DNA from: an uncultured Clostridia bacterium
Lineage (GTDB): Bacteria; Bacillota; Clostridia; TANB77; CAG-508
Assembly (NCBI GenBank): GCA_944387545.1
Contig: CALXFE010000001.1
Coordinates: forward strand, 62,001-126,000
Direction of reading: 5' to 3'
DNA length: 64,000 nucleotides
The translations under genes and the position numbers were made by a program. The notes below the pieces were generated by a model. That model ran no database searches. It saw nothing but the letters and a program-made list of their open reading frames with translations, and was not told the DNA's origin. Below, piece after piece: positions 1-64,000 of this stretch. Numbering within the stretch: position 1 is the first letter of the stretch; each line of letters opens with the position of its first letter.

Positions 1-16
1 TTATAATTTTCTTTGT

Positions 17-330
17 TTATATTAAATGATTAAAGTTTCTTCTTGAATATATAAATCTTCTCATCGTCATAATATTGTTCTCAACAGTATAAAATGCATA
101 ATAATTATTAATCTTTATTTTATACCAAATATATGTATCTCTATCATCCAATTTAAAAGATTTATATCCTTTTGGATTATATCTTCTTGTTATAATCTCT
201 TTTTCTACTAATTGTAATAAATTTTCAGCAGCTATTTCATTTTGCAATTCATTAACAATGTATTTGAATACACTTTCTATTTTCCTTTTAAAAGTTTCGC
301 TATATTCTATTTTAAAACTATTTTTGTCAT
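17..330 (-). pseudogene. RelE/ParE-family toxin, frameshifted near its start
   Basis: The natural start ATG (328-330) overlaps the antitoxin stop as ATGA, the usual coupling in toxin-antitoxin operons, but that frame stops after seven codons (MTKIVLK). One frame over, an open frame runs to 17 and reads as a RelE/ParE toxin: IEYSETFKRKIE, then ELQNEIAAENLL, then a basic tail YSRRNFNHLI. Adding one A to the five-A run (T5 at 321-325) restores a continuous protein of about 101 residues beginning MTKNSFKIEY. Family identity is from pattern recognition. A downstream TTG at 245-247 could start only a truncated 76-residue piece. So the toxin is inactive, phase-variable, or the base is a sequencing error. 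Confidence 0.75.
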
Positions 331-632
331 TTAATTATCCCCCTTAAACTATCAAATACTTCTTCATGAGAGTAATATTTAGTATTAGGGTTATTAGCTT
401 CTTCCTCTGCTTCTTCTAAGGCTTTTTCAATATCAACATTTCCAAATTTTTCTTCCATTGCTCTATCAATTTCTAATTCTTCAATCATTTTTGAATATTT
501 TTCTAAACTCATTACCACCATTGAACCATATCCATTTTTGGTTAAATATACTGCTTCATCTTCCTTTAAAACTAATTTCTCAATCTCTGGATATTTATTT
601 CTTAAATCTGATACTGGTCTTATATTAATCAT
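327..632 (-). CDS. Phd/YefM-family antitoxin
   Basis: This 101-residue protein begins MINIRPVSDLRNKYPEIEKLV, the N-terminal DNA-binding signature of Phd/YefM antitoxins, followed by AVYLTKNGYGSMVVMSLEKY, which forms the dimer core. The C-terminal half is acidic (EEAEEEANN), as expected for the toxin-neutralising segment. An AAAGGA ribosome site lies about 11 bases before the ATG. Its stop overlaps the ATG of the RelE/ParE-like toxin. In this family the antitoxin represses its own operon. With the toxin gene frameshifted it may now be an orphan antitoxin. Confidence 0.85.
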   Translation of the reverse strand: MINIRPVSDLRNKYPEIEKLVLKEDEAVYLTKNGYGSMVVMSLEKYSKMIEELEIDRAMEEKFGNVDIEKALEEAEEEANNPNTKYYSHEEVFDSLRGIIK

Positions 633-723
633 ATCAATTCATCCTTTCAAAAAATATTATCGTTATTTTATCATTATTTTATCTTTCTTTCAATGTTTTA
701 TACTAATTTTATATACATTTAAC

Positions 724-762
724 AAAAAAAGTTATAGAAAAAAACATAATCTATAACTTTCT
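724..762 (-). terminator. Rho-independent terminator after the cupin operon
   Basis: AAAGTTATAG (728-737) pairs with CTATAACTTT (751-760). On the minus strand the hairpin is followed by a run of T, directly after the cupin stop. Confidence 0.75.
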
Positions 763-772
763 ATTGCTAAAT

Positions 773-1120
773 TTAATCTAATAATTGACATTGTTCTTTA
801 TACCATGCAGGACTACAAACCATGATAATCTGACAGTTTCCTTCCCAGAAATAGACTTCTTCTTTGTCAATTAAAATAACATCTCCTTTTTTAAAGTCTA
901 TTTGTTCATCTTTTTTATGAATTTTTCCATTTCCTTCTAGTATATAAGCAATTTCTTTACACTTTAAATTTGAGCAATACCCTTTTTCTGGATATCTTCC
1001 TTGTATCGTATTGATACAAAAATCCATATCTTTATCATTTAATTTCTTAGAATATTCTAATAAATAGCTTGTATCACTATTTACCACTTTTTCCGCCTCT
1101 TCTTTTTTTACATATTTCAT
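773..1120 (-). CDS. Small cupin-domain protein
   Basis: This 115-residue protein has a single cupin-like beta barrel: residues reading AYILEGNGKIHKKDEQIDFKKGD match the turn between cupin motifs, followed by VILIDKEEVYFWEG. The usual metal-binding His pair of motif 1 is not obvious, so no enzyme activity can be assigned. I chose the ATG at 1120 because AAGGAG precedes it at good spacing; an upstream in-frame ATG at 1150 has no such site. It is the last gene of a regulator-acetyltransferase-cupin operon and is followed by a terminator. It may be a ligand-binding accessory protein. Confidence 0.75.
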   Translation of the reverse strand: MKYVKKEEAEKVVNSDTSYLLEYSKKLNDKDMDFCINTIQGRYPEKGYCSNLKCKEIAYILEGNGKIHKKDEQIDFKKGDVILIDKEEVYFWEGNCQIIMVCSPAWYKEQCQLLD

Positions 1121-1161
1121 AACAATTCTCCTTTTTATACAATATTCCATTCTATTGAATA

Positions 1162-1668
1162 TTATTTCAATTTTAACATATATAAATTTATTAAAAATCC
1201 ATTAGATAATCTAGTTTCTTTAACAAATTTTAATCCAACCCTTTCAAGTGTTTTACAACTTCCTATATTGTTTGGATGTGCCATTGAGATGATATAATCA
1301 AATCCTAATTCTTTGGCTAAATTCAATTCTACTGTTTGAAGTTTCGTGGTAATACCATTTCCTCTGTATTCTGGTAAAACCAAATTTCCTCCTAATTCAC
1401 AAACTTGATATTCTTCAAGTCCAAATTCTTTTTTAAAGTCTGCAAGCATCTCTTGTGAAACATATAATTGTGCCATCCCTGCAAGTTTATTTCCATCATA
1501 AGCGCCATATAATGGTGCATAATTTTTTTCATCAAACATACTGTCATATTCCCATTGTTCATAAGGAATAAAATATTCTTTATCTTCTAAGCCTTCTAAT
1601 ACCGTTTCAATTAATTTAAATAATTGTTCCTTGTCTTTCTCTTCAATCTTCTTATACACTAGATTCAT
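1162..1668 (-). CDS. GNAT-family N-acetyltransferase
   Basis: This 168-residue protein has the GNAT fold order: an N-terminal strand-helix (MNLVYKKIEEKDKEQLFKLI), a central LGGNLVLPEYRGNGIT with the acetyl-CoA pyrophosphate loop (R/Q-x-x-G-x-G/A variant, YRGNGIT), and a C-terminal AHPNNIGSCKTLERVGLKFV, where the N...S..L...GF pattern is typical. The substrate is unknown. Its ATG overlaps the stop of the upstream regulator (ATGA), so the two are translationally coupled. The closest functional guess is small-molecule or protein N-acetylation controlled by the adjacent regulator. Confidence 0.85.
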   Translation of the reverse strand: MNLVYKKIEEKDKEQLFKLIETVLEGLEDKEYFIPYEQWEYDSMFDEKNYAPLYGAYDGNKLAGMAQLYVSQEMLADFKKEFGLEEYQVCELGGNLVLPEYRGNGITTKLQTVELNLAKELGFDYIISMAHPNNIGSCKTLERVGLKFVKETRLSNGFLINLYMLKLK

Positions 1669-2825
1669 TTCAAAACCTCCTTTAAATTTTTAGAATATGT
1701 TTTTAATTTTTGAAAACACGTATATGCTTCCATGATTTCTTTTTGGTTTTTGGAAATATATCCTCTTTCTTTCATGTCTTCTGGTAAATCCGCAATTAGT
1801 ATCTCTTTATTAATTCCATCCCAACCAGCACCGACTATTTCTAATAATTTTGGTTCTTTTTCTTTTATTTCATCATAATCCACAAATAATGTTTTAATAT
1901 TACTTTGCATATAAATTTTTAATGTTTTATTTTGCTTAAATTGTTTTATTTTATCTTTGCTAAAGATAAAGATTCTTTCTACATTTCCCCCTCTATTGGC
2001 AACTTCTAAATTCATTTGCCTAAACTTCATTTCTTGTGGTTCTTCTGTCCACTCATCTTCTAACATAGTTGAAGCACACCACAAGTAAGATTCTTTATTC
2101 AACCTTCTAAAACAATGATTTAATGCTCTATAAAATTTTCCGATTTCTAAATTTTCTGTTCTGCCTTCTTTATTAAATTCAATTTTTCCACCATCTGATA
2201 TAATTGCCATACCTGTTGTATTTTTTAATCTAAGTAATAGCTCAACAATGTCTTCTATGATTTCATGCTCATTTATAATACATTTTCTATCTCTTGGTAT
2301 GTCTAAAAGAAGTGTATTGATTCGCAATCCTATCTTATTTCTAAAGTCATCTGATAATTTCCTTTCTATTGGATATCTCTTTTGATTAGTATCATCAACG
2401 ATAACAATACTTGATTCTGAATGTAATTTTTCTGCAAAATGTATAATAAAATTTTCCTCTGATTTATCGATATGATCTTTTGCAAAATAAATAAGCCCTT
2501 CATAATATTGTGACAAACTTTCTAATTTGTCTTGTATTTCTTCAATTTTTCCATATTCTACAATGTATCCCTCTTTTTCTATACATTCTTCTAAATATAC
2601 TTTCCAATTTTTATTACTATTGACGATCATAATTTTTTTAGGTATATGGATATATTTATAAATATTGCTTCTTCTGTCTGAAGGTTTTAATGTGTCCTCT
2701 GGTATTTCCCATACCATTCCATTTTTGATAGCTCCATGAATTCTATTTTCTTTACATAGTTTTATAATTCTTCTTTCTGTGATTCCCCATATTTCAGAAA
2801 ATTGTTTTGCTGTTAAATATGCCAT
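1665..2825 (-). CDS. DNA-binding protein with MerR/excisionase-type HTH and a large C-terminal domain
   Basis: Residues 1-50 (TAKQFSEIWGITERRIIKLC, then GAIKNGMVWEIPED) form the winged helix of MerR/excisionase-like proteins. Residues 60-150 have alternating strands and helices (IMIVNSNKNW, EGLIYFAKDH, SSIVIVDD) that resemble a degenerate Rossmann or SDR-like fold. The remaining 240 residues are not recognised; they include a patch SYLWCASTMLEDEWTEE. The protein heads an operon with an acetyltransferase and a cupin. Its promoter region carries inverted ATTGTTCT elements, which suggests autoregulation. AAAGGAG lies 7 bases before the ATG. Function beyond DNA binding is unknown. Confidence 0.7.
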   Translation of the reverse strand: MAYLTAKQFSEIWGITERRIIKLCKENRIHGAIKNGMVWEIPEDTLKPSDRRSNIYKYIHIPKKIMIVNSNKNWKVYLEECIEKEGYIVEYGKIEEIQDKLESLSQYYEGLIYFAKDHIDKSEENFIIHFAEKLHSESSIVIVDDTNQKRYPIERKLSDDFRNKIGLRINTLLLDIPRDRKCIINEHEIIEDIVELLLRLKNTTGMAIISDGGKIEFNKEGRTENLEIGKFYRALNHCFRRLNKESYLWCASTMLEDEWTEEPQEMKFRQMNLEVANRGGNVERIFIFSKDKIKQFKQNKTLKIYMQSNIKTLFVDYDEIKEKEPKLLEIVGAGWDGINKEILIADLPEDMKERGYISKNQKEIMEAYTCFQKLKTYSKNLKEVLK

Positions 2826-2842
2826 TTCTTTTCTCCTTTTAT

Positions 2843-2905
2843 ATTGTTCTTTTTTTAGAATAATATATCTACTTTTATATTATACTATTTTCAGAACAAT
2901 GTCAA
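2843..2905 (-). promoter_or_regulatory. Promoter with inverted-repeat operator for the regulator operon
   Basis: On the minus strand TTGACA (2900-2905) is followed by TATAAT (2879-2884, 15-base spacer) or TAATAT (17-base spacer). ATTGTTCT occurs within the spacer (complement at 2893-2900) and again downstream as ATTGTTCT (2843-2850) facing AGAATAAT (2857-2864). The half-sites flank the start region, as expected for a self-repressing regulator. Confidence 0.55.
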
Positions 2906-2993
2906 TATGTTTTACATTTATTATTTCAAATAGATTATTTTCGTTCAAACATTCTCTATTTTTATGGATTAAAAAACTTCTGCCTAACTATAA

Positions 2994-3022
2994 AATCTTG
3001 TAGTAAAAACCACTACAAGACT
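2994..3022 (-). terminator. Hairpin terminator after the gene at 3043
   Basis: TCTTGTAGT (2996-3004) pairs with ACTACAAGA (3012-3020) around a short A-rich loop, 20 bases past the stop codon. The T tract on the minus strand is short. Confidence 0.55.
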
Positions 3023-3042
3023 TCATCATTTTATATGTTATT

Positions 3043-3453
3043 TTAAAATAAATTTGGAAATTGTTTTACAATACCATTGACAAAAAATTGAGACATTTTT
3101 AAAATTTCTCTTTGCACCATATCATAACTATTGATATCTGCCACATAATTTCCCTGTAATCTGTTATTTACCTCGCTTGTTGTAAGACGTAAATGTTCAT
3201 ATAACATGTTTCGAATTTCTTCTTTCGGATAAAATGGATTGATACTACTAAATGCTTCTGCCATTTCATCTGCATTTTGATACCATTTTGTATTTAATTT
3301 GCTTGCTTCTTCTTGATTTTTATCTTTTAGTGCAACAATTAAATCTTTACCAATTCCTAAATGTTCTGTTAGTAATTGTTGAATTTTATTTCCTATGACA
3401 TTTCCATAATATCTTCTAAAAATATCTGCTATATCTTTCGGATTTCGTAACAA
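3043..3453 (-). CDS. Helical protein of a Bacillota family of unknown function, possibly 5'-damaged
   Basis: The protein reads LLRNPKDIADIFRRYYGN, LLTEHLGIGKDLIVALKDK, WYQNADEMAEAFSSINPFYP and MLYEHLRLTTSEV. This pattern is familiar from short soluble proteins of Bacillota that databases often mislabel as acetylglutamate kinase; no kinase motif is present. The codon at 3453 is TTG with no clear ribosome site. The same frame stays open upstream to about 3540 and still matches the family pattern (KTQLYIIYLSIQILKDLNST), so the true N-terminus lies upstream. An ATG at 3542-3544 is one base out of frame. Either the gene is frameshifted near its start or it uses a rare start codon. Confidence 0.65.
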   Translation of the reverse strand: MLRNPKDIADIFRRYYGNVIGNKIQQLLTEHLGIGKDLIVALKDKNQEEASKLNTKWYQNADEMAEAFSSINPFYPKEEIRNMLYEHLRLTTSEVNNRLQGNYVADINSYDMVQREILKMSQFFVNGIVKQFPNLF

Positions 3454-3565
3454 ACGTGCTTGTGTTGAATTTAAGTCTTTTAGAATTTGTATAGATAAAT
3501 ATATTATATATAATTGTGTTTTAACAAATTTTATAAAATTTCATATAATATTCTAGGTGATAAAA

Positions 3566-4483
3566 ATGAATATTGTTCCTACAAATGTCTTATACAATTC
3601 TTATCTATTAAGACAAAATCTAATTTTATTAAATCATACATATCCTTTTCTAAATATCCAGGTTGTCGGAAATAGTGTATTAAGAAAACCTATCTATGTT
3701 GTAAAACTAGGAAAAGGACCTAATAAAGTCTTTTATTCTGGAGCCATTCATGCCAATGAATGGATTACCTCTGTTTTACTAATGAAATTTATAGAAGACT
3801 ATTGTAATGCCTATATTACCAATGGTTCCCTATATGAATATTCTATTAGAAATCTGTTTAATAGTACCTCTATTTACATTATGCCTATGGTAAATCCGGA
3901 TGGTGTTGATTTAGTAAATGGCTTTTTAAATAGAAATTCTCGTCCTTATCAGAATGCTGTCGCAATTAGTAATCCATTTCCGGATATCCCTTTTCCTTCT
4001 GGTTGGAAAGCAAATATCAATGGTGTGGATTTAAACTTACAGTTTCCTGCTGGCTGGGAGCAAGCTAGAGAAATTAAATATGCACAGGGATTTAATCAGC
4101 CTGCTCCTCGTGACTTTGTTGGATTTGGTCCTTTAACAGAACCAGAAGCTTTGACAATTTACAATTTCACTTTAATGCATGATTTTAAATTAGTGCTTGC
4201 TTATCATACACAAGGTCAAGAAATTTATTGGCAATTTCAAAACTTTAATCCTCCAAATAGTCTAGAAATTGGTCAAAAATTAGCCGAAGCTAGTGGCTAT
4301 AGACTTGCTGAAACGCCTTATAATTCTAGTTTTGCAGGTTACAAGGATTGGTTTATTCAAAATTATAATCGTCCAGGATATACAATTGAAGCAGGTATTG
4401 GGGAAAACCCTCTTCCTATTTCTCAGTTTGATGAAATTTATAATGATAATATTGGAATTTTAATTTTAAGTGCTGTTTTATAA
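3566..4483 (+). CDS. M14-family zinc carboxypeptidase / cell-wall endopeptidase
   Basis: The 305-residue protein carries the M14 zinc ligands H62 and E65 in IHANEW and H214 in LAYHTQGQEIYW. The substrate-binding NINGVDLNLQFPAGW and the catalytic E275 in YTIEAGIGENPL are also present. The NGVDLN-x-QFPA form resembles the gamma-D-glutamyl-diaminoacid endopeptidase group (YqgT/endopeptidase I) rather than digestive carboxypeptidases. There is no LysM domain and no signal peptide, so it may act on cytoplasmic or spore peptidoglycan fragments. The ATG at 3566 is preceded by TAGGTGAT. It is a single-gene transcript ending in a shared terminator. Confidence 0.85.
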   Translation: MNIVPTNVLYNSYLLRQNLILLNHTYPFLNIQVVGNSVLRKPIYVVKLGKGPNKVFYSGAIHANEWITSVLLMKFIEDYCNAYITNGSLYEYSIRNLFNSTSIYIMPMVNPDGVDLVNGFLNRNSRPYQNAVAISNPFPDIPFPSGWKANINGVDLNLQFPAGWEQAREIKYAQGFNQPAPRDFVGFGPLTEPEALTIYNFTLMHDFKLVLAYHTQGQEIYWQFQNFNPPNSLEIGQKLAEASGYRLAETPYNSSFAGYKDWFIQNYNRPGYTIEAGIGENPLPISQFDEIYNDNIGILILSAVL

Positions 4484-4484
4484 C

Positions 4485-4516
4485 AAAAAAATACTAAGTT
4501 TTACTTAGTATTTTTT
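4485..4516. terminator. Bidirectional terminator
   Basis: AAAAAATACTAAG (4485-4497) pairs with CTTAGTATTTTTT (4504-4516). It lies between two convergent genes and has T tracts in both directions. Confidence 0.85.
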
Positions 4517-4519
4517 GAT

Positions 4520-5551
4520 TTATTGATTACAAATTTTTTCAATTAATTCTTTATATTGTTCAACTAATAAATTCAATGATTTTTTTGAAATATGTTCATT
4601 GATTTCATGTGCTGTAACTGGTCCTGGTCCTAAAATTATTCTTTTACCATTAACCCAACTTGCTTCTGTCATAAAATTAGCTGTTTTTTCATTTTGTAGA
4701 AACTCTATTTTATTAAAAAACGGTTGTATTTCTATTTCATAATATATATCTGCTTTATATTCCTCACATAATTCATTTATTTTTTTCTTTATTTTTTCTA
4801 TATGCTCTTCTTTTGCAATTCTAAAATCTATAAAACTTTCACACTTATCTGAAACCGAATTAATTGAATTTCCTCCATTAATTAAACCTATATTCATGGT
4901 TGTATAATCTACTTCATAATTATCATTTCTTTCGACTTTTATTTCTTCTTCATAGAAATTCTGTAATTCATTTAATAGCTTTATCATTTTTAAATTTGCA
5001 CTTTCGCCTTTGTCTGGTGTACTAGAATGTACTTTCTTTCCCTTTGTTTTTATTCTTACAGCTAAAAGCCCTTTACATCCTGTTATCATCTGATTATCAG
5101 TTGGCTCTCCTACAATGATATATTCTGGGAATTGTTCTTGACTTTTTAATATTTCCTTTATTCCAGAAAAAGCAATTTCTTCATCATATGTGATATAAAC
5201 TTTTATTCCTCTTTTTAATATATTTAGGTCAATTTCTGATAATGCTTGCAAAAAAGCTGCTATACCACCTTTCATATCACATACACCTAGTCCATATATA
5301 TCGTCATCCTTTGCTATTACATCAAATGGATTTGTTAGCCAGCCATCGATATAATTCACTGTATCACTATGTCCTATAAAGCCTAAAATTGGTTGTTTTC
5401 CAATAGACATTATTAAATATTTTTCTTTCTTTTCTATAGAAAATCCCAATAAATTTAAATAATCTTCTATGTATGTTAGCATTTTTTGATTTTCACTATC
5501 TTCCACTGTATTACATTTAACCAATGCTTTCAATATATCTATTTCGTTCAT
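4520..5551 (-). CDS. M20-family metallopeptidase (ArgE/DapE-like deacylase)
   Basis: This 343-residue protein has the M20 metal ligands H61 and D63 (GHSDTV), D92 (GLGVCDMKGG), the catalytic pair TYDEE near 121-125, and the dimerisation/catalytic-domain motif KKVHSSTPDKGESA. The length fits a two-domain zinc aminoacylase or DapE/ArgE-type deacylase, shorter than PepV dipeptidases. The exact substrate cannot be told from sequence. TAGGAG lies upstream of the ATG. It is followed closely by a Nudix operon on the same strand upstream, and it ends at a bidirectional terminator. Confidence 0.85.
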   Translation of the reverse strand: MNEIDILKALVKCNTVEDSENQKMLTYIEDYLNLLGFSIEKKEKYLIMSIGKQPILGFIGHSDTVNYIDGWLTNPFDVIAKDDDIYGLGVCDMKGGIAAFLQALSEIDLNILKRGIKVYITYDEEIAFSGIKEILKSQEQFPEYIIVGEPTDNQMITGCKGLLAVRIKTKGKKVHSSTPDKGESANLKMIKLLNELQNFYEEEIKVERNDNYEVDYTTMNIGLINGGNSINSVSDKCESFIDFRIAKEEHIEKIKKKINELCEEYKADIYYEIEIQPFFNKIEFLQNEKTANFMTEASWVNGKRIILGPGPVTAHEINEHISKKSLNLLVEQYKELIEKICNQ

Positions 5552-5584
5552 ATTTCTATTTCTCCTAATTAACTCTAAAAAAGC

Positions 5585-6046
5585 TTACTCATATTCTTTC
5601 AAATCATATCGCATTAATTTTTCTCCATCATATTCAAACTTTGCAGAAAAAAATCCATTATCTTTTTGCAATTTGTTTACAAAAATATGATCTCCCTCCC
5701 AAGTAGGTAATGCATGTATTTTTTCTTTTTCTATCCATTCTAAATCACCTTCATCACATTCTATTAGATTTCCTTCAAATTCAGTTGCAGTAAATACATA
5801 CATATATTCTGTTTCCCATTTGTTAGATACATAAGTGACAATTCCTCTTAACTGATAGTTGTTTAGTGTTAGTCCAGTTTCTTCTTTTACTTCTCTTACG
5901 ATGCACTCTTCTGGACTTTCTCCTTCTTCAAATTTACCACCAATTCCTAACCATTTATCTTTATTAATATCCTTTTTCTTTTTGGTTCTATGTAACATCA
6001 AGTATTTACCATCTTTTTCTATATAACATAGGGTTGAAAGAATCAT
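5585..6046 (-). CDS. Nudix hydrolase (MutT-like)
   Basis: The 153-residue protein has a complete Nudix box, GGKFEEGESPEECIVREVKE followed by ETGL (about residues 36-59). The N-terminal STLCYIEKDGKYLMLHRTK and the following GIGGKFEEGE resemble 8-oxo-dGTP diphosphatases of Bacillota. It would hydrolyse oxidised or noncanonical nucleoside triphosphates. Its ATG follows the stop of a second Nudix gene by one base, so the two are co-translated. Two adjacent Nudix proteins suggest linked nucleotide-pool cleaning. Confidence 0.85.
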   Translation of the reverse strand: MILSTLCYIEKDGKYLMLHRTKKKKDINKDKWLGIGGKFEEGESPEECIVREVKEETGLTLNNYQLRGIVTYVSNKWETEYMYVFTATEFEGNLIECDEGDLEWIEKEKIHALPTWEGDHIFVNKLQKDNGFFSAKFEYDGEKLMRYDLKEYE

Positions 6047-6047
6047 T

Positions 6048-7154
6048 TTATTTTTCCTCCATCTTTGTAATCACTTTTTCTATTCTTTTTATAAATGTAT
6101 CTTTATCCCTTAACGCTTCCACAAATTTTGCCTTTGCTTTTTCAAATTCTTCATCATATAAATAGGTTTTTGCATATCCATTTGATCCATATTTATCATT
6201 TAAGTGTTCATAGACTTTTTGTATTCTCTCTTTCTCAGTCATTTTAGGTAAGTTATTGATAGTATATGTATGCGCCCTTTTTATAGAAAGATCTATACTT
6301 TTTATGGTTCTATCAGCCGTACTAATAATCTTCCCATATATATTTCTAGGCTCATGATTACTTGATGCTCTATGGTCTTCAATTGCTTCTTTTATGATTT
6401 GGATTTCTTCTTCTGTAAACCATTTCTTTATTTTGTTATCTTTCATAAAAATGTCCGCTGATAATTTTTCATGTATTTTAGGATTGATATAATGTCCTAA
6501 ATCATGATAAGCAGCTACTGTATATACAATATTTTTATTTACTTCATATTCTTTTGCGATATATAAACTACGATTGATAACTGTATGAATATGGTCAATA
6601 CCATGACCTGGTTCATTTCTTTCATATAAAGGAAAAATTTCTGTTTCTATATAGTTTTGTAATTCTGGATTTATTCCATCTCCACTTGTTTCAAAGTTTG
6701 TTTCTAATATATTTTCATCTTCATCTACTTTTACATATATATTTATTTTATTTTCATCATCTAATAAATAAGAAATATATGGTTTTTCTAAAAGAAGAAT
6801 TGTTGCCAATCTTTTCTTTTTCTTTAATATTTCTGGTATTTCTATCCATTGAGAAGTGTTTTCTTCAAAATCTTGTGGCGTTCCCTCATATGTATTGATT
6901 CGAAAAAGAGCAAAATAAAATTTTCTATTTGGATATTCTAGTATCATTTTCCCTTTATATGTAAGATTTTTGATATCCATTCCTGTTTCTTCTTTAAATT
7001 CTCTAATTGCTGTATCTCTTGGATATTCATGTTCTTCTATTTTTCCTCCTGGAATTTCATAATATCCTGATTTTGAATTCTTTTCATTATATCTCGTTAC
7101 TACCACTTTTCCATTTTCAATTAAAAAACAACGTGCAGCATGTCTTTCTTTCAT
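6048..7154 (-). CDS. Nudix-HD fusion phosphohydrolase
   Basis: This 368-residue protein fuses two hydrolase domains. Residues 5-120 form a Nudix domain with the box GGKIEEHEYPRDTAIREFKE-ETGM (G37, E43, R51-E52, E55-E56). Residues 180-300 form an HD domain: H184/H188 in GHGIDHIH, H217-D218 in AAYHDLGHY, H261, and D281 in ISTADRT. The C-terminal tail is helical and charged. Such a combination could remove pyrophosphate and then phosphate from one nucleotide. The ATG has AGGAG 10 bases upstream. It is the first gene of a two-gene operon with a second Nudix hydrolase. Confidence 0.85.
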   Translation of the reverse strand: MKERHAARCFLIENGKVVVTRYNEKNSKSGYYEIPGGKIEEHEYPRDTAIREFKEETGMDIKNLTYKGKMILEYPNRKFYFALFRINTYEGTPQDFEENTSQWIEIPEILKKKKRLATILLLEKPYISYLLDDENKINIYVKVDEDENILETNFETSGDGINPELQNYIETEIFPLYERNEPGHGIDHIHTVINRSLYIAKEYEVNKNIVYTVAAYHDLGHYINPKIHEKLSADIFMKDNKIKKWFTEEEIQIIKEAIEDHRASSNHEPRNIYGKIISTADRTIKSIDLSIKRAHTYTINNLPKMTEKERIQKVYEHLNDKYGSNGYAKTYLYDEEFEKAKAKFVEALRDKDTFIKRIEKVITKMEEK

Positions 7155-7263
7155 GACGAATGACTCCTTTTTTTGTATTTACCATATGTATATCATATTT
7201 TCTTGTTTTTTTCTATAAAAAATATATACTTTTATAAATTTTAAATTATATAGAATAACTCGA

Positions 7264-7350
7264 TTTTTCCTATACAATAAGAATCCTTAAATTGTTGATA
7301 CAAAAAAAACTTATATTGGTTCAAGCTAAAAAGTTGATTTTCCTATACAA
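7264..7350. repeat. Two copies of the intergenic motif TTTTCCTATACAA
   Basis: TTTTTCCTATACAATA (7264-7279) and GATTTTCCTATACAA (7336-7350) lie in the 225-base gap between the Nudix-HD gene and fhs. The same motif forms a long palindrome at 46888-46930. Nothing else convincing is seen in the gap besides the fhs terminator. Confidence 0.6.
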
Positions 7351-7380
7351 AAAAAAAGAAGTTCAAAATTGAACTCCTTT
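7351..7380 (-). terminator. fhs terminator
   Basis: AGTTCAA pairs with TTGAACT (7359-7375), followed on the minus strand by a run of T (7342-7357 region), immediately after the fhs stop. Confidence 0.8.
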
Positions 7381-9041
7381 TAGAAAATTCCTACAACTTC
7401 TCCATTTTCATCTATATCAATACTTTCTGCCGCTGGTACTCTTGGTAATCCTGGCATTGTCATAATTTTTCCTGCAAGTGCTACAATAAAGCCTGCTCCT
7501 GTTTTCAACTCTAAATCTCTAATTGTAATAGTATATGCATCTTTACATTCTAGATTTTTAGGATCATCTGAGAAAGAATATTGTGTTTTCGCAATACAAA
7601 CTGGAAGATTTGCATATCCTAATTTTTCTATTCTCTCTATTTCTTTTTGTGCTGCTTCTTCAAATACAACACCCTTTGCTCCATAAATCTTTGTTGCCAC
7701 TTTTTCTATTTTTTCTTGAATTCCTTCACTTAGTTCATACATATATTGGAAATTTTCTTCTTTGTCTGTTAAGTTTACTAATTTTTGAGCAATATCAATA
7801 GCACCTTCTCCACCTTTTGCCCAACCTTCTACTAAACTTAATTCTACACCTTTTTCTTCCAAATGTTTTCTTAAAACTTCAATTTCTGCTTCTGTATCAG
7901 AAATAAATCTGTTAATGGCTACAATGACATTTAATCCAAATTTGTCTTTGATGTTAGAAATATGTCTAAATAGATTGTCCATTCCTTTTTCAAGACCTTC
8001 TATATTTTCTTCTTGAATCTTATCTTTTTCAATTCCTCCATGATATTTCAATGCTTTTATGGTTGCAACAATCACAACTGCATCTGGTTTAATGCCTGCT
8101 TTTCTACATTTAATATCTAAAAATTTTTCTGCTCCTAAATCTGCTCCAAATCCTGCTTCTGTAATTGTATAATCTGCTAATTTTAAAGCAAGTTTTGTTG
8201 CTACAACGCTATTACATCCATGTGCAATATTGGCAAATGGTCCTCCATGAATAATCGCTGGTGTATGTTCTAAGGTTTGTACTAAATTTGGTTTAATTGC
8301 ATCTTTTAACAATACTGCCATTGCGCCTTGTGCATTTAAGTCTTTTGCGTAAATTGGTTTATCTTCTTCATTATATCCTATTAAAATGTTTCCTAATTTT
8401 TCTTTTAAGTCTTTGATATTTTCTGATAAGCATAATACTGCCATAATTTCAGAAGCAACGGTTATATCAAATTTATCTTTTCTTGGAACAATTTTCTTTT
8501 CTCCTGAAAGGCCTGTCTCCACCACTCTTAATTGTCTATCATTTAAGTCCACACATCTTTTCCATACTACTTCTTTGAATTTTAATTCATTTCCAAAATA
8601 GATATGGTTATCTATTAGACTTGCCAATAAGTTATTGGCAGATGTTATAGCATGAATATCTCCTGTAAAATGCAAATTAATATCTTCCATTGGAGCCACT
8701 TGTACATGTCCTCCACCTGTTGCTCCCCCTTTGATTCCAAATACAGGACCTAAAGATGGTTCTCTTAATGCTAAAATAGATTTTTTATTAATTTTTCTTA
8801 ATCCATCTGCGATGGCAATAGACATGGTTGTTTTTCCTTCTCCTAATGGTGTTGGGCTAATCGCTGTTACTAATATCAACTTTCCATTTTTTCTATTTTT
8901 TACTTTTTCGTATAACTCTGAAGAAAATTTTGCTTTATATTTTCCATATAATTCTAAATCCTCTTCTTCTACATCTACTCTTTTAGCTACATCTACAATA
9001 TTGTCTAATTTTGTATTTCTTGCAATTTCAATATCTGTCAT
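7380..9041 (-). CDS. fhs: Formate-tetrahydrofolate ligase
   Basis: Catalyses ATP + formate + THF to 10-formyl-THF, feeding fmt (also in this window), purine synthesis and acetogenic carbon flow. The protein is 553 residues, the normal family length. It has the P-loop TPLGEGKTT, the LREPSLGPVFGIKGGATGGG signature, and the C-terminal AGKIMTMPGLPRVPAA block. I placed the start at 9041, where GGAGTG lies 8 bases upstream; a longer frame to 9092 lacks a site and is not conserved in the family. It has its own terminator. Cytoplasmic. Confidence 0.97.
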   Translation of the reverse strand: MTDIEIARNTKLDNIVDVAKRVDVEEEDLELYGKYKAKFSSELYEKVKNRKNGKLILVTAISPTPLGEGKTTMSIAIADGLRKINKKSILALREPSLGPVFGIKGGATGGGHVQVAPMEDINLHFTGDIHAITSANNLLASLIDNHIYFGNELKFKEVVWKRCVDLNDRQLRVVETGLSGEKKIVPRKDKFDITVASEIMAVLCLSENIKDLKEKLGNILIGYNEEDKPIYAKDLNAQGAMAVLLKDAIKPNLVQTLEHTPAIIHGGPFANIAHGCNSVVATKLALKLADYTITEAGFGADLGAEKFLDIKCRKAGIKPDAVVIVATIKALKYHGGIEKDKIQEENIEGLEKGMDNLFRHISNIKDKFGLNVIVAINRFISDTEAEIEVLRKHLEEKGVELSLVEGWAKGGEGAIDIAQKLVNLTDKEENFQYMYELSEGIQEKIEKVATKIYGAKGVVFEEAAQKEIERIEKLGYANLPVCIAKTQYSFSDDPKNLECKDAYTITIRDLELKTGAGFIVALAGKIMTMPGLPRVPAAESIDIDENGEVVGIF

Positions 9042-9171
9042 TTTTTTCACTCCTATCTTTATAAATGAACAATTATCTTTCGATATTTTCATTTATGATT
9101 ATATTTATATTTATTAAATTTAATAACCTCTTTAATAAACACTTCTAAAATGCATATTTTTCTTTTATTTC

Positions 9172-9612
9172 TTATACGATTAGCCCTGCTACTACACCTA
9201 TCAAGGCACCTACAATTACTTGTACAGGTGTGTGTCCTAATACTTCTACTAATTTTTCAGATACTTGTACACCTGTCAGTCCTGGTGTTTCTACTAATTT
9301 ATTTAATAAAGCTGCTTGCTTCCCTGCAGCTCTTCTAACCCCACAAGCATCATACATTACAACAAAGGCTACTATAAAAGATAAAGCAAATAGCGGTGTT
9401 CCAACACCTTCATATTTTCCTATTAATGTTGCTATACTTGTAACTACTGCTGAATGAGAACTTGGCATTCCACCTGCGCCTAAAATTCTTTTAAAATTAA
9501 ATTTTTTTGTTTTTACCAAATCATATATTAGTTTAAATAGTTGTATTCCAAACCATAATAACAATGGCACATATATATATTTATTTTGAATAAATTCCAT
9601 AAATCCATTCAT
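9172..9612 (-). CDS. DUF212 / divergent PAP2-family membrane protein
   Basis: The 146-residue integral membrane protein has three to four hydrophobic segments (IYVPLLLWFGIQLF, LFALSFIVAFVVM, VIVGALIGVVAGLIV). Its core GAGGMPSSHSAVVTSIATLI contains the PSSHS phosphatase signature of the PAP2 superfamily, as in Bacillus YuiD. This DUF212 group is called divergent PAP2; lipid-phosphate phosphatase activity is plausible but unproven. It lies in the xse-fhs region with the same orientation as its neighbours. Confidence 0.9.
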   Translation of the reverse strand: MNGFMEFIQNKYIYVPLLLWFGIQLFKLIYDLVKTKKFNFKRILGAGGMPSSHSAVVTSIATLIGKYEGVGTPLFALSFIVAFVVMYDACGVRRAAGKQAALLNKLVETPGLTGVQVSEKLVEVLGHTPVQVIVGALIGVVAGLIV

Positions 9613-9646
9613 TGTGTTTTATAATCCCCCTCACATATTATTTAAA

Positions 9647-9868
9647 TTATTCGGCATTAAAGTCTTCTTCTTTCAATTCTCCATTTTCACTATTTAATAA
9701 TATGGTTATTTTCTTTTCTGCATTTTCTAACATTTTATTACATTCTTTTGAAATCTTCATACCTTCTTCAAATTTTACGACAGAATCGTCTAAATTCAAA
9801 TTTCCATTTTCTAATTCATTTATTATTTTTTCCAATTCTGTTATTTGTTCTTCAAAACTTTTTTTCAT
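9647..9868 (-). CDS. xseB: Exodeoxyribonuclease VII small subunit
   Basis: The 73-residue protein has the XseB helical hairpin: FEEQITELEKIINELENGNL, then LDDSVVKFEEGMKISKECNK. It pairs with XseA (large subunit, upstream at 10512-11705) to form the ssDNA-degrading exonuclease VII. Of two ATGs, 9868 has AGGA at 8 bases, while 9874 is too close to the ribosome site. A broken membrane-anchored gene separates it from xseA. Confidence 0.92.
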   Translation of the reverse strand: MKKSFEEQITELEKIINELENGNLNLDDSVVKFEEGMKISKECNKMLENAEKKITILLNSENGELKEEDFNAE

Positions 9869-9979
9869 TTTCATTTTCCTTTTTTATTTATTTGCAATAC
9901 TTTGGGTTGTTTCTTGTATTAATAAAGTCATTGCATAAGAAAATTAATACAAGTTCTTTCAAAATCACCTTTGCTTCAC

Positions 9980-10466
9980 TCATTGTTGTGTAACAGTATT
10001 TGTTGATATATCTACATTATACCATGCTAAAACCGCAGTTGTATTTGCATCATTTACAGACACATGATATATATTTCCATCTTTATTGACAATGTTAAAT
10101 GTTACGCCTTGTTCTGTGCCATATGCCCCTTTTACAAGTTCTATAACACGTTCTTCTTCTGTCTGTTCATTATTGGTTGTGGCTTGCTCTTCTGTTCCTA
10201 CATAATCACTGTTTATTTCTTCTTCTGTTGCATTTGGCTGTATTGCTGGTGTCACCGTTTCATTTTCTATATTTTCTGTATTTGTTTCATTTTCTTCTGA
10301 TGATGTATTTGTTTGTGATGTTTGATTCAAATCGATTTCATTGATTATATTACTATCTTTTCCGTGCATCATCTTTTTTATTATATAGATTATAGCAAGC
10401 CATTCCTATCATAATCACCAACAATATTATGGTAATAATCATTAGTACTTTTTCCTTTATTCCCAT
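9980..10466 (-). pseudogene. Membrane-anchored extracellular protein, frameshifted after the anchor
   Basis: From an ATG at 10466 (AAAGGAG 11 bases upstream) a 37-codon frame encodes MGIKEKVLM, a hydrophobic segment (IITIILLVIMIGMACY), then NLYNKKDDARKR and a stop at 10353-10355. One base over, a frame open from upstream of 10372 continues with a Ser/Thr/Asn/Glu-rich linker (NQTSQTNTSSEENETNTENI) and a folded C-terminal part, VIELVKGAYGTEQGVTFNIV to AVLAWYNVDIST. Removing one A from the AAAA run at 10358-10361 or the six-A run at 10374-10379 joins anchor and exterior. The family is not recognised. The two halves alone would give a membrane peptide and an unanchored acidic protein. Confidence 0.6.
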
Positions 10467-10511
10467 TGTTTTTTTATTCTCCTTTATCTTATATTCTTGT
10501 CCTATATCGTT

Positions 10512-11705
10512 TTATATAATTTTTGCTTGTTTCTCACCGTCTTTTAATTTTATTGAAATTTTGTCATCTGGTTTCAAGTCTGTTACACTTTTTACTATTT
10601 TCCCGTCTTTTTCAATTATTGAATAACCTCTTGTTAATGTTTTTAATGGACTTAATGTATCAAGCTTAGATACTAATTCTATATATTTATTTTTATTTTT
10701 TTCTTTTACTTTATTAATCAAATTTTCTAATTGTTTTACATAGGTATCTATTTTTATATAATTTTCATTGATTTTTCTAGTTGGTTCTTTAAAAACAGAA
10801 CTTGACATACATTTTTCATATCTTAGTTTCATAATTTCTAGTTTCTTGGTTAATGCCATTTTTAATCGATTTTGATATGTATTTATTTTTTGTTTTATCT
10901 CATAGATATCTGGTACTGCTAGTTCTGCAGCAGCTGATGGCGTGGGTGCTCTTAAATCTGCTACAAAGTCTGCTATAGAAAAATCCGTTTCATGCCCCAC
11001 AGCAGATATAATTGGGATTTTAGAGTTGTATATACTTTTGGCTACTATTTCTTCGTTAAATGGCCATAAGTCTTCTAATGATCCTCCACCTCTTGCCAAA
11101 ATTAAAACATCTGCCAATTCATTTTTATTCATATAATCAATCCCATAAGCAATTTTTTCTGCTGCCCCTTCTCCCTGAACAGGTACTGGTAGAAGTCTAA
11201 TATATACATTTGGATTTCTTCTAGTCGATACATTTATAATATCTCTGATAACAGAACCTGTTTGAGAAGTTAATACACCGATTACTTTTGGCATCACTGG
11301 TATTTTTTGCTTATGACTTTGATCAAATAGTCCCTTTTCTTCTAATTCTGCTTTTAGTTTTTGATATTTTGTATATAAGTCACCTACTCCGTCTTCTTCC
11401 ATTACCTTTGCATAGATTTGATATACACCATCTCTCTCAAAAACAGAAACACTCCCTAGTATATATACTTTCATACCATCTTTGGGTTCAAAATTTAGTT
11501 TTTGTGCATATGACTTAAACATAATACATTTGATTAAAGATTTTTCATCTTTTAGTGTAAAATACATATGTCCTGTATAGTGATGCTTAAAATTTGATAT
11601 TTCACCTTTTACTAATATATTATTTAAGTATTCATCCTCTGCAATTTTATCTTTTATATATTTATTTAAATCTGTTACACTTACTGCAAATTCTGCGTAT
11701 TTCAT
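10512..11705 (-). CDS. xseA: Exodeoxyribonuclease VII large subunit
   Basis: The 397-residue protein has an N-terminal OB-fold (VSDLNKYIKDKIAEDEYL-like start VTDLNKYIKD, then VKGEISNFKHHYTGHMYFTL). The catalytic domain follows with IARGGGSLEDLWPFNEE and GHETDFSIADFVADLRAPTP, both diagnostic of XseA. A coiled coil at about 265-350 would bind XseB. It degrades single-stranded DNA in both directions. It lies upstream of xseB, from which it is separated by the broken anchored gene. Confidence 0.96.
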   Translation of the reverse strand: MKYAEFAVSVTDLNKYIKDKIAEDEYLNNILVKGEISNFKHHYTGHMYFTLKDEKSLIKCIMFKSYAQKLNFEPKDGMKVYILGSVSVFERDGVYQIYAKVMEEDGVGDLYTKYQKLKAELEEKGLFDQSHKQKIPVMPKVIGVLTSQTGSVIRDIINVSTRRNPNVYIRLLPVPVQGEGAAEKIAYGIDYMNKNELADVLILARGGGSLEDLWPFNEEIVAKSIYNSKIPIISAVGHETDFSIADFVADLRAPTPSAAAELAVPDIYEIKQKINTYQNRLKMALTKKLEIMKLRYEKCMSSSVFKEPTRKINENYIKIDTYVKQLENLINKVKEKNKNKYIELVSKLDTLSPLKTLTRGYSIIEKDGKIVKSVTDLKPDDKISIKLKDGEKQAKII

Positions 11706-11728
11706 ATACTACTTCCTTTATTTAAACT

Positions 11729-11768
11729 AGGGATATTTTTATAAAATTTTTTTCTATAAAATATCCCT
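11729..11768 (-). terminator. Strong hairpin between nusB and xseA
   Basis: AGGGATATTTTTATA (11729-11743) pairs with TATAAAATATCCCT (11755-11768). The following minus-strand T tract is weak, so it may only attenuate read-through. Confidence 0.5.
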
Positions 11769-11776
11769 GCTACATA

Positions 11777-12178
11777 TTATTTATTTACAATACTGGCCAA
11801 TATTCCATTAACAAAATTCTTAGAAGAATCTTCTCCATATTTTTTAGCCAATTCTACTGCTTCATTTATGACAACTTTAAATGGTAAATCTTTATATTTA
11901 ATTTCATAAATGGCAAGTTTTAATATAGCCAAATCAATTTTAGAAATCCTCTCTATTTTCCAATCTGATTTTAAATTTTTCTCTATTAGTCCAATAATCT
12001 CTTTTTTGTTTTTTTCTATTCCTAAAACTGCATCTTCTATATATTCTTTTGCTTCTATATTTTCAATATTTTCGCTTTCAAAATATAAGGCAATTTGATC
12101 TTCTAAATTATCTTTTTTTTGTATTTCTAAACTATATATTAATTTAAAAGCTTTTTCTCTTATTGCTGTTCTATTCAT
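11777..12178 (-). CDS. nusB: Transcription antitermination factor NusB
   Basis: The all-helical 133-residue protein starts [20 protein letters not shown] and ends with [20 protein letters not shown] and VNGILASI, the NusB signature. It binds boxA RNA with NusE in rRNA antitermination. It follows the Asp23/AmaP module and precedes xseA, a common Clostridia order. ATG is preceded by GGGGAAAA. Confidence 0.95.
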
Positions 12179-12195
12179 TTTTTTCCCCTTCTAAA

Positions 12196-12399
12196 TTACA
12201 TTTTATCTATAAATTTCTTTAACTTACTTTTTACATCTTCTTTATTTCTTTGTACATAATTTCCTATAAAAGCACCTAAGAATAATACGACAATTGCTAA
12301 AATTAACTTATCTAATCTTGTTATTAGAATTAATATAGCTATTATAACACCTATTATTGCTCCTTTGTATAAATTCCAAAAATCCTTAAAATTGTTCAT
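12196..12399 (-). CDS. DUF2273-type small membrane protein
   Basis: The 67-residue protein has one or two membrane segments (YKGAIIGVIIAILILITRL, LILAIVVLFLGAFIGNYVQ) and a basic cytoplasmic tail. Small proteins of the DUF2273 type occur between amaP and nusB in the Asp23 operons of Bacillota, and the position here matches exactly. It probably works with AmaP at the membrane. It is co-oriented with and 27 bases downstream of amaP. Confidence 0.85.
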   Translation of the reverse strand: MNNFKDFWNLYKGAIIGVIIAILILITRLDKLILAIVVLFLGAFIGNYVQRNKEDVKSKLKKFIDKM

Positions 12400-12425
12400 A
12401 TTTTCACAACCTTTCCTACTTTAGA

Positions 12426-12992
12426 CTAAGAATTTCTATATTGTGTTTCTTGCTCTTTGTCTGCCACTTTTCTTACTGTTATATTTACTTCATTTACTTC
12501 CAAATCTGTTGCTTTTTTTATTTTCTCTTTAATACTTTCTTGAAGTTTTGCAGATAAATCTTTAATAACTGCTTCTGCGCTTACCACTAAATTTGCATAT
12601 ACTCTTACATTATTATCTTTATCTAATTCGACTCTTGTTGTAACTTCTTCTGTACTCTCAAAACCTTTTGCTACTGAATTTACTAAATTTTCAATTGTTT
12701 CTTTAGAAATCATTAATTTTCCACTTTCATTTTCTAATAAAACGCCTTGTCTTTCTTTTATTTGTTCTTTTGATGTTGAACCAAAAAATATACATTTTAT
12801 TGAAAGTAAAATAAATACAACACTAACACCTAAAACAATTTTTCCTGAAACATCTCCTACTAATATATTATTAATAATTGTTCCTACTAGTTCCGGATCT
12901 AACCATCTAAAAACTAATAAACATGCTAAAATAGCTAATATTAACATAACATAAGAATATATGATTAATGTGATTTTTTCTAAAATTTTCAT
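12426..12992 (-). CDS. amaP: Alkaline-shock membrane anchor AmaP
   Basis: The 188-residue protein has two N-terminal membrane helices (IIYSYVMLILAILACLLVF, IVLGVSVVFILLSIKCIFF). A cytoplasmic Asp23-like domain follows, with GKLMISKETIENLVNSVAKG, VYANLVVSAEA and VNEVNITVRKV. AmaP recruits Asp23 to the membrane in Staphylococcus; the adjacent asp23 homolog supports the same role here in envelope stress. Confidence 0.9.
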   Translation of the reverse strand: MKILEKITLIIYSYVMLILAILACLLVFRWLDPELVGTIINNILVGDVSGKIVLGVSVVFILLSIKCIFFGSTSKEQIKERQGVLLENESGKLMISKETIENLVNSVAKGFESTEEVTTRVELDKDNNVRVYANLVVSAEAVIKDLSAKLQESIKEKIKKATDLEVNEVNITVRKVADKEQETQYRNS

Positions 12993-13100
12993 TTTTCCTC
13001 TTCTCCTTTATTTCTTACTTTATTTTTTATATAAACATAATTGCTTATTTTATTATTGTCTTTTCAAATATTTTTATTGATATGCAAAACTTTTTATTTT

Positions 13101-13577
13101 CTAGTTTTCATCAACTGTATTTTCTTCCGTTTCTTCTGTCTCCTCTGTCTTTACATTATCTTGCTTTTCATTCATAACTGCGTCTGTATTTACCCCTTGT
13201 ACATGAACGTTAACTTCTTCTACTTTTAATCCTGTCATACTTTCTACAGATTTTTTTACTCTATTTTGTATTTCAAAAGCAACATCTGGAATTCTTGAAC
13301 CATATTCCACAATGATATTTACATCTATTTTAGCCGTATCTTCATTTATCTCCACTTTGATACCTTTCGCTAAATTTTTCTTTCCACTTAATACTTCTGT
13401 AATACCTCCTGCAAATCCTCCAGACATTCCAGATACACCTTGTACTTCAGATACAGCTACACCTGCTATAACTGCTACAACATCATTTGAAATCTGTATT
13501 CCTTCATTTTCTGTTTTTATTTCTTCATTTAATTCTACAACTTCCCCATTTTCTACCTTTTTATTCTCTTCTTCCAT
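13101..13577 (-). CDS. Asp23/Gls24-family envelope stress protein
   Basis: The 158-residue cytoplasmic protein has the Asp23 core: IQISNDVVAVIAGVAVSEVQ, GVSGMSGGFAG, KIDVNIIVEYGSRIPDVAFE and LKVEEVNVHVQGV. Both tails are strongly acidic (EEENKKVENGEVV at the start, EETEETEENTVDEN at the end). The ATG at 13577 has AAAGGAGG at ideal spacing; the longer frame to 13601 does not. It is the first gene of asp23-amaP-DUF2273-nusB and would be held at the membrane by AmaP. Confidence 0.92.
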   Translation of the reverse strand: MEEENKKVENGEVVELNEEIKTENEGIQISNDVVAVIAGVAVSEVQGVSGMSGGFAGGITEVLSGKKNLAKGIKVEINEDTAKIDVNIIVEYGSRIPDVAFEIQNRVKKSVESMTGLKVEEVNVHVQGVNTDAVMNEKQDNVKTEETEETEENTVDEN

Positions 13578-13604
13578 AATCTTTCCTCCTTTTATATACA
13601 AAAA

Positions 13605-13641
13605 AAGATATACTTAAAATTCTATATAAGTATATCAATTT
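13605..13641 (-). terminator. Terminator of the priA-def-fmt operon
   Basis: GATATACTTA pairs with TAAGTATATC (about 13608-13639), followed by seven T on the minus strand. It separates the upstream operon from asp23. Confidence 0.75.
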
Positions 13642-13713
13642 TTTATGAATTTTACAACTATTTTCACAATATTTACACTTTTTTAAGAAAATATTACCAA
13701 TATTGTTTAATTT

Positions 13714-14943
13714 TTATAATTGTATATCTTCTCCTTTTTCTTTTACATTTTCTGTATTATTATTTTGTGATTTTTCATTTACCTGTGGTTTATTTTCTAC
13801 TTTTAGTGATTCTTTAAACTTCTCTTTCTCCGTTTTTTCTTTTTCTTCTTGTTCCTTTTCTAAGTTTCTTACATACTGCAATGCTTCGTTTTGTTTCTTT
13901 AATCCATATTCTTGTTTTAATTCCTCATAAGATGTGCCACTTATAAAACTTTTAATAAAACTTTCTCCCACTTTTTGGGCTTGTTCAGATCCAAAAAATA
14001 GCATAGTTGATGTTTCTTTTGTATCATATTCTTTATCAGAATTAAACATTTTTATTTTTCCATTTGCATATACACCTAATGAAGGATTTGTAGGATCTAC
14101 TACCAATGTTACATCTTTTTCTGGTATATCTACTAAAGTAATCATATGATTTCCTGTCATAGATTGTAATGCTTTAATTATCGGATTATCCTCTTCTGGA
14201 ATCGAAGTTTCTTCTCCTGTTTCTAACACTTTTCTTTCCACATCTGCTAAATGATATTCGCCTTCTACAATTTCAACATTTAGTATTCTTGCATTATATC
14301 TTTCATCAATTTTATTTAATTTCTTAGCTACATCATTTGCCATATTTCTACATACACCATAGCCATCTTCTGTTGCTAAATCTAATTCTAAATATCCCAA
14401 AATATCTTTTTCAGGCGTGGCATATCCTTTTATATTTTTCCACATATCATCTGTAACTTTCATAATTGTTTGCAAATCATTTAAATGCATTGCTTTTATT
14501 TCTTCAGCATATTCTGATATATGATCATCATAAGTTTCTATTTCTTTTTCATATTTAACTGTGTTTTCATTAATTGACATTTGAGCGATGCTTGATGTTC
14601 CTAGGGCTATTTCTGTTAGTCCTATTGCACTATATAAACCTATTTTTTTCATAAACATTTTCATTTTTTGTAATGCATTCCATGAATAAGCTTTTAAAGA
14701 ACCTTGTGTTTCTTTTATTTCTTGTGTACGTGCATGTAGTAATAATTTATTATACTCACCCTCACCATATTTGTTATAAATATCTAAATATTTTCCCTCT
14801 TTTTTTAGTTTTTTTAATTCTCGTTTTCTATATTGGGATGGTGTATTTTTTATATAGGCTTTTTTGCCATACTTTACAAAAATATCATTATATTTCTTTT
14901 GCTTTTTTAATTCTTTTATTTTCTCTATTGTTTCTTTATTCAT
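13714..14943 (-). CDS. Putative transglutaminase-like (papain-fold) protein
   Basis: I do not recognise a named family for this 409-residue protein. Residues 14-70 contain two imperfect repeats, KKQKKYNDIFVKYGKKAY and KKEGKYLDIYNKYGEGEY. A moderately hydrophobic stretch follows at about 101-121. The core has an ordered Cys-His-Asp set typical of transglutaminase-like hydrolases: C198 in EDGYGVCRNMANDVAKKL, H266 in GNHMITLVDI, and D283 in LVVDPTNPSLGVY. The C-terminal 60 residues are charged and disordered-looking. It is the last gene of priA-def-fmt, 12 bases after fmt. The fold assignment is inference from motif order and spacing. Confidence 0.6.
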   Translation of the reverse strand: MNKETIEKIKELKKQKKYNDIFVKYGKKAYIKNTPSQYRKRELKKLKKEGKYLDIYNKYGEGEYNKLLLHARTQEIKETQGSLKAYSWNALQKMKMFMKKIGLYSAIGLTEIALGTSSIAQMSINENTVKYEKEIETYDDHISEYAEEIKAMHLNDLQTIMKVTDDMWKNIKGYATPEKDILGYLELDLATEDGYGVCRNMANDVAKKLNKIDERYNARILNVEIVEGEYHLADVERKVLETGEETSIPEEDNPIIKALQSMTGNHMITLVDIPEKDVTLVVDPTNPSLGVYANGKIKMFNSDKEYDTKETSTMLFFGSEQAQKVGESFIKSFISGTSYEELKQEYGLKKQNEALQYVRNLEKEQEEKEKTEKEKFKESLKVENKPQVNEKSQNNNTENVKEKGEDIQL

Positions 14944-14955
14944 ATTTCTTTTCCT

Positions 14956-15912
14956 TTATTCAAAAACATCAAATTCTTGTATAGGATTTCCTCTTAAATA
15001 GTCTTGTATTGTCATTTTCTTAGCATTTTCCCCTTGTATTTCTAAAACTTTTAAAATACCTTTTTTACATTTAATATAGATACCATCTTTCGGGTCAGAT
15101 ACAATAACTGTTCCATTCGTTAAAAAGCCTAAGTTTTCAGCATATATTTCATCTTCTCCTGCTACTTTTACTTTCCAGAATTTTATCTTTTTTTCGTTTA
15201 AAAATGTGTATGCTCCCATAATTGGATTTAAGCCTCTAACTAGATTTTTGATTTCTTCAGCTGTTTTATGATTCCAATCAATTTTTGCCATATCTTTTGA
15301 TAGCATTGGCGCAATTGTAAAATCTTTTCCTTGTTTTTCTCTTGGCGCTGTTCCTTTTTCTATTTGTTTTAACGTTTCTACTAAAAGTTCACCACCAATT
15401 ATTTTTAATCTATCCCATAATTCTCCTGTTGTTTCATCTTTTCCGATTTCTACTTCTTGTTTTAAAATCATGTCCCCTGTATCCATGCCAATATCCATAT
15501 ACATCGTTGTCACACCAGTTACTTTGTCTCCATTTAATACGGCCCATTGGATTGGTGCTGCTCCTCTATATTGGGGTAACAACGAAGCATGTACATTGAT
15601 ACAACCATACGGTGGGATATCTAAAATTTCTTTTGGTAATATCTTTCCATAAGCCACTACACAAATAACATCCGGTTTTAATGCTTTCAGTTCATTTATA
15701 AATTCTTCGTTATTCTTTACCTTTTCTGGTTGAAGAACTTTTAGATTCTTTTCCATTGCAAATTCTTTTACAGGACTTGGAATCATTTTCATTCCTCTTC
15801 CCTTTGGTCTATCTGGATTTGTTACCACACCTATAATTTCATGACCTGCTTCATAGATTGCTTTTAAACTTTCCTCCGCAAAATCTGGTGTTCCCATAAA
15901 TACAATTTTCAT
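14956..15912 (-). CDS. fmt: Methionyl-tRNA formyltransferase
   Basis: Transfers formyl from 10-formyl-THF to Met-tRNA(fMet). The 318-residue protein has the signature CINVHASLLPQYRGAAPIQW and the catalytic Asp region MDIGMDTGDMI. The C-terminal OB domain reads KIKFWKVKV to KKGILKVLEI. It sits directly after def, as in most bacteria, and its formyl donor is made by fhs in the same window. Confidence 0.97.
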   Translation of the reverse strand: MKIVFMGTPDFAEESLKAIYEAGHEIIGVVTNPDRPKGRGMKMIPSPVKEFAMEKNLKVLQPEKVKNNEEFINELKALKPDVICVVAYGKILPKEILDIPPYGCINVHASLLPQYRGAAPIQWAVLNGDKVTGVTTMYMDIGMDTGDMILKQEVEIGKDETTGELWDRLKIIGGELLVETLKQIEKGTAPREKQGKDFTIAPMLSKDMAKIDWNHKTAEEIKNLVRGLNPIMGAYTFLNEKKIKFWKVKVAGEDEIYAENLGFLTNGTVIVSDPKDGIYIKCKKGILKVLEIQGENAKKMTIQDYLRGNPIQEFDVFE

Positions 15913-15930
15913 AAGTTTCTCCTTTATTTC

Positions 15931-16416
15931 TTATTTTTCCGGTTCAATATATTCTAATGTTCCTGGAACAATTTTATCAATAAATAGCTCTCCATCTAAA
16001 TGGTCTAGTTCATGAGCAATGGCTTGTGCTAATAATTCTTTTGCCTTTACTCGCATTCTTTTTCCCTCTCTATCTGTATATTCAGCTACGACCTCTGCTG
16101 GTCTAATCACTTTTGCAAATTCATTTGGAAAACTTAAACAACCTTCTTCTACTTCTTGTTCTCCTTTTGTTTTTATAATCACTGGATTAATTAATACAAT
16201 TGGTCCATGGTCGTCATATAAATCTATTACGACGATTCTTTTTAACACACCAACTTGAACAGCCGCTAGTCCCACCCCATTATATTTGTGCATGGTTTCT
16301 ATCATATCATCAATCAAAGATTGTATTTTTTCAGTTGAAATGTCCTCTTTAGGAACTTCTCTTGATTTTTTCTTTAATATTTCATCTCCTTGATATCTTA
16401 GATTTCTAATTGCCAT
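15931..16416 (-). CDS. def: Peptide deformylase
   Basis: Removes N-formyl from nascent proteins. All three motifs are present: GVGLAAVQVG, EEGCLSFPN (metal Cys) and QAIAHELDHLDG (HExxH). At 161 residues it is close to the family norm. The gene lies between priA and fmt on the same strand, which forms the canonical formylation/deformylation unit. Confidence 0.97.
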   Translation of the reverse strand: MAIRNLRYQGDEILKKKSREVPKEDISTEKIQSLIDDMIETMHKYNGVGLAAVQVGVLKRIVVIDLYDDHGPIVLINPVIIKTKGEQEVEEGCLSFPNEFAKVIRPAEVVAEYTDREGKRMRVKAKELLAQAIAHELDHLDGELFIDKIVPGTLEYIEPEK

Positions 16417-16468
16417 CTATATTCCTTCCTTTCCTTGTTGTTTAATTTTTTTATATTTATCTATTAGA

Positions 16469-18721
16469 TTAACTCATATTATTTGGATTTATATCAATTG
16501 CAATTCTTGTATCTTTTATATTTTGCTTATATATATTTTTTAAACACGCATTTAGAACAGCATTTGCCTCTTCTGTCATATTTCCTTTTATAATCATTCT
16601 CCATCTATAGCGATTTTGAATTTTATCAATTGGACAAGGCATTGGTTTGAAGGTTTTAAATTCTTCCTTATTTAATCTTTGTTCTAAATATTGATATATT
16701 GTATTTGCTATATTTTTTATTTCTGCTTCATGATAACTATTAAATCCAATTACTATTATATCGCAAAATGGTGGATATTTCAACTGTTTTCTAAGTGCAA
16801 TCTCTGTTTCATAAAACATATTATAATCCTGTTTTTGTGCACAAATAATGCTAAAATTGTCTGGATTATATGTTTGAATGACCACTTTTCCTGGTAAATT
16901 TTCCCTACCAGCCCTTCCTGCTACTTGTGTTAAGATTTGGAAAGTTCTTTCATTTGCTCGATAATCATCAATATTCAAAGAACTATCTGCTGCAATAACT
17001 CCAACTAAAGTAACATTTGGAAAATGATGACCTTTGACAACCATTTGTGTTCCAATTAATATATCTATATTCTCATTTTTAAATGTATTTAAAATTTCCT
17101 CATGTGAATTCTTTTTTGTAACGGTATCTATATCCATTCTAATGGTTGATGCATTGGGAAATTGTTTGTGGATTTCTTGTTCTAGTTTTTGTGTTCCTGT
17201 CCCAAAATATCGTATTTTATCACTATGACATTCTGGACAAGTTGTTACTATTTTTTCTTCATGTCCACAATAATGGCATTTTAATTTTCTTTCATAACTG
17301 TGATAGGTCATACTAATATTGCAGTTTGGACATTTTACAGTATACCCACAATTTCTACACATAATAAAGGTTGAATATCCTCTTCTATTTAAAAACAAAA
17401 TGGTTTGTCTTTTTTGTTTTAAGTTTTCCTCTATGCTATTATATAATTCCATACTAAGCATCGACCTGTTGCCATTTGCCAATTCTTGTTTTAAGTCAAT
17501 AATTTCTACTTTTGGAAGTGAAGATTGATTGGCTCTTTTGGTTAAGGTTAATAATTGGATTTTGGTATTCCCATTTTCATCTTTATTTGTGGCATTATAA
17601 AATGTTTGGATATCTGGTGTTGCACTCCCCAATACCAATGGTGCTTGATTTTCTCTTGCTATGATTTTTGCTATTTCTTTTGCATGATATCTCGGATTCG
17701 TCTCTGATTTATAGGAACTGTCATGTTCTTCGTCAATGATAATAATACCAATATTTTCGATTGGCGCAAATATGGCAGACCTTGCACCTATAACAATTCT
17801 AGCTTTTTTTTCTCGAATCCTTTCCCACTCATCATGTCTTTCTCCAATTGATAATTTACTATGTAATATAGCAATATCTTCTTTTCCAAATCGAGAAATG
17901 AATCTGTCTAACATCTGTGGTGTTAAAGATATTTCTGGAACTAAGACTATTGCATTATCTCCTTTATTTAGCACTTTTTCAATCAGTTGTAAATACACTT
18001 CTGTTTTTCCAGAACCTGTTACACCATATAGCAAAAATTGCTTATATTCTTTATTATCGATTGCTTCTTCAACACATTTATAAGCATTTTCTTGTTCTTC
18101 TGTTAGGTTTAGCTTATCTGTTTTTTCACACTCTCTTCTTAGCAATGGATTTCTTTCTACCTTTTTTTCTACAATTTCTAAATAGCCATTTTTTACTAAT
18201 GTATTTACAATTGCCCTTGAACAATCTGTAAACATTTCTATTTCTGGAACTGTTGCACCTTCATTATCTTTTATAAAGTTTAAAATCTTTTTATGTTTTT
18301 CTGATTTTATTTTACCAGTTTCTATTTCAAATTCAATTTCTTCTATATCTTTTTTTAAATACACACAATTAATGGTTTTATCTTGTATTCGTTTTTCTTT
18401 ATTTTTGTTTCTTGTTCCTGGTGTTAGCATTAATTTTATACAATCTGATACATTGCAAAAATATCGTTTTGCCATCCATTTGGCTAAAGCAATTTGTTTA
18501 TTGCTCAAATTTTCTTCTAATTTTGCAATATCTTTTACTTCAAAGTCGGATTTTTCTTTGATTCCTACAACAAATGCTTCTGTTAATTTTCCGCCATTGC
18601 CAAAGGGAACTAATACTTTGCTTCCTACGAGTATTAGTTCTTCTAATTCTTTTGGTATGTTATAGTCAAAGGTTCTATTTAGTTTTTTTGCGCCTCTATT
18701 TATGATTACTTCTGCTACCAT
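16469..18721 (-). CDS. priA: Primosomal helicase PriA
   Basis: The 750-residue protein restarts stalled replication forks. It shows the Walker A GVTGSGKTEVYLQL, the DEEH box (IIIIDEEHDSSYK), and the zinc-binding cluster CRNCGYTVKCPNC with later CHYCGHEE and CPECH. The helicase motif VAGRAGRENLPG is also present. The N-terminal 3'BD domain starts at MVAEVIINRGAKKLNRTFDY. It is the first gene of the priA-def-fmt operon. Confidence 0.97.
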   Translation of the reverse strand: MVAEVIINRGAKKLNRTFDYNIPKELEELILVGSKVLVPFGNGGKLTEAFVVGIKEKSDFEVKDIAKLEENLSNKQIALAKWMAKRYFCNVSDCIKLMLTPGTRNKNKEKRIQDKTINCVYLKKDIEEIEFEIETGKIKSEKHKKILNFIKDNEGATVPEIEMFTDCSRAIVNTLVKNGYLEIVEKKVERNPLLRRECEKTDKLNLTEEQENAYKCVEEAIDNKEYKQFLLYGVTGSGKTEVYLQLIEKVLNKGDNAIVLVPEISLTPQMLDRFISRFGKEDIAILHSKLSIGERHDEWERIREKKARIVIGARSAIFAPIENIGIIIIDEEHDSSYKSETNPRYHAKEIAKIIARENQAPLVLGSATPDIQTFYNATNKDENGNTKIQLLTLTKRANQSSLPKVEIIDLKQELANGNRSMLSMELYNSIEENLKQKRQTILFLNRRGYSTFIMCRNCGYTVKCPNCNISMTYHSYERKLKCHYCGHEEKIVTTCPECHSDKIRYFGTGTQKLEQEIHKQFPNASTIRMDIDTVTKKNSHEEILNTFKNENIDILIGTQMVVKGHHFPNVTLVGVIAADSSLNIDDYRANERTFQILTQVAGRAGRENLPGKVVIQTYNPDNFSIICAQKQDYNMFYETEIALRKQLKYPPFCDIIVIGFNSYHEAEIKNIANTIYQYLEQRLNKEEFKTFKPMPCPIDKIQNRYRWRMIIKGNMTEEANAVLNACLKNIYKQNIKDTRIAIDINPNNMS

Positions 18722-18864
18722 TTTCTCTCCTTTTTACTTTTTCATGTTTAGTATATCAAATTTTTTTTTATTTGACTAGTAATTCCCTTATAATCTTACT
18801 TTATCTTTACTACCAAAAATTTAGAATCATAACCACACGTAAAGCGCGGGAGTTCATTATCCAA

Positions 18865-18901
18865 AAAAGTAAATCTCATTTTATAATTGAGATTTACTTT
18901 T
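18865..18901. terminator. Bidirectional hairpin terminator
   Basis: AAAAGTAAATCTCA (18865-18878) pairs with TGAGATTTACTTTT (18888-18901). It follows the membrane glycosyltransferase-like gene on the minus strand. The rest of the 184-base gap up to priA shows no gene. Confidence 0.8.
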
Positions 18902-18905
18902 CTTT

Positions 18906-20270
18906 TTATTCTTCTTTTATTGTATTCTTTTTCTCAATGACAAATACATTTCTAATACATATTAATATTCCACATAAGAATATCAACATATGTCTATAAA
19001 CAAATACATGATGTAAAATCGTGTGGTTGGCAAGTGCTATATACCATACAAATGGCATTAAAGATATCATTAAAAATGGTATATTTTCTTTTATGCATTC
19101 TGCTCTATTCTTTAGTTTAACTTTTATTTGATTTATTTTTACTATCCTTACTTGTAGCAATATTATATAAAAGATAAGCACATTTTGTATATTGCTAATT
19201 AGAAAGACACCTAATTCTGTTAAGACTTGCAAATCACTACTTGGATTATATCTTTCTGTTCGATAAAGTATCTGCTGTATTGCCGTTTTTATTAAATCTC
19301 CATGATATAAAAAATCATATATCATCCATTTACTTGCCCACATTAATGCATATCCAAGAAACCATATGATTGTCGCCTTTACTATGATTTTTACATATTT
19401 TTTGCAATCATGTTCCTTTTTTTGTTTATCTGATATATAAATAAATAATGGCATCGCTAAAGTGATTAAGGGAACTGTTAAATAATCTACAAAATTTGTT
19501 ATTATTGCAATTATAAAAAAATACATATATATATTCTTAATTTTATCTATTCTTTTTAAAAGAATGATACTAGATATCATCATTACCAAAAACACTGGAC
19601 TACTTTCTAATGAATAAGATACAAAAAAGTAACCTTGCGTAATTAATGCATACCCAAATATAACGGCTATCATAATTCCTAATTTATTTTTCAATAAATA
19701 CATCAAATATATAAATACTAGGATAAAAATGATTAATAACAATATCCTGATCCCCATAATATCCAAAAATACCAAAAGCACTCTATAGACTGGCATATAC
19801 CCATGCCAATATCTAGCATAAATAATGGATGTATCTATTTTTCCATTCATAAATTCATTTAACTCTCCGACTGGATCATAATCATCTGCACTATTTAATT
19901 TCATCTCTCCATTTTCATCTGTATTGACAGAAGCTAATTCTCCCAATGTGTCTGGTAATGTTTTTTTAGTTATTTCAGGATTATAGTTTTTTCTCATAGT
20001 CATATAGGAATATATTGGTTTTGTATTATCGATTGAATATGCTTCATTTATAATGATTGCATCTGTATAATTGTTATTACGTATTGATAGAAATTTTGAT
20101 AGTTCATATGAATTTCCTTCTTGTAAAAGAATTTCTGAAGAGCGCTTTACATTCTTTTCTATTGTACTAGATGGAAATAAAGAAATTATATATAGAGCGA
20201 AATTAAAAATAATAAATAATATAATAAATACCACTATATATTTTGCAATTTTTTCAAAAAATCTTTTCAT
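18906..20270 (-). CDS. Multi-pass membrane protein, GT-C-glycosyltransferase-like
   Basis: The 454-residue protein has an N-terminal anchor (YIVVFIILFIIFNFALYII), a 110-residue extracellular loop (NTKPIYSYMTMRKNY, YARYWHGYMPVYRVLL), then about eight membrane helices with short loops. The topology and aromatic-rich loops resemble GT-C polyprenyl-phosphate-sugar transferases, but no catalytic motif is certain. It lies 7 bases downstream of a polyprenyl-type GT2 gene, whose lipid-linked sugar it could use for decorating wall polymers or proteins. Family assignment is inference. Confidence 0.7.
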   Translation of the reverse strand: MKRFFEKIAKYIVVFIILFIIFNFALYIISLFPSSTIEKNVKRSSEILLQEGNSYELSKFLSIRNNNYTDAIIINEAYSIDNTKPIYSYMTMRKNYNPEITKKTLPDTLGELASVNTDENGEMKLNSADDYDPVGELNEFMNGKIDTSIIYARYWHGYMPVYRVLLVFLDIMGIRILLLIIFILVFIYLMYLLKNKLGIMIAVIFGYALITQGYFFVSYSLESSPVFLVMMISSIILLKRIDKIKNIYMYFFIIAIITNFVDYLTVPLITLAMPLFIYISDKQKKEHDCKKYVKIIVKATIIWFLGYALMWASKWMIYDFLYHGDLIKTAIQQILYRTERYNPSSDLQVLTELGVFLISNIQNVLIFYIILLQVRIVKINQIKVKLKNRAECIKENIPFLMISLMPFVWYIALANHTILHHVFVYRHMLIFLCGILICIRNVFVIEKKNTIKEE

Positions 20271-20276
20271 AATATT

Positions 20277-20987
20277 CTATTCCTTTATTCTATATTTATT
20301 TTTATGTATTGCAAGATTACTAATTAATATGATATGTCTAAATCCATCTCTTATTTCTCTCAAATGTGATTTCTTACCTCTTAAATCTTTTCTTAATTTT
20401 GTTGGAACTTCTAATATTTTTAAATCATTAATTTTTGCTTTTATAATCATTTCAGATGCATATTCCATACCACCTTGCATTAAATTTAAGTTTTGAATGC
20501 TTTTCTTATTATAGGCTCTTAAACCACAATGATAATCTTTAACTGGTGTATGAAAAAAGAAATTGGCAAATCCGGATAAAAACCTTCCTCCTATTTTATG
20601 TGATATCGTCATTGCTCCTTTTTCTATTCCACCTTTAAATCGATTTCCTACTACTAAATTATATCCTTTTTTTAATCCTTCTATAAATTCATCTAAATGA
20701 CTAAAATCATAACTTCCATCAGAATCTCCCATAATGCAATATGTTCCATTTGCATGATTCATTCCATTAATTAATGTGTTTCCATATCCCTTCTTTTCAG
20801 ATATGACTACTCTAATTTGATTATCTTCTGCTATTTTTCTACTATTGTCTGTACTATTATTGTCAGCTAATACTATTTCTGCATTCAGATTGTTTTTTTC
20901 TATATATTCCTTTATTTCATTGATACAATACTGCAATGTTTTTTCTTCATTTAAGCATGGCAATATAAAAGTAAATTCCTTGTTCAT
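20277..20987 (-). CDS. Family 2 glycosyltransferase (dolichyl/undecaprenyl-phosphate sugar type)
   Basis: The 236-residue GT-A protein begins FTFILPCLNEEKTLQYCINE, with the nucleotide-sugar motif VLADNNSTDNS and the metal-binding IMGDSDGSYDFSHLDEF. A later VKDYHCGLRAYNK is also typical of DPM1-like enzymes. It lacks C-terminal membrane helices. The ATG at 20987 has AGGGGG upstream; an in-frame extension to 21104 does not match the family. It probably loads a sugar on a polyprenyl carrier for the adjacent membrane protein. Confidence 0.88.
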   Translation of the reverse strand: MNKEFTFILPCLNEEKTLQYCINEIKEYIEKNNLNAEIVLADNNSTDNSRKIAEDNQIRVVISEKKGYGNTLINGMNHANGTYCIMGDSDGSYDFSHLDEFIEGLKKGYNLVVGNRFKGGIEKGAMTISHKIGGRFLSGFANFFFHTPVKDYHCGLRAYNKKSIQNLNLMQGGMEYASEMIIKAKINDLKILEVPTKLRKDLRGKKSHLREIRDGFRHIILISNLAIHKNKYRIKE

Positions 20988-21057
20988 ATATTTCCCCCTA
21001 TATTTTTTCATTTTATTTATATCATACGACCCTTTTTTTATCAACTCATATTTTTCT

Positions 21058-21098
21058 AAAAAAAACGAATACTGATATTTATTGATATCAATATTCGT
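21058..21098 (-). terminator. clpX terminator
   Basis: ACGAATACTGATAT (21065-21078) pairs with ATATCAATATTCGT (21085-21098), followed by eight T on the minus strand, directly after the clpX stop. Confidence 0.85.
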
Positions 21099-21106
21099 CT
21101 TCATAT

Positions 21107-22438
21107 TTATGCCGTTTCTTTTTCTTCACTTTCTGGCACCTGTCTTTTTTTCTTTTTATTTTTTTGTTGTTTATTGTTATTTACAACAATATCTGGTGCT
21201 TCATTATCTAATATTGTTTTCTTTGTAATAATACATTTTTCAATATTTGGATTTGATGGTATATCAAACATGATATCTCTCATTCTTTCCTCAATAATTG
21301 AACGTAATCCTCTTGCTCCTGTTTTTCTTTCAATTGCTTTGTCGACAATAGCACCTAGTGCTTCTTCTTCAAATACTAATTCTACACCATCTAATTCAAA
21401 TAACTTTTGATATTGCTTAATTAATGAATTTTTAGGTTCTTTTAATATTTGTATTAGAGCATTTTTATCTAATTCTTGCAATGTTGCTACAATTGGTAAT
21501 CTTCCTATAAATTCTGGAATCAAACCATATTTTAATAAATCTTGTGGTAATAGTTCTTTAAATACTTCATATTTACTAATATCTTTTGTACTTTCTATTT
21601 TAGAACCAAATCCAATTGATTTTTTACCTGTTCTATCTTTTATGATATTCTCTAATCCCTCAAATGCACCACCACAGATAATTAATATATTTTCTGTATT
21701 GATTTGAATTAGTTCTTGATTTGGGTGTTTTCTTCCTCCTTGTGGTGGTACAGATGCAATCGTTCCTTCGATAATTTTTAGCAAGGCTTGTTGTACACCT
21801 TCCCCACTAACATCTCTAGTGATAGATGGATTTTCTGATTTTCTTGTTATCTTATCAATTTCATCTATATAGATAATTCCCTTTTCTGCTTTTTGTACAT
21901 CACCATCTGCTGCTTGAATTAATTTTAATAAGATATTTTCAACATCTTCTCCAACATATCCAGCTTCCGTAAGTGTTGTTGCATCTGCAATTGCAAATGG
22001 TACATCTAATATTCTTGCAAGTGTTCTTGCCAGTAATGTTTTTCCACAACCAGTTGGTCCTAATAATAAAATATTACTTTTTTGAATTTCAACATCATCA
22101 CCTTTGCTAGCATTTTCTTCATGCGCAATTCTTTTATAATGGTTATATACTGCAACAGATAATGTTTTTTTCGCATCTTCTTGCCCAATAACATAATCAT
22201 CTAATACTTTTTTGATTTCTCTTGGGCTTGGAATATCATGTAATTCATTTAAAGTATATCCTGCTTTATCGTCATCATATAATTCTGCTTCTATAATGCT
22301 ATTGCAAAGGTCTATACATTCATCACAAATATATACACCTGGACCTGCCACGATTTTTCTAACATTTTCTTGTGCCTTACCACAAAATGAACATCTTACA
22401 CTTTTTGGTACATCATTTTTTGCCATTTCCTTTTCCAT
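21107..22438 (-). CDS. clpX: ATP-dependent protease ATPase subunit ClpX
   Basis: The 443-residue AAA+ unfoldase has the N-terminal zinc domain (CSFCGK and CDECIDLC), Walker [17 protein letters not shown], Walker [11 protein letters not shown], and the pore/IGF region that includes [11 protein letters not shown]. It delivers substrates to ClpP, which is encoded just upstream. AGGAGG is very close to the first ATG; a second ATG four codons later is possible. The C-terminus is Lys/Glu-rich. Confidence 0.97.
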
Positions 22439-22544
22439 TCCCTCCTAAAGTCTTTTTTTTAGTAGACCTTAATTTTAAAATCTCTTATATTATATTAATT
22501 TTTATAATTATTATACACTTGTTCTTTTAATATTTAAAAAGATT

Positions 22545-23150
22545 CTATTTTCTTTTATCCATAATTCCATCAATTAATCCATATTTTAATGCTTCTTCTG
22601 CTGTCATGTAATTATCTCTTTCTGTATCTTTTTGAATTTGTTCAACTGTTTGTCCTGTTCTTTCACTTAAGAATTTATTTAATTTTTCTCTTGTTTTTAC
22701 TAAATGATCTGCATGGATTTTGATTTCTGTTGCTTGACCTGAAAGTCCGCCACCACCGATTAATGGTTGGTGGATTAAGATTTCTGCATTTGGTGTTGCA
22801 AATCTTTTTCCTTTTTCTCCAGCTGCTAATAAAGCTGCTCCCATACTAGCTGCCATTCCTATACAGATGGTTGATACTGGGCATTTTATATAATTCATAG
22901 TATCAATAATTCCCATTCCATCTGTAATAGAACCACCTGGTGAATTAATATAAAGGTTTATATCTTTATCTGGATCTTCTGATTCTAAGAATAATAATTG
23001 CGCAATAATTAAACTTGATGTTGTTGGATTAACATCTTCTCCTAAAAATATGATTCTATCTTTTAATAGTCTTGAGAAAATATCATATGATCTTTCTCCT
23101 TTACTTGTTTGTTCTATAACATATGGTACTAAACTATTTTTTTCTAACAT
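22545..23150 (-). CDS. clpP: ATP-dependent Clp protease proteolytic subunit
   Basis: The 201-residue serine protease has the catalytic Ser in [20 protein letters not shown], His in [20 protein letters not shown], and Asp near [19 protein letters not shown] precedes the ATG. It lies between tig and clpX, the standard order tig-clpP-clpX. It has its own promoter and an inverted repeat that may be an operator. Confidence 0.98.
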
Positions 23151-23179
23151 ATTAAATTCCTCCTTTAAAACCTTGTTTC

Positions 23180-23222
23180 TGACAATTATATTTACTATAT
23201 GCTACCTAATGATAATTGTCAA
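23180..23222 (-). promoter_or_regulatory. clpP promoter framed by an inverted repeat
   Basis: On the minus strand TTGACA (23217-23222), a 17-base spacer and TATAGT (23194-23199) form a sigma-A promoter. TGACAATTAT (23180-23189) and ATAATTGTCA (23212-23221) form a perfect 10-base inverted repeat that overlaps the -35 and lies just past the -10. It does not match the CtsR or CIRCE consensus. Confidence 0.65.
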
Positions 23223-23270
23223 AAAAGCTGGGGTTAAAATTTAACTATTACATTTAACACCCCAACCTTT
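23222..23270 (-). terminator. tig terminator
   Basis: On the minus strand GGTTGGGGTGTTAAA can fold onto ATTTTAACCCC with a one-base bulge, followed by GCTTTTTT. It ends tig and overlaps the clpP -35 element. Confidence 0.75.
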
Positions 23271-23284
23271 CCATATTTGTTGTT

Positions 23285-24571
23285 TTATTTTATTTTTGCA
23301 TTTTCTACTAAAAATTCAATTGCTTTTTCTGATTCTAATCCTTGTTTAATATAATTTCTTACATTTTCATTGTTTAAGAATTCTTCATCATTTTCTTTTC
23401 CATAATTTTTAGCCATTTCTTTCATTTTTTCATCTATATCGATGTCTGCTACCTCTATTTTTTCAGCTTTTATAACTGCTTCTAATGCTAAACGAGATTT
23501 AATTGCTTCAATTGCTTGAGGTTCATATTCTTTTTGCATCTCTTCTTTTGTTTTTCCCATCATTTGAAGATATTGGTCTAATTTTAGTCCTTGATATGCT
23601 AATCTTTGTTCCATATCTTTTAACATATTTTCTGTTTCTGTTTCAATCATTCCTGATGGAATATCTACTTTAACATTTTCACATACTGCTTTTATAACAG
23701 CATCTTGTGTTTCATATTTTGCTCTTTCATCATTTTGTTTTTGTTGTTTTTCTTTAATGCTTTCTTTTAATTCTGCAATAGTATCAAATTCACTTACATC
23801 TTTAGCAAATTCGTCATCTAATGTTGGTAATTCTTTTTTCTTAATTTCATTTACTTTTACTTTAAATGTGGCATCTTTTCCAGCTAAGTCTTTTGAGAAG
23901 TATTCCTCTGGGAATTTTACCTTTATATCTTTTTCTTCTCCAATTTTCATTCCAATGATTTGGTCTTCAAATCCTGGTATAAATGTGTTACTTCCAATTT
24001 CTAAATCATGATTTTCTGCTTTTCCACCTTCAAAAGCAACGTCATCTACAAATCCTTCAAAATTAATATTGGCAATATCTCCTTTTTCTACTGGTCTGTC
24101 TTCTACAGATATTAATCTTGAATTATGTTCTTGCATATGTCCTAATTCATGTTCTACATCTTCGTCTGTTACTTTGTATTCTATTTTTTTGATTTCTACA
24201 CCTTTATATTTTCCAAGTTCTGCTTCTGGTTTTGTTTGGAATACAGCTGTAAAAATTAAGTCTTGTCCTTTTCCAATTTGTGTTACATCTATATCAGGTC
24301 TACTAACAACTTCTAATTTATTTTCTTCTACTGCTTTTTCTAGTTCTTCTGGTACAACTTCATTAAAAGCATCCTCATAAAATATTTCTTTTCCATAATA
24401 TTTTTCAACAATATTCATAGGTGCTTTTCCTTTTCTGAAACCTGGTATATTAAAATATTTTGCACTTTTAAAATATACTTTTTTAATCGCTTCATCAAAT
24501 TTAGCAGCTTCTATTGTTACATTTAATTTTACTTCATTTGCATTTTTTGTTTTTTCTACTTTACATTCCAT
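23285..24571 (-). CDS. tig: Trigger factor (ribosome-bound chaperone)
   Basis: The 428-residue protein has the ribosome-binding signature FNIPGFRKGKAPMNIVEKYY near residue 40-60. A central FKBP-type isomerase domain follows (VEKGDIANINFEGFVDDVAF, FIPGFEDQIIGMKIGE), then the long helical substrate cradle. It folds nascent chains. It precedes clpP-clpX in the same direction but has its own terminator. Confidence 0.97.
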   Translation of the reverse strand: MECKVEKTKNANEVKLNVTIEAAKFDEAIKKVYFKSAKYFNIPGFRKGKAPMNIVEKYYGKEIFYEDAFNEVVPEELEKAVEENKLEVVSRPDIDVTQIGKGQDLIFTAVFQTKPEAELGKYKGVEIKKIEYKVTDEDVEHELGHMQEHNSRLISVEDRPVEKGDIANINFEGFVDDVAFEGGKAENHDLEIGSNTFIPGFEDQIIGMKIGEEKDIKVKFPEEYFSKDLAGKDATFKVKVNEIKKKELPTLDDEFAKDVSEFDTIAELKESIKEKQQKQNDERAKYETQDAVIKAVCENVKVDIPSGMIETETENMLKDMEQRLAYQGLKLDQYLQMMGKTKEEMQKEYEPQAIEAIKSRLALEAVIKAEKIEVADIDIDEKMKEMAKNYGKENDEEFLNNENVRNYIKQGLESEKAIEFLVENAKIK

Positions 24572-24608
24572 TCTTATTCAATCCTTTCTTTAATCATATA
24601 GCTTAATT

Positions 24609-24636
24609 ATTATACCACATTTTTCCTATTTTGCAA
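24609..24636 (-). promoter_or_regulatory. tig promoter
   Basis: TTGCAA (24631-24636) and TATAAT (24609-24614) are separated by 16 bases on the minus strand, with an extended -10 TGGTATAAT. Confidence 0.6.
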
Positions 24637-24738
24637 GGATTTTTAAATATTTTTTGAAAAATACTTGTTTTTTTCATACTTTTGTGTTAAACTTGTTAAT
24701 AGTCAGTTTATTTTAAGAATTAGGAGGTGCAATTCAGA

Positions 24739-24936
24739 ATGGCTAAATGTGCAATATGTGACAAATCAGTTAATCATGGAAATAAACTTAGCATTACACG
24801 TTCTCACATCAGTAAAAGATCACCACGTACATGGAAACCAAATTTAAGAAGTGTTAAAGTTGTTGAAAATGGTGAAACAAAAAGAATGTATGTATGTGCT
24901 AAATGTTTAAGAGATGGAAAAGTAAAGAGAGCATAA
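24739..24936 (+). CDS. rpmB: Ribosomal protein bL28
   Basis: The 65-residue basic protein begins MAKCAICDKSVNHGNKLSIT, with C4/C7 and a later CAKCLRDGKVKRA, the zinc-binding four-Cys form of L28. TAGGAGGTGC lies 9 bases before the ATG. It is a single-gene transcript whose stop codon overlaps its terminator. Confidence 0.98.
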   Translation: MAKCAICDKSVNHGNKLSITRSHISKRSPRTWKPNLRSVKVVENGETKRMYVCAKCLRDGKVKRA

Positions 24937-24947
24937 GCTCTTTTTTT
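24928..24947 (+). terminator. rpmB terminator overlapping the stop codon
   Basis: AGAGC (24928-24932) pairs with GCTCT (24937-24941), followed by a run of T. Confidence 0.8.
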
Positions 24948-24999
24948 GATATTTGTAAATATTATTTTTGTAGTATCAGAACTATATCACAAGAAAAAT

Positions 25000-25024
25000 G
25001 ACCGCAATAACGCGGTCGTTTTTT
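25000..25024. terminator. Convergent terminator
   Basis: GACCGC (25000-25005) pairs with GCGGTC (25012-25017), followed by GTTTTTT. It ends the minus-strand gene at 25030 and backs up the rpmB terminator. Confidence 0.75.
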
Positions 25025-25029
25025 GTTAC

Positions 25030-25353
25030 TTAAAACCGAAAGATATCCTCTTCAGAACGGATAACGCCTTTCGGAATCTCTGTGGCATAGTCATATTGAT
25101 TCGGTGGCGTTGTGATTTCAAAATGCCGAGAGTTATATTTTTTTCCTGTTCTTTCATCTACAACAGGAACTGTATGTAAGTATCTTACAGTTGTTAGCTG
25201 ATTCTCGTTCTGATTGCTAAAGTAAAGGTAATCTGTCTTTTTAGAAAAGCCTTCTTTCCACAAAACATGATATGCTAATACCATATTTTGTGGAAATTCA
25301 GCATCGATTTTTACCCCTTTTTTAATCCGTTCCGAAATACCTTTTTCTTTCAT
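25030..25353 (-). CDS. Unrecognised 107-residue protein of atypical base composition
   Basis: The protein starts MKEKGISERIKKGVKIDAEF, continues LAYHVLWKEGFSKKTDYLYF and TVRYLHTVPVVDERTGKKYN, and ends VIRSEEDIFRF. No family is recognised; there is no membrane segment or Cys cluster. A strong AGGAGGAG lies before the ATG at 25353. The 100 bases 25031-25130 contain 43 G or C, against about 30 in neighbouring genes sampled the same way, so the gene is probably a recent arrival. It is a single-gene unit with its own hairpin terminator. Confidence 0.65.
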   Translation of the reverse strand: MKEKGISERIKKGVKIDAEFPQNMVLAYHVLWKEGFSKKTDYLYFSNQNENQLTTVRYLHTVPVVDERTGKKYNSRHFEITTPPNQYDYATEIPKGVIRSEEDIFRF

Positions 25354-25482
25354 AGTAACTCCTCCTGCTTTCTTTTGTATGACAAAATTTTCTGTCATCT
25401 TATTTATTATAACATGTTTTTTATACCTGCTCAAATTTTATGTTAATTTTTTTACTTTCTTCCCTATTTATTATACAAACTA

Positions 25483-25563
25483 TCAATTTTTATCTTTAAT
25501 TCCAAATATTAGTTTTACAAAACCCCTTAAAAATTTTGGAACCTTTTTAACTACTATTGTCAT
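25483..25563 (-). CDS. spoVM: Stage V sporulation protein SpoVM
   Basis: The 26-codon frame encodes MTIVVKKVPKFLRGFVKLIF then GIKDKN. It has the same length as Bacillus subtilis SpoVM and shares K7, P9, K10, F11, L12, G14, V16, G21 and K25 with it. SpoVM is an amphipathic helix that senses forespore membrane curvature and anchors SpoIVA for coat assembly. AAAAGGAGGG lies 8 bases before the ATG. It follows a 49-residue membrane gene by 21 bases. The match is read by eye, but length, the conserved Pro and ribosome site agree. Confidence 0.8.
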   Translation of the reverse strand: MTIVVKKVPKFLRGFVKLIFGIKDKN

Positions 25564-25584
25564 CTATGTATCCCTCCTTTTATA

Positions 25585-25734
25585 TTAGCATGCTAACCAC
25601 ATAAATCCAACGCATACTACTACTATACCTATGATAAATAACCACCCAGTTATAGGAAGTAATAAAACTAATAATATTCCTAATCCTAAACCTATCAGGC
25701 AAACCGCTAATGTTTTCCTAAATAACTTTATCAT
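25585..25734 (-). CDS. Small two-helix membrane protein upstream of spoVM
   Basis: The 49-residue protein starts MIKLFRKTLA and is otherwise almost entirely hydrophobic: VCLIGLGLGILLVLLLPITG then WLFIIGIVVVCVGFMWLAC. It would form a helical hairpin with a Pro-Ile-Thr-Gly turn. TGGAGG lies 7 bases before the ATG. It forms a two-gene unit with spoVM, so it may act in sporulation, but this is inference from position. The family is not recognised with certainty. Confidence 0.75.
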   Translation of the reverse strand: MIKLFRKTLAVCLIGLGLGILLVLLLPITGWLFIIGIVVVCVGFMWLAC

Positions 25735-25844
25735 GTTTATTACCTCCATTCTCTTTTGTATATTATATTCTATTGTTTTTTAGATGTTACATTTATGGTA
25801 ACTATTCTAAAAACACATCTTCTAGATACTTCGTTCTCGTTTAA

Positions 25845-25873
25845 TTGACTTTTTTGCACTTTTTCTTTACAAT
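25845..25873 (+). promoter_or_regulatory. nth promoter
   Basis: TTGACT (25845-25850), a 17-base spacer and TACAAT (25868-25873), 60 bases upstream of the nth start codon. Confidence 0.7.
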
Positions 25874-25933
25874 ATAGTTATAAGTTATGAAAATAAAATG
25901 TTATAAAATATAATCATAAGAAAGGATTTATAT

Positions 25934-26575
25934 ATGAACAAAAAAGACGCTGTAAAAATGATAGAAATTTTAAAACAAACTTATCCAGATGCTACTTGTA
26001 GTTTAGATTTTAACACACCTTTCCAAGCAGTCGTTGCTGTTATTCTTTCTGCACAGTGTACAGATGAAAGAGTAAACAAAACAACACCTGCTCTTTTTAA
26101 AAGATGTAAAACAGTAGAAGATTTTGCAAATATAGATATAAAAGAACTTGAAAATTTCATACATCCCTGTGGGTTTTTTAAGAATAAAGCAAAAAATATT
26201 AAATTATGTGCAAACCAAGTATTAGAAAAGTTTAATGGACAAGTTCCCAATAATATGAAAGATTTAATAAGTCTTGCAGGTGTTGGCAGAAAAACTGCTA
26301 ATGTTGTTTTACTTGAAGTCTTTGGAATTGCTGAAGGCATTGCTGTTGATACTCATGCCAAAAGAATTTCGAATTTAGTTGGGTTATCAAATGAAAAAGA
26401 ACCTGAAAAAATTGAACAAGATTTAATTAAACTCTTTCCAAAAGAATATTTAAAAGATATTAACCATTTATTTGTCTGGCATGGTAGAAATACCTGTATT
26501 GCCAGAAATCCGAAATGTGACATTTGTACCATTAATCGTTATTGTAAATATTATAAAAAAAATGTACATTCATAA
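25934..26575 (+). CDS. nth: Endonuclease III (DNA glycosylase/AP lyase)
   Basis: The 213-residue base-excision enzyme removes oxidised pyrimidines. It has the helix-hairpin-helix GVGRKTANVVLLEVFG with catalytic Lys, the catalytic Asp in GIAVDTHAKRIS, and the C-terminal 4Fe-4S ligands C-x6-C-x2-C-x5-C in CIARNPKCDICTINRYC. AAGGA precedes the ATG. It is a single plus-strand gene with its own promoter. Confidence 0.97.
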   Translation: MNKKDAVKMIEILKQTYPDATCSLDFNTPFQAVVAVILSAQCTDERVNKTTPALFKRCKTVEDFANIDIKELENFIHPCGFFKNKAKNIKLCANQVLEKFNGQVPNNMKDLISLAGVGRKTANVVLLEVFGIAEGIAVDTHAKRISNLVGLSNEKEPEKIEQDLIKLFPKEYLKDINHLFVWHGRNTCIARNPKCDICTINRYCKYYKKNVHS

Positions 26576-26608
26576 AATTGATAGTTTTTATACCATTGAT
26601 ATTTTCAA

Positions 26609-26640
26609 AAGAGGGAATCTGAAACGTCAGATTCCCTCTT
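26609..26640. terminator. Hairpin terminator, copy A
   Basis: GAGGGAATCTGA (26611-26622) pairs with TCAGATTCCCTC (26627-26638) around AACG. It ends both nth (+) and the Cys-rich gene transcript A (-). A near copy lies at 28786-28817. Confidence 0.85.
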
Positions 26641-26641
26641 T

Positions 26642-27121
26642 GCCTAGTTCAATCTAGTTGTGTGTGTTAAGACTTGGTTTGCGAGTTACCTTGAATTAAA
26701 CCGCTCTGGTCTTATTCCTCTTCTTCCTTAGCCGAATCATCCTTCTAGACGTAGTTCTTCTCGAAGGAAGCTGTTTTAAATATTTCTTCCAATTTTTCTG
26801 GAAGGTAATCAGCGTACAGATATTTCTCATATTCACCCAATTCTTGCTCTTCCTCTGGGCAACAGAAGTCGTAATCACCATCAACATCTAACCTTATATC
26901 TTTCAGTTCTGCCACATGATAGCCTTCGCACCATTCACAGCAGAAAATGATCCGTATATTTTCTGGTGTTGGAATTGTCTCGTTTAAGCGTTCTAGTGAA
27001 TATTCACTCTCTAGCTCCCACCATGAATATTCTGACGGTAAGTAGTCATATAAATCTTTCATATAAACCTCCAACAAATTTTTGTCATGTAGTCTTACAC
27101 ACATAATTCAAGCCTTCTAGG
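26642..27121 (-). other. Transcript unit A with complementary 5' and 3' ends
   Basis: On the minus strand the predicted RNA starts near ACCTAGAAGG and carries GTGTGTAAG in its leader (complements at 27093-27121). Its 3' part carries CTTAACACACAC and ends with AACTAGGC just before the terminator (26642-26671). CCUAG/CUAGG and GUGUGU/ACACAC can pair and close the transcript on itself. The same layout recurs at 28819-29371. The gene inside is at 26745-27062. Confidence 0.55.
26745..27062 (-). CDS. Cys-rich acidic protein, paralog A
   Basis: The 105-residue protein has a possible metal site, C41-C42-E-W-C45 with H49, and a CC pair at 67-68 (DYDFCCPEEE), then LYADYLPEKLEEIF. Paralog B (28930-29304) shares the order I-x-F-x-C-x2-C, HV, GD-x4-CCP, AD-x2-P-x-KL and FE. 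No known family is recognised. TTGGAGGT lies before the ATG at 27062. The stop is TAG, followed in frame by KDDSAKEEEE and TAA. Bases 26841-26940 contain 44 G or C, far above neighbouring genes, which suggests acquisition. A zinc-ribbon-like role is inference. Confidence 0.7.
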   Translation of the reverse strand: MKDLYDYLPSEYSWWELESEYSLERLNETIPTPENIRIIFCCEWCEGYHVAELKDIRLDVDGDYDFCCPEEEQELGEYEKYLYADYLPEKLEEIFKTASFEKNYV

Positions 27122-27128
27122 TATATCT

Positions 27129-27157
27129 ATTATAACACCTATTATAGACGTTGTCAT
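27129..27157 (-). promoter_or_regulatory. Promoter of unit A
   Basis: ATGACA (27152-27157), a 17-base spacer and TATAAT (27129-27134) on the minus strand put the RNA start at about ACCTAG, the conserved 5' end. Confidence 0.65.
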
Positions 27158-27275
27158 CTATTGTTTAAAATCTATGTTTTCTTCTCATCTAGATAGTTTC
27201 TTTTATTTTTAAAATATTTTCATATTTTGTATATTTATTTATCTTTTTTACATACTACTATGTAGAGGTGATTTT

Positions 27276-27419
27276 TTGACAAATATTAATTGTTCACTGA
27301 ATTGTATTTATCAAAAAGATGGAAAATGTTCCTATTCTAACATTACCCCTACCATCTTTTCTACTACAAGTGAATGTGCTTACTTTGTTGATAAATCAGA
27401 AAAAGAAACTAATTCATAG
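27276..27419 (+). CDS. Small Cys-rich peptide (47 residues)
   Basis: A TTG start (27276) preceded by GAGGTGA opens a 47-codon frame: MTNINCSLNCIYQKDGKCSY then SNITPTIFSTTSECAYFVDK. The pattern C-x3-C-x7-C-x15-C-AYF resembles short Cys-containing proteins that are widespread but uncharacterised in Clostridia. The four Cys suggest a small zinc or redox knuckle. It ends at a strong terminator overlapping its stop codon. It is easily missed because of its size and TTG start. Confidence 0.65.
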   Translation: MTNINCSLNCIYQKDGKCSYSNITPTIFSTTSECAYFVDKSEKETNS

Positions 27420-27436
27420 CAATTAGTTTCTTTTTT
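27405..27436 (+). terminator. Terminator of the small Cys-rich gene
   Basis: GAAACTAATT (27405-27414) pairs with AATTAGTTTC (27421-27430), followed by six T. Confidence 0.88.
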
Positions 27437-27442
27437 ATTCAA

Positions 27443-27466
27443 TTGGGGACGTTTCTGTTTGGACAT
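27443..27466 (+). repeat. GGGGACGT/GGACA intergenic repeat, copy 1
   Basis: TTGGGGACGTTTCTG then TTTGGACAT, related to copies at 30993, 33997, 47548 and 60656. It lies just upstream of the bactofilin-like promoter. Confidence 0.65.
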
Positions 27467-27472
27467 ATTGCA

Positions 27473-27501
27473 TTGACAAAATTTGTTTTACGTTGTATAT
27501 T
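27473..27501 (+). promoter_or_regulatory. Promoter of the bactofilin-like gene
   Basis: TTGACA (27473-27478), a 17-base spacer and TATATT (27496-27501), 32 bases before the start codon. Confidence 0.75.
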
Positions 27502-27533
27502 TTTATTGGTAATAAATTTAAGAGGAGGTTATT

Positions 27534-28784
27534 ATGTTAAAAAATAAAATCAAAATTATTTCTTTAATTGTTTTACTTATGATTTCTTTATTTTCGCCTA
27601 TTGTAAATGCTGAAAATGAAACAAATGCTGATCAAGCTATTCCTATTAGTGAGAATCAAGAAACCATAACGATAAAAGATGGTGACGAGTATTTATTTGA
27701 AGAAAATATAACAATTGATTATCCTGTTGATGGAAATTTATTTATTTTTGCTAACAATGTTACAATTAATTCTCAAATAGGTGGAGATGCTTTTATTGTT
27801 GCCAACTCTATTAACATAGAAGAAAATGGCTATATCTTAAGTAATTTATTTGCTTGCTCAAACAATATAAGTGTTAAAGGGTCTGTTTATAATATTTATT
27901 CTGTAGGAGATACCTTAACGATTGATGGTTTTATTTATAGAGATATTAAAACAGTTTGTAACTCTTTAAATATAAATGGTATGATAGGAAGAAATGCTTT
28001 TGTTAATTGCTCAAATATTAACTTTAAGGAAAAACCAAATACTGAAGAAACACCTAGTATCACATCTTATGGTACTATTCAAGGAGATTTAAATTATCTT
28101 TCTGATGAAGAAAAAAATATTCCAGAAGGTGCTGTTGCAGGAGATACTCACTTTACATCTTTAAAAAATAACAACAACAATGTAAATCTTTCAGACTATA
28201 TATATTCTTTAGGTGCTGTGTTAGTTTCTGCTGTAATCTTATGGTTAATTAGTTTATGGATTGCTCCAAAAATATCACATAGTCCATTAGCACCTATGAA
28301 ATTAAAGAAAGCCTTACAAATAATAGGATTCGGAATATTGGTACCACTTGTTCTTACCTTGTTGTCTATCATTATTCTATTTATTCCTATAATTACGCAA
28401 TTTACTATATTACTATTTTGTGTATTGGCTGCATTATTCTTTGTTAGTACATTTGTTACAATTATTCATATAAATGATATGGTTTGTAATCAATTAAAAA
28501 TTACGCAAAACTTACATAAATTAGGATTTTTAATTATTACTGCATTAATATTCTGGCTATTAACATTCATTCCTTATGTAGGCACTGGTATTTCAATATT
28601 AGCAATTATATGGGGAATTGGTAGTCTTTCATATAGTGTTTTTATGAAAGAAAAATCTGATGAAAACGAAGTTAATGAGATTACAAATGTAAAAAAAGAA
28701 GATAAGCCTAATAAAACAGCAAATAAAGAAAAAGAACAAAAAAATACAGATAAGAGTAATAAATCTAAAAAAGAAGAAAAATAA
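27534..28784 (+). CDS. Bactofilin-like (polymer-forming) membrane protein
   Basis: The 416-residue protein has a signal peptide (LIVLLMISLFSPIVNA, cleavage near residue 26). Residues 45-200 form a right-handed beta-helix-like stretch of short repeats (DGNLFIFANNVTINSQIGGD, FIVANSINIEENGYI, NISVKGSVYNI, TLTIDGFIY), as in bactofilin/polymer-forming domains. About five membrane helices follow (VLVSAVILWLISLWIA, VLTLLSIIILFIPII, ILLFCVLAALFFVST, LIITALIFWLLTFIPYV), then a Lys/Glu tail. The repeat domain would lie outside the membrane. Unusually it is flanked by the two Cys-rich units. GGAGG precedes the ATG. Confidence 0.85.
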   Translation: MLKNKIKIISLIVLLMISLFSPIVNAENETNADQAIPISENQETITIKDGDEYLFEENITIDYPVDGNLFIFANNVTINSQIGGDAFIVANSINIEENGYILSNLFACSNNISVKGSVYNIYSVGDTLTIDGFIYRDIKTVCNSLNINGMIGRNAFVNCSNINFKEKPNTEETPSITSYGTIQGDLNYLSDEEKNIPEGAVAGDTHFTSLKNNNNNVNLSDYIYSLGAVLVSAVILWLISLWIAPKISHSPLAPMKLKKALQIIGFGILVPLVLTLLSIIILFIPIITQFTILLFCVLAALFFVSTFVTIIHINDMVCNQLKITQNLHKLGFLIITALIFWLLTFIPYVGTGISILAIIWGIGSLSYSVFMKEKSDENEVNEITNVKKEDKPNKTANKEKEQKNTDKSNKSKKEEK

Positions 28785-28785
28785 A

Positions 28786-28817
28786 AAGAAGGAATCTGCA
28801 TCGTCAGGTTCCTTCTT
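28786..28817. terminator. Hairpin terminator, copy B
   Basis: GAAGGAATCTG (28788-28798) pairs with CAGGTTCCTTC (28805-28815). It ends the bactofilin-like gene (+) and unit B (-), and closely resembles copy A at 26609-26640. Confidence 0.85.
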
Positions 28818-28818
28818 T

Positions 28819-29371
28819 GCCTAGTTTCATCTGGTTCGTGTGTCAAGGATGAGGACTATAGGTTACATTAAATTCGTCACTCTAATCTTAATCTGTTGCT
28901 TTACCATATGAATTGTCATCGCTGTCTTCCTATTCTTCATCAAAATCTTCATATGTTTCGAATTCCGTCAGTTCAAACATTGCTTGCAATTTGGGTGGAA
29001 TACAGTCAGCACAAAGCCCATTTTGATACTCAGCTCGCCCAGTTTTAGGACAACAAGCCCGGAAATCCCCAGCTCTATCTTTTTTCAAATTTTTATAAGA
29101 GATAACATGACATCCTGAATTATCATCGCCATTACATTCGGTACATGGAAATACGATATATACATTATTAGCATTTATTGGTTCGTCATTTATGCGTATC
29201 CGTGTAATTATACCACCTGCTATTTTCCAATAAGTCTTTTTACCTTTCTCTACATTTTTACTAAAAGATTCTTCAAGTCTCTTTGCGTATTCTTGAGCTT
29301 CCATTTTATCCTCCTACATATACAAAGAATTGTTATTGCCTCCCCACACACTTAAATTCAAACCGTCTAGG
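28819..29371 (-). other. Transcript unit B with complementary 5' and 3' ends
   Basis: The predicted minus-strand RNA starts near ACCTAGACGG with AAGTGTGTGG in the leader (complements at 29344-29371). It carries CCTTGACACAC and AAACTAGGC just before the terminator (28819-28848). The layout, spacing and end sequences match unit A. The enclosed gene is at 28930-29304. Confidence 0.55.
28930..29304 (-). CDS. Cys-rich acidic protein, paralog B
   Basis: The 124-residue protein has C54-x2-C57, C65-H66, C84-C85 and C98-x2-C101 (VFPCTECNGD, DFRACCPKTG, LCADCIPPKL), more complete than paralog A, and could bind one or two zinc ions. The N-terminal 45 residues (WKIAGGIITRIRINDEP) are not shared with A. 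TAGGAGGA lies before the ATG. It ends in TAG, followed in frame by EDSDDNSYGKATD and TAA, as in A. Bases 29001-29100 contain 41 G or C. Codon differences from A fall largely at third positions, so both are real genes. Function unknown. Confidence 0.72.
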   Translation of the reverse strand: MEAQEYAKRLEESFSKNVEKGKKTYWKIAGGIITRIRINDEPINANNVYIVFPCTECNGDDNSGCHVISYKNLKKDRAGDFRACCPKTGRAEYQNGLCADCIPPKLQAMFELTEFETYEDFDEE

Positions 29372-29378
29372 TATATAT

Positions 29379-29407
29379 AGTATATTTTACTTTATGTAGA
29401 TTGTCAA
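29379..29407 (-). promoter_or_regulatory. Promoter of unit B
   Basis: TTGACA (29402-29407), a 17-base spacer and TATACT (29379-29384) on the minus strand, with the RNA start expected at ACCTAG. Confidence 0.7.
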
Positions 29408-29446
29408 TTTTTAAACAATACGTATCGTGTATGCTGTTCAATCCTA

Positions 29447-30106
29447 TTAATCTTTTAATTCATCAATAATCACTTTATAATCGACTGCATTTAGAATAGC
29501 TGTTCCTGCAACTAAAATATTCGCACCTGCTTTTTTTACTTCTGGAGCTGTTCTCAAATTAATTCCTCCGTCCACTTCTATATCTATTTCTAAATGATTG
29601 TCATCAATATATTTCTTTAATGTCCTTATTTTTTCTGTCATTTCACTTAAATAGCTTTGTCCACCTTTTCCTGGTTCTACTGTCATAATTAAGCACATAT
29701 GAATATATGGTAAATATTTGTAAACCTCTTCTATTTTTGTGTTTGGTTTTACAGATATTCCAATTTTGCAATTGTTTTGTTTTATATAATTTATTGTTTC
29801 CAATACCTCTTGCTCATTTTTGCAAGCTTCCAAATGAAATGTAATAATATTAGGTTCTACTGCACTAAAATCATCTACTGCTTTTTTGATGTCTTTTACC
29901 ATTAAATGGACATCTAATGGTGCATTTGATATTCTTCTTATATATGATGCATATTCTAACATCGTTTGATATGTGTTTTTTTCTACAAACTCACCATCCA
30001 TGACATCTATATGAAAATAATCTGTTTTAGATGCTTCTAATGCAAAAAATGTTTTTGACTCCTCTCCTTTTTTTACTGAAAGAATGGATGTTGAAACCTC
30101 TACCAT
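29447..30106 (-). CDS. rpe: Ribulose-phosphate 3-epimerase
   Basis: The 219-residue TIM-barrel enzyme interconverts ribulose 5-phosphate and xylulose 5-phosphate. It has STSILSVK at the start, YFHIDVMDGEFV (metal His/Asp), APLDVHLMVKD, LIMTVEPGKGGQSYL and DIEVDGGINLRTAPEVKKAG. Its ATG (30106) overlaps the last codons of rsgA (ATGGTAG), and AAAAGGAGG lies upstream. The order prpC-prkC-rsgA-rpe is the classic Bacillota cluster. Confidence 0.96.
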   Translation of the reverse strand: MVEVSTSILSVKKGEESKTFFALEASKTDYFHIDVMDGEFVEKNTYQTMLEYASYIRRISNAPLDVHLMVKDIKKAVDDFSAVEPNIITFHLEACKNEQEVLETINYIKQNNCKIGISVKPNTKIEEVYKYLPYIHMCLIMTVEPGKGGQSYLSEMTEKIRTLKKYIDDNHLEIDIEVDGGINLRTAPEVKKAGANILVAGTAILNAVDYKVIIDELKD

Positions 30107-30981
30107 TTTCTTTCCTCCTTTTCTTTTAATTCTTGATATATTCTGCAAAATCTATCATATCTTGCTTTATCAATTTCTCCATTTTCAACTGCTTTTTTGA
30201 TTCCACAGTTTTCTTCCTTTATATGTGTACATCCTATGAATTCACAATTTTCTTCAAATTGTCCAAATTCTTTGAAATAATGGTACAACTCTTTACTTTC
30301 TATTTCTGATATATCAAAAGTCGAAAAACCTGGTGTATCTGCTATATAGGTATTCTCATCTATTTCATATAATTTAATAGCTGTTGTTGTATTCTTTCCT
30401 CTTCTATTTTTCTTACTAATTTCTCCTTCTTGTGTAACATCTCCATTAAATATACCATTAATTAAAGTAGACTTACCAACACCAGAATTTCCGGAAAATG
30501 CATTGACATTATTTTTCAATACATTCTTCAGTTCATCAATCCCTTTTCTTTGTTTCGCACCTGTCAATATCACTTTATAGCCTATTTTGGTATATATTTG
30601 TTTTATATTTTCAAATTCTTGTTGTTTATCTAAATCTGTTTTATTTAGTATAATCACTGCATTTACACCTACATATTCTGCAAAAGCCAACTGTTTATCT
30701 AACATTAGTAAATCTGGTTTTGGGTCTTTGCTAGAAACGACAAATACAATTTGCGTAATATTGGCAAGTTTTGGTCTTTTAATATATACTTTTCTTTCAT
30801 AAATCTTTTCTATAACCGCTTTTTTCTTATCGTCATCTGTAATCGTAATTTCTACTAAATCTCCAACAACTGGCGTAATTTCCTCTTTTTTAAATTTTCC
30901 TCTTGCAGTAGTCTCATATATTGTATCTTCTACTTTCACCTGATACAAATTTGATATATTCTCTATGATTAATCCTTGCAT
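30100..30981 (-). CDS. rsgA: Ribosome small-subunit GTPase RsgA
   Basis: The 293-residue circularly permuted GTPase matures 30S subunits. An N-terminal OB-fold is followed by G4 ILNKTDLD, then G1 FSGNSGVGKSTLINGI and G3 DTPGFSTF. The C-terminal zinc knuckle reads CEFIGCTHIKEENCGI. A hairpin terminator separates it from prkC and a GGGGACGT repeat lies in its leader, so it may be transcribed separately with rpe. Confidence 0.97.
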   Translation of the reverse strand: MQGLIIENISNLYQVKVEDTIYETTARGKFKKEEITPVVGDLVEITITDDDKKKAVIEKIYERKVYIKRPKLANITQIVFVVSSKDPKPDLLMLDKQLAFAEYVGVNAVIILNKTDLDKQQEFENIKQIYTKIGYKVILTGAKQRKGIDELKNVLKNNVNAFSGNSGVGKSTLINGIFNGDVTQEGEISKKNRRGKNTTTAIKLYEIDENTYIADTPGFSTFDISEIESKELYHYFKEFGQFEENCEFIGCTHIKEENCGIKKAVENGEIDKARYDRFCRIYQELKEKEERKW

Positions 30982-30992
30982 GTTTCCTCCAT

Positions 30993-31033
30993 TTTTGTCC
31001 TTTTGGGGACGTTTCTTTTTGGGACATTTTTTA
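30993..31033 (+). repeat. GGGGACGT/GGACA intergenic repeat, copy 2
   Basis: TTTTGGGGACGTTTC then TTTTTGGGACATTTTTT, preceded by TTTTTGTCC. It lies between rsgA and the prkC terminator. Confidence 0.65.
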
Positions 31034-31065
31034 TTATTTTAATCTTTCCTTTTCTATTATATATG

Positions 31066-31103
31066 AAAAAAGTTCAATTCGCAATTATGAATTGAACTTT
31101 TTA
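31066..31103 (-). terminator. prkC terminator
   Basis: AAAGTTCAATTC pairs with GAATTGAACTTT across a short loop, followed by T on the minus strand, just after the prkC stop. Confidence 0.82.
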
Positions 31104-31119
31104 TTTTAACTTTTTATCC

Positions 31120-33102
31120 TTAACTAAAACTTACTGATGATGTACTATCTAAATTAATTGTTTGTGTTCTAGTCCAGTTTCCACCGTTTGTATCTGTAAT
31201 AATCAATGTTAGTTTTACTGAACCTTTTCCTGTAATCTCTGTTGATTTGTTAGTTATATTCTTATCAACTCCTGAATCTGTATAAACTGTACTGTCATTT
31301 ACTTTTAATTCAATTCTAACATTTTTTACAATATTAGTTTCACTTTCTCCTTCTGTACTTTCTTCATATCCTCCTGTAATTGATTTTACATTAATTGTTA
31401 CAGTTGCTTTCTTATCTTCAGCTACTTTATTTACAGTTAGCGTAACGGTTGTTCCTTCATCAACAGTCGTTCCTCCTGTAACACTTTGTCTTGTAACCTT
31501 TCCATTATCAGATGTTGCATCTACATAATTAACAGTAACTTTCAATCCTTGACCTTCTAGTGTTGATTTTGCATTTGCTTCTGTTTGCCCTACTACATTT
31601 TGCACTGTTACTTGTTTAATTCCTGTTCCAGTACTTACATGAATTTTTATTGTATCTCCTGCATAAGCTTCTGCGTTTGCCTCTACTTCTTGAGAAATAA
31701 CATATCCTTCTTCTACCGTTCTACTTGTTTCTTCAACAATTTCTGCTTCTAGATTTGCTTCTTCTAATGCTTTTTCAGCCTCTTCTCTTGTCATTCCAAC
31801 AACTTTAGGTACAGTTGTCTTTTCTTGCCCTTTACTAATCACAACTTTTACAGTACTTCCTTCTTTTACATTATAATCTGCTATATATGTAGGGTCTTGA
31901 GAAATAACATACCCTTCTGGAACATCTTTATTAAATTCTTCACTCGATACTTCAAAAACAAGTTTTAAATCCTCAACTGTTTTTTGCGCTTCTTCTTTTG
32001 ACATTCCTACAACATCTGGAAGTTCCACTTCTGCTGGATTTGTTATATTTAGAAATGCTAGTGTTCCACCTAAACTAATAGCAAATAGTAATATTAATCC
32101 AATAAACGCACTTAATACCTTATGTCTTTTAATAAATGCAACAAATTTATTATCCTTTTTTCCTTTTTTGTTGTTTCTATTATCATCCATATCTACATTG
32201 CCATATAAATCTGTATTAATTTTTTGTGTTCTGGCTGTTGCATCATATTCTTTATCTTCTACAAAATCACCATTTGGATTTTTTAGGGCTTGCCTTAAAT
32301 CAGCTAACATATCTGTGGCAGACTGATATCTTAAAGTTGTATCTTTCTTTAAAGCTTTCATAATAATTCTATTGACGGCTGATGGTAAATTTGGATTTAA
32401 TTCTATTGGTTCTTCCGGCTCTTCTTGCATATGTTTCAATGCCACAGAAACCGGTGTGTCTGCATCAAATGGAACTCTTCCTGTTACCATTTCGTACATA
32501 ACTACCCCTAGAGAGTATAAATCTGATTTTGCATCTGTATATCCCCCTCTTGCATGTTCTGGTGAAAAATAATGTACAGAACCAATTGTAGTTCCAAAAG
32601 CTGTTATTGTAGAATTTGAAACTGCTTTTGCAATTCCGAAATCTGTTACTTTAGCAATTCCATCTTCTGTTATAATAATATTATGTGGTTTTATATCTCT
32701 ATGAATAATATTGTTTTTATGAGCCATTTCTAATGCTGAAGCAATTTGTATTGCTACATTTACTGACCATTTCCATGGAAGCGGTCCTCTTTCTTCTACA
32801 ATAATTTCTTTTAATGTTTTTCCTCTAATTAGTTCCATTACAATATAATATAAATTATCTTCTGAACCAACATCATAAATAGATACGATATTAGGATGAG
32901 TAAGTCTTGCTGCAGATTGTGCTTCAATTTCAAATCTTTTAATAAACTCTTCATCTGTTGTGAACTCATCTTTTAAAATTTTTACAGCTACATTCCTTTT
33001 TAATACTTTGTCCTCAGCTCTATATACTGTAGCCATACCTCCATTACCAATTTTTTCAATAAGTTCGTATCTATTCCCTAATATTTTTCCTTCTAAAATC
33101 AT
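31120..33102 (-). CDS. prkC: Membrane Ser/Thr kinase with three PASTA domains
   Basis: The 660-residue protein has an N-terminal cytoplasmic kinase (GNGGMATVYRAE, AVKIL, IIHRDIKPHNIII, VTDFGIAKA). A membrane helix follows at about 333-356 (VLSAFIGLILLFAISLGGTL), then three extracellular PASTA domains (starting ELPDVVGMSKEEA, TVPKVVGMTREEA, TVQNVVGQTEANA), and a Ser/Thr-rich beta domain of about 95 residues. PASTA domains sense muropeptides or lipid II; PrkC controls wall growth and spore germination. It is reversed by the adjacent PrpC. Confidence 0.97.
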   Translation of the reverse strand: MILEGKILGNRYELIEKIGNGGMATVYRAEDKVLKRNVAVKILKDEFTTDEEFIKRFEIEAQSAARLTHPNIVSIYDVGSEDNLYYIVMELIRGKTLKEIIVEERGPLPWKWSVNVAIQIASALEMAHKNNIIHRDIKPHNIIITEDGIAKVTDFGIAKAVSNSTITAFGTTIGSVHYFSPEHARGGYTDAKSDLYSLGVVMYEMVTGRVPFDADTPVSVALKHMQEEPEEPIELNPNLPSAVNRIIMKALKKDTTLRYQSATDMLADLRQALKNPNGDFVEDKEYDATARTQKINTDLYGNVDMDDNRNNKKGKKDNKFVAFIKRHKVLSAFIGLILLFAISLGGTLAFLNITNPAEVELPDVVGMSKEEAQKTVEDLKLVFEVSSEEFNKDVPEGYVISQDPTYIADYNVKEGSTVKVVISKGQEKTTVPKVVGMTREEAEKALEEANLEAEIVEETSRTVEEGYVISQEVEANAEAYAGDTIKIHVSTGTGIKQVTVQNVVGQTEANAKSTLEGQGLKVTVNYVDATSDNGKVTRQSVTGGTTVDEGTTVTLTVNKVAEDKKATVTINVKSITGGYEESTEGESETNIVKNVRIELKVNDSTVYTDSGVDKNITNKSTEITGKGSVKLTLIITDTNGGNWTRTQTINLDSTSSVSFS

Positions 33103-33148
33103 ATTTATCTCTCCTTAATATGTTTAATATGTAGATTGCTTTTTGTCA

Positions 33149-33883
33149 TTATATATTTTTAATTACAATTACGGTAATATTATCATAACCACCATTATCA
33201 TTTGCTAATTTCACTAATTCTTTAGGAGCTTGTTCTATATCTTTTTTTGCCCATTTAAATATATCTTCTTGTGAAACTAGATTTGTTAATCCATCTGAAT
33301 TTATAATAATAATATCATCTTTTAAAAATCCTTTTACCATAACATCTGGTTCTACAAAAGCATTACACCCTAGAGCTTTCATTAACATGTTTTTTTGAGG
33401 ATGATGTGCAGCCTGCTCTTGTGTAATTGTTCCATCTTTTACCAACTTTTGTACATAACTGTGATCTTGTGTTAATTTTCTCATAAAATCTTTTCTAATT
33501 CTATATATTCTACTGTCTCCAACATGACCAATAAAGGCTCTATTATTATATATTAAACAAATCTCTAAAGTAGTACCCATTCCTTCTAATTCTGGATCTT
33601 CTTTCGATTTTTCATACACAATCATATTTGCATATTCCATACTACTTCCCACTAATTGGATAATACTTTCTTTGTCTTTTGGAATTTCTTTAAAATTGTT
33701 TTCTATATAACTTTTAGCTGATTGGATAGCAAGTTTGCTTGCAATTTCGCCACCTTTATATCCACCCATACCGTCTGCTAACATATATAGTTGAACTTCA
33801 TCTAAAGAATTGGATATATAATAGTAGTCTTGATTAATTTCTCTTACCTTCCCTATATCCGATTTTGCATAAGCCTTTATCAT
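33149..33883 (-). CDS. prpC: PP2C-family protein phosphatase
   Basis: The 244-residue protein has the PP2C metal motifs VREINQDYYY, MLADGMGGYKGGEIAS, IGHVGDSRIYRI and NDNGGYDNITVIVI. It dephosphorylates PrkC targets. GAGGTG lies before the ATG. It is the first gene of the prpC-prkC pair, 46 bases upstream of prkC. Confidence 0.96.
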   Translation of the reverse strand: MIKAYAKSDIGKVREINQDYYYISNSLDEVQLYMLADGMGGYKGGEIASKLAIQSAKSYIENNFKEIPKDKESIIQLVGSSMEYANMIVYEKSKEDPELEGMGTTLEICLIYNNRAFIGHVGDSRIYRIRKDFMRKLTQDHSYVQKLVKDGTITQEQAAHHPQKNMLMKALGCNAFVEPDVMVKGFLKDDIIIINSDGLTNLVSQEDIFKWAKKDIEQAPKELVKLANDNGGYDNITVIVIKNI

Positions 33884-33996
33884 GTTTTCACCTCGTTTTC
33901 CTTTTGTTCTTTCTTAAAAATTTATATAACTATACTTGTATCTTTTATATCACAAGTTTATGATTTTTGCAATTAGTTTACTAAAATTTGTTCATT

Positions 33997-34042
33997 AGGG
34001 ACGTGCCAAAATGGACAAAAATTGTCAAAAAGGGACAAACCT
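33997..34042 (-). repeat. GGGGACGT/GGACA intergenic repeat, copy 3
   Basis: On the minus strand it reads AGGTTTGTCCCTTTTTGAC, AATTTTTGTCC, ATTTTGGCACGTCCC, nearly the same as copies at 47548 and 60656. It lies in the 297-base gap between prpC and gatB, next to the gatB terminator. Confidence 0.75.
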
Positions 34043-34045
34043 AAA

Positions 34046-34082
34046 AAAGCCAATTTGAGTTTCTTCTCAAATTGACTTTTTA
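34046..34082 (-). terminator. gat operon terminator
   Basis: On the minus strand GTCAATTTGAG pairs with CTCAAATTGGC, followed by six T. It lies about 100 bases after the gatB stop. Confidence 0.8.
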
Positions 34083-34180
34083 AATCATTTTTATATTATC
34101 TTTTTTAGTCTATTCCTTTGGGGTTAATTTTAAACAATTTAAGGATTTTAAGTCTCTCCCCAAATTCCCGATTTATTGAT

Positions 34181-35620
34181 TTATTTTTTCAATTCTTCTA
34201 AGAACATTTGATTTAACATTTGTGGATTTGCTTTTCCTCTTGTTTCTTTCATGGCTTGTCCTACTAAAAATCCTAATGCTTTATCTTTTCCACCTTTATA
34301 ATCTGCTACTGATTGTGGGTTTGCTTCTAATACTTTTAATACCACTTCTTTGATTGCGCCTTCGTCAGAAATTTGTACCCATCCTTTTTCGTCTATGATA
34401 TCTTCTGGATCTCTTGGATGTTCAAACATTTCTACTAATACTTTTTTGGCAATACTTGAGCTTATCGTTCCTTTATCAATTAAGATGATTAATTTTCCTA
34501 ATTGTTGGCTATCAAATGGAATTTCGATTGGTTCCATTTCTGTTTCATTTAAGATTCTTGATATATCAGATATAATCCAGTTATTAACTGCTTTTGGATT
34601 ATTACATATTTTGATTGCCCCTTCAAACAAGTCTGATAAATATTTTGAAGATGTAATAATGTTGGCGTCTTTTTCTGATAATCCATATTGTTGTAAATAT
34701 CTTTCTTTTCTACTTTCTGGTAATTCTGGTAACCCATTTTTGATGTTTTCAATATATTCTTCTGAAAGTTTTATTGCAACTAAGTCTGGGTCTGGGAAGT
34801 ATCTGTAATCTTGTGCATCTTCTTTATCTCTCATTGGGAATGTTTTTCCTGATACATCATCCCATCTTAATGTTTCTTGTTCTACTTCTCCACCATCTTC
34901 AATGACATCAATTTGTCTATCTATTTCATATTCAATCGCTCTTGTGATACTTCTAAAAGAGTTCATGTTTTTCATTTCTGTACGAGTTCCTAACTTTTGA
35001 TCTCCTTTTTTTCTAACAGATACATTGACGTCTGCTCTAAAAGACCCTTCTTGCATTTTACAGTCAGATACTTCAATATATTCTAATATAGATTTTAGCT
35101 TTCTTAAATATGCTTCTACTTCTTCACTACCTCTTAAATCTGGCTCTGAAACAATTTCGATTAGTGGTACCCCTGCTCTATTTAAGTCTACTAAGCTTCC
35201 TCCTGCAAATTCATCATGATTTAATTTTCCCGCATCTTCCTCTATATGAATTCTCGTTAATCTTATTTTTTTCTTTCCTTCTTTTGTATCAATTTCTACA
35301 TATCCATGCTCACATAATGGTCTATCATATTGTGAAATTTGATATGCTTTTGGTAAGTCTGGATAAAAATAGTTTTTTCTATCATTTTTACTATTTCTAG
35401 ATATCTCACAATTTGTTGCTAATCCTGCTTTTACAGCATATTCTACAACTTTTTCATTTAATACTGGTAGTGTTCCTGGCATCGCCATACAAATTGGACA
35501 AGTTTGTGTATTAGGAGCTGCTCCAAATTTTGTTGGACATGAACAAAATATTTTTGTTTTCGTGGAAAGCTCTGCATGCACTTCTAGTCCTATAATTACT
35601 TCATAATCTTCTCTAGACAT
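34181..35620 (-). CDS. gatB: Asp/Glu-tRNA amidotransferase subunit B
   Basis: The 479-residue kinase subunit activates misacylated Glu-tRNA(Gln)/Asp-tRNA(Asn). It has YEVIIGLEVHAELSTKTKIF, the zinc Cys set CSCPTKFG / CPICMAMPG, and the C-terminal YqeY-like tail (LGFLVGQAMKETRGKANP). Last gene of gatC-HAD-gatA-gatB, 94 bases after gatA. Confidence 0.97.
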   Translation of the reverse strand: MSREDYEVIIGLEVHAELSTKTKIFCSCPTKFGAAPNTQTCPICMAMPGTLPVLNEKVVEYAVKAGLATNCEISRNSKNDRKNYFYPDLPKAYQISQYDRPLCEHGYVEIDTKEGKKKIRLTRIHIEEDAGKLNHDEFAGGSLVDLNRAGVPLIEIVSEPDLRGSEEVEAYLRKLKSILEYIEVSDCKMQEGSFRADVNVSVRKKGDQKLGTRTEMKNMNSFRSITRAIEYEIDRQIDVIEDGGEVEQETLRWDDVSGKTFPMRDKEDAQDYRYFPDPDLVAIKLSEEYIENIKNGLPELPESRKERYLQQYGLSEKDANIITSSKYLSDLFEGAIKICNNPKAVNNWIISDISRILNETEMEPIEIPFDSQQLGKLIILIDKGTISSSIAKKVLVEMFEHPRDPEDIIDEKGWVQISDEGAIKEVVLKVLEANPQSVADYKGGKDKALGFLVGQAMKETRGKANPQMLNQMFLEELKK

Positions 35621-35714
35621 TTATCTTCCTCCTCTTCTTATATTTGTGAAATACTGCAAAACAGTTTTCACATCTGTACATTGAAATCTTTAATTTCGTT
35701 AACATACGCCTTTT

Positions 35715-37184
35715 TTATTTCTTAAATTCTGGTTGATAGTTTTCTCTAAATTTCAAATCTTGCTCAAATGTATAAGCTGCATTTAAGATGGTTTCTTCAC
35801 AGAATTTGTTTCCAATTAATTGCATTCCAATTGGCATTCCTTCTTTATCAACACCACATGGAATAGAAATTCCTGGAAGTCCTGCAATATTTACTGAAAC
35901 TGTACAAATATCTGCTAAATACATTTCTAATGGGTTATTAGATTTAGAACCAATATCAAATGCTACTGTTGGTGATGTTGGTGCTAAAATCACATCATAT
36001 TTTTCAAACGCTTTATTAAATTCATTCATAACCAATGTACGCACTTGTTGTGCTTTTTTGTAATAAGCATCATAATATCCTGATGATAACACATACGTTC
36101 CAAGGATAATTCTTCTTTTTACCTCTGGTCCAAATCCTTCACTTCTTGATTTTTTATACAATTCTTTTAAGTTTTTAAATTCTCCTGTTCTATAGGTATA
36201 TCTGATTCCATCAAATCTTCCTAAGTTTGAACTAGCTTCAGCACAGGCAATAATGTAATAAGATGCTAAAGAATATTTTGCAATGTCTAATGAGAATTCT
36301 TCAATTTCTGCTCCTAATTTTTTATATCTATCAATTGCCTCATATAATTTTGCTTTTACTTCTTCATTGATTCCTTCTGCATAAAATTCTTTTGGAACAC
36401 CAATTTTTAATCCTTTTACATCACCTTTCAAGCAAACTGTATAATCTTTTTCTTCTCTATCTACTGATGTTGTATCTTTTTTATCATGACCTGCAATGAC
36501 ATTTAATAACATAGCAGAATCTCTAACATCTTTTGTGATTGGACCAATTTGGTCTAATGATGATGCAAAGGCTACCAATCCATATCTTGATACCAATCCA
36601 TACGTTGGTTTTAAACCTACAACACCGCAAAAACTTGCTGGTTCTCTAATAGATCCACCTGTATCACTACCCAATGCCCATGGTACCATGTTCGCAGCTA
36701 CGGCTGCTGCACTTCCTCCTGAAGAACCACCAGGTACTTTATTTAAATTCCATGGATTTTTTGTTGGATAGAAATAGGAATATTCTGTTGAACCTCCCAT
36801 AGCAAATTCATCCATATTTAATTTTCCAAGATTAATCATACCTTCTTGATTAACTTTTTCCATAACTGTTGCATCATATGGTGATACAAAGTTTTCTAAC
36901 ATTTTAGAACTACAGGTTGTTTTTACACCTTTTGTGCAGATATTATCTTTGATTCCTATTGGAATTCCTGCAAATTCTCCTTTTACTTCACCTTTATCTA
37001 TTTTTTCTTGCATTTCTTCTGCTTTTTTATTAGCCTCTTCTGCTAATACTGTTACAAAAGCTTGTACATCTTTTTCTTTTTCAGTAATTCTATCTGTATA
37101 TGCTTTTGTAATGTCTTTTATTGTTAATTCTTTACTTTTTAACTTTTCTTGTAATTCGTGAACGGTTAATTCTGTAATTTCCAT
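35715..37184 (-). CDS. gatA: Asp/Glu-tRNA amidotransferase subunit A
   Basis: The 489-residue amidase supplies ammonia from glutamine. The Ser-cisSer-Lys signature is complete: IPIGIKDNI (Lys), [19 protein letters not shown] (cis-Ser), and [19 protein letters not shown] (nucleophile Ser). AGAGGAGG lies before the ATG. It works in the GatCAB complex with gatC and gatB of the same operon. Confidence 0.98.
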
Positions 37185-37211
37185 GCAATACGCCTCCTCT
37201 TTAAATTATTT

Positions 37212-37811
37212 TTATTTCATAGTTTCCTTATAGCTTTCTATTTTTTGATATAGGTGTGGCCAAGAATATACTCTTTCTATATTTTCATTTTCGAAATCTT
37301 TATTAACAATTGTATCCATCATATATGTTTTAATTTCTGCATTTGCCATTTGTGTACAATTCTTTATACTATCATCGATAAATATATCTATTTCATTTTC
37401 TTGTGCCACAATGACTTTATTTTGAGAATTTAATATTAATTTATCATATGGTATCTTATACTTTTCTAACCATTCTTTGGTTAATTTCTCTACATCAAAT
37501 TTATCTGATAAAAATCTTGCGGTAATTAAATATATACTATCTCCATTTTCTTTTAATTTTTTTATATTCTCTACCGCATACATTTTGGGCTGTACATTTA
37601 ATACTGTCTTTTCATAATATTTCTCTAAAAATTCTTTATCCTCTTTTTGATTCCAATTATGAAACTCTGTACAATACATATGTGTAATACAATTTCTATC
37701 AACATTTTTTATTTCTTTTCTAATATCATTAATTGTATAGTTTTGTGCATAATTGAATAACACATCATATGTATTGGCTATTGTATCATCTATATCAATT
37801 CCTATATTCAT
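37212..37811 (-). CDS. HAD-family phosphatase, 5'-nucleotidase-like
   Basis: The 199-residue protein has HAD motif I GIDIDDTIANTYD, motif II LITARF, a Lys in the NSQNKVIVAQE region and motif IV DIFIDDSIKN. This is closest to the 5'(3')-deoxyribonucleotidase-like group, whose motif I is also D-x-D-x-T. It lies between gatC and gatA in the same operon, with 31- and 27-base gaps. No link to tRNA amidation is known; a nucleotide or sugar-phosphate substrate is inference. Confidence 0.82.
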   Translation of the reverse strand: MNIGIDIDDTIANTYDVLFNYAQNYTINDIRKEIKNVDRNCITHMYCTEFHNWNQKEDKEFLEKYYEKTVLNVQPKMYAVENIKKLKENGDSIYLITARFLSDKFDVEKLTKEWLEKYKIPYDKLILNSQNKVIVAQENEIDIFIDDSIKNCTQMANAEIKTYMMDTIVNKDFENENIERVYSWPHLYQKIESYKETMK

Positions 37812-37842
37812 AAAATTTCTCCCAATATTTTTCTAAAAATTA

Positions 37843-38130
37843 CTAATTAATTACTTTTGGTATTTTAAACATATTTTGTTCTTCACTTGGTGCATTCATA
37901 AATAATGCCTTATTATCTTTAAATACCTCAACCTCATCTTTTCTAAATACATTTTTTGCTTCGTTTGCGCCTATTGTAATATCTAAATTTTCTGTATTTG
38001 CATTATTTACAATATTCGCAAAATCTAAAATTTCTTGTAAATTGTCCAAATATTGTTGAACTTCATGTTCTTCCAATGTTAAATTGGCTAAATTTGCAAT
38101 GTGCAAAATTTCTTCTTTACTTACTTGCAT
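37843..38130 (-). CDS. gatC: Asp/Glu-tRNA amidotransferase subunit C
   Basis: The 95-residue belt subunit begins MQVSKEEILHIANLANLTLE and contains DNLQEILDFANIVNNANTEN and VFRKDEVE, standard GatC patterns. The ATG at 38130 has AGGAGATG upstream; a longer frame to 38190 is not conserved. First gene of the gat operon. Confidence 0.94.
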   Translation of the reverse strand: MQVSKEEILHIANLANLTLEEHEVQQYLDNLQEILDFANIVNNANTENLDITIGANEAKNVFRKDEVEVFKDNKALFMNAPSEEQNMFKIPKVIN

Positions 38131-38184
38131 ATTATCATCTCCTACATTTAATTTGGTTCCTATTATATAATGAAAAAAACAAAA

Positions 38185-38213
38185 AAACAAGTCAAAATGA
38201 CTTGTTTTCCATA
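38185..38213 (-). terminator. Sortase gene terminator
   Basis: AACAAGTCA pairs with TGACTTGTT, followed on the minus strand by seven T. It separates the sortase gene from the gat operon. Confidence 0.82.
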
Positions 38214-38233
38214 TTTTTCAATATTTATAGATC

Positions 38234-38980
38234 TTAAATTGCTCTTGCCTTTACAATTACCCTTTGCTTACTATCATCTGTACAAGTAATTAATGTAATT
38301 TCTCTTTTACCATTTGTGTTTTGAGAAGTACAACTTACATCTGTTGGCTCAACAATATATTTGTCATATACTTCATAACTTACTGTACTATTGTCTGCAA
38401 AATTTGTTATTTGTATGATATCTCCATTTACCAAAGTTGGTACTTTACTAAAAAATCTTGTATTTCTATAATTATGTCCTACAATACAATAATTTCCTAC
38501 TGTATTAATATCTGGTCCATGGAATTTAACTGGTGACATTTTCAGTAATTCTTCTGTTTCTGCTTCTGAATCTGTTTCCCCATCTAATATACCATATTCG
38601 ATTCCTAACTTCGGAATTGCTATTTTCCCATCTGTTACATATGTAAATCCTGACTGTGATTGTTGTTTTGTTTTTGTATTTTGATTTGTTTCTGCCATAG
38701 CTACTGGCGTTTCAGTCCCATCATCTATTGTATCATTTAGCACAGCAATCAAAACATCACTATCTACTACTGTATCATCTTCTTGTCCTTGTTCGGCATT
38801 TGCCAAAATATCTTGAGACATAGCTTCTGCTTTGTCTCTATCATATGCTGCATATATGTATACAGATATTAGAATAATTAAGAAAAATACAGATACTATG
38901 AAATTTGCTTTATATACTTTTTTCTTCCTTTTTAATTCAGGTGTTATATATAATTTTTTCGTTACTAATATTTGATTCAT
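38234..38980 (-). CDS. Sortase
   Basis: The 248-residue membrane transpeptidase has a membrane anchor at 26-45 (FIVSVFFLIILISVYIYAAY), a Gln/Thr-rich linker, and the sortase barrel. Its catalytic residues are H169 (IVGHNYRNTRFF), C233 (TLITCTDDSKQR) and R240. The subclass is unclear; the compact form resembles class D or E enzymes of Clostridia. No LPxTG-type substrate is seen nearby. The second ATG (38980) is chosen because GGAGAGG lies 6 bases upstream. Confidence 0.88.
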   Translation of the reverse strand: MNQILVTKKLYITPELKRKKKVYKANFIVSVFFLIILISVYIYAAYDRDKAEAMSQDILANAEQGQEDDTVVDSDVLIAVLNDTIDDGTETPVAMAETNQNTKTKQQSQSGFTYVTDGKIAIPKLGIEYGILDGETDSEAETEELLKMSPVKFHGPDINTVGNYCIVGHNYRNTRFFSKVPTLVNGDIIQITNFADNSTVSYEVYDKYIVEPTDVSCTSQNTNGKREITLITCTDDSKQRVIVKARAI

Positions 38981-39051
38981 AAACCTCTCCATTTTATAAT
39001 AAACTTTCTATCATATTATAACATGAAAAGAATGAAATTTAAATATCTTTA

Positions 39052-39080
39052 TTGAAATTTTTTTTATTTCATTATATAAT
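39052..39080 (+). promoter_or_regulatory. tRNA-Gly promoter
   Basis: TTGAAA (39052-39057), a 17-base spacer and TATAAT (39075-39080), 9 bases before the mature tRNA. Confidence 0.75.
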
Positions 39081-39089
39081 AAAATATAT

Positions 39090-39163
<74 letters not shown>

Positions 39164-39166
39164 AAC

Positions 39167-39205
39167 AAAAACTTACGAATTTTATAGTTCGTAAGTTTTA
39201 TTTTA
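39167..39205 (+). terminator. tRNA-Gly terminator
   Basis: AAAACTTACGAA pairs with TTCGTAAGTTTT, followed by a T-rich tract. Confidence 0.85.
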
Positions 39206-39301
39206 TTTAAAATGATGTTCTATATTTATAATATTTGCTGTTTGTTTTTCATGAATTAAAAGGACATATTAGCCTAAAAAATCTACACTTCTCTCAAAAT
39301 A

Positions 39302-39330
39302 TTGTAAATAAAAAAATGATATGATATAAT
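39302..39330 (+). promoter_or_regulatory. Promoter of the methyltransferase gene
   Basis: TTGTAA (39302-39307), a 17-base spacer and TATAAT (39325-39330), 35 bases before the start codon. The 160-base gap from the tRNA terminator holds nothing else I can name. Confidence 0.65.
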
Positions 39331-39365
39331 TTATACTGTAAATATGAATTTTAAGGTGAATGATT

Positions 39366-40022
39366 ATGAGTAAAGAAAATGAAAAAACATTAGAAGTCTA
39401 TAAAGAAAAAGCACATTTATATTTATCTAATAGTATTGAACATGATAAACTTGATCCAAAAAGAGCCAAACAGAAACGTGAAAAATTAGAAAAATTAATT
39501 ACATCAAATTTTTCATTATTACCAAAACATGCGAAAGTTTTTGAAATCGGTTCTGGAGATGGAGCAAATGCAAAATTTATTCAAAGTTTAGGGTTAGATA
39601 TAACAGCAAGTGATACAGCTGACGACTTTATAAAAGCTACTCAAAATCAAGGATTGAAAACAATTAAGTTTAATGCCCTAAAAGATTCTTTTTCAGAAAA
39701 ATATTGGGCTGTTTTTTGTTGGAGAGTATTTGTTCATTTTACCAAAGAAGATGCTTTAACTATCATACAAAAAGTTTATAATACCCTTGAAGATAATGGA
39801 ATTTTTATTTTTAATGCAATGAATCGTGAAACAAAAAAAGTTGATAATGAATGGGTAGATTTTGAAGGTGAATATCATATGGGAGCAGAACGTTATTACC
39901 ATTATTTCTCTCAAAGCGATTTAGACAACATCATTCAAAAAACAAATTTCAAGATAGAAGACTTTCATAAAGATGGCGGAGACAATAATAATAAGTGGTT
40001 AGTATATGTATTAAGAAAATAA
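39366..40022 (+). CDS. Class I SAM-dependent methyltransferase
   Basis: The 218-residue protein has motif I KVFEIGSGDGANAKFI, motif II-like DITASDTADDF, and a WAVFCWRVFVHF segment before NTLEDNGIFIFNAMNRE. This places it among class I small-molecule methyltransferases of the UbiE/TehB type; the substrate is unknown. The ATG at 39366 follows AAGGTGA. It is transcribed alone from its own promoter. Confidence 0.85.
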   Translation: MSKENEKTLEVYKEKAHLYLSNSIEHDKLDPKRAKQKREKLEKLITSNFSLLPKHAKVFEIGSGDGANAKFIQSLGLDITASDTADDFIKATQNQGLKTIKFNALKDSFSEKYWAVFCWRVFVHFTKEDALTIIQKVYNTLEDNGIFIFNAMNRETKKVDNEWVDFEGEYHMGAERYYHYFSQSDLDNIIQKTNFKIEDFHKDGGDNNNKWLVYVLRK

Positions 40023-40109
40023 ATATTTAAAGGATACTTATGTTGATCCTTTTCTTTTTTACATGATTAACGAATACATGTGTAATTTTTAGAGAAATTT
40101 GTAAAAATA

Positions 40110-40138
40110 TGTACATTCTTGTAAAATTGTGGTACAAT
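40110..40138 (+). promoter_or_regulatory. Promoter of the folT operon
   Basis: TGTACA (40110-40115), a 17-base spacer and TACAAT (40133-40138) with an extended -10 TGG. It lies just upstream of the riboswitch. Confidence 0.6.
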
Positions 40139-40164
40139 ATATTACATAATTAAATATTTACTTA

Positions 40165-40263
40165 TTAGAGTAGAAAATAAATCGTTAAGACTTAGTAGAC
40201 GGGAAGTTGTTACTAAGGCAAAAGTATTTCTATACTTGCGTATCTATTTTCGCATTCCGCTAA
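40165..40263 (+). ncRNA. THF (tetrahydrofolate) riboswitch
   Basis: The leader contains the conserved THF-I riboswitch blocks in order: AGAGTAGA, CGTTAAG, CGGGAAGTTG, a variable hairpin (AAGTATTTCTATACTT), then GCATTCCGCT. The conserved order matches the published aptamer, and the downstream gene is a folate-type ECF substrate component. TTCCGC at 40255-40260 can also pair with GCGGAA at 40299-40304, and CTCC at about 40284 can pair with the GGAG ribosome site, giving an expression platform that would switch translation. Confidence 0.88.
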
Positions 40264-40328
40264 TAAAGATTTGAAGGATTGACTCCTATTCTTTTAATGC
40301 GGAAATTAAATAGAAGGGAGATTTTTTT

Positions 40329-40871
40329 ATGCGTAAAAACAAAAAAATTATTTTAGCTGCTATTTTATTAGCTTTGCTTATTATTTTATCAAGATTTTTC
40401 ATTATTTCAACACCGATTATGAAAATCAGTTTCACTTTTGTTGCCATTGCCTTATGTGCTACTTGGCTTGGACCTAAGTGGGCTGTCCTTATCACTGTTG
40501 TAGAAGATTTAATCGGTGCTACTTTATTCCCATCAGGAAGCTTTTTTATTGGATATACCATAAGTGCTGGATTAACTGGTTTAATTTATGGATTATTACT
40601 ATACAAAAAGGAACCAGATTCTTTGACAAATAAACAGTATATTATTCGCGTAATCATTGCTGTTCTTTTAGTTACTTTTGTTGTTCATACAGGATTAAAT
40701 ACTTTATGGACAAGCATTACATCTGGAAAAGCATTCATGATACTAATATTGCCTAGACTTACAAAACAACTTATCATGATCCCTATCCAAATAATTGTTA
40801 TTTTATTTATAGAAAAACTATTAAGAAAACCTTTTAATAAATATATAAGGAGTAGCGATAACGATGATTAA
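40329..40871 (+). CDS. folT: Folate ECF transporter substrate-binding membrane component
   Basis: The 180-residue membrane protein has about six helices (IILAAILLALLIILSRFFII, ISFTFVAIALCATWLGPKWA, FFIGYTISAGLTGLIYGLLL, IIRVIIAVLLVTFVVHTGLN). The N-terminal LLALLIILSRFF and HTGLNTLW resemble FolT S components. A THF riboswitch in the leader independently points to folate. AGGGAG lies 9 bases before the ATG. It heads folT-ecfA-ecfT. Confidence 0.88.
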   Translation: MRKNKKIILAAILLALLIILSRFFIISTPIMKISFTFVAIALCATWLGPKWAVLITVVEDLIGATLFPSGSFFIGYTISAGLTGLIYGLLLYKKEPDSLTNKQYIIRVIIAVLLVTFVVHTGLNTLWTSITSGKAFMILILPRLTKQLIMIPIQIIVILFIEKLLRKPFNKYIRSSDNDD

Positions 40872-41688
40872 CATAGAAAATGTATCTTTCAAATATAAAA
40901 ATAGTGATTATATCTTAAAAAACATAAACTTTTCTGTAAACGATGGTGAAATTATCGCCATTGTTGGAAAGAATGGTTCAGGAAAATCTACTCTTGGAAG
41001 ATTAATTGGCGGTATTACTAAATTAAAAGAAGGTACTATAACAATTGATAATATCAATACAGCTAAAGATATCAAAGCCATTAGAGAAAAGGTAGGCATT
41101 GTTTTTCAAAACCCTGAAAATCAGATTATCTTTAATAATATTTATGATGAACTTTCTTTTTTTCTTAGAAATTTAGAAAAATCTGAAATTGAAAATCGAA
41201 TAACTGACTCTTTAAAACAAGTAGATATGTGTGATTTTAAAGATAAAGATTTATACGCTTTATCACTTGGACAAAAGCAAAGAATTATGATTGCAGAAAT
41301 CTTGGCTAAAAATCCAAAATACATTATTTTAGATGAGCCAACCACGATGATTGATAGCTATGGAAAAGAGAAAATACATGATATCATTTTAGACTTAAAA
41401 CAGAAAGGATATACGATTATTTGTATTACCAATTTGTCAGATGAAATTTTATTAGCTGATAGAACTTTGATTTTAGATAATGGAGAAATTGTAGCTGAAA
41501 TAAAGAAAGAAGAATTAATTGATAAACATGATATTTTAGAAAAATATGGTATTAAAATTCCAACTTTGCTAAGTATTTTAGTAGCATTAAAAAGAAAAGA
41601 TATTGATTTACATGTTGCTGATTTTTCAGTAGCAGAACTTACAAGTGCCATCAAAGAAAAATTGGATACAGAAAGGAAATCTATATGA
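40864..41688 (+). CDS. ecfA: ECF transporter ATPase
   Basis: The 274-residue ABC ATPase has Walker A GKNGSGKSTLGRLIGG, the Q-loop FQNPENQIIFNNI, signature LSLGQKQR, and Walker B YIILDEPTTMID. FQNPENQ is typical of EcfA proteins. It overlaps the end of folT by 8 bases. Only one ATPase gene is in the operon, so it would act as a homodimer or borrow a partner. Confidence 0.92.
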   Translation: MINIENVSFKYKNSDYILKNINFSVNDGEIIAIVGKNGSGKSTLGRLIGGITKLKEGTITIDNINTAKDIKAIREKVGIVFQNPENQIIFNNIYDELSFFLRNLEKSEIENRITDSLKQVDMCDFKDKDLYALSLGQKQRIMIAEILAKNPKYIILDEPTTMIDSYGKEKIHDIILDLKQKGYTIICITNLSDEILLADRTLILDNGEIVAEIKKEELIDKHDILEKYGIKIPTLLSILVALKRKDIDLHVADFSVAELTSAIKEKLDTERKSI

Positions 41689-42248
41689 AAGATGTTCTTA
41701 AATTTTTAATTTTTATTATATATGCTACCACTGTATTTTTCTTACCAAATCATATTTACATTTTAATATGTCTAATCATAAACCTAGCCATTATATTATT
41801 GTGTAAACTGAGTATTAAAAAAGCATTTTTTAATACATTTAAAATTGTTCCTTTTATCCTTTTTACATTTATCATTAATCTATTCTTAGATAGTTTTATG
41901 TTTGCTTTATGGATAGGAATTAAATTGATCATTGTTTGTAACACAACATTTATATATTCTCAAACAACCACTGTTGCAAACTTAGCAAAAACAATTCGAT
42001 TACTATGTACTCCTTTAAAACTTTTCAAAGTGAATACAGAGGAAATTGAAATAATGGTATGCATTTCTCTATCACTACTTCCTGCCATTAAAAATGATTT
42101 AACAGAAGTAAAAAATGCTTGTAAAGCTAAAAATATAGATATCAATCTAAAAAATGCAAAATATATTTTATCTAAATTTCTATTATCTTTAATAAGAAGA
42201 GTTAATCAAATTGATGAAGCTATGATAGAAAAAGGATGTGACTATTAA
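41685..42248 (+). CDS. ecfT: ECF transporter transmembrane component EcfT
   Basis: The 187-residue protein has four or five membrane helices (VLKFLIFIIYATTVFFLP, IYILICLIINLAIILLC, TFIINLFLDSFMFALWIGI) and the coupling region LSLLPAIKNDLTEVKNACKA, resembling the A-R-G-type coupling helix of EcfT. It is shorter than typical EcfT (about 260). The ATG overlaps the ecfA stop. It completes a dedicated folate uptake module. Confidence 0.88.
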   Translation: MKDVLKFLIFIIYATTVFFLPNHIYILICLIINLAIILLCKLSIKKAFFNTFKIVPFILFTFIINLFLDSFMFALWIGIKLIIVCNTTFIYSQTTTVANLAKTIRLLCTPLKLFKVNTEEIEIMVCISLSLLPAIKNDLTEVKNACKAKNIDINLKNAKYILSKFLLSLIRRVNQIDEAMIEKGCDY

Positions 42249-42263
42249 ATCATTAATAGTCAC
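42238..42263 (+). terminator. folT operon terminator
   Basis: GTGACTATTAA pairs with TTAATAGTCAC across the ecfT stop codon, followed by a T-rich tract. Confidence 0.85.
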
Positions 42264-42281
42264 TTCTTCTTTCTATTTTTT

Positions 42282-43028
42282 CTATTTTATTTCTTTAAAT
42301 CCATTTCTACTCCATAGCCAAAGAGGCGTATGCATATCAATAGGAGTATATTTTGTATTTTTTAATACCTCTTTCCATTTTTCTATGACAATCAGTTGCA
42401 CTTTATTTGACTGCATTTCCTCTTCTGTTATTAATCCTAACTTGTATGTAGCCTGGCATACATGTGTATCTGGAGCTACCGTTAACTGTTCCATATTTAT
42501 ATAATTTCTATCTGTATATTGATAGATTACATACAACCAATAATTACATATTTTATTTCCTGATAAATAAGGAAACTTTTTCTTATTTTGTATCTGCACA
42601 TAATTTCTTATTTTATCTACATCATTATTCATTTCATCAAAGAGCTTTCTAATATCTCCTTGAAATAACTCTACAAATGTATTACATAATGATATCCATA
42701 TTTCTGTTTGTTTTTGCTTTTGTAATGCTACTTTATATTTTATTAAAGCCTTTTGAACTTTATCAAAATCTGTTTGTAGAACTTTTTTGGGGTAAAAAAC
42801 AAAGTTTGTTTCTTTATCCTCATAAGTTTTTAATGCACTTTCCCATAATGTATATGAATTTCGTTGATAATTTAGTGCCATTGGTAACGTAAAATACATA
42901 TAATTTTGAAGGCTAGATTTTGGAAGAGCTGGATTGCTATCTTCTGGCATAACTTCTCCACCTAATTCTCCCTTTTGATACATTTCAATTAATCTCTCTA
43001 TTTCTTCTAAAATTTGTTGTTTTTTCAT
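42282..43028 (-). CDS. Unrecognised protein, possibly a HhH-type DNA glycosylase
   Basis: The 248-residue helical protein reads LPKSSLQNYMYFTLPMALNY near residue 35, then LSGNKICNYWLYVIYQYT, LTVAPDTHVCQATYKLGLI and TPIDMHTPLWLWSRNGF. The order of a loop Lys (GNK), then an Asp (APDTH) after helices resembles the Lys/Asp pair of HhH-GPD glycosylases such as archaeal AGOG or Nth. No clear hairpin GVG motif is present. I regard this as a weak suggestion. It is a single gene transcribed toward the folT operon. Confidence 0.6.
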   Translation of the reverse strand: MKKQQILEEIERLIEMYQKGELGGEVMPEDSNPALPKSSLQNYMYFTLPMALNYQRNSYTLWESALKTYEDKETNFVFYPKKVLQTDFDKVQKALIKYKVALQKQKQTEIWISLCNTFVELFQGDIRKLFDEMNNDVDKIRNYVQIQNKKKFPYLSGNKICNYWLYVIYQYTDRNYINMEQLTVAPDTHVCQATYKLGLITEEEMQSNKVQLIVIEKWKEVLKNTKYTPIDMHTPLWLWSRNGFKEIK

Positions 43029-43092
43029 AATCTTCTCCGTTTTCTTATTTCATTTATCTCATTATACTATATTTTTATTATTTTTACTATAT

Positions 43093-43123
43093 AAAAAAGA
43101 CTATGCTTTCAAACATAATCTTT
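43093..43123 (-). terminator. rluA-type gene terminator
   Basis: AAAAGACTATG pairs with CATAATCTTTT with one mismatch, followed by T on the minus strand. It abuts the stop codon. Confidence 0.65.
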
Positions 43124-43992
43124 TACATGTTTATATTTTTTAATTTAATTTCTTTTTCCTTTAAGTAAGTCAATATTCCACTTTCTGATTGAAAATGAAA
43201 CTTTAATTTATAGCTACATAACATCTGATACTTTTTACCAAATTGTTTATTAATTTCATTTTTTCCATATTTACCATCACCAATAATAGGATATCCTATA
43301 TGAGCTAAATGTGCTCTGATTTGATGTGTCCTTCCCGTTTCAATTTCAACATCCAATAAAGCGGTATTGTCTTTTCTTTTTTCTAGCACAGTATATTTTG
43401 TAATGATTTTTTGATATCCTTTTTTGAAAGTATCACTAATATATACCTGTGATTTTTTATTATCTTTAAATAAATAAGCTTCTAATCTTTTTTCTTTTTT
43501 GTTTGGAATTCCATATACCAATGCTAGATAGTGTTTTTCAATTTCATGTTCTTTAAACTTTTTTAGTAAAATTTCTAATGCTTCTTCATTTTTAGCAAAG
43601 ATAACCAATCCCGTTGTATTTCTATCAATTCTATGACACGGCTGTGGTTTAAATTCACAATTTGTATACTGTTTGTGGATGATTTCTGTCAAGGAATTTT
43701 TTCCAGTTACCTCAATATTTACTGGTTTATTGATTACCAATATATTTTCGTCTTCATAAACAATATCTAAATTTCTCTGTATATCTTCTAATTCTTTCGG
43801 AAGATATACCTCTATCCTATCATTTTCGTATATAGAGATATCTTTATTTATCCTTTTTCCATTTACTTTTATATCTTTTTTTCTTAATAATTTACAAAAT
43901 GTAGGATAGTTTACATTTGGTAATTCTTCTAATATCACTTTATTTAATTTCTTTTCATGGTATTTTTTATTTACAATTATTTCTTTCATCAT
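43123..43992 (-). CDS. RluA-family pseudouridine synthase
   Basis: The 289-residue enzyme has an N-terminal S4 RNA-binding domain (KLLRKKDIKVNGKRINKDIS) and the catalytic CHRIDRNTTGLVIFAKN with the nucleophile Asp, then RTHQIRAHLAHIGYPIIGD. It isomerises uridines in 23S rRNA or tRNA (RluC/RluD group); the target cannot be told. No ribosome site precedes the ATG pair at 43987-43992; a -10 element ends six bases upstream, so the message may be leaderless. Confidence 0.92.
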   Translation of the reverse strand: MMKEIIVNKKYHEKKLNKVILEELPNVNYPTFCKLLRKKDIKVNGKRINKDISIYENDRIEVYLPKELEDIQRNLDIVYEDENILVINKPVNIEVTGKNSLTEIIHKQYTNCEFKPQPCHRIDRNTTGLVIFAKNEEALEILLKKFKEHEIEKHYLALVYGIPNKKEKRLEAYLFKDNKKSQVYISDTFKKGYQKIITKYTVLEKRKDNTALLDVEIETGRTHQIRAHLAHIGYPIIGDGKYGKNEINKQFGKKYQMLCSYKLKFHFQSESGILTYLKEKEIKLKNINM

Positions 43993-43998
43993 ATTATG

Positions 43999-44027
43999 AT
44001 TATATCGTATTTTTAATATTGAAACAA
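43999..44027 (-). promoter_or_regulatory. Promoter directly abutting the rluA-type gene
   Basis: TTGTTT (44022-44027), a 17-base spacer and TATAAT (43999-44004) on the minus strand. Only six bases separate the -10 from the start ATG, which predicts transcription beginning at or next to the start codon. It overlaps the end of the upstream gene. Confidence 0.6.
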
Positions 44028-44549
44028 GCTAGATTCTATGATTTTCTCATATTTTTCAAAATTTGGTTCATAGTTTTCTATCATTCTATAAAAATATTTT
44101 GAATGTGTTTTATATTTTAAATGACAATATTCATGTAATACAATAAAATCAATAACGTCTCTATGAAACATAACAATTTTAGGATTAATTGTGATTTTTC
44201 CATCAACACATCTTCCAATTTCTTTTTTCATATTTTTGATTTCATAATCTTCAGGTGCAAATCCTAACATTAATCTTGTTTTTTCCATTGCTCTTTCCAC
44301 TTCTACTTTTGCTATTTGTTCGTACATTTTATCAATTGCTAAATCTAAAATCTCTTGATTGTTGTCTTTTTTATAGCGATTAGGAAGTGATATTTTGATT
44401 AATTGATTTTCTACATTTAATTCAGGTACTTTTACATTTTTGTACACGATTTTTACTTTGTAATCAGTTCCTAAGACTGGTACAGGATGTCTCTCTAATG
44501 TAGTATTTATACTGTTTTTTATACGAATTTGTTTTTTTACTTTATACAT
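44013..44549 (-). CDS. YgjP-like zinc metallopeptidase (DUF45)
   Basis: The 178-residue protein has the zinc motif FIVLHEYCHLKYKTHSKYFY (HExxH with a third His), preceded by MKKEIGRCVDGKITINPKIV, matching the YgjP/DUF45 group related to SprT and M48. Its physiological substrate is unknown. The ATG at 44549 has TAGGAG at good spacing; the frame extends to 44585 without one. Confidence 0.85.
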   Translation of the reverse strand: MYKVKKQIRIKNSINTTLERHPVPVLGTDYKVKIVYKNVKVPELNVENQLIKISLPNRYKKDNNQEILDLAIDKMYEQIAKVEVERAMEKTRLMLGFAPEDYEIKNMKKEIGRCVDGKITINPKIVMFHRDVIDFIVLHEYCHLKYKTHSKYFYRMIENYEPNFEKYEKIIESSLFQY

Positions 44550-44712
44550 AAATATCACTCCTATTCTTGAATTTTTGTTTTGCAAATTATTGTTCGCTTT
44601 TGTTGTTCTTATTTTATATTTTATTTTCTACTTTGTCAATACTTTTTATAAAAAAATATAAAATTTTTGTTCGCATTTTATCTAACCTTGATTTCACAGT
44701 ATTTTCAAGGAT

Positions 44713-46035
44713 TTATTTAATATTTTTGTTTTTTATTATATATCTTTTAAACTCTGGAAAGCTTAATGGTTTTGAATAAATATACCCTTGTAGTAAATCA
44801 CATTTTTTTTCTGTTAAATATTTTACTTGTTCGCTTTTTTCTACTCCTTCTGCTACTGTTTTCAAATTTAATTTTTTGCTAATTAATAAAATTATTTCTA
44901 AAAGATTGATAGCATTGTTTTTCTCATCTATTTTATCTATAAATGTTTTATCAATTTTTAAAGTGTCTATTGGTAACATTTCTAACATATTTAAGGAAGA
45001 ATATCCTGTTCCAAAATCATCTATTGCTATACCAAATCCTTTTTCTTTTATTTTCTCTAATTTTTCCTTCATATTTATATTGTCGTCTGTTGTCGTTCTT
45101 TCCGTTATTTCTATTTGAATTTCATTTGGTTTTACATTATATTTCTTATTAAATTTCATATACTTTATTAAAAAATCTCTTTCTAATAAGCTCTCCTTTG
45201 ATATATTTACTGAAATTTTAGGAATTTCAGTAAATTCTTTTTTCATTTCTTGTATATTCTCACATACCTTTTCATAAATATATTCATCTAATTTTATAAT
45301 AAAATAATTTTTTTCAAATATAGGAATAAATTCGCTTGGAGATATTTTATTTTGCTCTTTTTTCCATCTAACTAGTGCTTCTGCTCCTTCCATTTTTTCT
45401 GTTTTTGGACTGATTTGTGGTTGATAATATATTTCAAATTCTTTATTTTTTATTGCCTCTTCCATCATATTCTCTATTTCACTTTCTCTTATCATTTTTT
45501 GTTCAAATTCTTCTGTAAATACACCATATGGCACATGATATTTTCCTTTTATACTATCATGTGCCATAATTGCTTTATCTATGATACTTTGCACATCTCT
45601 CTCATCTTTATCGCAAATATATACTCCCATAGAGATTCGCAAATTATACCATATGTTTCCTATATTAATTCGTGATATCGTGCTATTTAATCTATCTGTT
45701 ATATTTTCTACATCTACTTCCCCTACTAAAAAAATTCCAAAAACATCATTTGCTAATCGGCAAACAATATCTGTTTTTCTAATAGAATGTTTTATTTCTT
45801 CTCCTACTCGTTTTAATAATGCATTTCCTTTTTTATGCCCATATTTTTTATTAAATGTTTTAAACTTATCTATGTCTAAGATAATCATTGTTTTTTTATC
45901 ATTCATTTCTAATTTTTCTTTTGTTCTTGCTAAATAGGCATTATAATTTCCTAAACCTGTTATTGGGTCAATATATGCTAACTCTAAAAGTCGATTTCTT
46001 TTTTCTATTCTTAATTTCTTATATTTTCTATTCAC
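44713..46035 (-). CDS. GGDEF-EAL protein with degenerate GGDEF, probable c-di-GMP phosphodiesterase
   Basis: The 440-residue protein has a GGDEF domain at about 15-170 (IDPITGLGNYNAYLAR, LDIDKFKTFNKKYGH) whose catalytic GGDEF is ANDVF (95-99), so it cannot make c-di-GMP. The EAL domain at 185-435 keeps E219-A-L, SVNIS, EITE, D339-D340-FGTGYSSL, K362 and AEGVE (E396), as in active phosphodiesterases. There is no membrane helix or sensor domain. It stands alone with no ribosome-site-sharing neighbour. Confidence 0.92.
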   Translation of the reverse strand: MNRKYKKLRIEKRNRLLELAYIDPITGLGNYNAYLARTKEKLEMNDKKTMIILDIDKFKTFNKKYGHKKGNALLKRVGEEIKHSIRKTDIVCRLANDVFGIFLVGEVDVENITDRLNSTISRINIGNIWYNLRISMGVYICDKDERDVQSIIDKAIMAHDSIKGKYHVPYGVFTEEFEQKMIRESEIENMMEEAIKNKEFEIYYQPQISPKTEKMEGAEALVRWKKEQNKISPSEFIPIFEKNYFIIKLDEYIYEKVCENIQEMKKEFTEIPKISVNISKESLLERDFLIKYMKFNKKYNVKPNEIQIEITERTTTDDNINMKEKLEKIKEKGFGIAIDDFGTGYSSLNMLEMLPIDTLKIDKTFIDKIDEKNNAINLLEIILLISKKLNLKTVAEGVEKSEQVKYLTEKKCDLLQGYIYSKPLSFPEFKRYIIKNKNIK

Positions 46036-46107
46036 AACTTATCTCCTATTTTATTTTTTTATAATTTATATATTTTAGTATGTGTTATAAATAGAAATTT
46101 ATGAAAA

Positions 46108-46140
46108 AAAAAGAAAACATCTTTTTTTTGACGTTCTCTT
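46108..46140 (-). terminator. Terminator of the RelBE-type operon
   Basis: GAAAACATC pairs with GACGTTCTC (with G-T pairs) and is followed by eight or more T on the minus strand. Confidence 0.7.
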
Positions 46141-46407
46141 TCAATTATATATTTCTCTTCTATGTCCTATTTCCAATACTAGCACTATGATTTCTTTATC
46201 TTGTATTTCACATATAACTCTATAATCTCCTATACGATATCTCCATTGTCCTGACTTGTTTTCGACTAGTCCTTTTCCATGAAGTCTGGGATTTTCACAA
46301 TTTTGAATGTTCTTTTCTAACCATCCAATGATAAGTGCTGCTATATGTTTATCTAGTTTTTTTAATTGTTTTTTTGCTCTTTCTGTAAATATTACTTTAT
46401 ATTGCAT
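46141..46407 (-). CDS. relE: RelE-family mRNA interferase toxin
   Basis: The 88-residue toxin reads YKVIFTERAKKQLKKLDKHI, GLVENKSGQWRYRIGDYRVI and VLEIGHRREIYN, a complete RelE with the basic RYRIGDYR and the C-terminal H-R-x-x-x-Y. It cleaves mRNA in the ribosome. Its ATG overlaps the antitoxin stop (TAATG). Unlike the toxin at 17-330, it is intact. Confidence 0.93.
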   Translation of the reverse strand: MQYKVIFTERAKKQLKKLDKHIAALIIGWLEKNIQNCENPRLHGKGLVENKSGQWRYRIGDYRVICEIQDKEIIVLVLEIGHRREIYN

Positions 46408-46625
46408 TATAATCCCAACTCCTCTTTTACTTCATCCATTGTATATGTTTTAGGATTTTTCTTATATTCTTTTATTGCTTTATTATAAGATTTTAAGTCA
46501 TATTCGTCTTCTATTTTTTCTAATACAGCATTTCGTATTAAATCAGATAAAGAAATATTGTTCATGTCTGCATATGCTTTTATTAATTTTGAGTCTTCTT
46601 CATTTAATCTTACTGAAATTGTCAT
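46407..46625 (-). CDS. relB: RelB-type ribbon-helix-helix antitoxin
   Basis: The 72-residue protein starts MTISVRLNEEDSKLIKAYAD, with a ribbon-helix-helix domain (SVRLNEEDSKLIK, SLSDLIRNAVLEKIEDEYDL) and a C-terminal toxin-binding tail (NPKTYTMDEVKEELGL). GGGAG lies 10 bases before the ATG at 46625; a TTG three codons earlier is possible. It would repress the operon through the repeats in the promoter. Confidence 0.9.
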   Translation of the reverse strand: MTISVRLNEEDSKLIKAYADMNNISLSDLIRNAVLEKIEDEYDLKSYNKAIKEYKKNPKTYTMDEVKEELGL

Positions 46626-46642
46626 ATCTATCAACTCCCTTC

Positions 46643-46678
46643 TGTAATCATTGTACTACATTGTATTACATTTGTCAA
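46643..46678 (-). promoter_or_regulatory. Toxin-antitoxin promoter and operator
   Basis: TTGACA (46673-46678), a 17-base spacer and TACAAT (46650-46655). The spacer holds direct repeats ATTGTACTAC and ATTGTATTAC, flanked by TGTAAT/ATTACA, the kind of site bound by ribbon-helix-helix antitoxins. Confidence 0.75.
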
Positions 46679-46759
46679 TATTATTATATTATTATTTCCA
46701 TTAAATTGTGATAATATTCGAAATATAATTAAAGTTAAGATTTCCATAAATTTTGTGGG

Positions 46760-46844
46760 ACAAATCTCGCTTCGTGAGAACTTTTCTCTACTTTTCTAAT
46801 TTAACTATATATATTTAAGTTCTCGAAGAAGCGTAAAGATTTGT
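46760..46844. repeat. Long imperfect inverted repeat
   Basis: ACAAATCTCGCTTCGTGAG with AACTT (46760-46783) pairs with AAGTTCTCGAAGAAGCG and AGATTTGT (46817-46844), with a 33-base spacer. No T tract follows. It opens a run of four hairpins in the 380-base gap between two genes. Confidence 0.65.
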
Positions 46845-46851
46845 CGACGCG

Positions 46852-46872
46852 AAAAATTGCATAGCAATTTTT
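46852..46872. repeat. Perfect palindromic hairpin
   Basis: AAAAATTGC pairs with GCAATTTTT around ATA. Confidence 0.6.
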
Positions 46873-46887
46873 CTGTGCAACGTTGTT

Positions 46888-46930
46888 TTTTTTATTGTAT
46901 AGGAAAAGCAATTTTTCCTATACAATAAAA
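46888..46930. repeat. Palindrome of the TTTTCCTATACAATA motif
   Basis: TTTTATTGTATAGGAAAA faces TTTTTCCTATACAATAAAA with a GCA-type centre. The same motif occurs singly at 7264-7279 and 7336-7350. It could also act as a terminator. Confidence 0.65.
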
Positions 46931-46932
46931 AA

Positions 46933-46972
46933 CTGCTGACAAAATATTGTTATATACTTTGTCAACAGTCTA
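46933..46972 (-). terminator. Terminator of the acidic-protein gene
   Basis: CTGCTGACAAA pairs with TTTGTCAACAG, followed by TTTTTTA on the minus strand. Confidence 0.75.
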
Positions 46973-47005
46973 GGGCTAATAGGCAGACTAATTACCTATG
47001 CCATG

Positions 47006-47359
47006 TTATTCTTCCCAACTATCACCATAATCGTGATAGCTTTCATTATCTTCTTCGACTTCATATGCATTAGCAATATGCATCAATGTTCGACAACCAG
47101 TGTCGTCATTTTTGACTTCCATATATGCTACGTACAAGTTTCCAAAAGTAACTTTCTTGAGTTTCTTATCAAAGTCATTTATTGCTTTCATTTTCGTCTC
47201 TCCGTCATTGAAATCACGATAATCCATAACAGTAATATAAATAGAATTTATATCTACAGTTACAGTTTCTTCAAGTTCGTAGTCGGGAGCACATTCAATA
47301 AACATCTGATAGTAGTGCAAAATAAGCTCCTCTAAATCTTGTTTCCGTACTTTTTTCAT
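47006..47359 (-). CDS. Unrecognised 117-residue acidic protein
   Basis: The protein starts MKKVRKQDLEELILHYYQMF and reads YELEETVTVDINSIYITVMD, FGNLYVAYMEVKNDDTG and ends in HDYGDSWEE. It lacks membrane segments and has only scattered Cys. No family is recognised. It ends in TAA, unlike the Cys-rich paralogs. AAGGAGGT lies before the ATG. Bases 47041-47140 contain 35 G or C, mildly above the local norm. It is a single-gene unit with promoter and terminator. Confidence 0.65.
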   Translation of the reverse strand: MKKVRKQDLEELILHYYQMFIECAPDYELEETVTVDINSIYITVMDYRDFNDGETKMKAINDFDKKLKKVTFGNLYVAYMEVKNDDTGCRTLMHIANAYEVEEDNESYHDYGDSWEE

Positions 47360-47442
47360 AGATAAACCTCCTTAAGATTCATAAAAAGTACCATTTTAAG
47401 TATTAGTCACTTAAAATTTTCATGCCTTTAAGTTTCAGATAC

Positions 47443-47471
47443 ATTTTAGCATAATTTTATGTAAATATCAA
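47443..47471 (-). promoter_or_regulatory. Promoter of the acidic-protein gene
   Basis: TTGATA (47466-47471), a 17-base spacer and TAAAAT (47443-47448) on the minus strand, 84 bases before the start codon. Confidence 0.6.
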
Positions 47472-47511
47472 TTCATTTCTGACATTTATTACTTTTTTGC
47501 CATAAAGAAAA

Positions 47512-47554
47512 CAGACCTTAGAATAACTTTCATAAGCTTATTCTTTGAGGTCTG
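47512..47554 (-). terminator. Terminator downstream of the GGGtGRT gene
   Basis: AGACCT...AGAATAA pairs with TTATTCT...AGGTCT, followed by TTTTCTTT on the minus strand. It overlaps repeat copy 4. Confidence 0.6.
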
Positions 47555-47597
47555 TCCCTTTTGGTATCATTTTGGAACGATTTAGCACGTCCCTATT
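47548..47597 (+). repeat. GGGGACGT/GGACA intergenic repeat, copy 4
   Basis: AGGTCTGTCCCTTTTGG, then GGAACG, then GCACGTCCC. It ends four bases before the GGGtGRT stop and matches copies 3 and 5. Confidence 0.75.
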
Positions 47598-47600
47598 AGA

Positions 47601-48602
47601 CTATTTCATTGCTTCTTCTACTGCAACAGCTACAGCTACTGATGCTCCAACCATTGGGTTGTTACCCATTCCGATTAATCCCATCATTTCAACGTGTGCT
47701 GGTACTGATGAACTTCCTGCGAATTGTGCATCTGAGTGCATTCTTCCCATTGTATCTGTCATACCATATGATGCTGGTCCTGCTGCCATATTGTCTGGGT
47801 GTAATGTTCTTCCTGTTCCACCACCTGATGCTACTGAGAAGTATTTCTTTCCTGCTGCTAATCTTTCTTTTTTGTATGTTCCTGCAACTGGATGTTGGAA
47901 TCTTGTTGGGTTTGTTGAGTTACCTGTAATTGATACATCAACATCTTCCATCCACATGATAGCTACACCTTCTCTAACATCATTTGCACCATAACATCTA
48001 ACTTTACTTCTTTCTCCATCTGAGTATTTAATTTCTTCTACTACTTTTACTTTTCCTGTGAAGAAATCAAAATCTGTTTTTACATATGTAAATCCATTAA
48101 TTCTTGAAATAACTTGTGCTGCATCTTTTCCAAGTCCATTTAAGATAACTCTTAATGGTTCTTTTCTTACTTTGTTTGCTGATTTTGCAATTCCGATTGC
48201 TCCTTCAGCTGCTGCAAAACTTTCATGTCCTGCTAAGAATGCAAAACATTTTGTATCTTCTGATAATAGCATTGATGCTAAGTTTCCATGTCCTAATCCA
48301 ACTTTTCTATCATCTGCAACTGAACCTGGGATACAGAATGCTTGTAATCCTTCTCCAATTGCTTTTGCTGCATCTGCTGCTTTTGTGCAACCTTTTTTAA
48401 CAGCGATTGCTGCTCCTAATGTATATGCCCAAGCTGCATTCTCAAAACAGATTGGTTGTACTCCTTTTACAATTTCATATGGATTAAATCCTTTGTCTGT
48501 ACATATTTTTAATGCATCTTCAAAGTCCTTTATTCCGTATTTTTCCATTACTGGTTTTATTTGATCTATTCTTCTTTCATAACTTTCAAATGTTACTGCC
48601 AT
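47601..48602 (-). CDS. GGGtGRT family protein
   Basis: The 333-residue protein carries the family-naming motif in FSVASGGGTGRTLHPDNMAA. Other conserved blocks are FAFLAGHESFAAAEGAIGIA and the C-terminal AHVEMMGLIGMGNNPMVGA. The family occurs in anaerobes, nearly always beside a NifU-like Fe-S scaffold, as here (48803-49495). Its biochemical role is not established; a metal-cluster-related role is inferred from the pairing. AAGGAGG lies before the ATG. Confidence 0.92.
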   Translation of the reverse strand: MAVTFESYERRIDQIKPVMEKYGIKDFEDALKICTDKGFNPYEIVKGVQPICFENAAWAYTLGAAIAVKKGCTKAADAAKAIGEGLQAFCIPGSVADDRKVGLGHGNLASMLLSEDTKCFAFLAGHESFAAAEGAIGIAKSANKVRKEPLRVILNGLGKDAAQVISRINGFTYVKTDFDFFTGKVKVVEEIKYSDGERSKVRCYGANDVREGVAIMWMEDVDVSITGNSTNPTRFQHPVAGTYKKERLAAGKKYFSVASGGGTGRTLHPDNMAAGPASYGMTDTMGRMHSDAQFAGSSSVPAHVEMMGLIGMGNNPMVGASVAVAVAVEEAMK

Positions 48603-48686
48603 TTTATTTCCTCCTTATTTCTTATAAATTCATACATTGTTTCAAGCGAAGCAAAACAGTTCGCTTTTCATTCGTTTTTACTCGAA

Positions 48687-48808
48687 AATTAATTAAAATT
48701 AATAAGATGTGCATTTTTCATAAATATAGACAAACTGAAGGTGTACTTTTGTACATCGAAGTTTGGATATTTTATGAAAAATGTGCAGATTGCTGATTTT
48801 AATTAATT
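48687..48808. repeat. 122-base intergenic hairpin between the NifU-like and GGGtGRT genes
   Basis: Nested arms pair from AATTAATTAAAAT (48687-48699) with ATTTTAATTAATT (48796-48808), then GCATTTTTCATAAA with TTTATGAAAAATG, then CAAACT...GTGTAC with GTACAT...AGTTTG around a TTTT loop. It fills most of the 200-base gap and has no T tract, so it is not a normal terminator. Confidence 0.75.
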
Positions 48809-49495
48809 TTGTCTTGGGTCAATCTTCTTAACAGCCTCATCAAATCTTCCATATGTACCAGAAGCTTTTTCAATAGCCTCCATTGGATCTATTCCTTTTT
48901 TAATATTATCCATCATTTTTCCCATATGAACATATTTGTATCCAATGATTTGGTCATCTTTATCTAATCCTAATTCCACAATGTAACCTTCTGTTAATTG
49001 TAAATATCTAGGTCCTTTTAATGTACTTGAATAAATTGTTCCAACTTGTGATGTATGACCTTTTCCTAAATCTTCAAGTCCTGCTCCTACTGGAAGTCCT
49101 CCTTCTGAGAAAGCTGTTTGTGTTCTTCCATATACAATTTGTAAGAATAATTCTCTCATAGCAGTATTGATAGCATCACAAACTAAATCTGTATTTAATG
49201 CTTCTAATATTGTTTTTCCTGTTAAGATTTCTCCAGCCATAGCTGCTGAATGTGTCATTCCTGAACATCCAATCGTTTCAATTAATGCTTCTTGAATGAT
49301 ACCATCTTTTACATTTAAAGTTAATTTACATGCGCCTTGTTGTGGTGCACACCATCCAATACCATGTGTTAAACCTGATATATCTTTTATTTCTTTTGCT
49401 TTTACCCATTTTCCTTCTTCTGGAATTGGTGCTGGTCCATGGTCTACTCCTTTTTTTACAACACACATTTCTTCTAATTCTTTTGAATAAATCAT
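48803..49495 (-). CDS. NifU-like Fe-S cluster scaffold paired with GGGtGRT
   Basis: The 230-residue protein has Cys residues in HGIGWCAPQQGACKLTLNV and IETIGCSGMTHSAAMAGEIL, the latter resembling the GCSG-type ligand loop of NifU/IscU. It is longer than IscU and has a unique C-terminal half (GRTQTAFSEGGLPVGAGLED). The ATG at 49495 has AAAGGAG about 8 bases upstream; an ATG at 49501 is too close. It precedes GGGtGRT and probably builds or delivers Fe-S clusters with it. Confidence 0.85.
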   Translation of the reverse strand: MIYSKELEEMCVVKKGVDHGPAPIPEEGKWVKAKEIKDISGLTHGIGWCAPQQGACKLTLNVKDGIIQEALIETIGCSGMTHSAAMAGEILTGKTILEALNTDLVCDAINTAMRELFLQIVYGRTQTAFSEGGLPVGAGLEDLGKGHTSQVGTIYSSTLKGPRYLQLTEGYIVELGLDKDDQIIGYKYVHMGKMMDNIKKGIDPMEAIEKASGTYGRFDEAVKKIDPRQN

Positions 49496-49566
49496 TTTCA
49501 TTGCTCCTTTCAATACTTGATTTGTATATATCTTTTTAGGTAAATTACCTAAATTTAAAAACATTT

Positions 49567-50607
49567 CTACTCTCCATCTTCTTCATCTTCTGAAAATAAT
49601 ATTTGATTTCGAATTGGTCTATTTGTTTTTTTCTTTTCTGTTTCCGTTTTTGTATTACTATTTTTTCTTTTACTTATTTCTTCTTGTATTTTTCTCATTT
49701 TTTCTCTTCTAATTTCATCTTGTGTTTTTGAAATAGTCTCTTGTGATGCCTTTCTAACGATGTCCTGTTCTGTCTTATCTGTTTTTATGTGATTTTTATT
49801 ATTTTTTATATTTAGAATGTTTCTACTACTTTTTATAATATATTGTTCTGCTGATTTATTATCATGACTCCACATAGTCTCTTGTTTTTTTCTAATATTC
49901 GCATCCCAATTATTTTCTATCTTATGACTATGAATTTGATTATATTTTCTGTCTATTCCAATTGTTTGTATATCATCTTCTCTAATATAACCATCATTTT
50001 CTATTTCATTTTCTTGAGTATTATATTCTATAATATTTTTCGTATCTTGTTCTATATAAATACCTGCATTGTATTCTTCTGTTTCTGTCAAAGTTCTAGC
50101 TCCATTAAAATATCGAAATAATATGTCTTTATCTTTTTTAGAAACCTGTTCTGGTCCAATTCCTAAATATTTATATCTCCAAATCACATGACGTTCATAA
50201 CTATTAAAAGCATTATTTATTAAATCTTCATAACTGTATTCTGCCTTAAATTTCATATTGGTTATAGATATTGTTAGATTGCTCCACATTTCATTCTGTT
50301 CAGTTGCAGATTTTTTAAATGTTTCTCTTAATCGTTTTATATCATCATATATTTTTTCAACCAAGTCCAAATATTGCTTTTCATCTATATTAAATTTACT
50401 TGGTACTTCATAGACATTAACAGGATTTTTTCTAAATATTCCTTTAGGAATATAATAGAAAAATAATTCTCCTGTTGGCTCTTTTTTACCATTTTCTATG
50501 ACGGAACTATATAAATATATGGATTCCCATTTTTCTGGTATTAAATATAGTAATTTTCTTTGTATTTCTTCATATATTTCTTTTATCTGTTTTGTGTGAT
50601 TTAACAT
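49567..50607 (-). CDS. YezG-family (DUF600) protein with long charged tail
   Basis: Residues 1-150 match YezG/DUF600 immunity proteins: IYEEIQRKLLYLIPEKWESI, GELFFYYIPKGI, MWSNLTISI and FNSYERHVIWRYKYLGI. YezG neutralises the LXG-type nuclease toxin YeeF in Bacillus. Here a 190-residue Lys/Glu/Asn-rich tail follows, which is not part of the normal family. No toxin gene is seen nearby. It starts 6 bases after gpmI, so it is probably co-transcribed with the glycolytic genes. Confidence 0.82.
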   Translation of the reverse strand: MLNHTKQIKEIYEEIQRKLLYLIPEKWESIYLYSSVIENGKKEPTGELFFYYIPKGIFRKNPVNVYEVPSKFNIDEKQYLDLVEKIYDDIKRLRETFKKSATEQNEMWSNLTISITNMKFKAEYSYEDLINNAFNSYERHVIWRYKYLGIGPEQVSKKDKDILFRYFNGARTLTETEEYNAGIYIEQDTKNIIEYNTQENEIENDGYIREDDIQTIGIDRKYNQIHSHKIENNWDANIRKKQETMWSHDNKSAEQYIIKSSRNILNIKNNKNHIKTDKTEQDIVRKASQETISKTQDEIRREKMRKIQEEISKRKNSNTKTETEKKKTNRPIRNQILFSEDEEDGE

Positions 50608-50613
50608 ATCCTT

Positions 50614-52155
50614 TTATTCCTTATCTAATAAACTTTCTCCTGTCATTTCCTCTGGTTTGTCTAAATGCATTAGATCAAGCATAGTTGGTGCTAAATCTGC
50701 TAATTTTCCACCTGATTTTAATTTTAATGTTGTATCTGGTGTTACTAATATAATTGGTACAGGATTTGTTGTATGTGCTGTATGAGGTTCTCCTGTTTTG
50801 TAATCTATCATTTGTTCTGCATTTCCATGGTCTGCTGTAATAATTAAATTACCTTGTTTTTCTTCTACTAAACTGACTACCTTTCCAACACATTCATCTA
50901 CAGTTTCAACTGCTTTAATTGCAGCATCTAAGCTTCCTGTATGTCCTACCATATCTGTGTTTGCATAGTTTAATATGATACTATCATATTTGTCACTTTT
51001 TATCGCTTCTAATACTTTATCTGTTACTTCATATGCACTCATTTCTGGTTTCATATCATAAGTTTCTACTTTTGGAGATGGTACTAATATTCTATCTTCT
51101 CCTGGATATTGTTTTTCTTCTCCACCATTAAAGAAGAACGTAACATGTGCATATTTTTCTGTTTCTGCAATTCTTAATTGTGTATAGCCTAATTTACTAA
51201 TATATTCTCCAAATGTATTGTGTAATGGTTCTTTTTTGAATGCAATATGAACATTTGGCATAGTTTCATCATAACTTGTAAAACATACATAATATAGATT
51301 TAAGTCTTTTTTTGTTTCAAACCCATCAAATTCTGGGTCTACTAATGCTCTTGTAATTTCTCTTGCTCTATCTGGTCTAAAGTTAAAGAAAATAACAGAA
51401 TCATTTTTCTCTATTTTTGCAATTGGTTCTTCTCCATTGCAAATAACAGTTGGTTCAACAAATTCATCAAATACTTCTTTTTGATAAGAATCTTCAATTG
51501 CTTTTACAGCGCTTCTAGCTTTGATTCCTTCACCATTTACAAGGGCATTATAGCATTTTTGAACTCTTTCCCATCTTTTATCTCTGTCCATGCTATAGAA
51601 TCTACCAGATAAACTTGCAATTTTTCCTACATTTTTTTCTTTCATTTTTTCTTCTAGTTTAACAATATATCCTTCAGCAGATGCTGGTGGTGTATCTCTT
51701 CCATCTAAGAAACAATGTACATATACATTTTCAAAATCTCTTCTCTTTGCCATTTCTAACAATCCATATAGATGACGATTATGACTATGTACCCCCCCAT
51801 CTGATACCAATCCTAAAATATGTAGTTTAGAATTGTGTTTTTTACAATTTTCAATTGCTGAAATAAATTCTGGATTTGAGAAGAAATCTCCATCCTCTAT
51901 CGATTTTGTAATTCTTGTTAATTCTTGATATACAATTCTTCCTGCTCCAATATTGGTATGTCCTACTTCTGAATTTCCCATTTGTCCTTCTGGTAATCCA
52001 ACATGTAATCCACTTGTATAAATATCTGTATTTGGATATTTTTTCATTAGTCTATCAATATTTGGTGTTTTGGCTAGTTTTATAGCATTTCCATCTTTGT
52101 GTGGATTATCTCCAAAACCATCTAATATCATTAGCATTGTTAATTTATCTTTCAT
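50614..52155 (-). CDS. gpmI: 2,3-bisphosphoglycerate-independent phosphoglycerate mutase
   Basis: The 513-residue Mn-dependent enzyme converts 3- to 2-phosphoglycerate. It has MILDGFG (first metal Asp), [17 protein letters not shown] with the phospho-Ser, and the C-terminal metal sites [12 protein letters not shown] and [11 protein letters not shown]. It ends the gap-pgk-tpiA-gpmI cluster. Confidence 0.97.
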
Positions 52156-52228
52156 AATCTACCATCCTTTTCTCTTAATTTTAAAGTGTTTTTATTGTAT
52201 ATGAAACATAATTTCTTCGTATACAAGG

Positions 52229-52984
52229 TTACGCCTTATCAAAGTTAACAATCTTTGAAAATTCTTCTGGATCTAAACTTGCACCACCAACTAATCCACC
52301 ATCTATGTCAGACATGGTGAATAGTTCTTTTGCATTTTTAGATTTTACACTTCCACCATATTGTATTATAACGCTTTCGGCTACATTTTGTCCATATATT
52401 TCCTCAATTTTCTTACGGATATCTTTGATTGAGTTGTTTGCATCTTCACTTGTTGCTGTTTTTCCTGTTCCGATTGCCCAAATTGGTTCGTAAGCAATAA
52501 TTGTATTTTTTACTTGTTCTTCTGTTAATCCATCTAATGCTAATTCTGTTTGTTTAGTGATAATTTCTGCTGTCTTTCCAGCTTCCCTTTCATCTAATGT
52601 TTCTCCTACGCATACAATTGGTTTTAATCCATTTGCAAAGGCTGCTTTTATTTTTTTATTGACACTTTCATCTGTTTCATTAAAATATTGTCTTCTTTCT
52701 GAATGTCCAATAATCACATACTCTACATTAATTGATTTTAACATTTTTGCTGATACTTCTCCTGTGTAAGCTCCTTTTTCTTCAAAGTGCATATTTTGTG
52801 CACCTATTTTGATATTTGTATTTTGTACTGTTAATAAGGCATAAAATAAATCAGTAAATGGAACACATAAAATCACTTCATTTTGTGTTTCACCTACTAA
52901 TTTTGATAATTCGTCAATATATCTAATTGTCTCATCTGGAAGCATATTCATTTTCCAGTTTCCTGCGATTACTTTTCTTCTCAT
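52229..52984 (-). CDS. tpiA: Triosephosphate isomerase
   Basis: The 251-residue TIM barrel has AGNWKMN (Lys), IIGHSERRQYFNE (His), and the catalytic Glu loop IAYEPIWAIGTGKTATSEDA. AAGGAGG lies before the ATG. It has its own promoter in the pgk terminator. Confidence 0.98.
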   Translation of the reverse strand: MRRKVIAGNWKMNMLPDETIRYIDELSKLVGETQNEVILCVPFTDLFYALLTVQNTNIKIGAQNMHFEEKGAYTGEVSAKMLKSINVEYVIIGHSERRQYFNETDESVNKKIKAAFANGLKPIVCVGETLDEREAGKTAEIITKQTELALDGLTEEQVKNTIIAYEPIWAIGTGKTATSEDANNSIKDIRKKIEEIYGQNVAESVIIQYGGSVKSKNAKELFTMSDIDGGLVGGASLDPEEFSKIVNFDKA

Positions 52985-53070
52985 AAAAAATTCCTCCTTT
53001 ATATATATAATAATGTTTTAGACTTTCTTTGGTGCATACAACATTATTACACGCCCTTACGGACAGTACC

Positions 53071-53099
53071 ATTGTATAACAAAAGAGAATACTTTTCAA
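53071..53099 (-). promoter_or_regulatory. tpiA promoter embedded in the pgk terminator
   Basis: TTGAAA (53094-53099) lies in the terminator loop, with a 17-base spacer to TACAAT (53071-53076). Confidence 0.65.
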
Positions 53100-53111
53100 G
53101 TATTCTCTTTT
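53081..53111 (-). terminator. pgk terminator
   Basis: AAAAGAGAATACT (53081-53093) pairs with AGTATTCTCTTTT (53099-53111). A near copy follows pyrD at 55601-55625. Confidence 0.8.
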
Positions 53112-53129
53112 GTTTTTTCATATATAATT

Positions 53130-54314
53130 CTATTTATCCATTAAAGCTTCAATTCCTGGTAATTTTTTTCCTTCTAAGAATTCTAAAGAAGCTCCTCCAC
53201 CTGTTGAAATATGTGTCATCTTATCTTCTAATCCTGCTTTCTTAACGGCTGCTGCTGAATCGCCACCACCAATGATGGTTGTTGCATCAATTTCTGATAA
53301 TACTTTTGCAATCGCATTTGTTCCAATAGCAAATTGTTCAAATTCAAATAAACCTAAAGGTCCATTCCATACAACTGTTTTTGCCGTTCTTAATTCATCG
53401 CTAAACATCTTGATGGTTTCTGGTCCAATATCAAATCCTTCCCAATCTGCTGGGATTTCTTTATAACTTACAATTTTACTTTCTGTATCTGGTTTAAATT
53501 CTTTTCCTACTTTGGTATCTACTGGAAGCATTAATTTAACCCCTTTTTGTTTTGCCTTTTCCATTGCTTCTTTTGCTAAATCCAATTTATCCATTTCACA
53601 AATAGAATTTCCAACCTCATATCCTTGTGCTTTGAAGAATGTATATGCCATTCCCCCACCAATCATTAAGGTATCTACTTTTTCTAATAAACTATCAATC
53701 ACACCAATTTTATCAGAAACTTTGGCACCACCTAAGATAGCAACGAATGGTCTTTCTGGATTATTTACAGCATTTCCTAAGAATTTCAATTCTTTTTCAA
53801 TTAAGAATCCAGCTACTGCTGGTAAGTAACTTGCAATTCCTGTTGTTGACGCATGTGCTCTATGTGCTGTTCCAAATGCATCATTTACATATATTTCTGC
53901 CATTGAAGCTAATTTTTTACTAAATTCTGGGTCATTTTCTGTCTCTTCTTTATGGAATCTTACATTTTCAAGTAATAAGATTTCTCCTTCTTTTAGATTA
54001 GCAGCTTTGCTACAAGCATCTTCTCCAATAACGTCTTTTGCCATAATCACTTCTTTTCCTAATAATTTTGATAATTCTTTAGCAACTGGCGCTAATGAAA
54101 ATTCAGGTTTGAATTCTCCTTTTGGTCTTCCTAAATGAGATGCTAATATTAATTTACAATTTTGTTCTAGCAAATATTTAATGGTCGGTAATGCTGCTAC
54201 AATTCTTGTATTATCTGTTATATTTTGATGTTCATCCATTGGTACATTAAAGTCACATCTTACAAATACTTTTTTTCCTTTCAAATCAATATCTTTTACT
54301 GTTTTCTTATTCAT
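53130..54314 (-). CDS. pgk: Phosphoglycerate kinase
   Basis: The 394-residue two-domain kinase makes ATP from 1,3-bisphosphoglycerate. It has [25 protein letters not shown], the [11 protein letters not shown] region and the C-terminal nucleotide site [22 protein letters not shown] lies before the ATG. It has a separate promoter at 54377-54405. Confidence 0.98.
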
Positions 54315-54376
54315 AATGAATCCTCCCTTTCTTTACTGCAACAAATGATATGCAGTTCTCTTTCTCAAGCATTTCT

Positions 54377-54405
54377 ATTGTATAGCATTTTTTTCCAGTT
54401 TTCAA
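54377..54405 (-). promoter_or_regulatory. pgk promoter
   Basis: TTGAAA (54400-54405), a 17-base spacer and TACAAT (54377-54382). Confidence 0.65.
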
Positions 54406-54460
54406 GTAGTAAAATCAATAATTTTTATCTCTCGGGCTTTTTTTATTATTATATACAAAA

Positions 54461-54493
54461 ATAACTTCTTTAATCTAAAATTAAAGAAGTTAT
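54461..54493 (-). terminator. gap terminator
   Basis: ATAACTTCTTTAAT (54461-54474) pairs with ATTAAAGAAGTTAT (54480-54493). Confidence 0.85.
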
Positions 54494-54517
54494 CTTTTAT
54501 TATTTATTTAATTTTTC

Positions 54518-55558
<1,041 letters not shown>

Positions 55559-55587
55559 TTATTTTTTAGTCTCTCTCGACCTTTCTT

Positions 55588-55616
55588 ATTCTATACCAAA
55601 AAAGAATACTTTTCAA
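55588..55616 (-). promoter_or_regulatory. gap promoter embedded in the pyrD terminator
   Basis: TTGAAA (55611-55616) in the terminator loop, a 17-base spacer, and TAGAAT (55588-55593). Confidence 0.65.
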
Positions 55617-55625
55617 GTATTCTTT
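55601..55625 (-). terminator. pyr operon terminator
   Basis: AAAGAATACT (55601-55610) pairs with AGTATTCTTT (55616-55625), followed by T on the minus strand. It closely resembles the pgk terminator. Confidence 0.8.
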
Positions 55626-55644
55626 TCGTTTTTTCCTATTTTTT

Positions 55645-56553
55645 CTAATTCATCTCAACTTTTCCAATAATATCATTAATATCATCTATATTACATTTTC
55701 TCATATATTCTTCAATTCCCTCAACAACTTTCACGCTTGTATATGGGTCTATAAAGTTTCCAGCACCTATTGAAACAGTTGTTGCACCAGCTAGCATAAA
55801 TTCGATAGCATCTTCTCCTGATACGATTCCTCCTAATCCCATAATTGGAATATTGACTGCTTGTGCTACTTGATATACCATTCTAACAGCTACTGGTCTG
55901 ATGGCTGGTCCTGATAGTCCACCTGTATTATTTGCAAGTACTGGTTTTCTTTTATAAATATCAATTTTCATGGCTAACAATGTATTGATTAAAGAAACTG
56001 CATCTGCTCCTCCATCTTCTACACCTTTTGCAATTCCTGCGATATCTGTTACATTTGGCGTTAGTTTTACAATTAATGGTTTATCCAATACTTTTCTTAC
56101 TTCACTTGTTACTTTTTTAACACCTTCATAGGTGTTTCCAAAAGCCATACAACCTTCTTTTACATTTGGACAAGATAAGTTTAATTCTACACCATCAATA
56201 TCTAAGTTATTTAATATCTTACACAATTCTACATATTCATCAATTGAACTTCCACAAGCATTGACAATGATTTTTGTATCAAATTTTCTTAAAAATGGTA
56301 AATCATTATTTGCAAAATATTCTACTCCTGGATTTTGAAGTCCAATACTATTTAACATTCCACTTGGTGTTTCACATACTCTTGATGGTTTGTTTCCACT
56401 TTTTGGTTTCAATGATGTTCCTTTTGTAATGATAGCACCTAGTTTTCCCAAATCGAAAAAGTCAGCATATTCTCTTCCATATCCAAATGTACCAGATGCA
56501 ACGGTTACTGGATTTTTCATTTCAATTCCTGCAAAATTTACTTTTGTTTTCAT
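55645..56553 (-). CDS. pyrD: Dihydroorotate dehydrogenase B, catalytic subunit
   Basis: The 302-residue FMN protein has VTVASGTFGYG, the NSIGLQNPG loop, and the catalytic Cys in LNLSCPNVKEG (class 1B), with the C-terminal FMN phosphate site MGLGGIVSGEDAIEF. It works with PyrK and passes electrons to NAD. Its ATG directly abuts the TAG stop of the phospholipase-like gene. Last gene of the pyr operon. Confidence 0.97.
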   Translation of the reverse strand: MKTKVNFAGIEMKNPVTVASGTFGYGREYADFFDLGKLGAIITKGTSLKPKSGNKPSRVCETPSGMLNSIGLQNPGVEYFANNDLPFLRKFDTKIIVNACGSSIDEYVELCKILNNLDIDGVELNLSCPNVKEGCMAFGNTYEGVKKVTSEVRKVLDKPLIVKLTPNVTDIAGIAKGVEDGGADAVSLINTLLAMKIDIYKRKPVLANNTGGLSGPAIRPVAVRMVYQVAQAVNIPIMGLGGIVSGEDAIEFMLAGATTVSIGAGNFIDPYTSVKVVEGIEEYMRKCNIDDINDIIGKVEMN

Positions 56554-57102
56554 CTATTTTATTCCCTCCATTCCTTTTTGTTTTATTCGCTCTACTTGCT
56601 CTTCTAAATTTATATTTGACATATCCTCTATAAATTTTATTACCTTATCAATATTCAAATATCTTGGTTTTCCTTCTATACAGTTCATATATTTTTTTAT
56701 ATTTTCCATAATCTCTATATGATATTTTTTTAATAATGCTTTATTTAGACAATCATAGTCATAATAAAATCCATGATGTGTTCTTTGTTCTTCCTCTAAT
56801 TCTTTTCTAAAACAGATATTATAGAAACAATGATCTGTTAGCAAATGCATAAAATATCCTTTCCAGTAATCAGATTTCATATCTACTTTAGTATCTTTTA
56901 GAAACACATCTATATAAGTTTGTGTTTCTCCTTTTCCCCATTTCCCATAGTGTGTTGTACTTTTATCAATATCACTATTTTCTAATGAAATGTTATCTGG
57001 TGCAATGGAACCTTTTATAAATTCATCTACATCTCTGATTTCCTTTGGATGTTTTTTTGCATATTCTTTTGCTACCGCAATATGTATTGTAAATCCTGGC
57101 AT
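56554..57102 (-). CDS. Zinc-dependent phospholipase C-like protein
   Basis: The 182-residue protein reads MPGFTIHIAVAKEYAKKHPK, FIKGSIAPDN, STTHYGKWG and FMHLLTDHCFYN. The H, D and HxxxD residues match the zinc-dependent phospholipase C/S1-P1 fold (PF00882 type). It lacks a signal peptide, so it is probably a cytoplasmic phosphohydrolase. It is inserted between pyrK and pyrD, with its stop touching the pyrD ATG, so it is translated with the pyrimidine enzymes. It is the only intact passenger gene in this operon. Confidence 0.82.
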   Translation of the reverse strand: MPGFTIHIAVAKEYAKKHPKEIRDVDEFIKGSIAPDNISLENSDIDKSTTHYGKWGKGETQTYIDVFLKDTKVDMKSDYWKGYFMHLLTDHCFYNICFRKELEEEQRTHHGFYYDYDCLNKALLKKYHIEIMENIKKYMNCIEGKPRYLNIDKVIKFIEDMSNINLEEQVERIKQKGMEGIK

Positions 57103-57126
57103 TTTCCTTACATCTCCTATATCTGT

Positions 57127-57918
57127 TTATATTTCTACATCTCTTGCGTTAAATACTGGTCCACCTTTACAAACATGGAAATATTCTGGCGCATCTTTTG
57201 GACTTTTAGCTGTTTTTACTGCACAACCTAAACATACACCTAGTCCACATCCCATTTTCTCCTCTAATGATAATTGACATTCAATATTATTTTCAAGTGC
57301 ATATTTTTGAACCGCTTTTAACATTGGAAGTGGTCCACAAGCATAGATACAATCATAATGCTCTTTTTCCATATCTTCCATTAAATAGTCTATGGCAAAT
57401 CCTTTATTTTTATAGCTTCCATCATCTGTTGTAATAACTAATTTATCTGTTACTTCTTCAAATTCTTTTTCTAACATAACAAAATCTTGATTTCTAAATC
57501 CTAAATAACAATGTACTTCTTTTTTCTCAAGCTTAGCTTCTTTTGAAAGTTCATATAATGGAAATATTCCAATTCCTCCACCAATAACTGCTAGCTTGTT
57601 AAATTTATCTGTTTTAAATGTTCCATATCCTAATGGTCCTATAATATCTATTTTATCTCCAACTTCTTTTCTAGATAATAACTCTGTTCCTTTACCTTTT
57701 ACTTGGAAAATAAATTCTAAGATTCCATTTTTTCTATCCAAATTGTATATACTAATTGGTCTTCTTAAAAATGGTTCTACTTGGTCTGTTACTCTAATTT
57801 CTATAAAGTTTCCTGGTTTCGCATCTTCTACGATTTCACTTGCTTTTACACTAAATTTGTAAATACCTTTAATTACTTCTTCTTTTTCTACCAATTTTGC
57901 TAATACTTGCTTTGGCAT
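57127..57918 (-). CDS. pyrK: Dihydroorotate dehydrogenase B, electron transfer subunit
   Basis: The 263-residue protein has an FAD domain (PFLRRPISIYNL), an NAD domain (LAVIGGGIGIFPLYELSKEA, YACGPLPMLKAV), and the 2Fe-2S ligands in KMGCGLGVCLGCAVK with a last Cys in YFHVCKGGPVF. GAGGAGG lies before the ATG at 57918. It forms the PyrDK complex. Confidence 0.96.
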   Translation of the reverse strand: MPKQVLAKLVEKEEVIKGIYKFSVKASEIVEDAKPGNFIEIRVTDQVEPFLRRPISIYNLDRKNGILEFIFQVKGKGTELLSRKEVGDKIDIIGPLGYGTFKTDKFNKLAVIGGGIGIFPLYELSKEAKLEKKEVHCYLGFRNQDFVMLEKEFEEVTDKLVITTDDGSYKNKGFAIDYLMEDMEKEHYDCIYACGPLPMLKAVQKYALENNIECQLSLEEKMGCGLGVCLGCAVKTAKSPKDAPEYFHVCKGGPVFNARDVEI

Positions 57919-57919
57919 A

Positions 57920-58340
57920 TTATCCCTCCTCTTCTTCATAATGTTTCACAGCATGTTTTGTTGTGATTGTTAAATTTTCTGGTAATGCATGTAAATCAAA
58001 CCATTGCATATCTGTGTGTTTAGTTGGTTCCATAATTTTAGGCTCCCCTTTTGTGATTCTACACAAAAAGCTTGGAGATACCCAATGTTGATTTTCGTTT
58101 TTTACAATGTGGTCACAAATTCCCAATAATTTTTCTACTTTAATTTCTATACCACATTCTTCTTTTACTTCTCTTTTGACAGCATCTTCAAAAGTTTCCA
58201 TCCATTCTAATTTTCCACCTGGTATACTCCAATAGCCTTTTTCTGGTTCTTTATTTCTTTGTTGTAATAATAATTGTCCTTGTTTATTCATGATAAATGC
58301 TCCGGCAGCCTACCCCTATATAATCTTTACCTGGTTTCAT
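57920..58340 (-). pseudogene. Nudix hydrolase with a frameshift near the start
   Basis: A natural start at 58338-58340, overlapping the end of the upstream gene, encodes MKPGKDYIGV, then shifts out of frame. The conserved continuation AAGAFIMNKQGQLLLQQR is in the next frame. Removing one G (58309-58310, GTAGGCT to GTAGCT) makes a complete protein of about 139 residues with the Nudix box GGKLEWMETFEDAVKREVKE-ECGI. A shorter product from an internal ATG (58291, 123 residues) would lack the first strand. It lies between the broken upstream gene and pyrK. Confidence 0.7.
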
Positions 58341-59171
58341 CTTTTTTCACCTCTTTAAATTTTAATAAAAATCTCTCCGGTCTGCATATTTCCATTGGAA
58401 CAATTTTTCCATTCTTTAATATATTTAATTCTACATCAAATTTCTCAAGTCCATCTTGCAATAATTCGCTTTTTTGCATGTATAATGGTATCAATACTTG
58501 ATTAATTACATTTTCCATCATACTAGTTTTTATTCCTTCAAACCTTCCTGGCATCTTTTCTATAATTTCATATCTTCTTTCTGGATATTCTCCTATTAAA
58601 AATTTCATTCTTTCAATAGCTGTTTCACGATATTCATCTTGGTTTATTGTTTTTAGTAAATATTTTTTATGGTTTGAAGGTTTAAAAAACAATAATTCAT
58701 TCCATGGAATATTCCACGTTTGGTGTTCAGCTTTTCCCTTTGTCAACTCTCTACAGTCAAAACATGGTCCAGTATATCCCATATATACAGTTCCTCCCAT
58801 TGTAACATCCAGTAGTACCCCTCCTGCCGTATCCACTCTTTCTGCTGTTCCATCTTCTAATTTCATACATAAAAAACTTGGATTCTTATCTTCTTCTATG
58901 GCTTTTTCATATATGCTACCACGCTGTTTTTTTCACAGGTTGTCCCAGCAGTTGCTGGAATAGGCTGTCCTAATTTATTGTCTGTTCTGACTGTGACCAT
59001 TCCTTGAAAATTATCTTTGATTTGTTCCCATTCTTGAATACTATCTACTACATAAAATTGTTTATGGACATATAGATGTGGCAAATATTTTTTGATTAAT
59101 TTTATTCCTCTTCCTTTTTGTAATCTATCAAAGTATACTTTATCTTTTGGGTTATCAATATTTAAAATCAT
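58327..59171 (-). pseudogene. Unrecognised gene of the pyr operon, frameshifted at an A run
   Basis: The first frame (59171) encodes MILNIDNPKDKVYFDRLQKG and QPIPATAGTTCEK, then ends at a stop near 58896. The second frame continues with QRGSIYEKAIEEDKNPSFLC, MGYTGPCFDCRELTKG and QTWNIPWNELLFFKPSNHKK. Adding one A to the seven-A run (T7 at 58927-58933) joins them into a protein of about 280 residues. I do not recognise the family. It directly follows pyrF (2 bases apart) in the operon. Confidence 0.7.
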
Positions 59172-59173
59172 GA

Positions 59174-60109
59174 TTATCCCCTCTTTTTTATAGCACTATT
59201 TAATTCATCTCTCATTCTAATCGCTTCTGCTCTTGTGGCTTTTGCAAACTTCTCTTCTGTATACTTATCTTTCCATAAATCTGACTTATAAGCACACATT
59301 AATCCTCTAGAACTATTGACAATTCCTCCTATTCCATTTTCATCAAATCCTAAAGCAATATCTTCTGCTTTTCCACCTTGCGCACCATAACCTGGTATTA
59401 AGAAAAATGTATGTGGTGCTACTTTTCTTAGGTCTTGTAATTGTTTTGGATAGGTTGCTCCTACAACTGTTGAAATACTACTATATCCATATTCTCCTCT
59501 TAAATCTTTTCCCCATTCTTCCACAAGTTTTGCAACTTTTGTGTATACTTCTTCACCTGTTTCCAATTTTAAATCTTGTAATTCTCCTGAAGATGGATTT
59601 GATGTTTTGTCAATAATAAATACACCTTTACCATATTTTTCACAATCTTCTATAAATGGTTTGATTCCATCAATTCCTAGATATGGATTTAAAGTTACAA
59701 AATCAACATCATAGATACTTTCTTCTTTTTCTCCTATTTTTGTTTTTCCTAGGAAGGCATTTGAATACGCTTTTGCTGTACTCCCAATATCTCCTCGTTT
59801 AATATCTGCTATTACTATCATTCCTTTTTCTTTGGCATATTTACAAGTTTCCTCAAAAGCTTTCATTCCTTGTAATCCATACATTTCATAAAATGCAACA
59901 TTAGGCTTTACTGCTGGTATAACATCATAAATCTCATCTATTAATGCTTTATTAAATTCTACAATTGCTTTTGCTACCCCTTCTAAGTTTTCTGCATATT
60001 TATTCCTTATGCATTCTGGTATCATTTCATATCTAGGGTCTAAACCAATAACCGTTGGGTTATTGGTTTCTTTTATTTTATCAATTAATTTATCCATTGC
60101 ATTTATCAT
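59174..60109 (-). CDS. pyrF: Orotidine 5'-phosphate decarboxylase
   Basis: The 311-residue type 2 OMP decarboxylase has NPTVIGLDPRYEMIP near the start, the catalytic VIADIKRGDIGSTAKAYS, and the phosphate loop FLIPGYGAQGGKAED. This makes UMP, the last step of the pathway. The ATG at 60109 is preceded by AAAGGAA; the frame extends to 60172 without family similarity. Confidence 0.95.
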   Translation of the reverse strand: MINAMDKLIDKIKETNNPTVIGLDPRYEMIPECIRNKYAENLEGVAKAIVEFNKALIDEIYDVIPAVKPNVAFYEMYGLQGMKAFEETCKYAKEKGMIVIADIKRGDIGSTAKAYSNAFLGKTKIGEKEESIYDVDFVTLNPYLGIDGIKPFIEDCEKYGKGVFIIDKTSNPSSGELQDLKLETGEEVYTKVAKLVEEWGKDLRGEYGYSSISTVVGATYPKQLQDLRKVAPHTFFLIPGYGAQGGKAEDIALGFDENGIGGIVNSSRGLMCAYKSDLWKDKYTEEKFAKATRAEAIRMRDELNSAIKKRG

Positions 60110-60187
60110 TTTACTTTCATTCCTTTCTAAAACGCTGTCTTCATATCTACCTGTTGAAATCTCTGATTTCATTAACGTACATCATTC

Positions 60188-60545
60188 TTATTTTGCTAAT
60201 TCTTCCCATTCTTTTTCTTTAAAACCTACATATATTTTTCCTTCAGTTATTAATAATGGTCTTTTGATTAGCATACCATCAGATGCTAATAATTTTATTT
60301 TTTCTTTATCTGACATAGTTGGTAATTTTTCTTTTAAATTTAATTCTTTATATTTTAATCCGACTTGTATTAAAAAACTTCTTAATCTCATATTCACTTT
60401 TATTTATCCAGATTTCCAATTCTTTTTCTGTTGGTGTTTCTAAAACAATGTTTCTATCTTGAAATGCAATATTGTTTTTTTCCAACCATTGTTTTGCCTT
60501 TTTACAAGTTGAACATTTTGGATATTCTATAAATATATTTTCCAA
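60188..60545 (-). pseudogene. ArsC/Spx-family thioredoxin-fold protein, frameshifted
   Basis: From a TTG start (60543-60545, AGAGGA upstream) the frame encodes MENIFIEYPKCSTCKKAKQW (CxxC redox motif) to YEIKKFFNTS. It then shifts. The continuation GLKYKELNLKEKLPTMSD to LIKRPLLITEGKIYVGF is one base over. Removing the extra C opposite 60362 restores the family's FFNTSG-x-x-Y-x-x-L block in a protein of about 118 residues. ArsC/Spx-like proteins are reductases or transcription regulators. It lies between pyrC and pyrF. Confidence 0.75.
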
Positions 60546-60655
60546 AGCAATTCCTCTCTTTCTTTTTCCTTAAACTAATCGTTTTATCAGACCTGTCTTT
60601 TTTTATCATTTAACAACTTAAGACTTCTTAAACTATCTCAAAAAAATCCCTAAAC

Positions 60656-60703
60656 AGGTCTGTCCCTTTTGGACAAAAAATGTCCGTTTTGGCACGTCCC
60701 CAA
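60656..60703 (+). repeat. GGGGACGT/GGACA intergenic repeat, copy 5
   Basis: AGGTCTGTCCCTTTTGGAC, AAAAAATGTCC, GTTTTGGCACGTCCCC. It lies just after the pyrC stop; AGACCTGT at about 60589 pairs with ACAGGTCT at 60654-60661 as a possible terminator. The 160-base gap holds nothing else. Confidence 0.75.
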
Positions 60704-60707
60704 TCGT

Positions 60708-61985
60708 TCATCCTTCATATACAACGCTTCCGTTTACGATAGTGTATTTTACTTTTCCTTTTAATGTTTTTCCGATAAATGGGCTGTTTTTTGATTTTGA
60801 AACAATCATGTCTTTTGTATATACATATTCTTCATTTGGATCAAATATTGTAATATCTGCCATTTTTCCTGCTTCTATACTTCCTCTTTCATGATCAATA
60901 TGTAATAATTTTGATGGTGTATATGATGTAAGTCTTACTAGATTTAAGTAATCAATATGTCCTGGTTCTACTAGATTCATAATTTCAGCTGGTAGTGCTG
61001 TTTCAAATCCGATAATTCCATTTGGTGCTTTTGATAGTTCTACATTTTTTTCTGATTCTGCATGTGGTGCATGGTCTGTAATGATACAATCAATGGTTCC
61101 TTCTTTTAGTCCTTCGATAATGGCTTGTCTATCTTTTTCTTCTCTTAATGGAGGATTCATTTTTGCATTGGTTCCTGATTTTAATACTTCATCTACTGTA
61201 AATGTGAAATAGTGTGGACAAGTTTCACAAGTAATTTTTACACCTCTTTTTTTCGCATCTCTTATCATATCTTTACTTGTTTTTGTACTAATGTGACAAA
61301 TATGTCCTCTGACACCATTTGTTTCTGATATCACGATTTCTCTTGCTGCCATGATTTCTTCTGCTTCTGGCAATACACCTTGTACGCCTAATTGATCTGC
61401 TACAGGTCCTGCATTTATTGCACCTGCTGATACAGATTTTTCTTCACAATGTGATGCTACATATGTTCCTAATTTATCTGCTTCTATCATAGCTTGTCTC
61501 ATCATTCTACTATTAACCACTGGCATACCATCATCTGAAAAGGCAATAGCTCCTGCTTTTTTTAATTCTTCAAAGTTAACTAACTCTTCTCCTTTTTCTC
61601 CTTTACTTACAGATGCATATGGTAACACATTACATAAATTGACTCTTTTCGCTTCATTGATGATATATGTTAATGTTTCTACATTGTCTGGTGTTGGCTT
61701 TGTATTTGGCATTGGGCAAATAGTTGTAAAACCACCTGCAACAGCACTTTTTGAACCAGTTTCAATTGTTTCTTTGTGTTCTCCTCCTGGTTCTCTTAAA
61801 TGACAATGTACATCTATCATACCAGGTATGATATTTAAATTTGTACAGTCTATTTCTTTATCTGCTGTCTCGTTAATGTTTTTTTCAACTTTTACAATTT
61901 TGTCATCCTCAATAAGAATATCATATTTGTCATTTAGTTTATTTTTATAATCGATTACATGTCCATTTTTTAATAATAATTTCAT
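60708..61985 (-). CDS. pyrC: Dihydroorotase
   Basis: The 425-residue class I enzyme has the zinc motif MIDVHCHLREPGGEHKE, ASHCEEKS, GHICHISTKTS and the catalytic TDHAPHAESEKN. It closes carbamoyl-aspartate to dihydroorotate. The gene follows pyrI in the same direction. Confidence 0.97.
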   Translation of the reverse strand: MKLLLKNGHVIDYKNKLNDKYDILIEDDKIVKVEKNINETADKEIDCTNLNIIPGMIDVHCHLREPGGEHKETIETGSKSAVAGGFTTICPMPNTKPTPDNVETLTYIINEAKRVNLCNVLPYASVSKGEKGEELVNFEELKKAGAIAFSDDGMPVVNSRMMRQAMIEADKLGTYVASHCEEKSVSAGAINAGPVADQLGVQGVLPEAEEIMAAREIVISETNGVRGHICHISTKTSKDMIRDAKKRGVKITCETCPHYFTFTVDEVLKSGTNAKMNPPLREEKDRQAIIEGLKEGTIDCIITDHAPHAESEKNVELSKAPNGIIGFETALPAEIMNLVEPGHIDYLNLVRLTSYTPSKLLHIDHERGSIEAGKMADITIFDPNEEYVYTKDMIVSKSKNSPFIGKTLKGKVKYTIVNGSVVYEG

Positions 61986-62064
61986 TTACATATCTTCCTT
62001 TCCTGCTTTTTATTGTATGCAAAACATCTGCTTTTATCTTGACTCTATTTAAGATTTTTTCATA

Positions 62065-62484
62065 TTATCTATTTACTTGTTCCTCACAATATTTACATCT
62101 ATATACCACATGTTCTCTATCTGTTAATTCACAAATATGTGGTAATTCTTGTTCAATAGATGTAATACATCTTGGATTTTTACATTTCACAACATTTACT
62201 AATTTTTCTGGAAGTTCTGGATGGAATTTTTCTATAATTTTTCCATCTTTGATTTTGTTTACTGTAATCTTTGGATCTAAATATCCTAATATATCTAAAT
62301 TGATATCTAAATTTTCATCGATTTTTATAATATCCTTTTTTCCTGTTTTATTACTTTTTGCATTTTTGATAATCGCAACAGATGTATCTAAATCTCCTAA
62401 ATTTAAGTAATTATATATCTCAAAGCTTTTTCCAGCTTCTATATGGTCTATTACATATCCATTTTTTATACTATCTATATTCAT
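62065..62484 (-). CDS. pyrI: Aspartate carbamoyltransferase regulatory subunit
   Basis: The 139-residue protein has an N-terminal allosteric domain (IKNGYVIDHIEAGKSFEIYN) and a C-terminal zinc domain with CKNPRC and CKYCEEQ. It confers CTP/ATP control on PyrB, encoded directly upstream. PyrI is common in enterics, archaea and Clostridia but absent from Bacillus. Confidence 0.95.
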   Translation of the reverse strand: MNIDSIKNGYVIDHIEAGKSFEIYNYLNLGDLDTSVAIIKNAKSNKTGKKDIIKIDENLDINLDILGYLDPKITVNKIKDGKIIEKFHPELPEKLVNVVKCKNPRCITSIEQELPHICELTDREHVVYRCKYCEEQVNR

Positions 62485-62563
62485 TGACTTCTTTTCCTTT
62501 CTTTTTCAAAATCAATTGTTAAACTTTTATATAACAAATTTCATATAATTAAATTTAATTATA

Positions 62564-63478
62564 TTATTTTATCTCTAGTAATTTTAATATTAATGCCATT
62601 CTAATAAATTTACCATATTTTGCTTGTTTAAAATAACATGCTCTTGGATCATCATCCACTTCTACTGCTATTTCATTTACTCTTGGTAATGGGTGCATAA
62701 TACATAAATCTTTTTTAGCATTTTCTAATTTTTCTTCATTTAAGATATAATAATCTTTTAATCTGATATAATCATCTTCATTAAAGAATCTTTCTTGTTG
62801 TACCCTTGTCATATACAAAATATCTAACTCTGGCATATATTCTTCCATATTGTTTGTTTCTACATATTCCATATGATTTTTTTCTAATACATCTGTCTTT
62901 ACATAATCTGGCAATTTTAGTTCATCTGGTGAAATTAATACGATTTTAATATTGCTATATCTTGACATAGCTGTAATTAAAGAATGAACAGTTCTTCCGA
63001 ATTTTAAATCACCACAGATACCTATTGTTAAATCAGATAATCTGTGTTTCTCACAATGAATCGTTAATAAATCTGTTAATGTTTGTGTTGGATGACAATG
63101 GCCTCCATCACCTGCATTAATAATTGGTACTTCAGCTTTCATAGAAGCAACAAATGGGGCACCTTCTTTTGGATGTCTCATAGCGATAATATCTGCATAT
63201 CCGCCTACCATTCTAACAGTATCTTCAACAGTTTCTCCTTTTGAAGCAGAACTGGTATTAGCAGAAGAAAATCCTAATACATTTCCTCCTAAATCCATCA
63301 TAGCAGCTTCAAAACTTAATCTTGTTCTTGTACTTGGTTCATAAAATAAAGTTGCTAATTTTTTTCCTTCGCATTTTTTGGCATATTTTTCTTTGTTAGC
63401 CATAATGTCTTTTGCTACATTTATAAGTTCGTCAATCTCTTTTACTGATAAATCTTTGATATCAATTAAATGTTTCAT
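62564..63478 (-). CDS. pyrB: Aspartate carbamoyltransferase catalytic subunit
   Basis: The 304-residue enzyme has the carbamoyl phosphate site [20 protein letters not shown], then [29 protein letters not shown], and [20 protein letters not shown]. First gene of pyrB-pyrI-pyrC-pyrF-pyrK-pyrD. AAGGAGG lies before the ATG. The leader is about 23 bases long, too short for a PyrR attenuator. Confidence 0.97.
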
Positions 63479-63507
63479 GGTTTCCTCCTTTAATTTAATC
63501 TCTTAAT

Positions 63508-63536
63508 ACTATACAGAAAAACACCTTAAAAGTCAA
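63508..63536 (-). promoter_or_regulatory. pyr operon promoter
   Basis: TTGACT (63531-63536), a 17-base spacer and TATAGT (63508-63513) on the minus strand, 30 bases before pyrB. Confidence 0.7.
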
Positions 63537-63600
63537 TGAAAATGAAAGAAAAATACAAAAATTGACAAAGGCAAAACAAAATAGGTTCTTTCTTTTTTCT

Positions 63601-64000
63601 TTATAATTTTTTAGCAATCACTTCATAAACATGCCAAAATTTTATTCTTCCCTTAGCCGTTTGTTTTTTAAATTTCTTTTCTTGAAAATGTATCATTTCA
63701 AAGTCTTTGAAAATATCTTCTATCTCGTCTTTATCTACAAATGTTCTATTGATATCTTTACTCCACTCATCTTCTTTGCCTAGAAAATTGCCTACAAAAT
63801 ATCCATTGGGGACAATACTCTTGGTAAACTCATTACAAAACCTTTTAAAATATTGCGGATTGCAAAAATATATACTAAAGTTCGAAACTATCAAATCTAC
63901 CATATTTCTATCTAATTCAATCTCTTCAAATTTTCCTATCATAAACTCTAATTTCGATGTATCTTCTATCCTATTTTTTATGATATCTATTACAGTTTTT
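63601..64000 (-). CDS. SAM-dependent methyltransferase, C-terminal part (runs off the window)
   Basis: The frame is open to the window end, so only the last 132 residues are seen: KLEFMIGKFEEIELDRNMVD, LIVSNFSIYFCNPQYFKRFC, and IVPNGYFVGNFLGKEDEW. This matches the post-motif-II half of class I methyltransferases with a KPGG-like PNGYFVG turn. The substrate is unknown. The internal ATG at 63942 is not the start, because the reading frame continues upstream without a stop. Confidence 0.78.
   Translation of the reverse strand, partial: KTVIDIIKNRIEDTSKLEFMIGKFEEIELDRNMVDLIVSNFSIYFCNPQYFKRFCNEFTKSIVPNGYFVGNFLGKEDEWSKDINRTFVDKDEIEDIFKDFEMIHFQEKKFKKQTAKGRIKFWHVYEVIAKKL

Follow-up and report, generated by a model that had tools for sequence, protein, structure and literature searches.

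Enzymes of the transglutaminase-like superfamily, which spans proteases to cross-linkers, use a Cys-His-Asp triad to form a thioacyl-enzyme from an amide. LapG is a protease, and Rad4/XPC and menin belong to the superfamily as non-enzymes. In the accessible part of its description (PMC3507681), TgpA sits in the membrane and carries a transglutaminase domain in the periplasm that is active in vitro, while the accessible part of the work on Caulobacter HvyA (PMC4241560) describes an exported transglutaminase-like cysteine protease for which C192, H226 and D241 are required for function and whose loss leads to capsule and phage resistance. A literature search, which was not exhaustive, found no papers on TglA of S. 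pyogenes. Here we assign a 409-aa protein to a new family of this superfamily with an unusual architecture, where "new" is to be read within a literature search that was not exhaustive. The uncatalogued family, with an architecture of its own, joins the superfamily in a large set of gut bacteria that are known mostly via metagenomes. The reading we prefer, with a probability of about 0.6, is a membrane-tethered thiol enzyme that acts on the cell's own envelope. The data show the family, its conservation, the fold of the domain, the repeats, the changing location and the losses; catalysis, topology and substrate class are what we infer.

The window, the whole 64,000-nucleotide stretch of DNA analysed, carries the gene as an ORF with an ATG start. 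Its placement in the priA-def-fmt operon by the first-pass annotation was confirmed, with a gap of 12 bp after fmt and one of 112 bp before asp23.

13714..14943, minus strand: whole gene, transglutaminase-like protein of 409 aa (ORF; 100% self-hit at G000:C1:75717-76943)
14944..14955, minus strand: 12-bp gap between fmt and the gene, with AGGAAAAG before the ATG, resembling a ribosome-binding site (from the sequence)

No promoter or terminator of the gene's own scored above shuffled sequences. A promoter-like site (TTGTAA..TATACT) lies before asp23, at window positions 13629-13657, and is retained in relatives that lack the gene; asp23 is therefore probably transcribed from a promoter of its own.

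The motifs in which a transglutaminase-like Cys-His-Asp domain had been recognised are all present, namely GYGVCRNMA (C198), NHMITLVDI (H266) and VVDPTNP (D283), and both the predicted fold and the conservation of these residues support such a domain.

13810..14586, minus strand: transglutaminase-like catalytic domain, residues 120-378 (confident model of 114-378; fold matches)
14350..14352, minus strand: codon of Cys198, presumed nucleophile (Cys in 41/41)
14146..14148, minus strand: codon of His266, presumed general base (His in 41/41)
14095..14097, minus strand: codon of Asp283, presumed third catalytic residue (Asp in 40/41, Cys in L112)

The full-length model reached a pLDDT of 78.8, and the catalytic domain modelled alone with AlphaFold2 (residues 114-378) reached a pLDDT of 91.6 and a pTM of 0.90. 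In the predicted structure, Cys begins the core helix (198-212), His begins a strand (266-273) and Asp ends the adjacent strand (278-283), which is the placement of the transglutaminase core topology, and the order Cys, His, Asp is conserved. The first-pass annotation had named a wide separation of the three residues as evidence against the triad; at the level of topology, the model gives no sign of it. The best VIA-align match was S. pyogenes TglA (9crn; Z 11.3, 161 residues, 3.6 A), followed by the transglutaminase 4xz7 (Z 9.6), LapG (8.6-8.8) and a putative cysteine protease (3isr, 7.8), with transglutaminases 2 and 3 (~7.3), the geldanamycin amide synthase GdmF and NATs (~7) and TgpA (6.0) lower down, and PNGase also on the list. 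The tool warns that Z below 8 is common, and values of 6-11 are middling. Nearly all of these neighbours are transglutaminase-like proteins, and the full-length model yields the same ones as the domain model. The structure prediction that the first-pass annotation had proposed thus returned a confident domain with an almost uniformly transglutaminase-like neighbourhood. Foldseek gave no match at E <= 0.001 with either model, its top rows being Rad4/XPC, a putative protease from Bacteroidetes, TGase, PNGase, NAT, LapG and TgpA. It is the consistent neighbour list and the conserved triad together that point to membership of the superfamily.

Sequence profiles place the protein outside the catalogued families. 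No Pfam family matched the window protein at E <= 10, it did not reach the 23-bit cut-off of Transglut_core (PF01841), and among 41 members of its family only three matched PF01841 at E <= 1 (best 0.012). A profile-profile comparison with Transglut_core proteins of relatives was not significant (E 0.23), and the one PF01841 gene of the window's genome, at C7, is distinct from the gene at 13714-14943. The likeness to Transglut_core lies in the order and role of C, H and D and in an NHxW..D-like block around the His and Asp. Peptidase_C93 (LapG/BTLCP) was not among the best 25 of 31 and best 25 of 58 Pfam families. Because no Pfam or NCBIfam model was matched at its cut-off, we treat the protein as a new family within the superfamily. 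NlpC/P60, the other family that had been put forward, was set aside: the window protein had no Pfam match at E <= 10, the third residue is Asp and the fold neighbours are transglutaminase-like.

Conservation was assessed in two alignments, one of 25 chosen full or nearly full loci (A1) and one of 41 catalytic domains that are 25-62% identical to the window protein (A4). The latter took 41 of the 43 suitable sequences among 54, omitting the broken genes L062 and L063, and long members with an insert are absent from it because proteins of <280 or >510 aa were excluded. Only ten positions are invariant in all 25 sequences of A1 (D166, C198, L209, N217, A218, R219, H266, D283, S332 and G347), and with three of the ten in the triad, its conservation at the sequence level exceeds chance. 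Among the 265 columns of the 41 domains, C198, H266 and D283 rank 3rd, 6th and 8th. Poor conservation, which the first-pass annotation had named as evidence against the triad, was not what we found, with Cys and His in 41/41 and Asp in 40/41. The His-Asp spacing is 17 in 38 of the 41 domains, and Cys and His lie 47 to 95 residues apart; the long members outside A4 carry an insert of ~50 to 200 residues between Cys and His, and two of the 25 A1 members match MORN_2 in this insert (best E 3.4e-6). In one member (L112:6427-7752), the catalytic Asp is replaced by Cys (IFCPTNPS), with Cys and His retained.

Outside the catalytic domain, the first-pass annotation had described N-terminal repeats and a charged tail, and both are there. 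The repeats appear as KKQKKYNDIFVKYG and KKEGKYLDIYNKYG, the two 34-residue units being homologous (hhalign profile-to-profile E 3.8e-13), and the tail covers approximately residues 379-409, with low confidence in the model.

14824..14925, minus strand: 34-residue helical repeat 1, residues 7-40 (hhalign against repeat 2; model helices)
14722..14823, minus strand: 34-residue helical repeat 2, residues 41-74 (hhalign against repeat 1)
14587..14643, minus strand: hydrophobic segment, residues 101-119, presumed signal anchor (same place across the family)
13849..13953, minus strand: C-terminal helical hairpin like the N-terminal repeats, residues 331-365 (hhalign against repeat 2)
13717..13809, minus strand: charged low-confidence tail, residues 379-409 (pLDDT <50 for 384-409)

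The match between the C-terminal hairpin and repeat 2 (hhalign E 8.1e-5, probability 61) is suggestive only, and the hairpin may be a third relative of the repeats. In 51 of 53 members, the flank on the N-side of the hydrophobic segment is more positive than that on the C-side. The net charge is +17 over residues 1-100 and -21 over residues 120-378, non-catalytic Cys makes up 0.31% of the catalytic part versus 1.29% over window ORFs of >150 aa, and the catalytic Cys is the sole Cys in 26/53 members. Based on the flank charge, the net charges and the Cys-poor catalytic part, the protein would be oriented N-in and C-out, with the repeats in the cytoplasm, the hydrophobic segment as a signal anchor and the enzyme outside the cell. 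We regard this topology as likely, stopping short of a firmer statement because in the window protein the segment is only weakly hydrophobic (KD19 1.22). The family median is 1.58, and just 23/53 members reach 1.6. With a segment this weak, membrane anchoring itself is not certain.

A profile of the N-terminal part matched 20/117 genomes of the genus, every place being an intact or broken locus of the family. In another genus of the family, the N-terminal repeats also occur as stand-alone proteins of ~145-180 aa (L094-L100):

L094:4503-4994; L095:4485-4955; L096:4125-4565; L097:2376-2849: stand-alone N-terminal-part proteins
L098:4312-4746; L099:4173-4712; L100:4029-4469: stand-alone N-terminal-part proteins

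Two other members (L118:4968-6785 and L115:5565-7148) have a long C-terminal extension, and L118 has a weak DndB match (E 0.0015) that is below the cut-off.

The family is restricted and patchy in its distribution. A whole-genome search with the protein matched 30/194 genomes of the genus (14/109 of good quality), and the A1 profile matched 44/385 genomes of the order, which we take to be TANB77 of GTDB, in 11/48 genera. The catalytic part is present in 37 of these 44, while five have the N-terminal part alone (G233, G265, G297, G344 and G432), G346 has a 95-aa remnant and G055 a distant relative. In the wider class, 3/291 genomes matched: the genome of the window itself, plus two with weak, partial matches. 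All 49 loci from a scan of named genomes are in metagenome-assembled genomes, mostly labelled Clostridia or Clostridium, with L148, L163 and L164 labelled Bacilli or Aphodocola.

The gene also differs in location between relatives. The 53 distinct members are found between queA and tgt (17), DUF1294 and lepA (8) or fmt and asp23 (5), near a tex-like gene (3, a rough label for a neighbour cluster that merges more than one gene family) and elsewhere (20). When these locations, labelled from up to three neighbours per side, were mapped onto a quick tree of 53 sequences, built from all 54 distinct ones except the 95-aa remnant L121, five location changes were sufficient (the minimum is 4; shuffling gave a mean of 27.5 and so low a count in 0/200 trials). 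Location therefore tracks the gene tree as a few relocations. The fmt-asp23 members form a clade (SH-aLRT 99) that joins the queA-tgt rows in a set of 22 (95), and this grouping makes a relocation from queA-tgt to fmt-asp23 likely, with the caveat that the tree was a quick one. In the window's genome, the queA-tgt gap is 98 bp and lacks the gene. Among 30 tgt loci, one has the gene, 23 have queA without it (gaps of 11-1112 bp) and in six no queA is seen; among 30 asp23 loci, three have the gene, 13 have fmt and asp23 adjacent without it and in 14 fmt is outside the stretch.

Loss is visible at the DNA level. Six nearest fmt-asp23 sites that lack the gene were compared, and at two of them DNA alignment revealed its 3' end, as scraps of 141 bp (L180) and 53 bp (L177) that end at the stop codon (0/300 shuffles as high), so the gene was once present there and then lost. 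A profile search of intergenic regions for remnants was uninformative (best E 0.066, reversed controls from 0.26). Eight of 33 copies in the genus set are broken, some of which may be explained by assembly errors. Two fmt-asp23 junctions without the gene (L176 and L175) contain palindromic GGGGACGG-type repeats, perhaps tied to deletions. A 95-aa remnant between queA and tgt (L121:3148-3435) has N-terminal repeat 1 fused to the C-terminal repeat, as if two similar stretches had recombined. The same broken gene is found in two species (L062:2724-4428 and L063:2619-4323), where DNA identity climbs from 82-90% upstream to 93-100% across the broken gene, which suggests recombination.

Seven intact gene pairs gave dN/dS values of 0.19-0.40, compared with 0.01-0.28 for neighbours of the same pairs; the gene exceeded its neighbours in 30 of 32 comparisons, one pair having no neighbour to compare. 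A single broken pair gave 0.66 (n=1). For L039/L042, the ratio may be distorted by recombination, because dS in the gene (0.21) is below that of the neighbours (0.39-0.65). The protein is fast-evolving, under purifying but loose constraint. On balance, we consider the gene to be an accessory, lineage-restricted trait that has been repeatedly relocated and lost.

A phage origin was rejected. Searches of phage records with tblastn gave just N-terminal, helix-rich matches (E 0.3-0.9), the best places all being in phages of Erwinia. Neither the protein nor A4 brought up a viral homologue in IMG/VR, and BFVD gave nothing at E <= 0.001. In PADLOC, the window protein matched 0 families, and the scattered weak matches involved one member each. 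PDB sequence matches to CD3 gamma (E 0.002-0.1, covering ~50 residues), the NCBIfam TraO match (E 0.95) and the single PHROG match of the window protein were taken as chance, as were the scattered Pfam matches of members, mostly to coiled or charged stretches.

The operon had hinted at N-terminal or translation-linked processing, that is, a cytosolic enzyme co-expressed with def and fmt. In its favour, the gene follows fmt after 12 bp and is co-directional with it, in an arrangement found in 5/53 members, and the commonest site, queA-tgt (17/53), likewise involves tRNA genes, but the remaining 31/53 adjoin neither pair, fmt and asp23 are adjacent without the gene in 13/30 asp23 loci, and the charge and Cys pattern is that of an exported domain. 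Linkage to def or fmt is not conserved (5/53 members), and location follows the gene tree as a few relocations. Since most relatives carry the gene elsewhere and loss is frequent, def and fmt do not explain it; this reading is very unlikely, and the gene probably takes no part in formyl-Met processing. Neighbourhood was rejected as a guide to function because the insertion site varies among members: the operon hint misled, the housekeeping neighbours not being functional partners. The envelope, also raised by the first-pass annotation, fares better on one count, being plausible from the predicted topology, but asp23 and amaP next door lend it no support; in relatives that lack the gene, a conserved region of their own lies upstream of them. 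A non-catalytic scaffold akin to Rad4/XPC or menin would fit Rad4 topping the Foldseek lists and the one D-to-C member (L112), but C, H and D rank with the best-conserved columns of the domain, which a scaffold would not require, and we regard it as highly improbable.

An extracellular cross-linking transglutaminase (Gln-Lys transfer) in place of a hydrolase is possible though doubtful. Transglutaminases are among the best structural matches (TglA, 4xz7, TG2/3), but LapG and NAT match about equally, and the acceptor is not set by fold alone; for TgpA, the accessible text reports transglutaminase activity in vitro (PMC3507681). The patchy presence (30/194 genomes of the genus), the 8/33 broken copies, the loss scars and the fast evolution could instead reflect a surface-tuning enzyme under changing selection, with a precedent in HvyA of Caulobacter as far as the available part of that study goes (PMC4241560). 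The loss pattern would fit a surface factor, but it also fits a gene of small benefit, and no capsule, S-layer or phage link, PADLOC defence model or viral homologue was seen, so we consider this unlikely. A more elaborate version, in which the protein is a signal-coupled, single-pass surface enzyme of a new kind, earns still less credence: cytoplasmic repeats might sense a cytosolic partner and control the extracellular domain. It is a similarly long shot that the domain would trim or cross-link a surface polymer or protein, with phage or host pressure driving loss, relocation and fast change; the analogy would be to HvyA, with an unrelated architecture, and is just as speculative.

For the membrane-tethered thiol enzyme that we prefer, His266 would activate Cys198 and Asp283 would position the His; Cys198 would then attack an amide, in a peptide bond or in the side chain of Gln, giving a thioacyl-enzyme. 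With water as the acceptor of the acyl group, the enzyme would be a peptidase, amidase or deamidase; with an amine, the outcome would be a cross-link or a transfer. The choice of acceptor is not fixed by the fold, and we lean slightly towards hydrolysis over transfer. The Lys-rich 34-residue helical repeats would sit in the cytoplasm, the single hydrophobic segment would serve as the anchor and the acidic, Cys-poor catalytic domain would face outwards, so the substrate would probably be one of the cell's own envelope or surface proteins or peptides. TgpA (PMC3507681) and HvyA (PMC4241560) are precedents for such a domain that faces outwards and acts on the envelope. Against this reading stand the weak hydrophobic segment, the middling Z values, the absence of a Foldseek match at E <= 0.001, the non-significant profile comparison with Transglut_core proteins of relatives, the presence of non-enzymes (Rad4/XPC, menin) among the matching superfamily members and the Cys in place of Asp in L112. 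The conserved triad allows a clear single-residue test.

Comparison with known systems places the family apart from each. The protein of the same genus at L122:4959-5927 (322 aa, G055), a distant relative whose gene adjoins a PolC-like gene, shares GKGVCRN, PNH and YDPTN motifs, and its profile matches that of the window family over the Cys block (E 1.6e-6); unlike the window protein, it shows neither repeats nor a hydrophobic anchor in its sequence, and it has no name in Pfam and NCBIfam. S. pyogenes TglA (9crn) is the best fold match, yet identity is 11% and there is no sequence-level match in the PDB search. TgpA of P. aeruginosa (PF11992 plus PF01841) shares with the predicted topology of our protein a place in the membrane and a transglutaminase-like domain outside the cytoplasm (PMC3507681, in the part available), but has a PF01841 domain and spans the membrane with six helices where the window protein has one hydrophobic segment and two 34-residue repeats, and is critical for viability, whereas the window gene is often absent. 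LapG (fold Z 8.7) and HvyA share an extracytoplasmic Cys-His-Asp arrangement; the Cys-His distance is 34 in HvyA (C192-H226, from the accessible text) and 47-95 in the window family, and both are exported without cytoplasmic repeats, whereas the window family carries repeats predicted to lie in the cytoplasm.

Follow-up and report, generated by a model that had tools for sequence, protein, structure and literature searches.

Conserved pairing between the predicted mRNA ends of a Cys-rich protein gene family beside a bactofilin-like gene in Clostridia

Two paralogous units flank the bactofilin-like gene

The window, meaning the whole 64,000-nucleotide stretch of DNA that was analysed (contig CALXFE010000001.1, positions 62,001 to 126,000), comes from a low-G+C, metagenome-assembled Clostridia genome and has a G+C content of 28.6%. 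Two paralogous units, W1 and W2, lie on its minus strand on either side of a plus-strand bactofilin-like gene, W1 between nth and this gene and W2 between it and rpe (Table 1). The bactofilin-like gene is not part of the units, and its product is a 416-aa membrane protein for which no Pfam family scored over its cut-off.

Each unit opens with a near-consensus σA promoter, and its start is predicted at ACCTAG. The leader contains GTGTGT and a GGAGG Shine-Dalgarno sequence, and the ORF is followed by a 3' UTR in which ACACAC precedes CTAGG and a terminator hairpin begins one base further on. This layout had been described in the original prediction and was recovered: the -35 and -10 sites have the same placement in both units, and ACCUAG, GUGUGU, ACACAC and CUAGG are present in both, the RNA ends being predicted ones. 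In most other copies of the unit (see below), the promoter reads TTGACAATTTACATAAA..TATACT. The terminator hairpins had been called near-identical, and a 53-nt stretch spanning terminator and CCTAG is indeed 85% identical between W1 and W2; a 30-nt start region is 87% identical. The encoded proteins are paralogous as supposed (30% over 98 aa, E = 2e-14), with C-x2-C, HV, CCP and AD common to both. A G+C content of 41-44% had also been claimed; the W1 and W2 transcripts measure 38.6% and 36.5%, respectively, both well over the value of the window. A fifth DNA match, at window positions 12334-12357, was a chance stretch and not another copy.

Because nth and the bactofilin-like gene end against these same terminator hairpins from the other side, the hairpins are probably bidirectional. 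The hairpin persists in species without the gene and serves the convergent genes too, so terminator similarity alone is not evidence for an RNA element.

Table 1. Features of W1, W2 and the gene between them (window coordinates).
Feature	Position	Strand	Basis or remark
W1 promoter, ATGACA -17 nt- TATAAT	27129..27157	-	-35 at 27157, -10 ending 27129; 11/12 consensus matches
W1 predicted +1 (A of ACCTAG, 27122) and P1 5' strand A-CCUAG	27117..27122	-	covariation
W1 P2 5' strand GUGUGUAAGACU	27091..27102	-	duplex with 26662-26674, -16.6 kcal/mol
W1 leader hairpin region, ending in Shine-Dalgarno GGAGG (27068-27072)	27068..27094	-	folding
W1 ORF, 105 aa, Cys-rich acidic protein, pI 4.1	26745..27062	-	
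W1 P2' 3' strand AGUCUUAACACAC	26662..26674	-	pairing with leader
W1 P1' 3' strand CUAGG	26643..26647	-	full-length fold, covariation
W1 terminator hairpin, common to convergent nth	26607..26641	-	
Bactofilin-like gene	27534..28784	+	antisense to all flanking copies
W2 promoter, TTGACA -17 nt- TATACT	29379..29407	-	-35 at 29407, -10 ending 29379; 11/12 consensus matches
W2 predicted +1 (A of ACCTAG, 29372) and P1 5' strand	29367..29372	-	covariation
W2 P2 5' strand GUGUGUGGGGAGG	29339..29351	-	pairing with 3' strand
W2 Shine-Dalgarno GGAGG	29310..29314	-	
W2 ORF, 124 aa, paralogous Cys-rich protein, pI 5.0	28930..29304	-	
W2 P2' 3' strand CCUCAUCCUUGACACAC	28838..28854	-	pairing with leader
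W2 P1' 3' strand CUAGG	28820..28824	-	full-length fold, covariation
W2 terminator hairpin, common to convergent bactofilin-like gene	28784..28818	-	

The two ends covary and are specific to each other

A profile search recovered 22 copies of the unit in 15 of 211 species of one genus. Their ends can form two helices, P1 (CCUAG/CUAGG) and P2 (GUGUGU plus further pairs with a 3' strand ending in ACACAC). According to the original prediction, the mRNA could be closed by pairing of its 5' and 3' ends; a lack of compensatory changes among homologues was named as grounds for giving this up. Such changes are present among the 22 homologous units. The P2 extensions co-vary among copies (UUAGAU/AUCUAA, AAGGC/GCCUU, AAGAU/AUCUU, AAGUUC/GAACUU and GGG/CCC), the P2 core is changed to GUGCUU/AAGCAC in G048 (whole P2, GUGCUUAAGGC/GCCUAAGCAC), and P2 is GUGUGGG/CCCACAC in G020a, G243 and G176a. 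P1 is altered twice, to UCUAG/CUAGA in G132a and to CUUAG/CUAAG in G020a and G243.

A MAFFT alignment of the natural ends misaligned P2', and for the covariation count the ends were instead anchored at ACCTAG/CTAGG and GTG/CAC. Over the core of P1 and P2, five of 12 pairs were doubly changed and 95.1% of the cells were paired, counts that are biased towards the structure by the anchoring and whose cells are not all independent events, since G020a and G243 are close relatives. None of 500 shuffles matched this covariation, and registers slid by 1-3 gave 14.8-55% pairing versus 95.1% in the true register. Of the 12 distinct sequences, 5 leave A1 of P1 unpaired.

The specificity of the pairing was assessed by an alignment-free swap test, which is independent of the anchoring. 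The duplex between a copy's own 5' and 3' ends averaged -16.5 kcal/mol, versus -12.3 kcal/mol with the ends of other copies, and 0 of 20,000 permutations did as well as the own pairing. For the W1 P2 5' strand, its own 3' end was the best partner among the 22 tested. Of the seven two-copy genomes, five have leaders that both prefer their own 3' end to that of the paralogue; the exceptions are W2 (-20.2 with the W1 3' end versus -16.4 with its own) and G146a, and the messages of a cell are therefore not entirely orthogonal.

As a background, leader/3'-flank duplexes were computed for all 88 ORFs in the window with 80 aa or more. Their mean was -6.4 kcal/mol and only two ORFs reached -14.4, presumably W1 and W2, since the minimum of -16.6 equals their values; the terminal complementarity of the two units thus lies far above background. 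In the 211 genomes, a model of promoter plus leader found the 22 units at 45-79 bits; the next match scored 28.5 bits and the rest were mostly promoter-like, indicating that the ends are not carried by other genes. No Rfam family matched at its gathering score (best, 25.3 bits versus 55), the weak matches to Thr_leader and Ref66 being under threshold. Collectively, the complementarity between the two UTRs of one transcript is evolutionarily supported, which makes the units candidates for the class of functional 5'-3' UTR pairings. The terminal pairing is real and conserved and, judged from sequence, resembles a device for protecting or controlling the mRNA.

Closure is not predicted to alter the accessibility of the Shine-Dalgarno sequence

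The full-length transcripts were folded with energy models at 37 °C, which ignore ribosomes and co-transcriptional folding. P1 and P2 both formed in 22 of 22 folds, each of which was thereby closed, and in the partition functions of all 22 the P1 core pairs had probabilities of about 0.6-1.0 and P2 comprised 8-12 nt. When the 3' strand was replaced or reversed, P2 fell from 11.3 to 7.3 or 5.6 nt. P1 begins at most 1 nt from the predicted 5' end and ends one base short of the terminator stem, a position from which both mRNA ends would share one stacked stem. At the P1-P2 junction lies an internal loop (AUGGCUUGAA/ACUAGAUUAAA), the sequence of which is conserved beyond the needs of pairing.

The Shine-Dalgarno sequence is excluded from P1 and P2 and sits in a local leader hairpin, the stem of which overlaps P2 by a few nucleotides; some translational coupling through this overlap is possible. 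Removal of the 3' end did not significantly alter the predicted accessibility of the Shine-Dalgarno sequence (0.50 versus 0.49, p = 0.77) or of the start codon (0.60 versus 0.55). This prediction argues for an effect of the pairing on stability over occlusion of the ribosome site. A translated ORF may itself keep the mRNA ends apart kinetically.

These data bear on a translational switch of the hok, aapA or icaR type, with the full-length mRNA locked by 5'-3' pairing and a processed form alone translated. We regard such a switch as unlikely. Typically, hok and aapA mRNAs show such covarying end-to-end pairing across the members of a multi-copy family (PMC6733600), and the W1/W2 type has in common with hok/Sok and aapA/IsoA the multi-copy family, the long-distance 5'-3' pairing and the conserved fold; the Shine-Dalgarno sequence within a leader hairpin whose stem overlaps P2 would fit as well. 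However, accessibility is predicted to be the same with and without the 3' end, a consensus scan found no consistently placed antisense promoter, and the product is soluble, 105-155 aa long and not a small hydrophobic toxin. A type I toxin-antitoxin system was set aside on two of these points, the unmasked Shine-Dalgarno sequence (as predicted) and the lack of a hydrophobic toxin. In the icaR mRNA of Staphylococcus aureus, a UCCCC motif of the 3' UTR pairs with the Shine-Dalgarno sequence and blocks translation (PMC3868564). W1 and W2 resemble icaR in their 5' UTR-3' UTR pairing inside one mRNA, but their 3' strands pair with a part of the leader that lies upstream of the Shine-Dalgarno sequence and not with this sequence itself, and icaR-type repression is likewise not favoured.

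The encoded proteins are small, constrained and probably bind metal

The family proteins comprise 105-155 aa and are soluble (GRAVY -0.38 to -1.16), and most are strongly acidic, with a pI of 4-5. The dN/dS of close pairs was 0.25-0.44, a sign of purifying selection, indicating that the ORF encodes a real, constrained protein. In an alignment of 21 sequences, which omits the G132a copy with its frameshifted ORF, W15, N38, C45, H52, G65 and C71 are invariant and C48 and P89 nearly so. The conserved C-C-H-C set suggests a metal site, and a W1/W2-type product is probably a small, soluble, metal-binding protein.

No match to the family was found in Pfam, NCBIfam, PHROGs or PADLOC at the cut-off or at a clear E-value. 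The predicted structure (pLDDT 81.7, pTM 0.76) gave nothing below an E-value of 1 in Foldseek, a lack of match that is no proof of a new fold. The best of its structural neighbours by VIA was a weak match (Z 2.5) to the zinc-binding domain of PhtA.

It is conceivable, if distinctly improbable, that the message is autoregulated, through binding of its own protein product, or of some other ligand, to the closed P1-P2 junction and the internal loop there. The conservation of the loop would suit this idea, as would the occurrence of the leader solely with this ORF, the different P2 extensions of same-genome paralogues and the usual preference for cis over trans pairing. Against it stand the acidity of most of the proteins, unusual for RNA binding, the lack of a fold match to any RNA-binding protein, and the preference of the W2 leader for the W1 3' end.

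All copies occupy one locus, with probable repeated loss

None of 47 other genera in a sample of the order carried a copy, which leaves one positive genus out of 48. Searches of viral and genome collections with single proteins gave no relatives beyond the genus; one collection scan yielded only two contigs, which correspond to the G147 and G132 copies. All 22 copies lie at a single locus, in the gap between nth and the bactofilin-like gene or in that between the latter and rpe, and all are antisense to the bactofilin-like gene. In six carriers a copy sits on each flank, in another the nth gap holds two in tandem, and the remaining eight carry a single copy. Common descent alone may account for this constant neighbourhood.

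Nine related genomes have close bactofilin-like homologues and no copy. Relics of the 3' end persist in some of these and at the empty flank of some carriers. Together with the mixing of carriers and non-carriers in a tree built from the neighbouring genes, the relics suggest that copies, probably present on both flanks in the ancestor, have been lost repeatedly. Among relics without leader and ORF, P1' or P2' is degenerate in G241, G243, G111 and G045, and the G036 relic is a truncated stub. Such decay, seen in a small sample, would be expected if the 3' strands were kept for their 5' partners. In the G242 relic, the P2' and P1' strands are intact, presumably through a recent deletion; a partner-independent role would look alike.

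The units had been termed an element. They are not dispersed, every copy lying in the two gaps of one locus and none at unrelated loci, and a mobile element or dispersed repeat was rejected. That the transcript is primarily a structured RNA with a secondary protein, or the unit a mobile element with conserved ends, is very improbable: conservation is higher in the ends and terminator than in the ORF, the G+C content exceeds the host's, and the copies are patchy on the species tree and alternate between two gaps, but the ORF is under purifying selection, ORF-less relics often lose the pairing, the locus and orientation are constant and no Rfam family matches.

Discussion

The W1/W2 units are a real, previously unclassified mRNA and protein family, and the principle of 5'-3' UTR pairing itself is known. 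To our knowledge, very few bacterial pairings of this kind are known. The original prediction that no element like this had been described holds for the gene family and fails for the pairing, which occurs in icaR, hbs, RNAIII, hok and aapA. In hbs of B. subtilis (Braun et al. 2017), as summarised in a review, a 14-nt pairing of the 5' and 3' UTRs protects against RNase Y (PMC7821165). As in W1 and W2, a long complementary stretch joins both UTRs of one mRNA, and the outcome proposed in both cases is protection from decay initiated by RNases; the review also describes the functional hbs 3' UTR, like several others, as not conserved among close relatives (PMC7821165). Unlike that of hbs, the W1/W2-type pairing covaries over 15 species, sets in at the predicted 5'-terminal nucleotide and is linked to an uncharacterised protein. 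Like the W1/W2 transcripts, RNAIII of Staphylococcus aureus is an mRNA, about 500 nt long, in which the 5' and 3' regions interact and enclose the coding part (PMC7821165); unlike RNAIII, which regulates other mRNAs, W1 and W2 give no indication of such a role.

Given hbs as the closest precedent, the presence of RNase J (678 bits) and RNase Y (760 bits) in this genome and the case against occlusion, we favour a clamp at the 5' end. Each unit would be a single-gene mRNA that clamps its own ends. P1 would bury the 5'-terminal nucleotides against CUAGG right beside the terminator hairpin, and P2 would prolong the closing stem up to the leader hairpin that bears the Shine-Dalgarno sequence. The hidden 5' end would escape 5'-end-dependent decay by RNase J and RNase Y, resulting in a long-lived message. 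From this analysis, it is on balance probable that the clamp lengthens the life of the message by shielding its 5' end. A role in stability does not explain why this protein needs it. More tentatively, and with the chances somewhat against it, the units may represent a class of self-clamped mRNAs, in which the first nucleotides and the base of the terminator are co-selected as a closing stem and the resulting stability or switch module is retained in many species and exclusive to one new, probably zinc-binding family.

The protein family defined here is missing from Pfam, NCBIfam, PHROGs and PADLOC, the libraries searched. Its 22 natural copies, with same-cell paralogues and with relics as natural controls, provide ready compensatory mutants for the study of end closure, and these natural variants allow one to ask whether end-to-end closure governs the decay or the translation of a bacterial mRNA.

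Terminators and paired ends of the clamped genes

The near-identical terminator hairpins persist in species that have lost their clamped gene (a small Cys-rich protein gene whose mRNA ends are predicted to pair), probably because the hairpin also terminates the neighbour gene. In the copy G132a, the ORF is frameshifted close to its start, reflecting either a pseudogene or an assembly error, and the ends are still fully paired despite the frameshift, including the compensatory UCUAG/CUAGA.

Coordinates of features at the locus and in related genomes
Feature	Sequence	Positions	Strand	Size (aa)	Context
Terminator hairpins	Window	26607-26641; 28784-28818			Between convergent genes
Cys-rich ORF, TTG start	Window	27276-27419	Plus	47	Upstream of bactofilin-like gene
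Small gene	Window	25030-25350	Minus	106	Flanked by rpmB and a small membrane-protein gene
G132a	L057	3119-3557			
Two additional genes, G148	L061	6047-8061		145; 518	Between clamped gene and bactofilin-like gene
Unrelated gene, G045	L107	3239-4330		363	In rpe-side gap

Other small and additional genes

The 47-aa ORF, kept in relatives both with and without clamped genes, has the cysteine pattern CxxxC...C...C, which we take to resemble DUF1540. Additional genes occupy the locus in two related genomes, G148 and G045. The G045 gene ends at the same terminator that the clamped genes use, and its product, judged by eye, resembles SUMF1/formylglycine-generating enzymes. Divergent homologues of the 106-aa gene (43-67% identity) lie at the same position in some relatives and are missing from others; the nth region therefore seems to accumulate small orphan genes.
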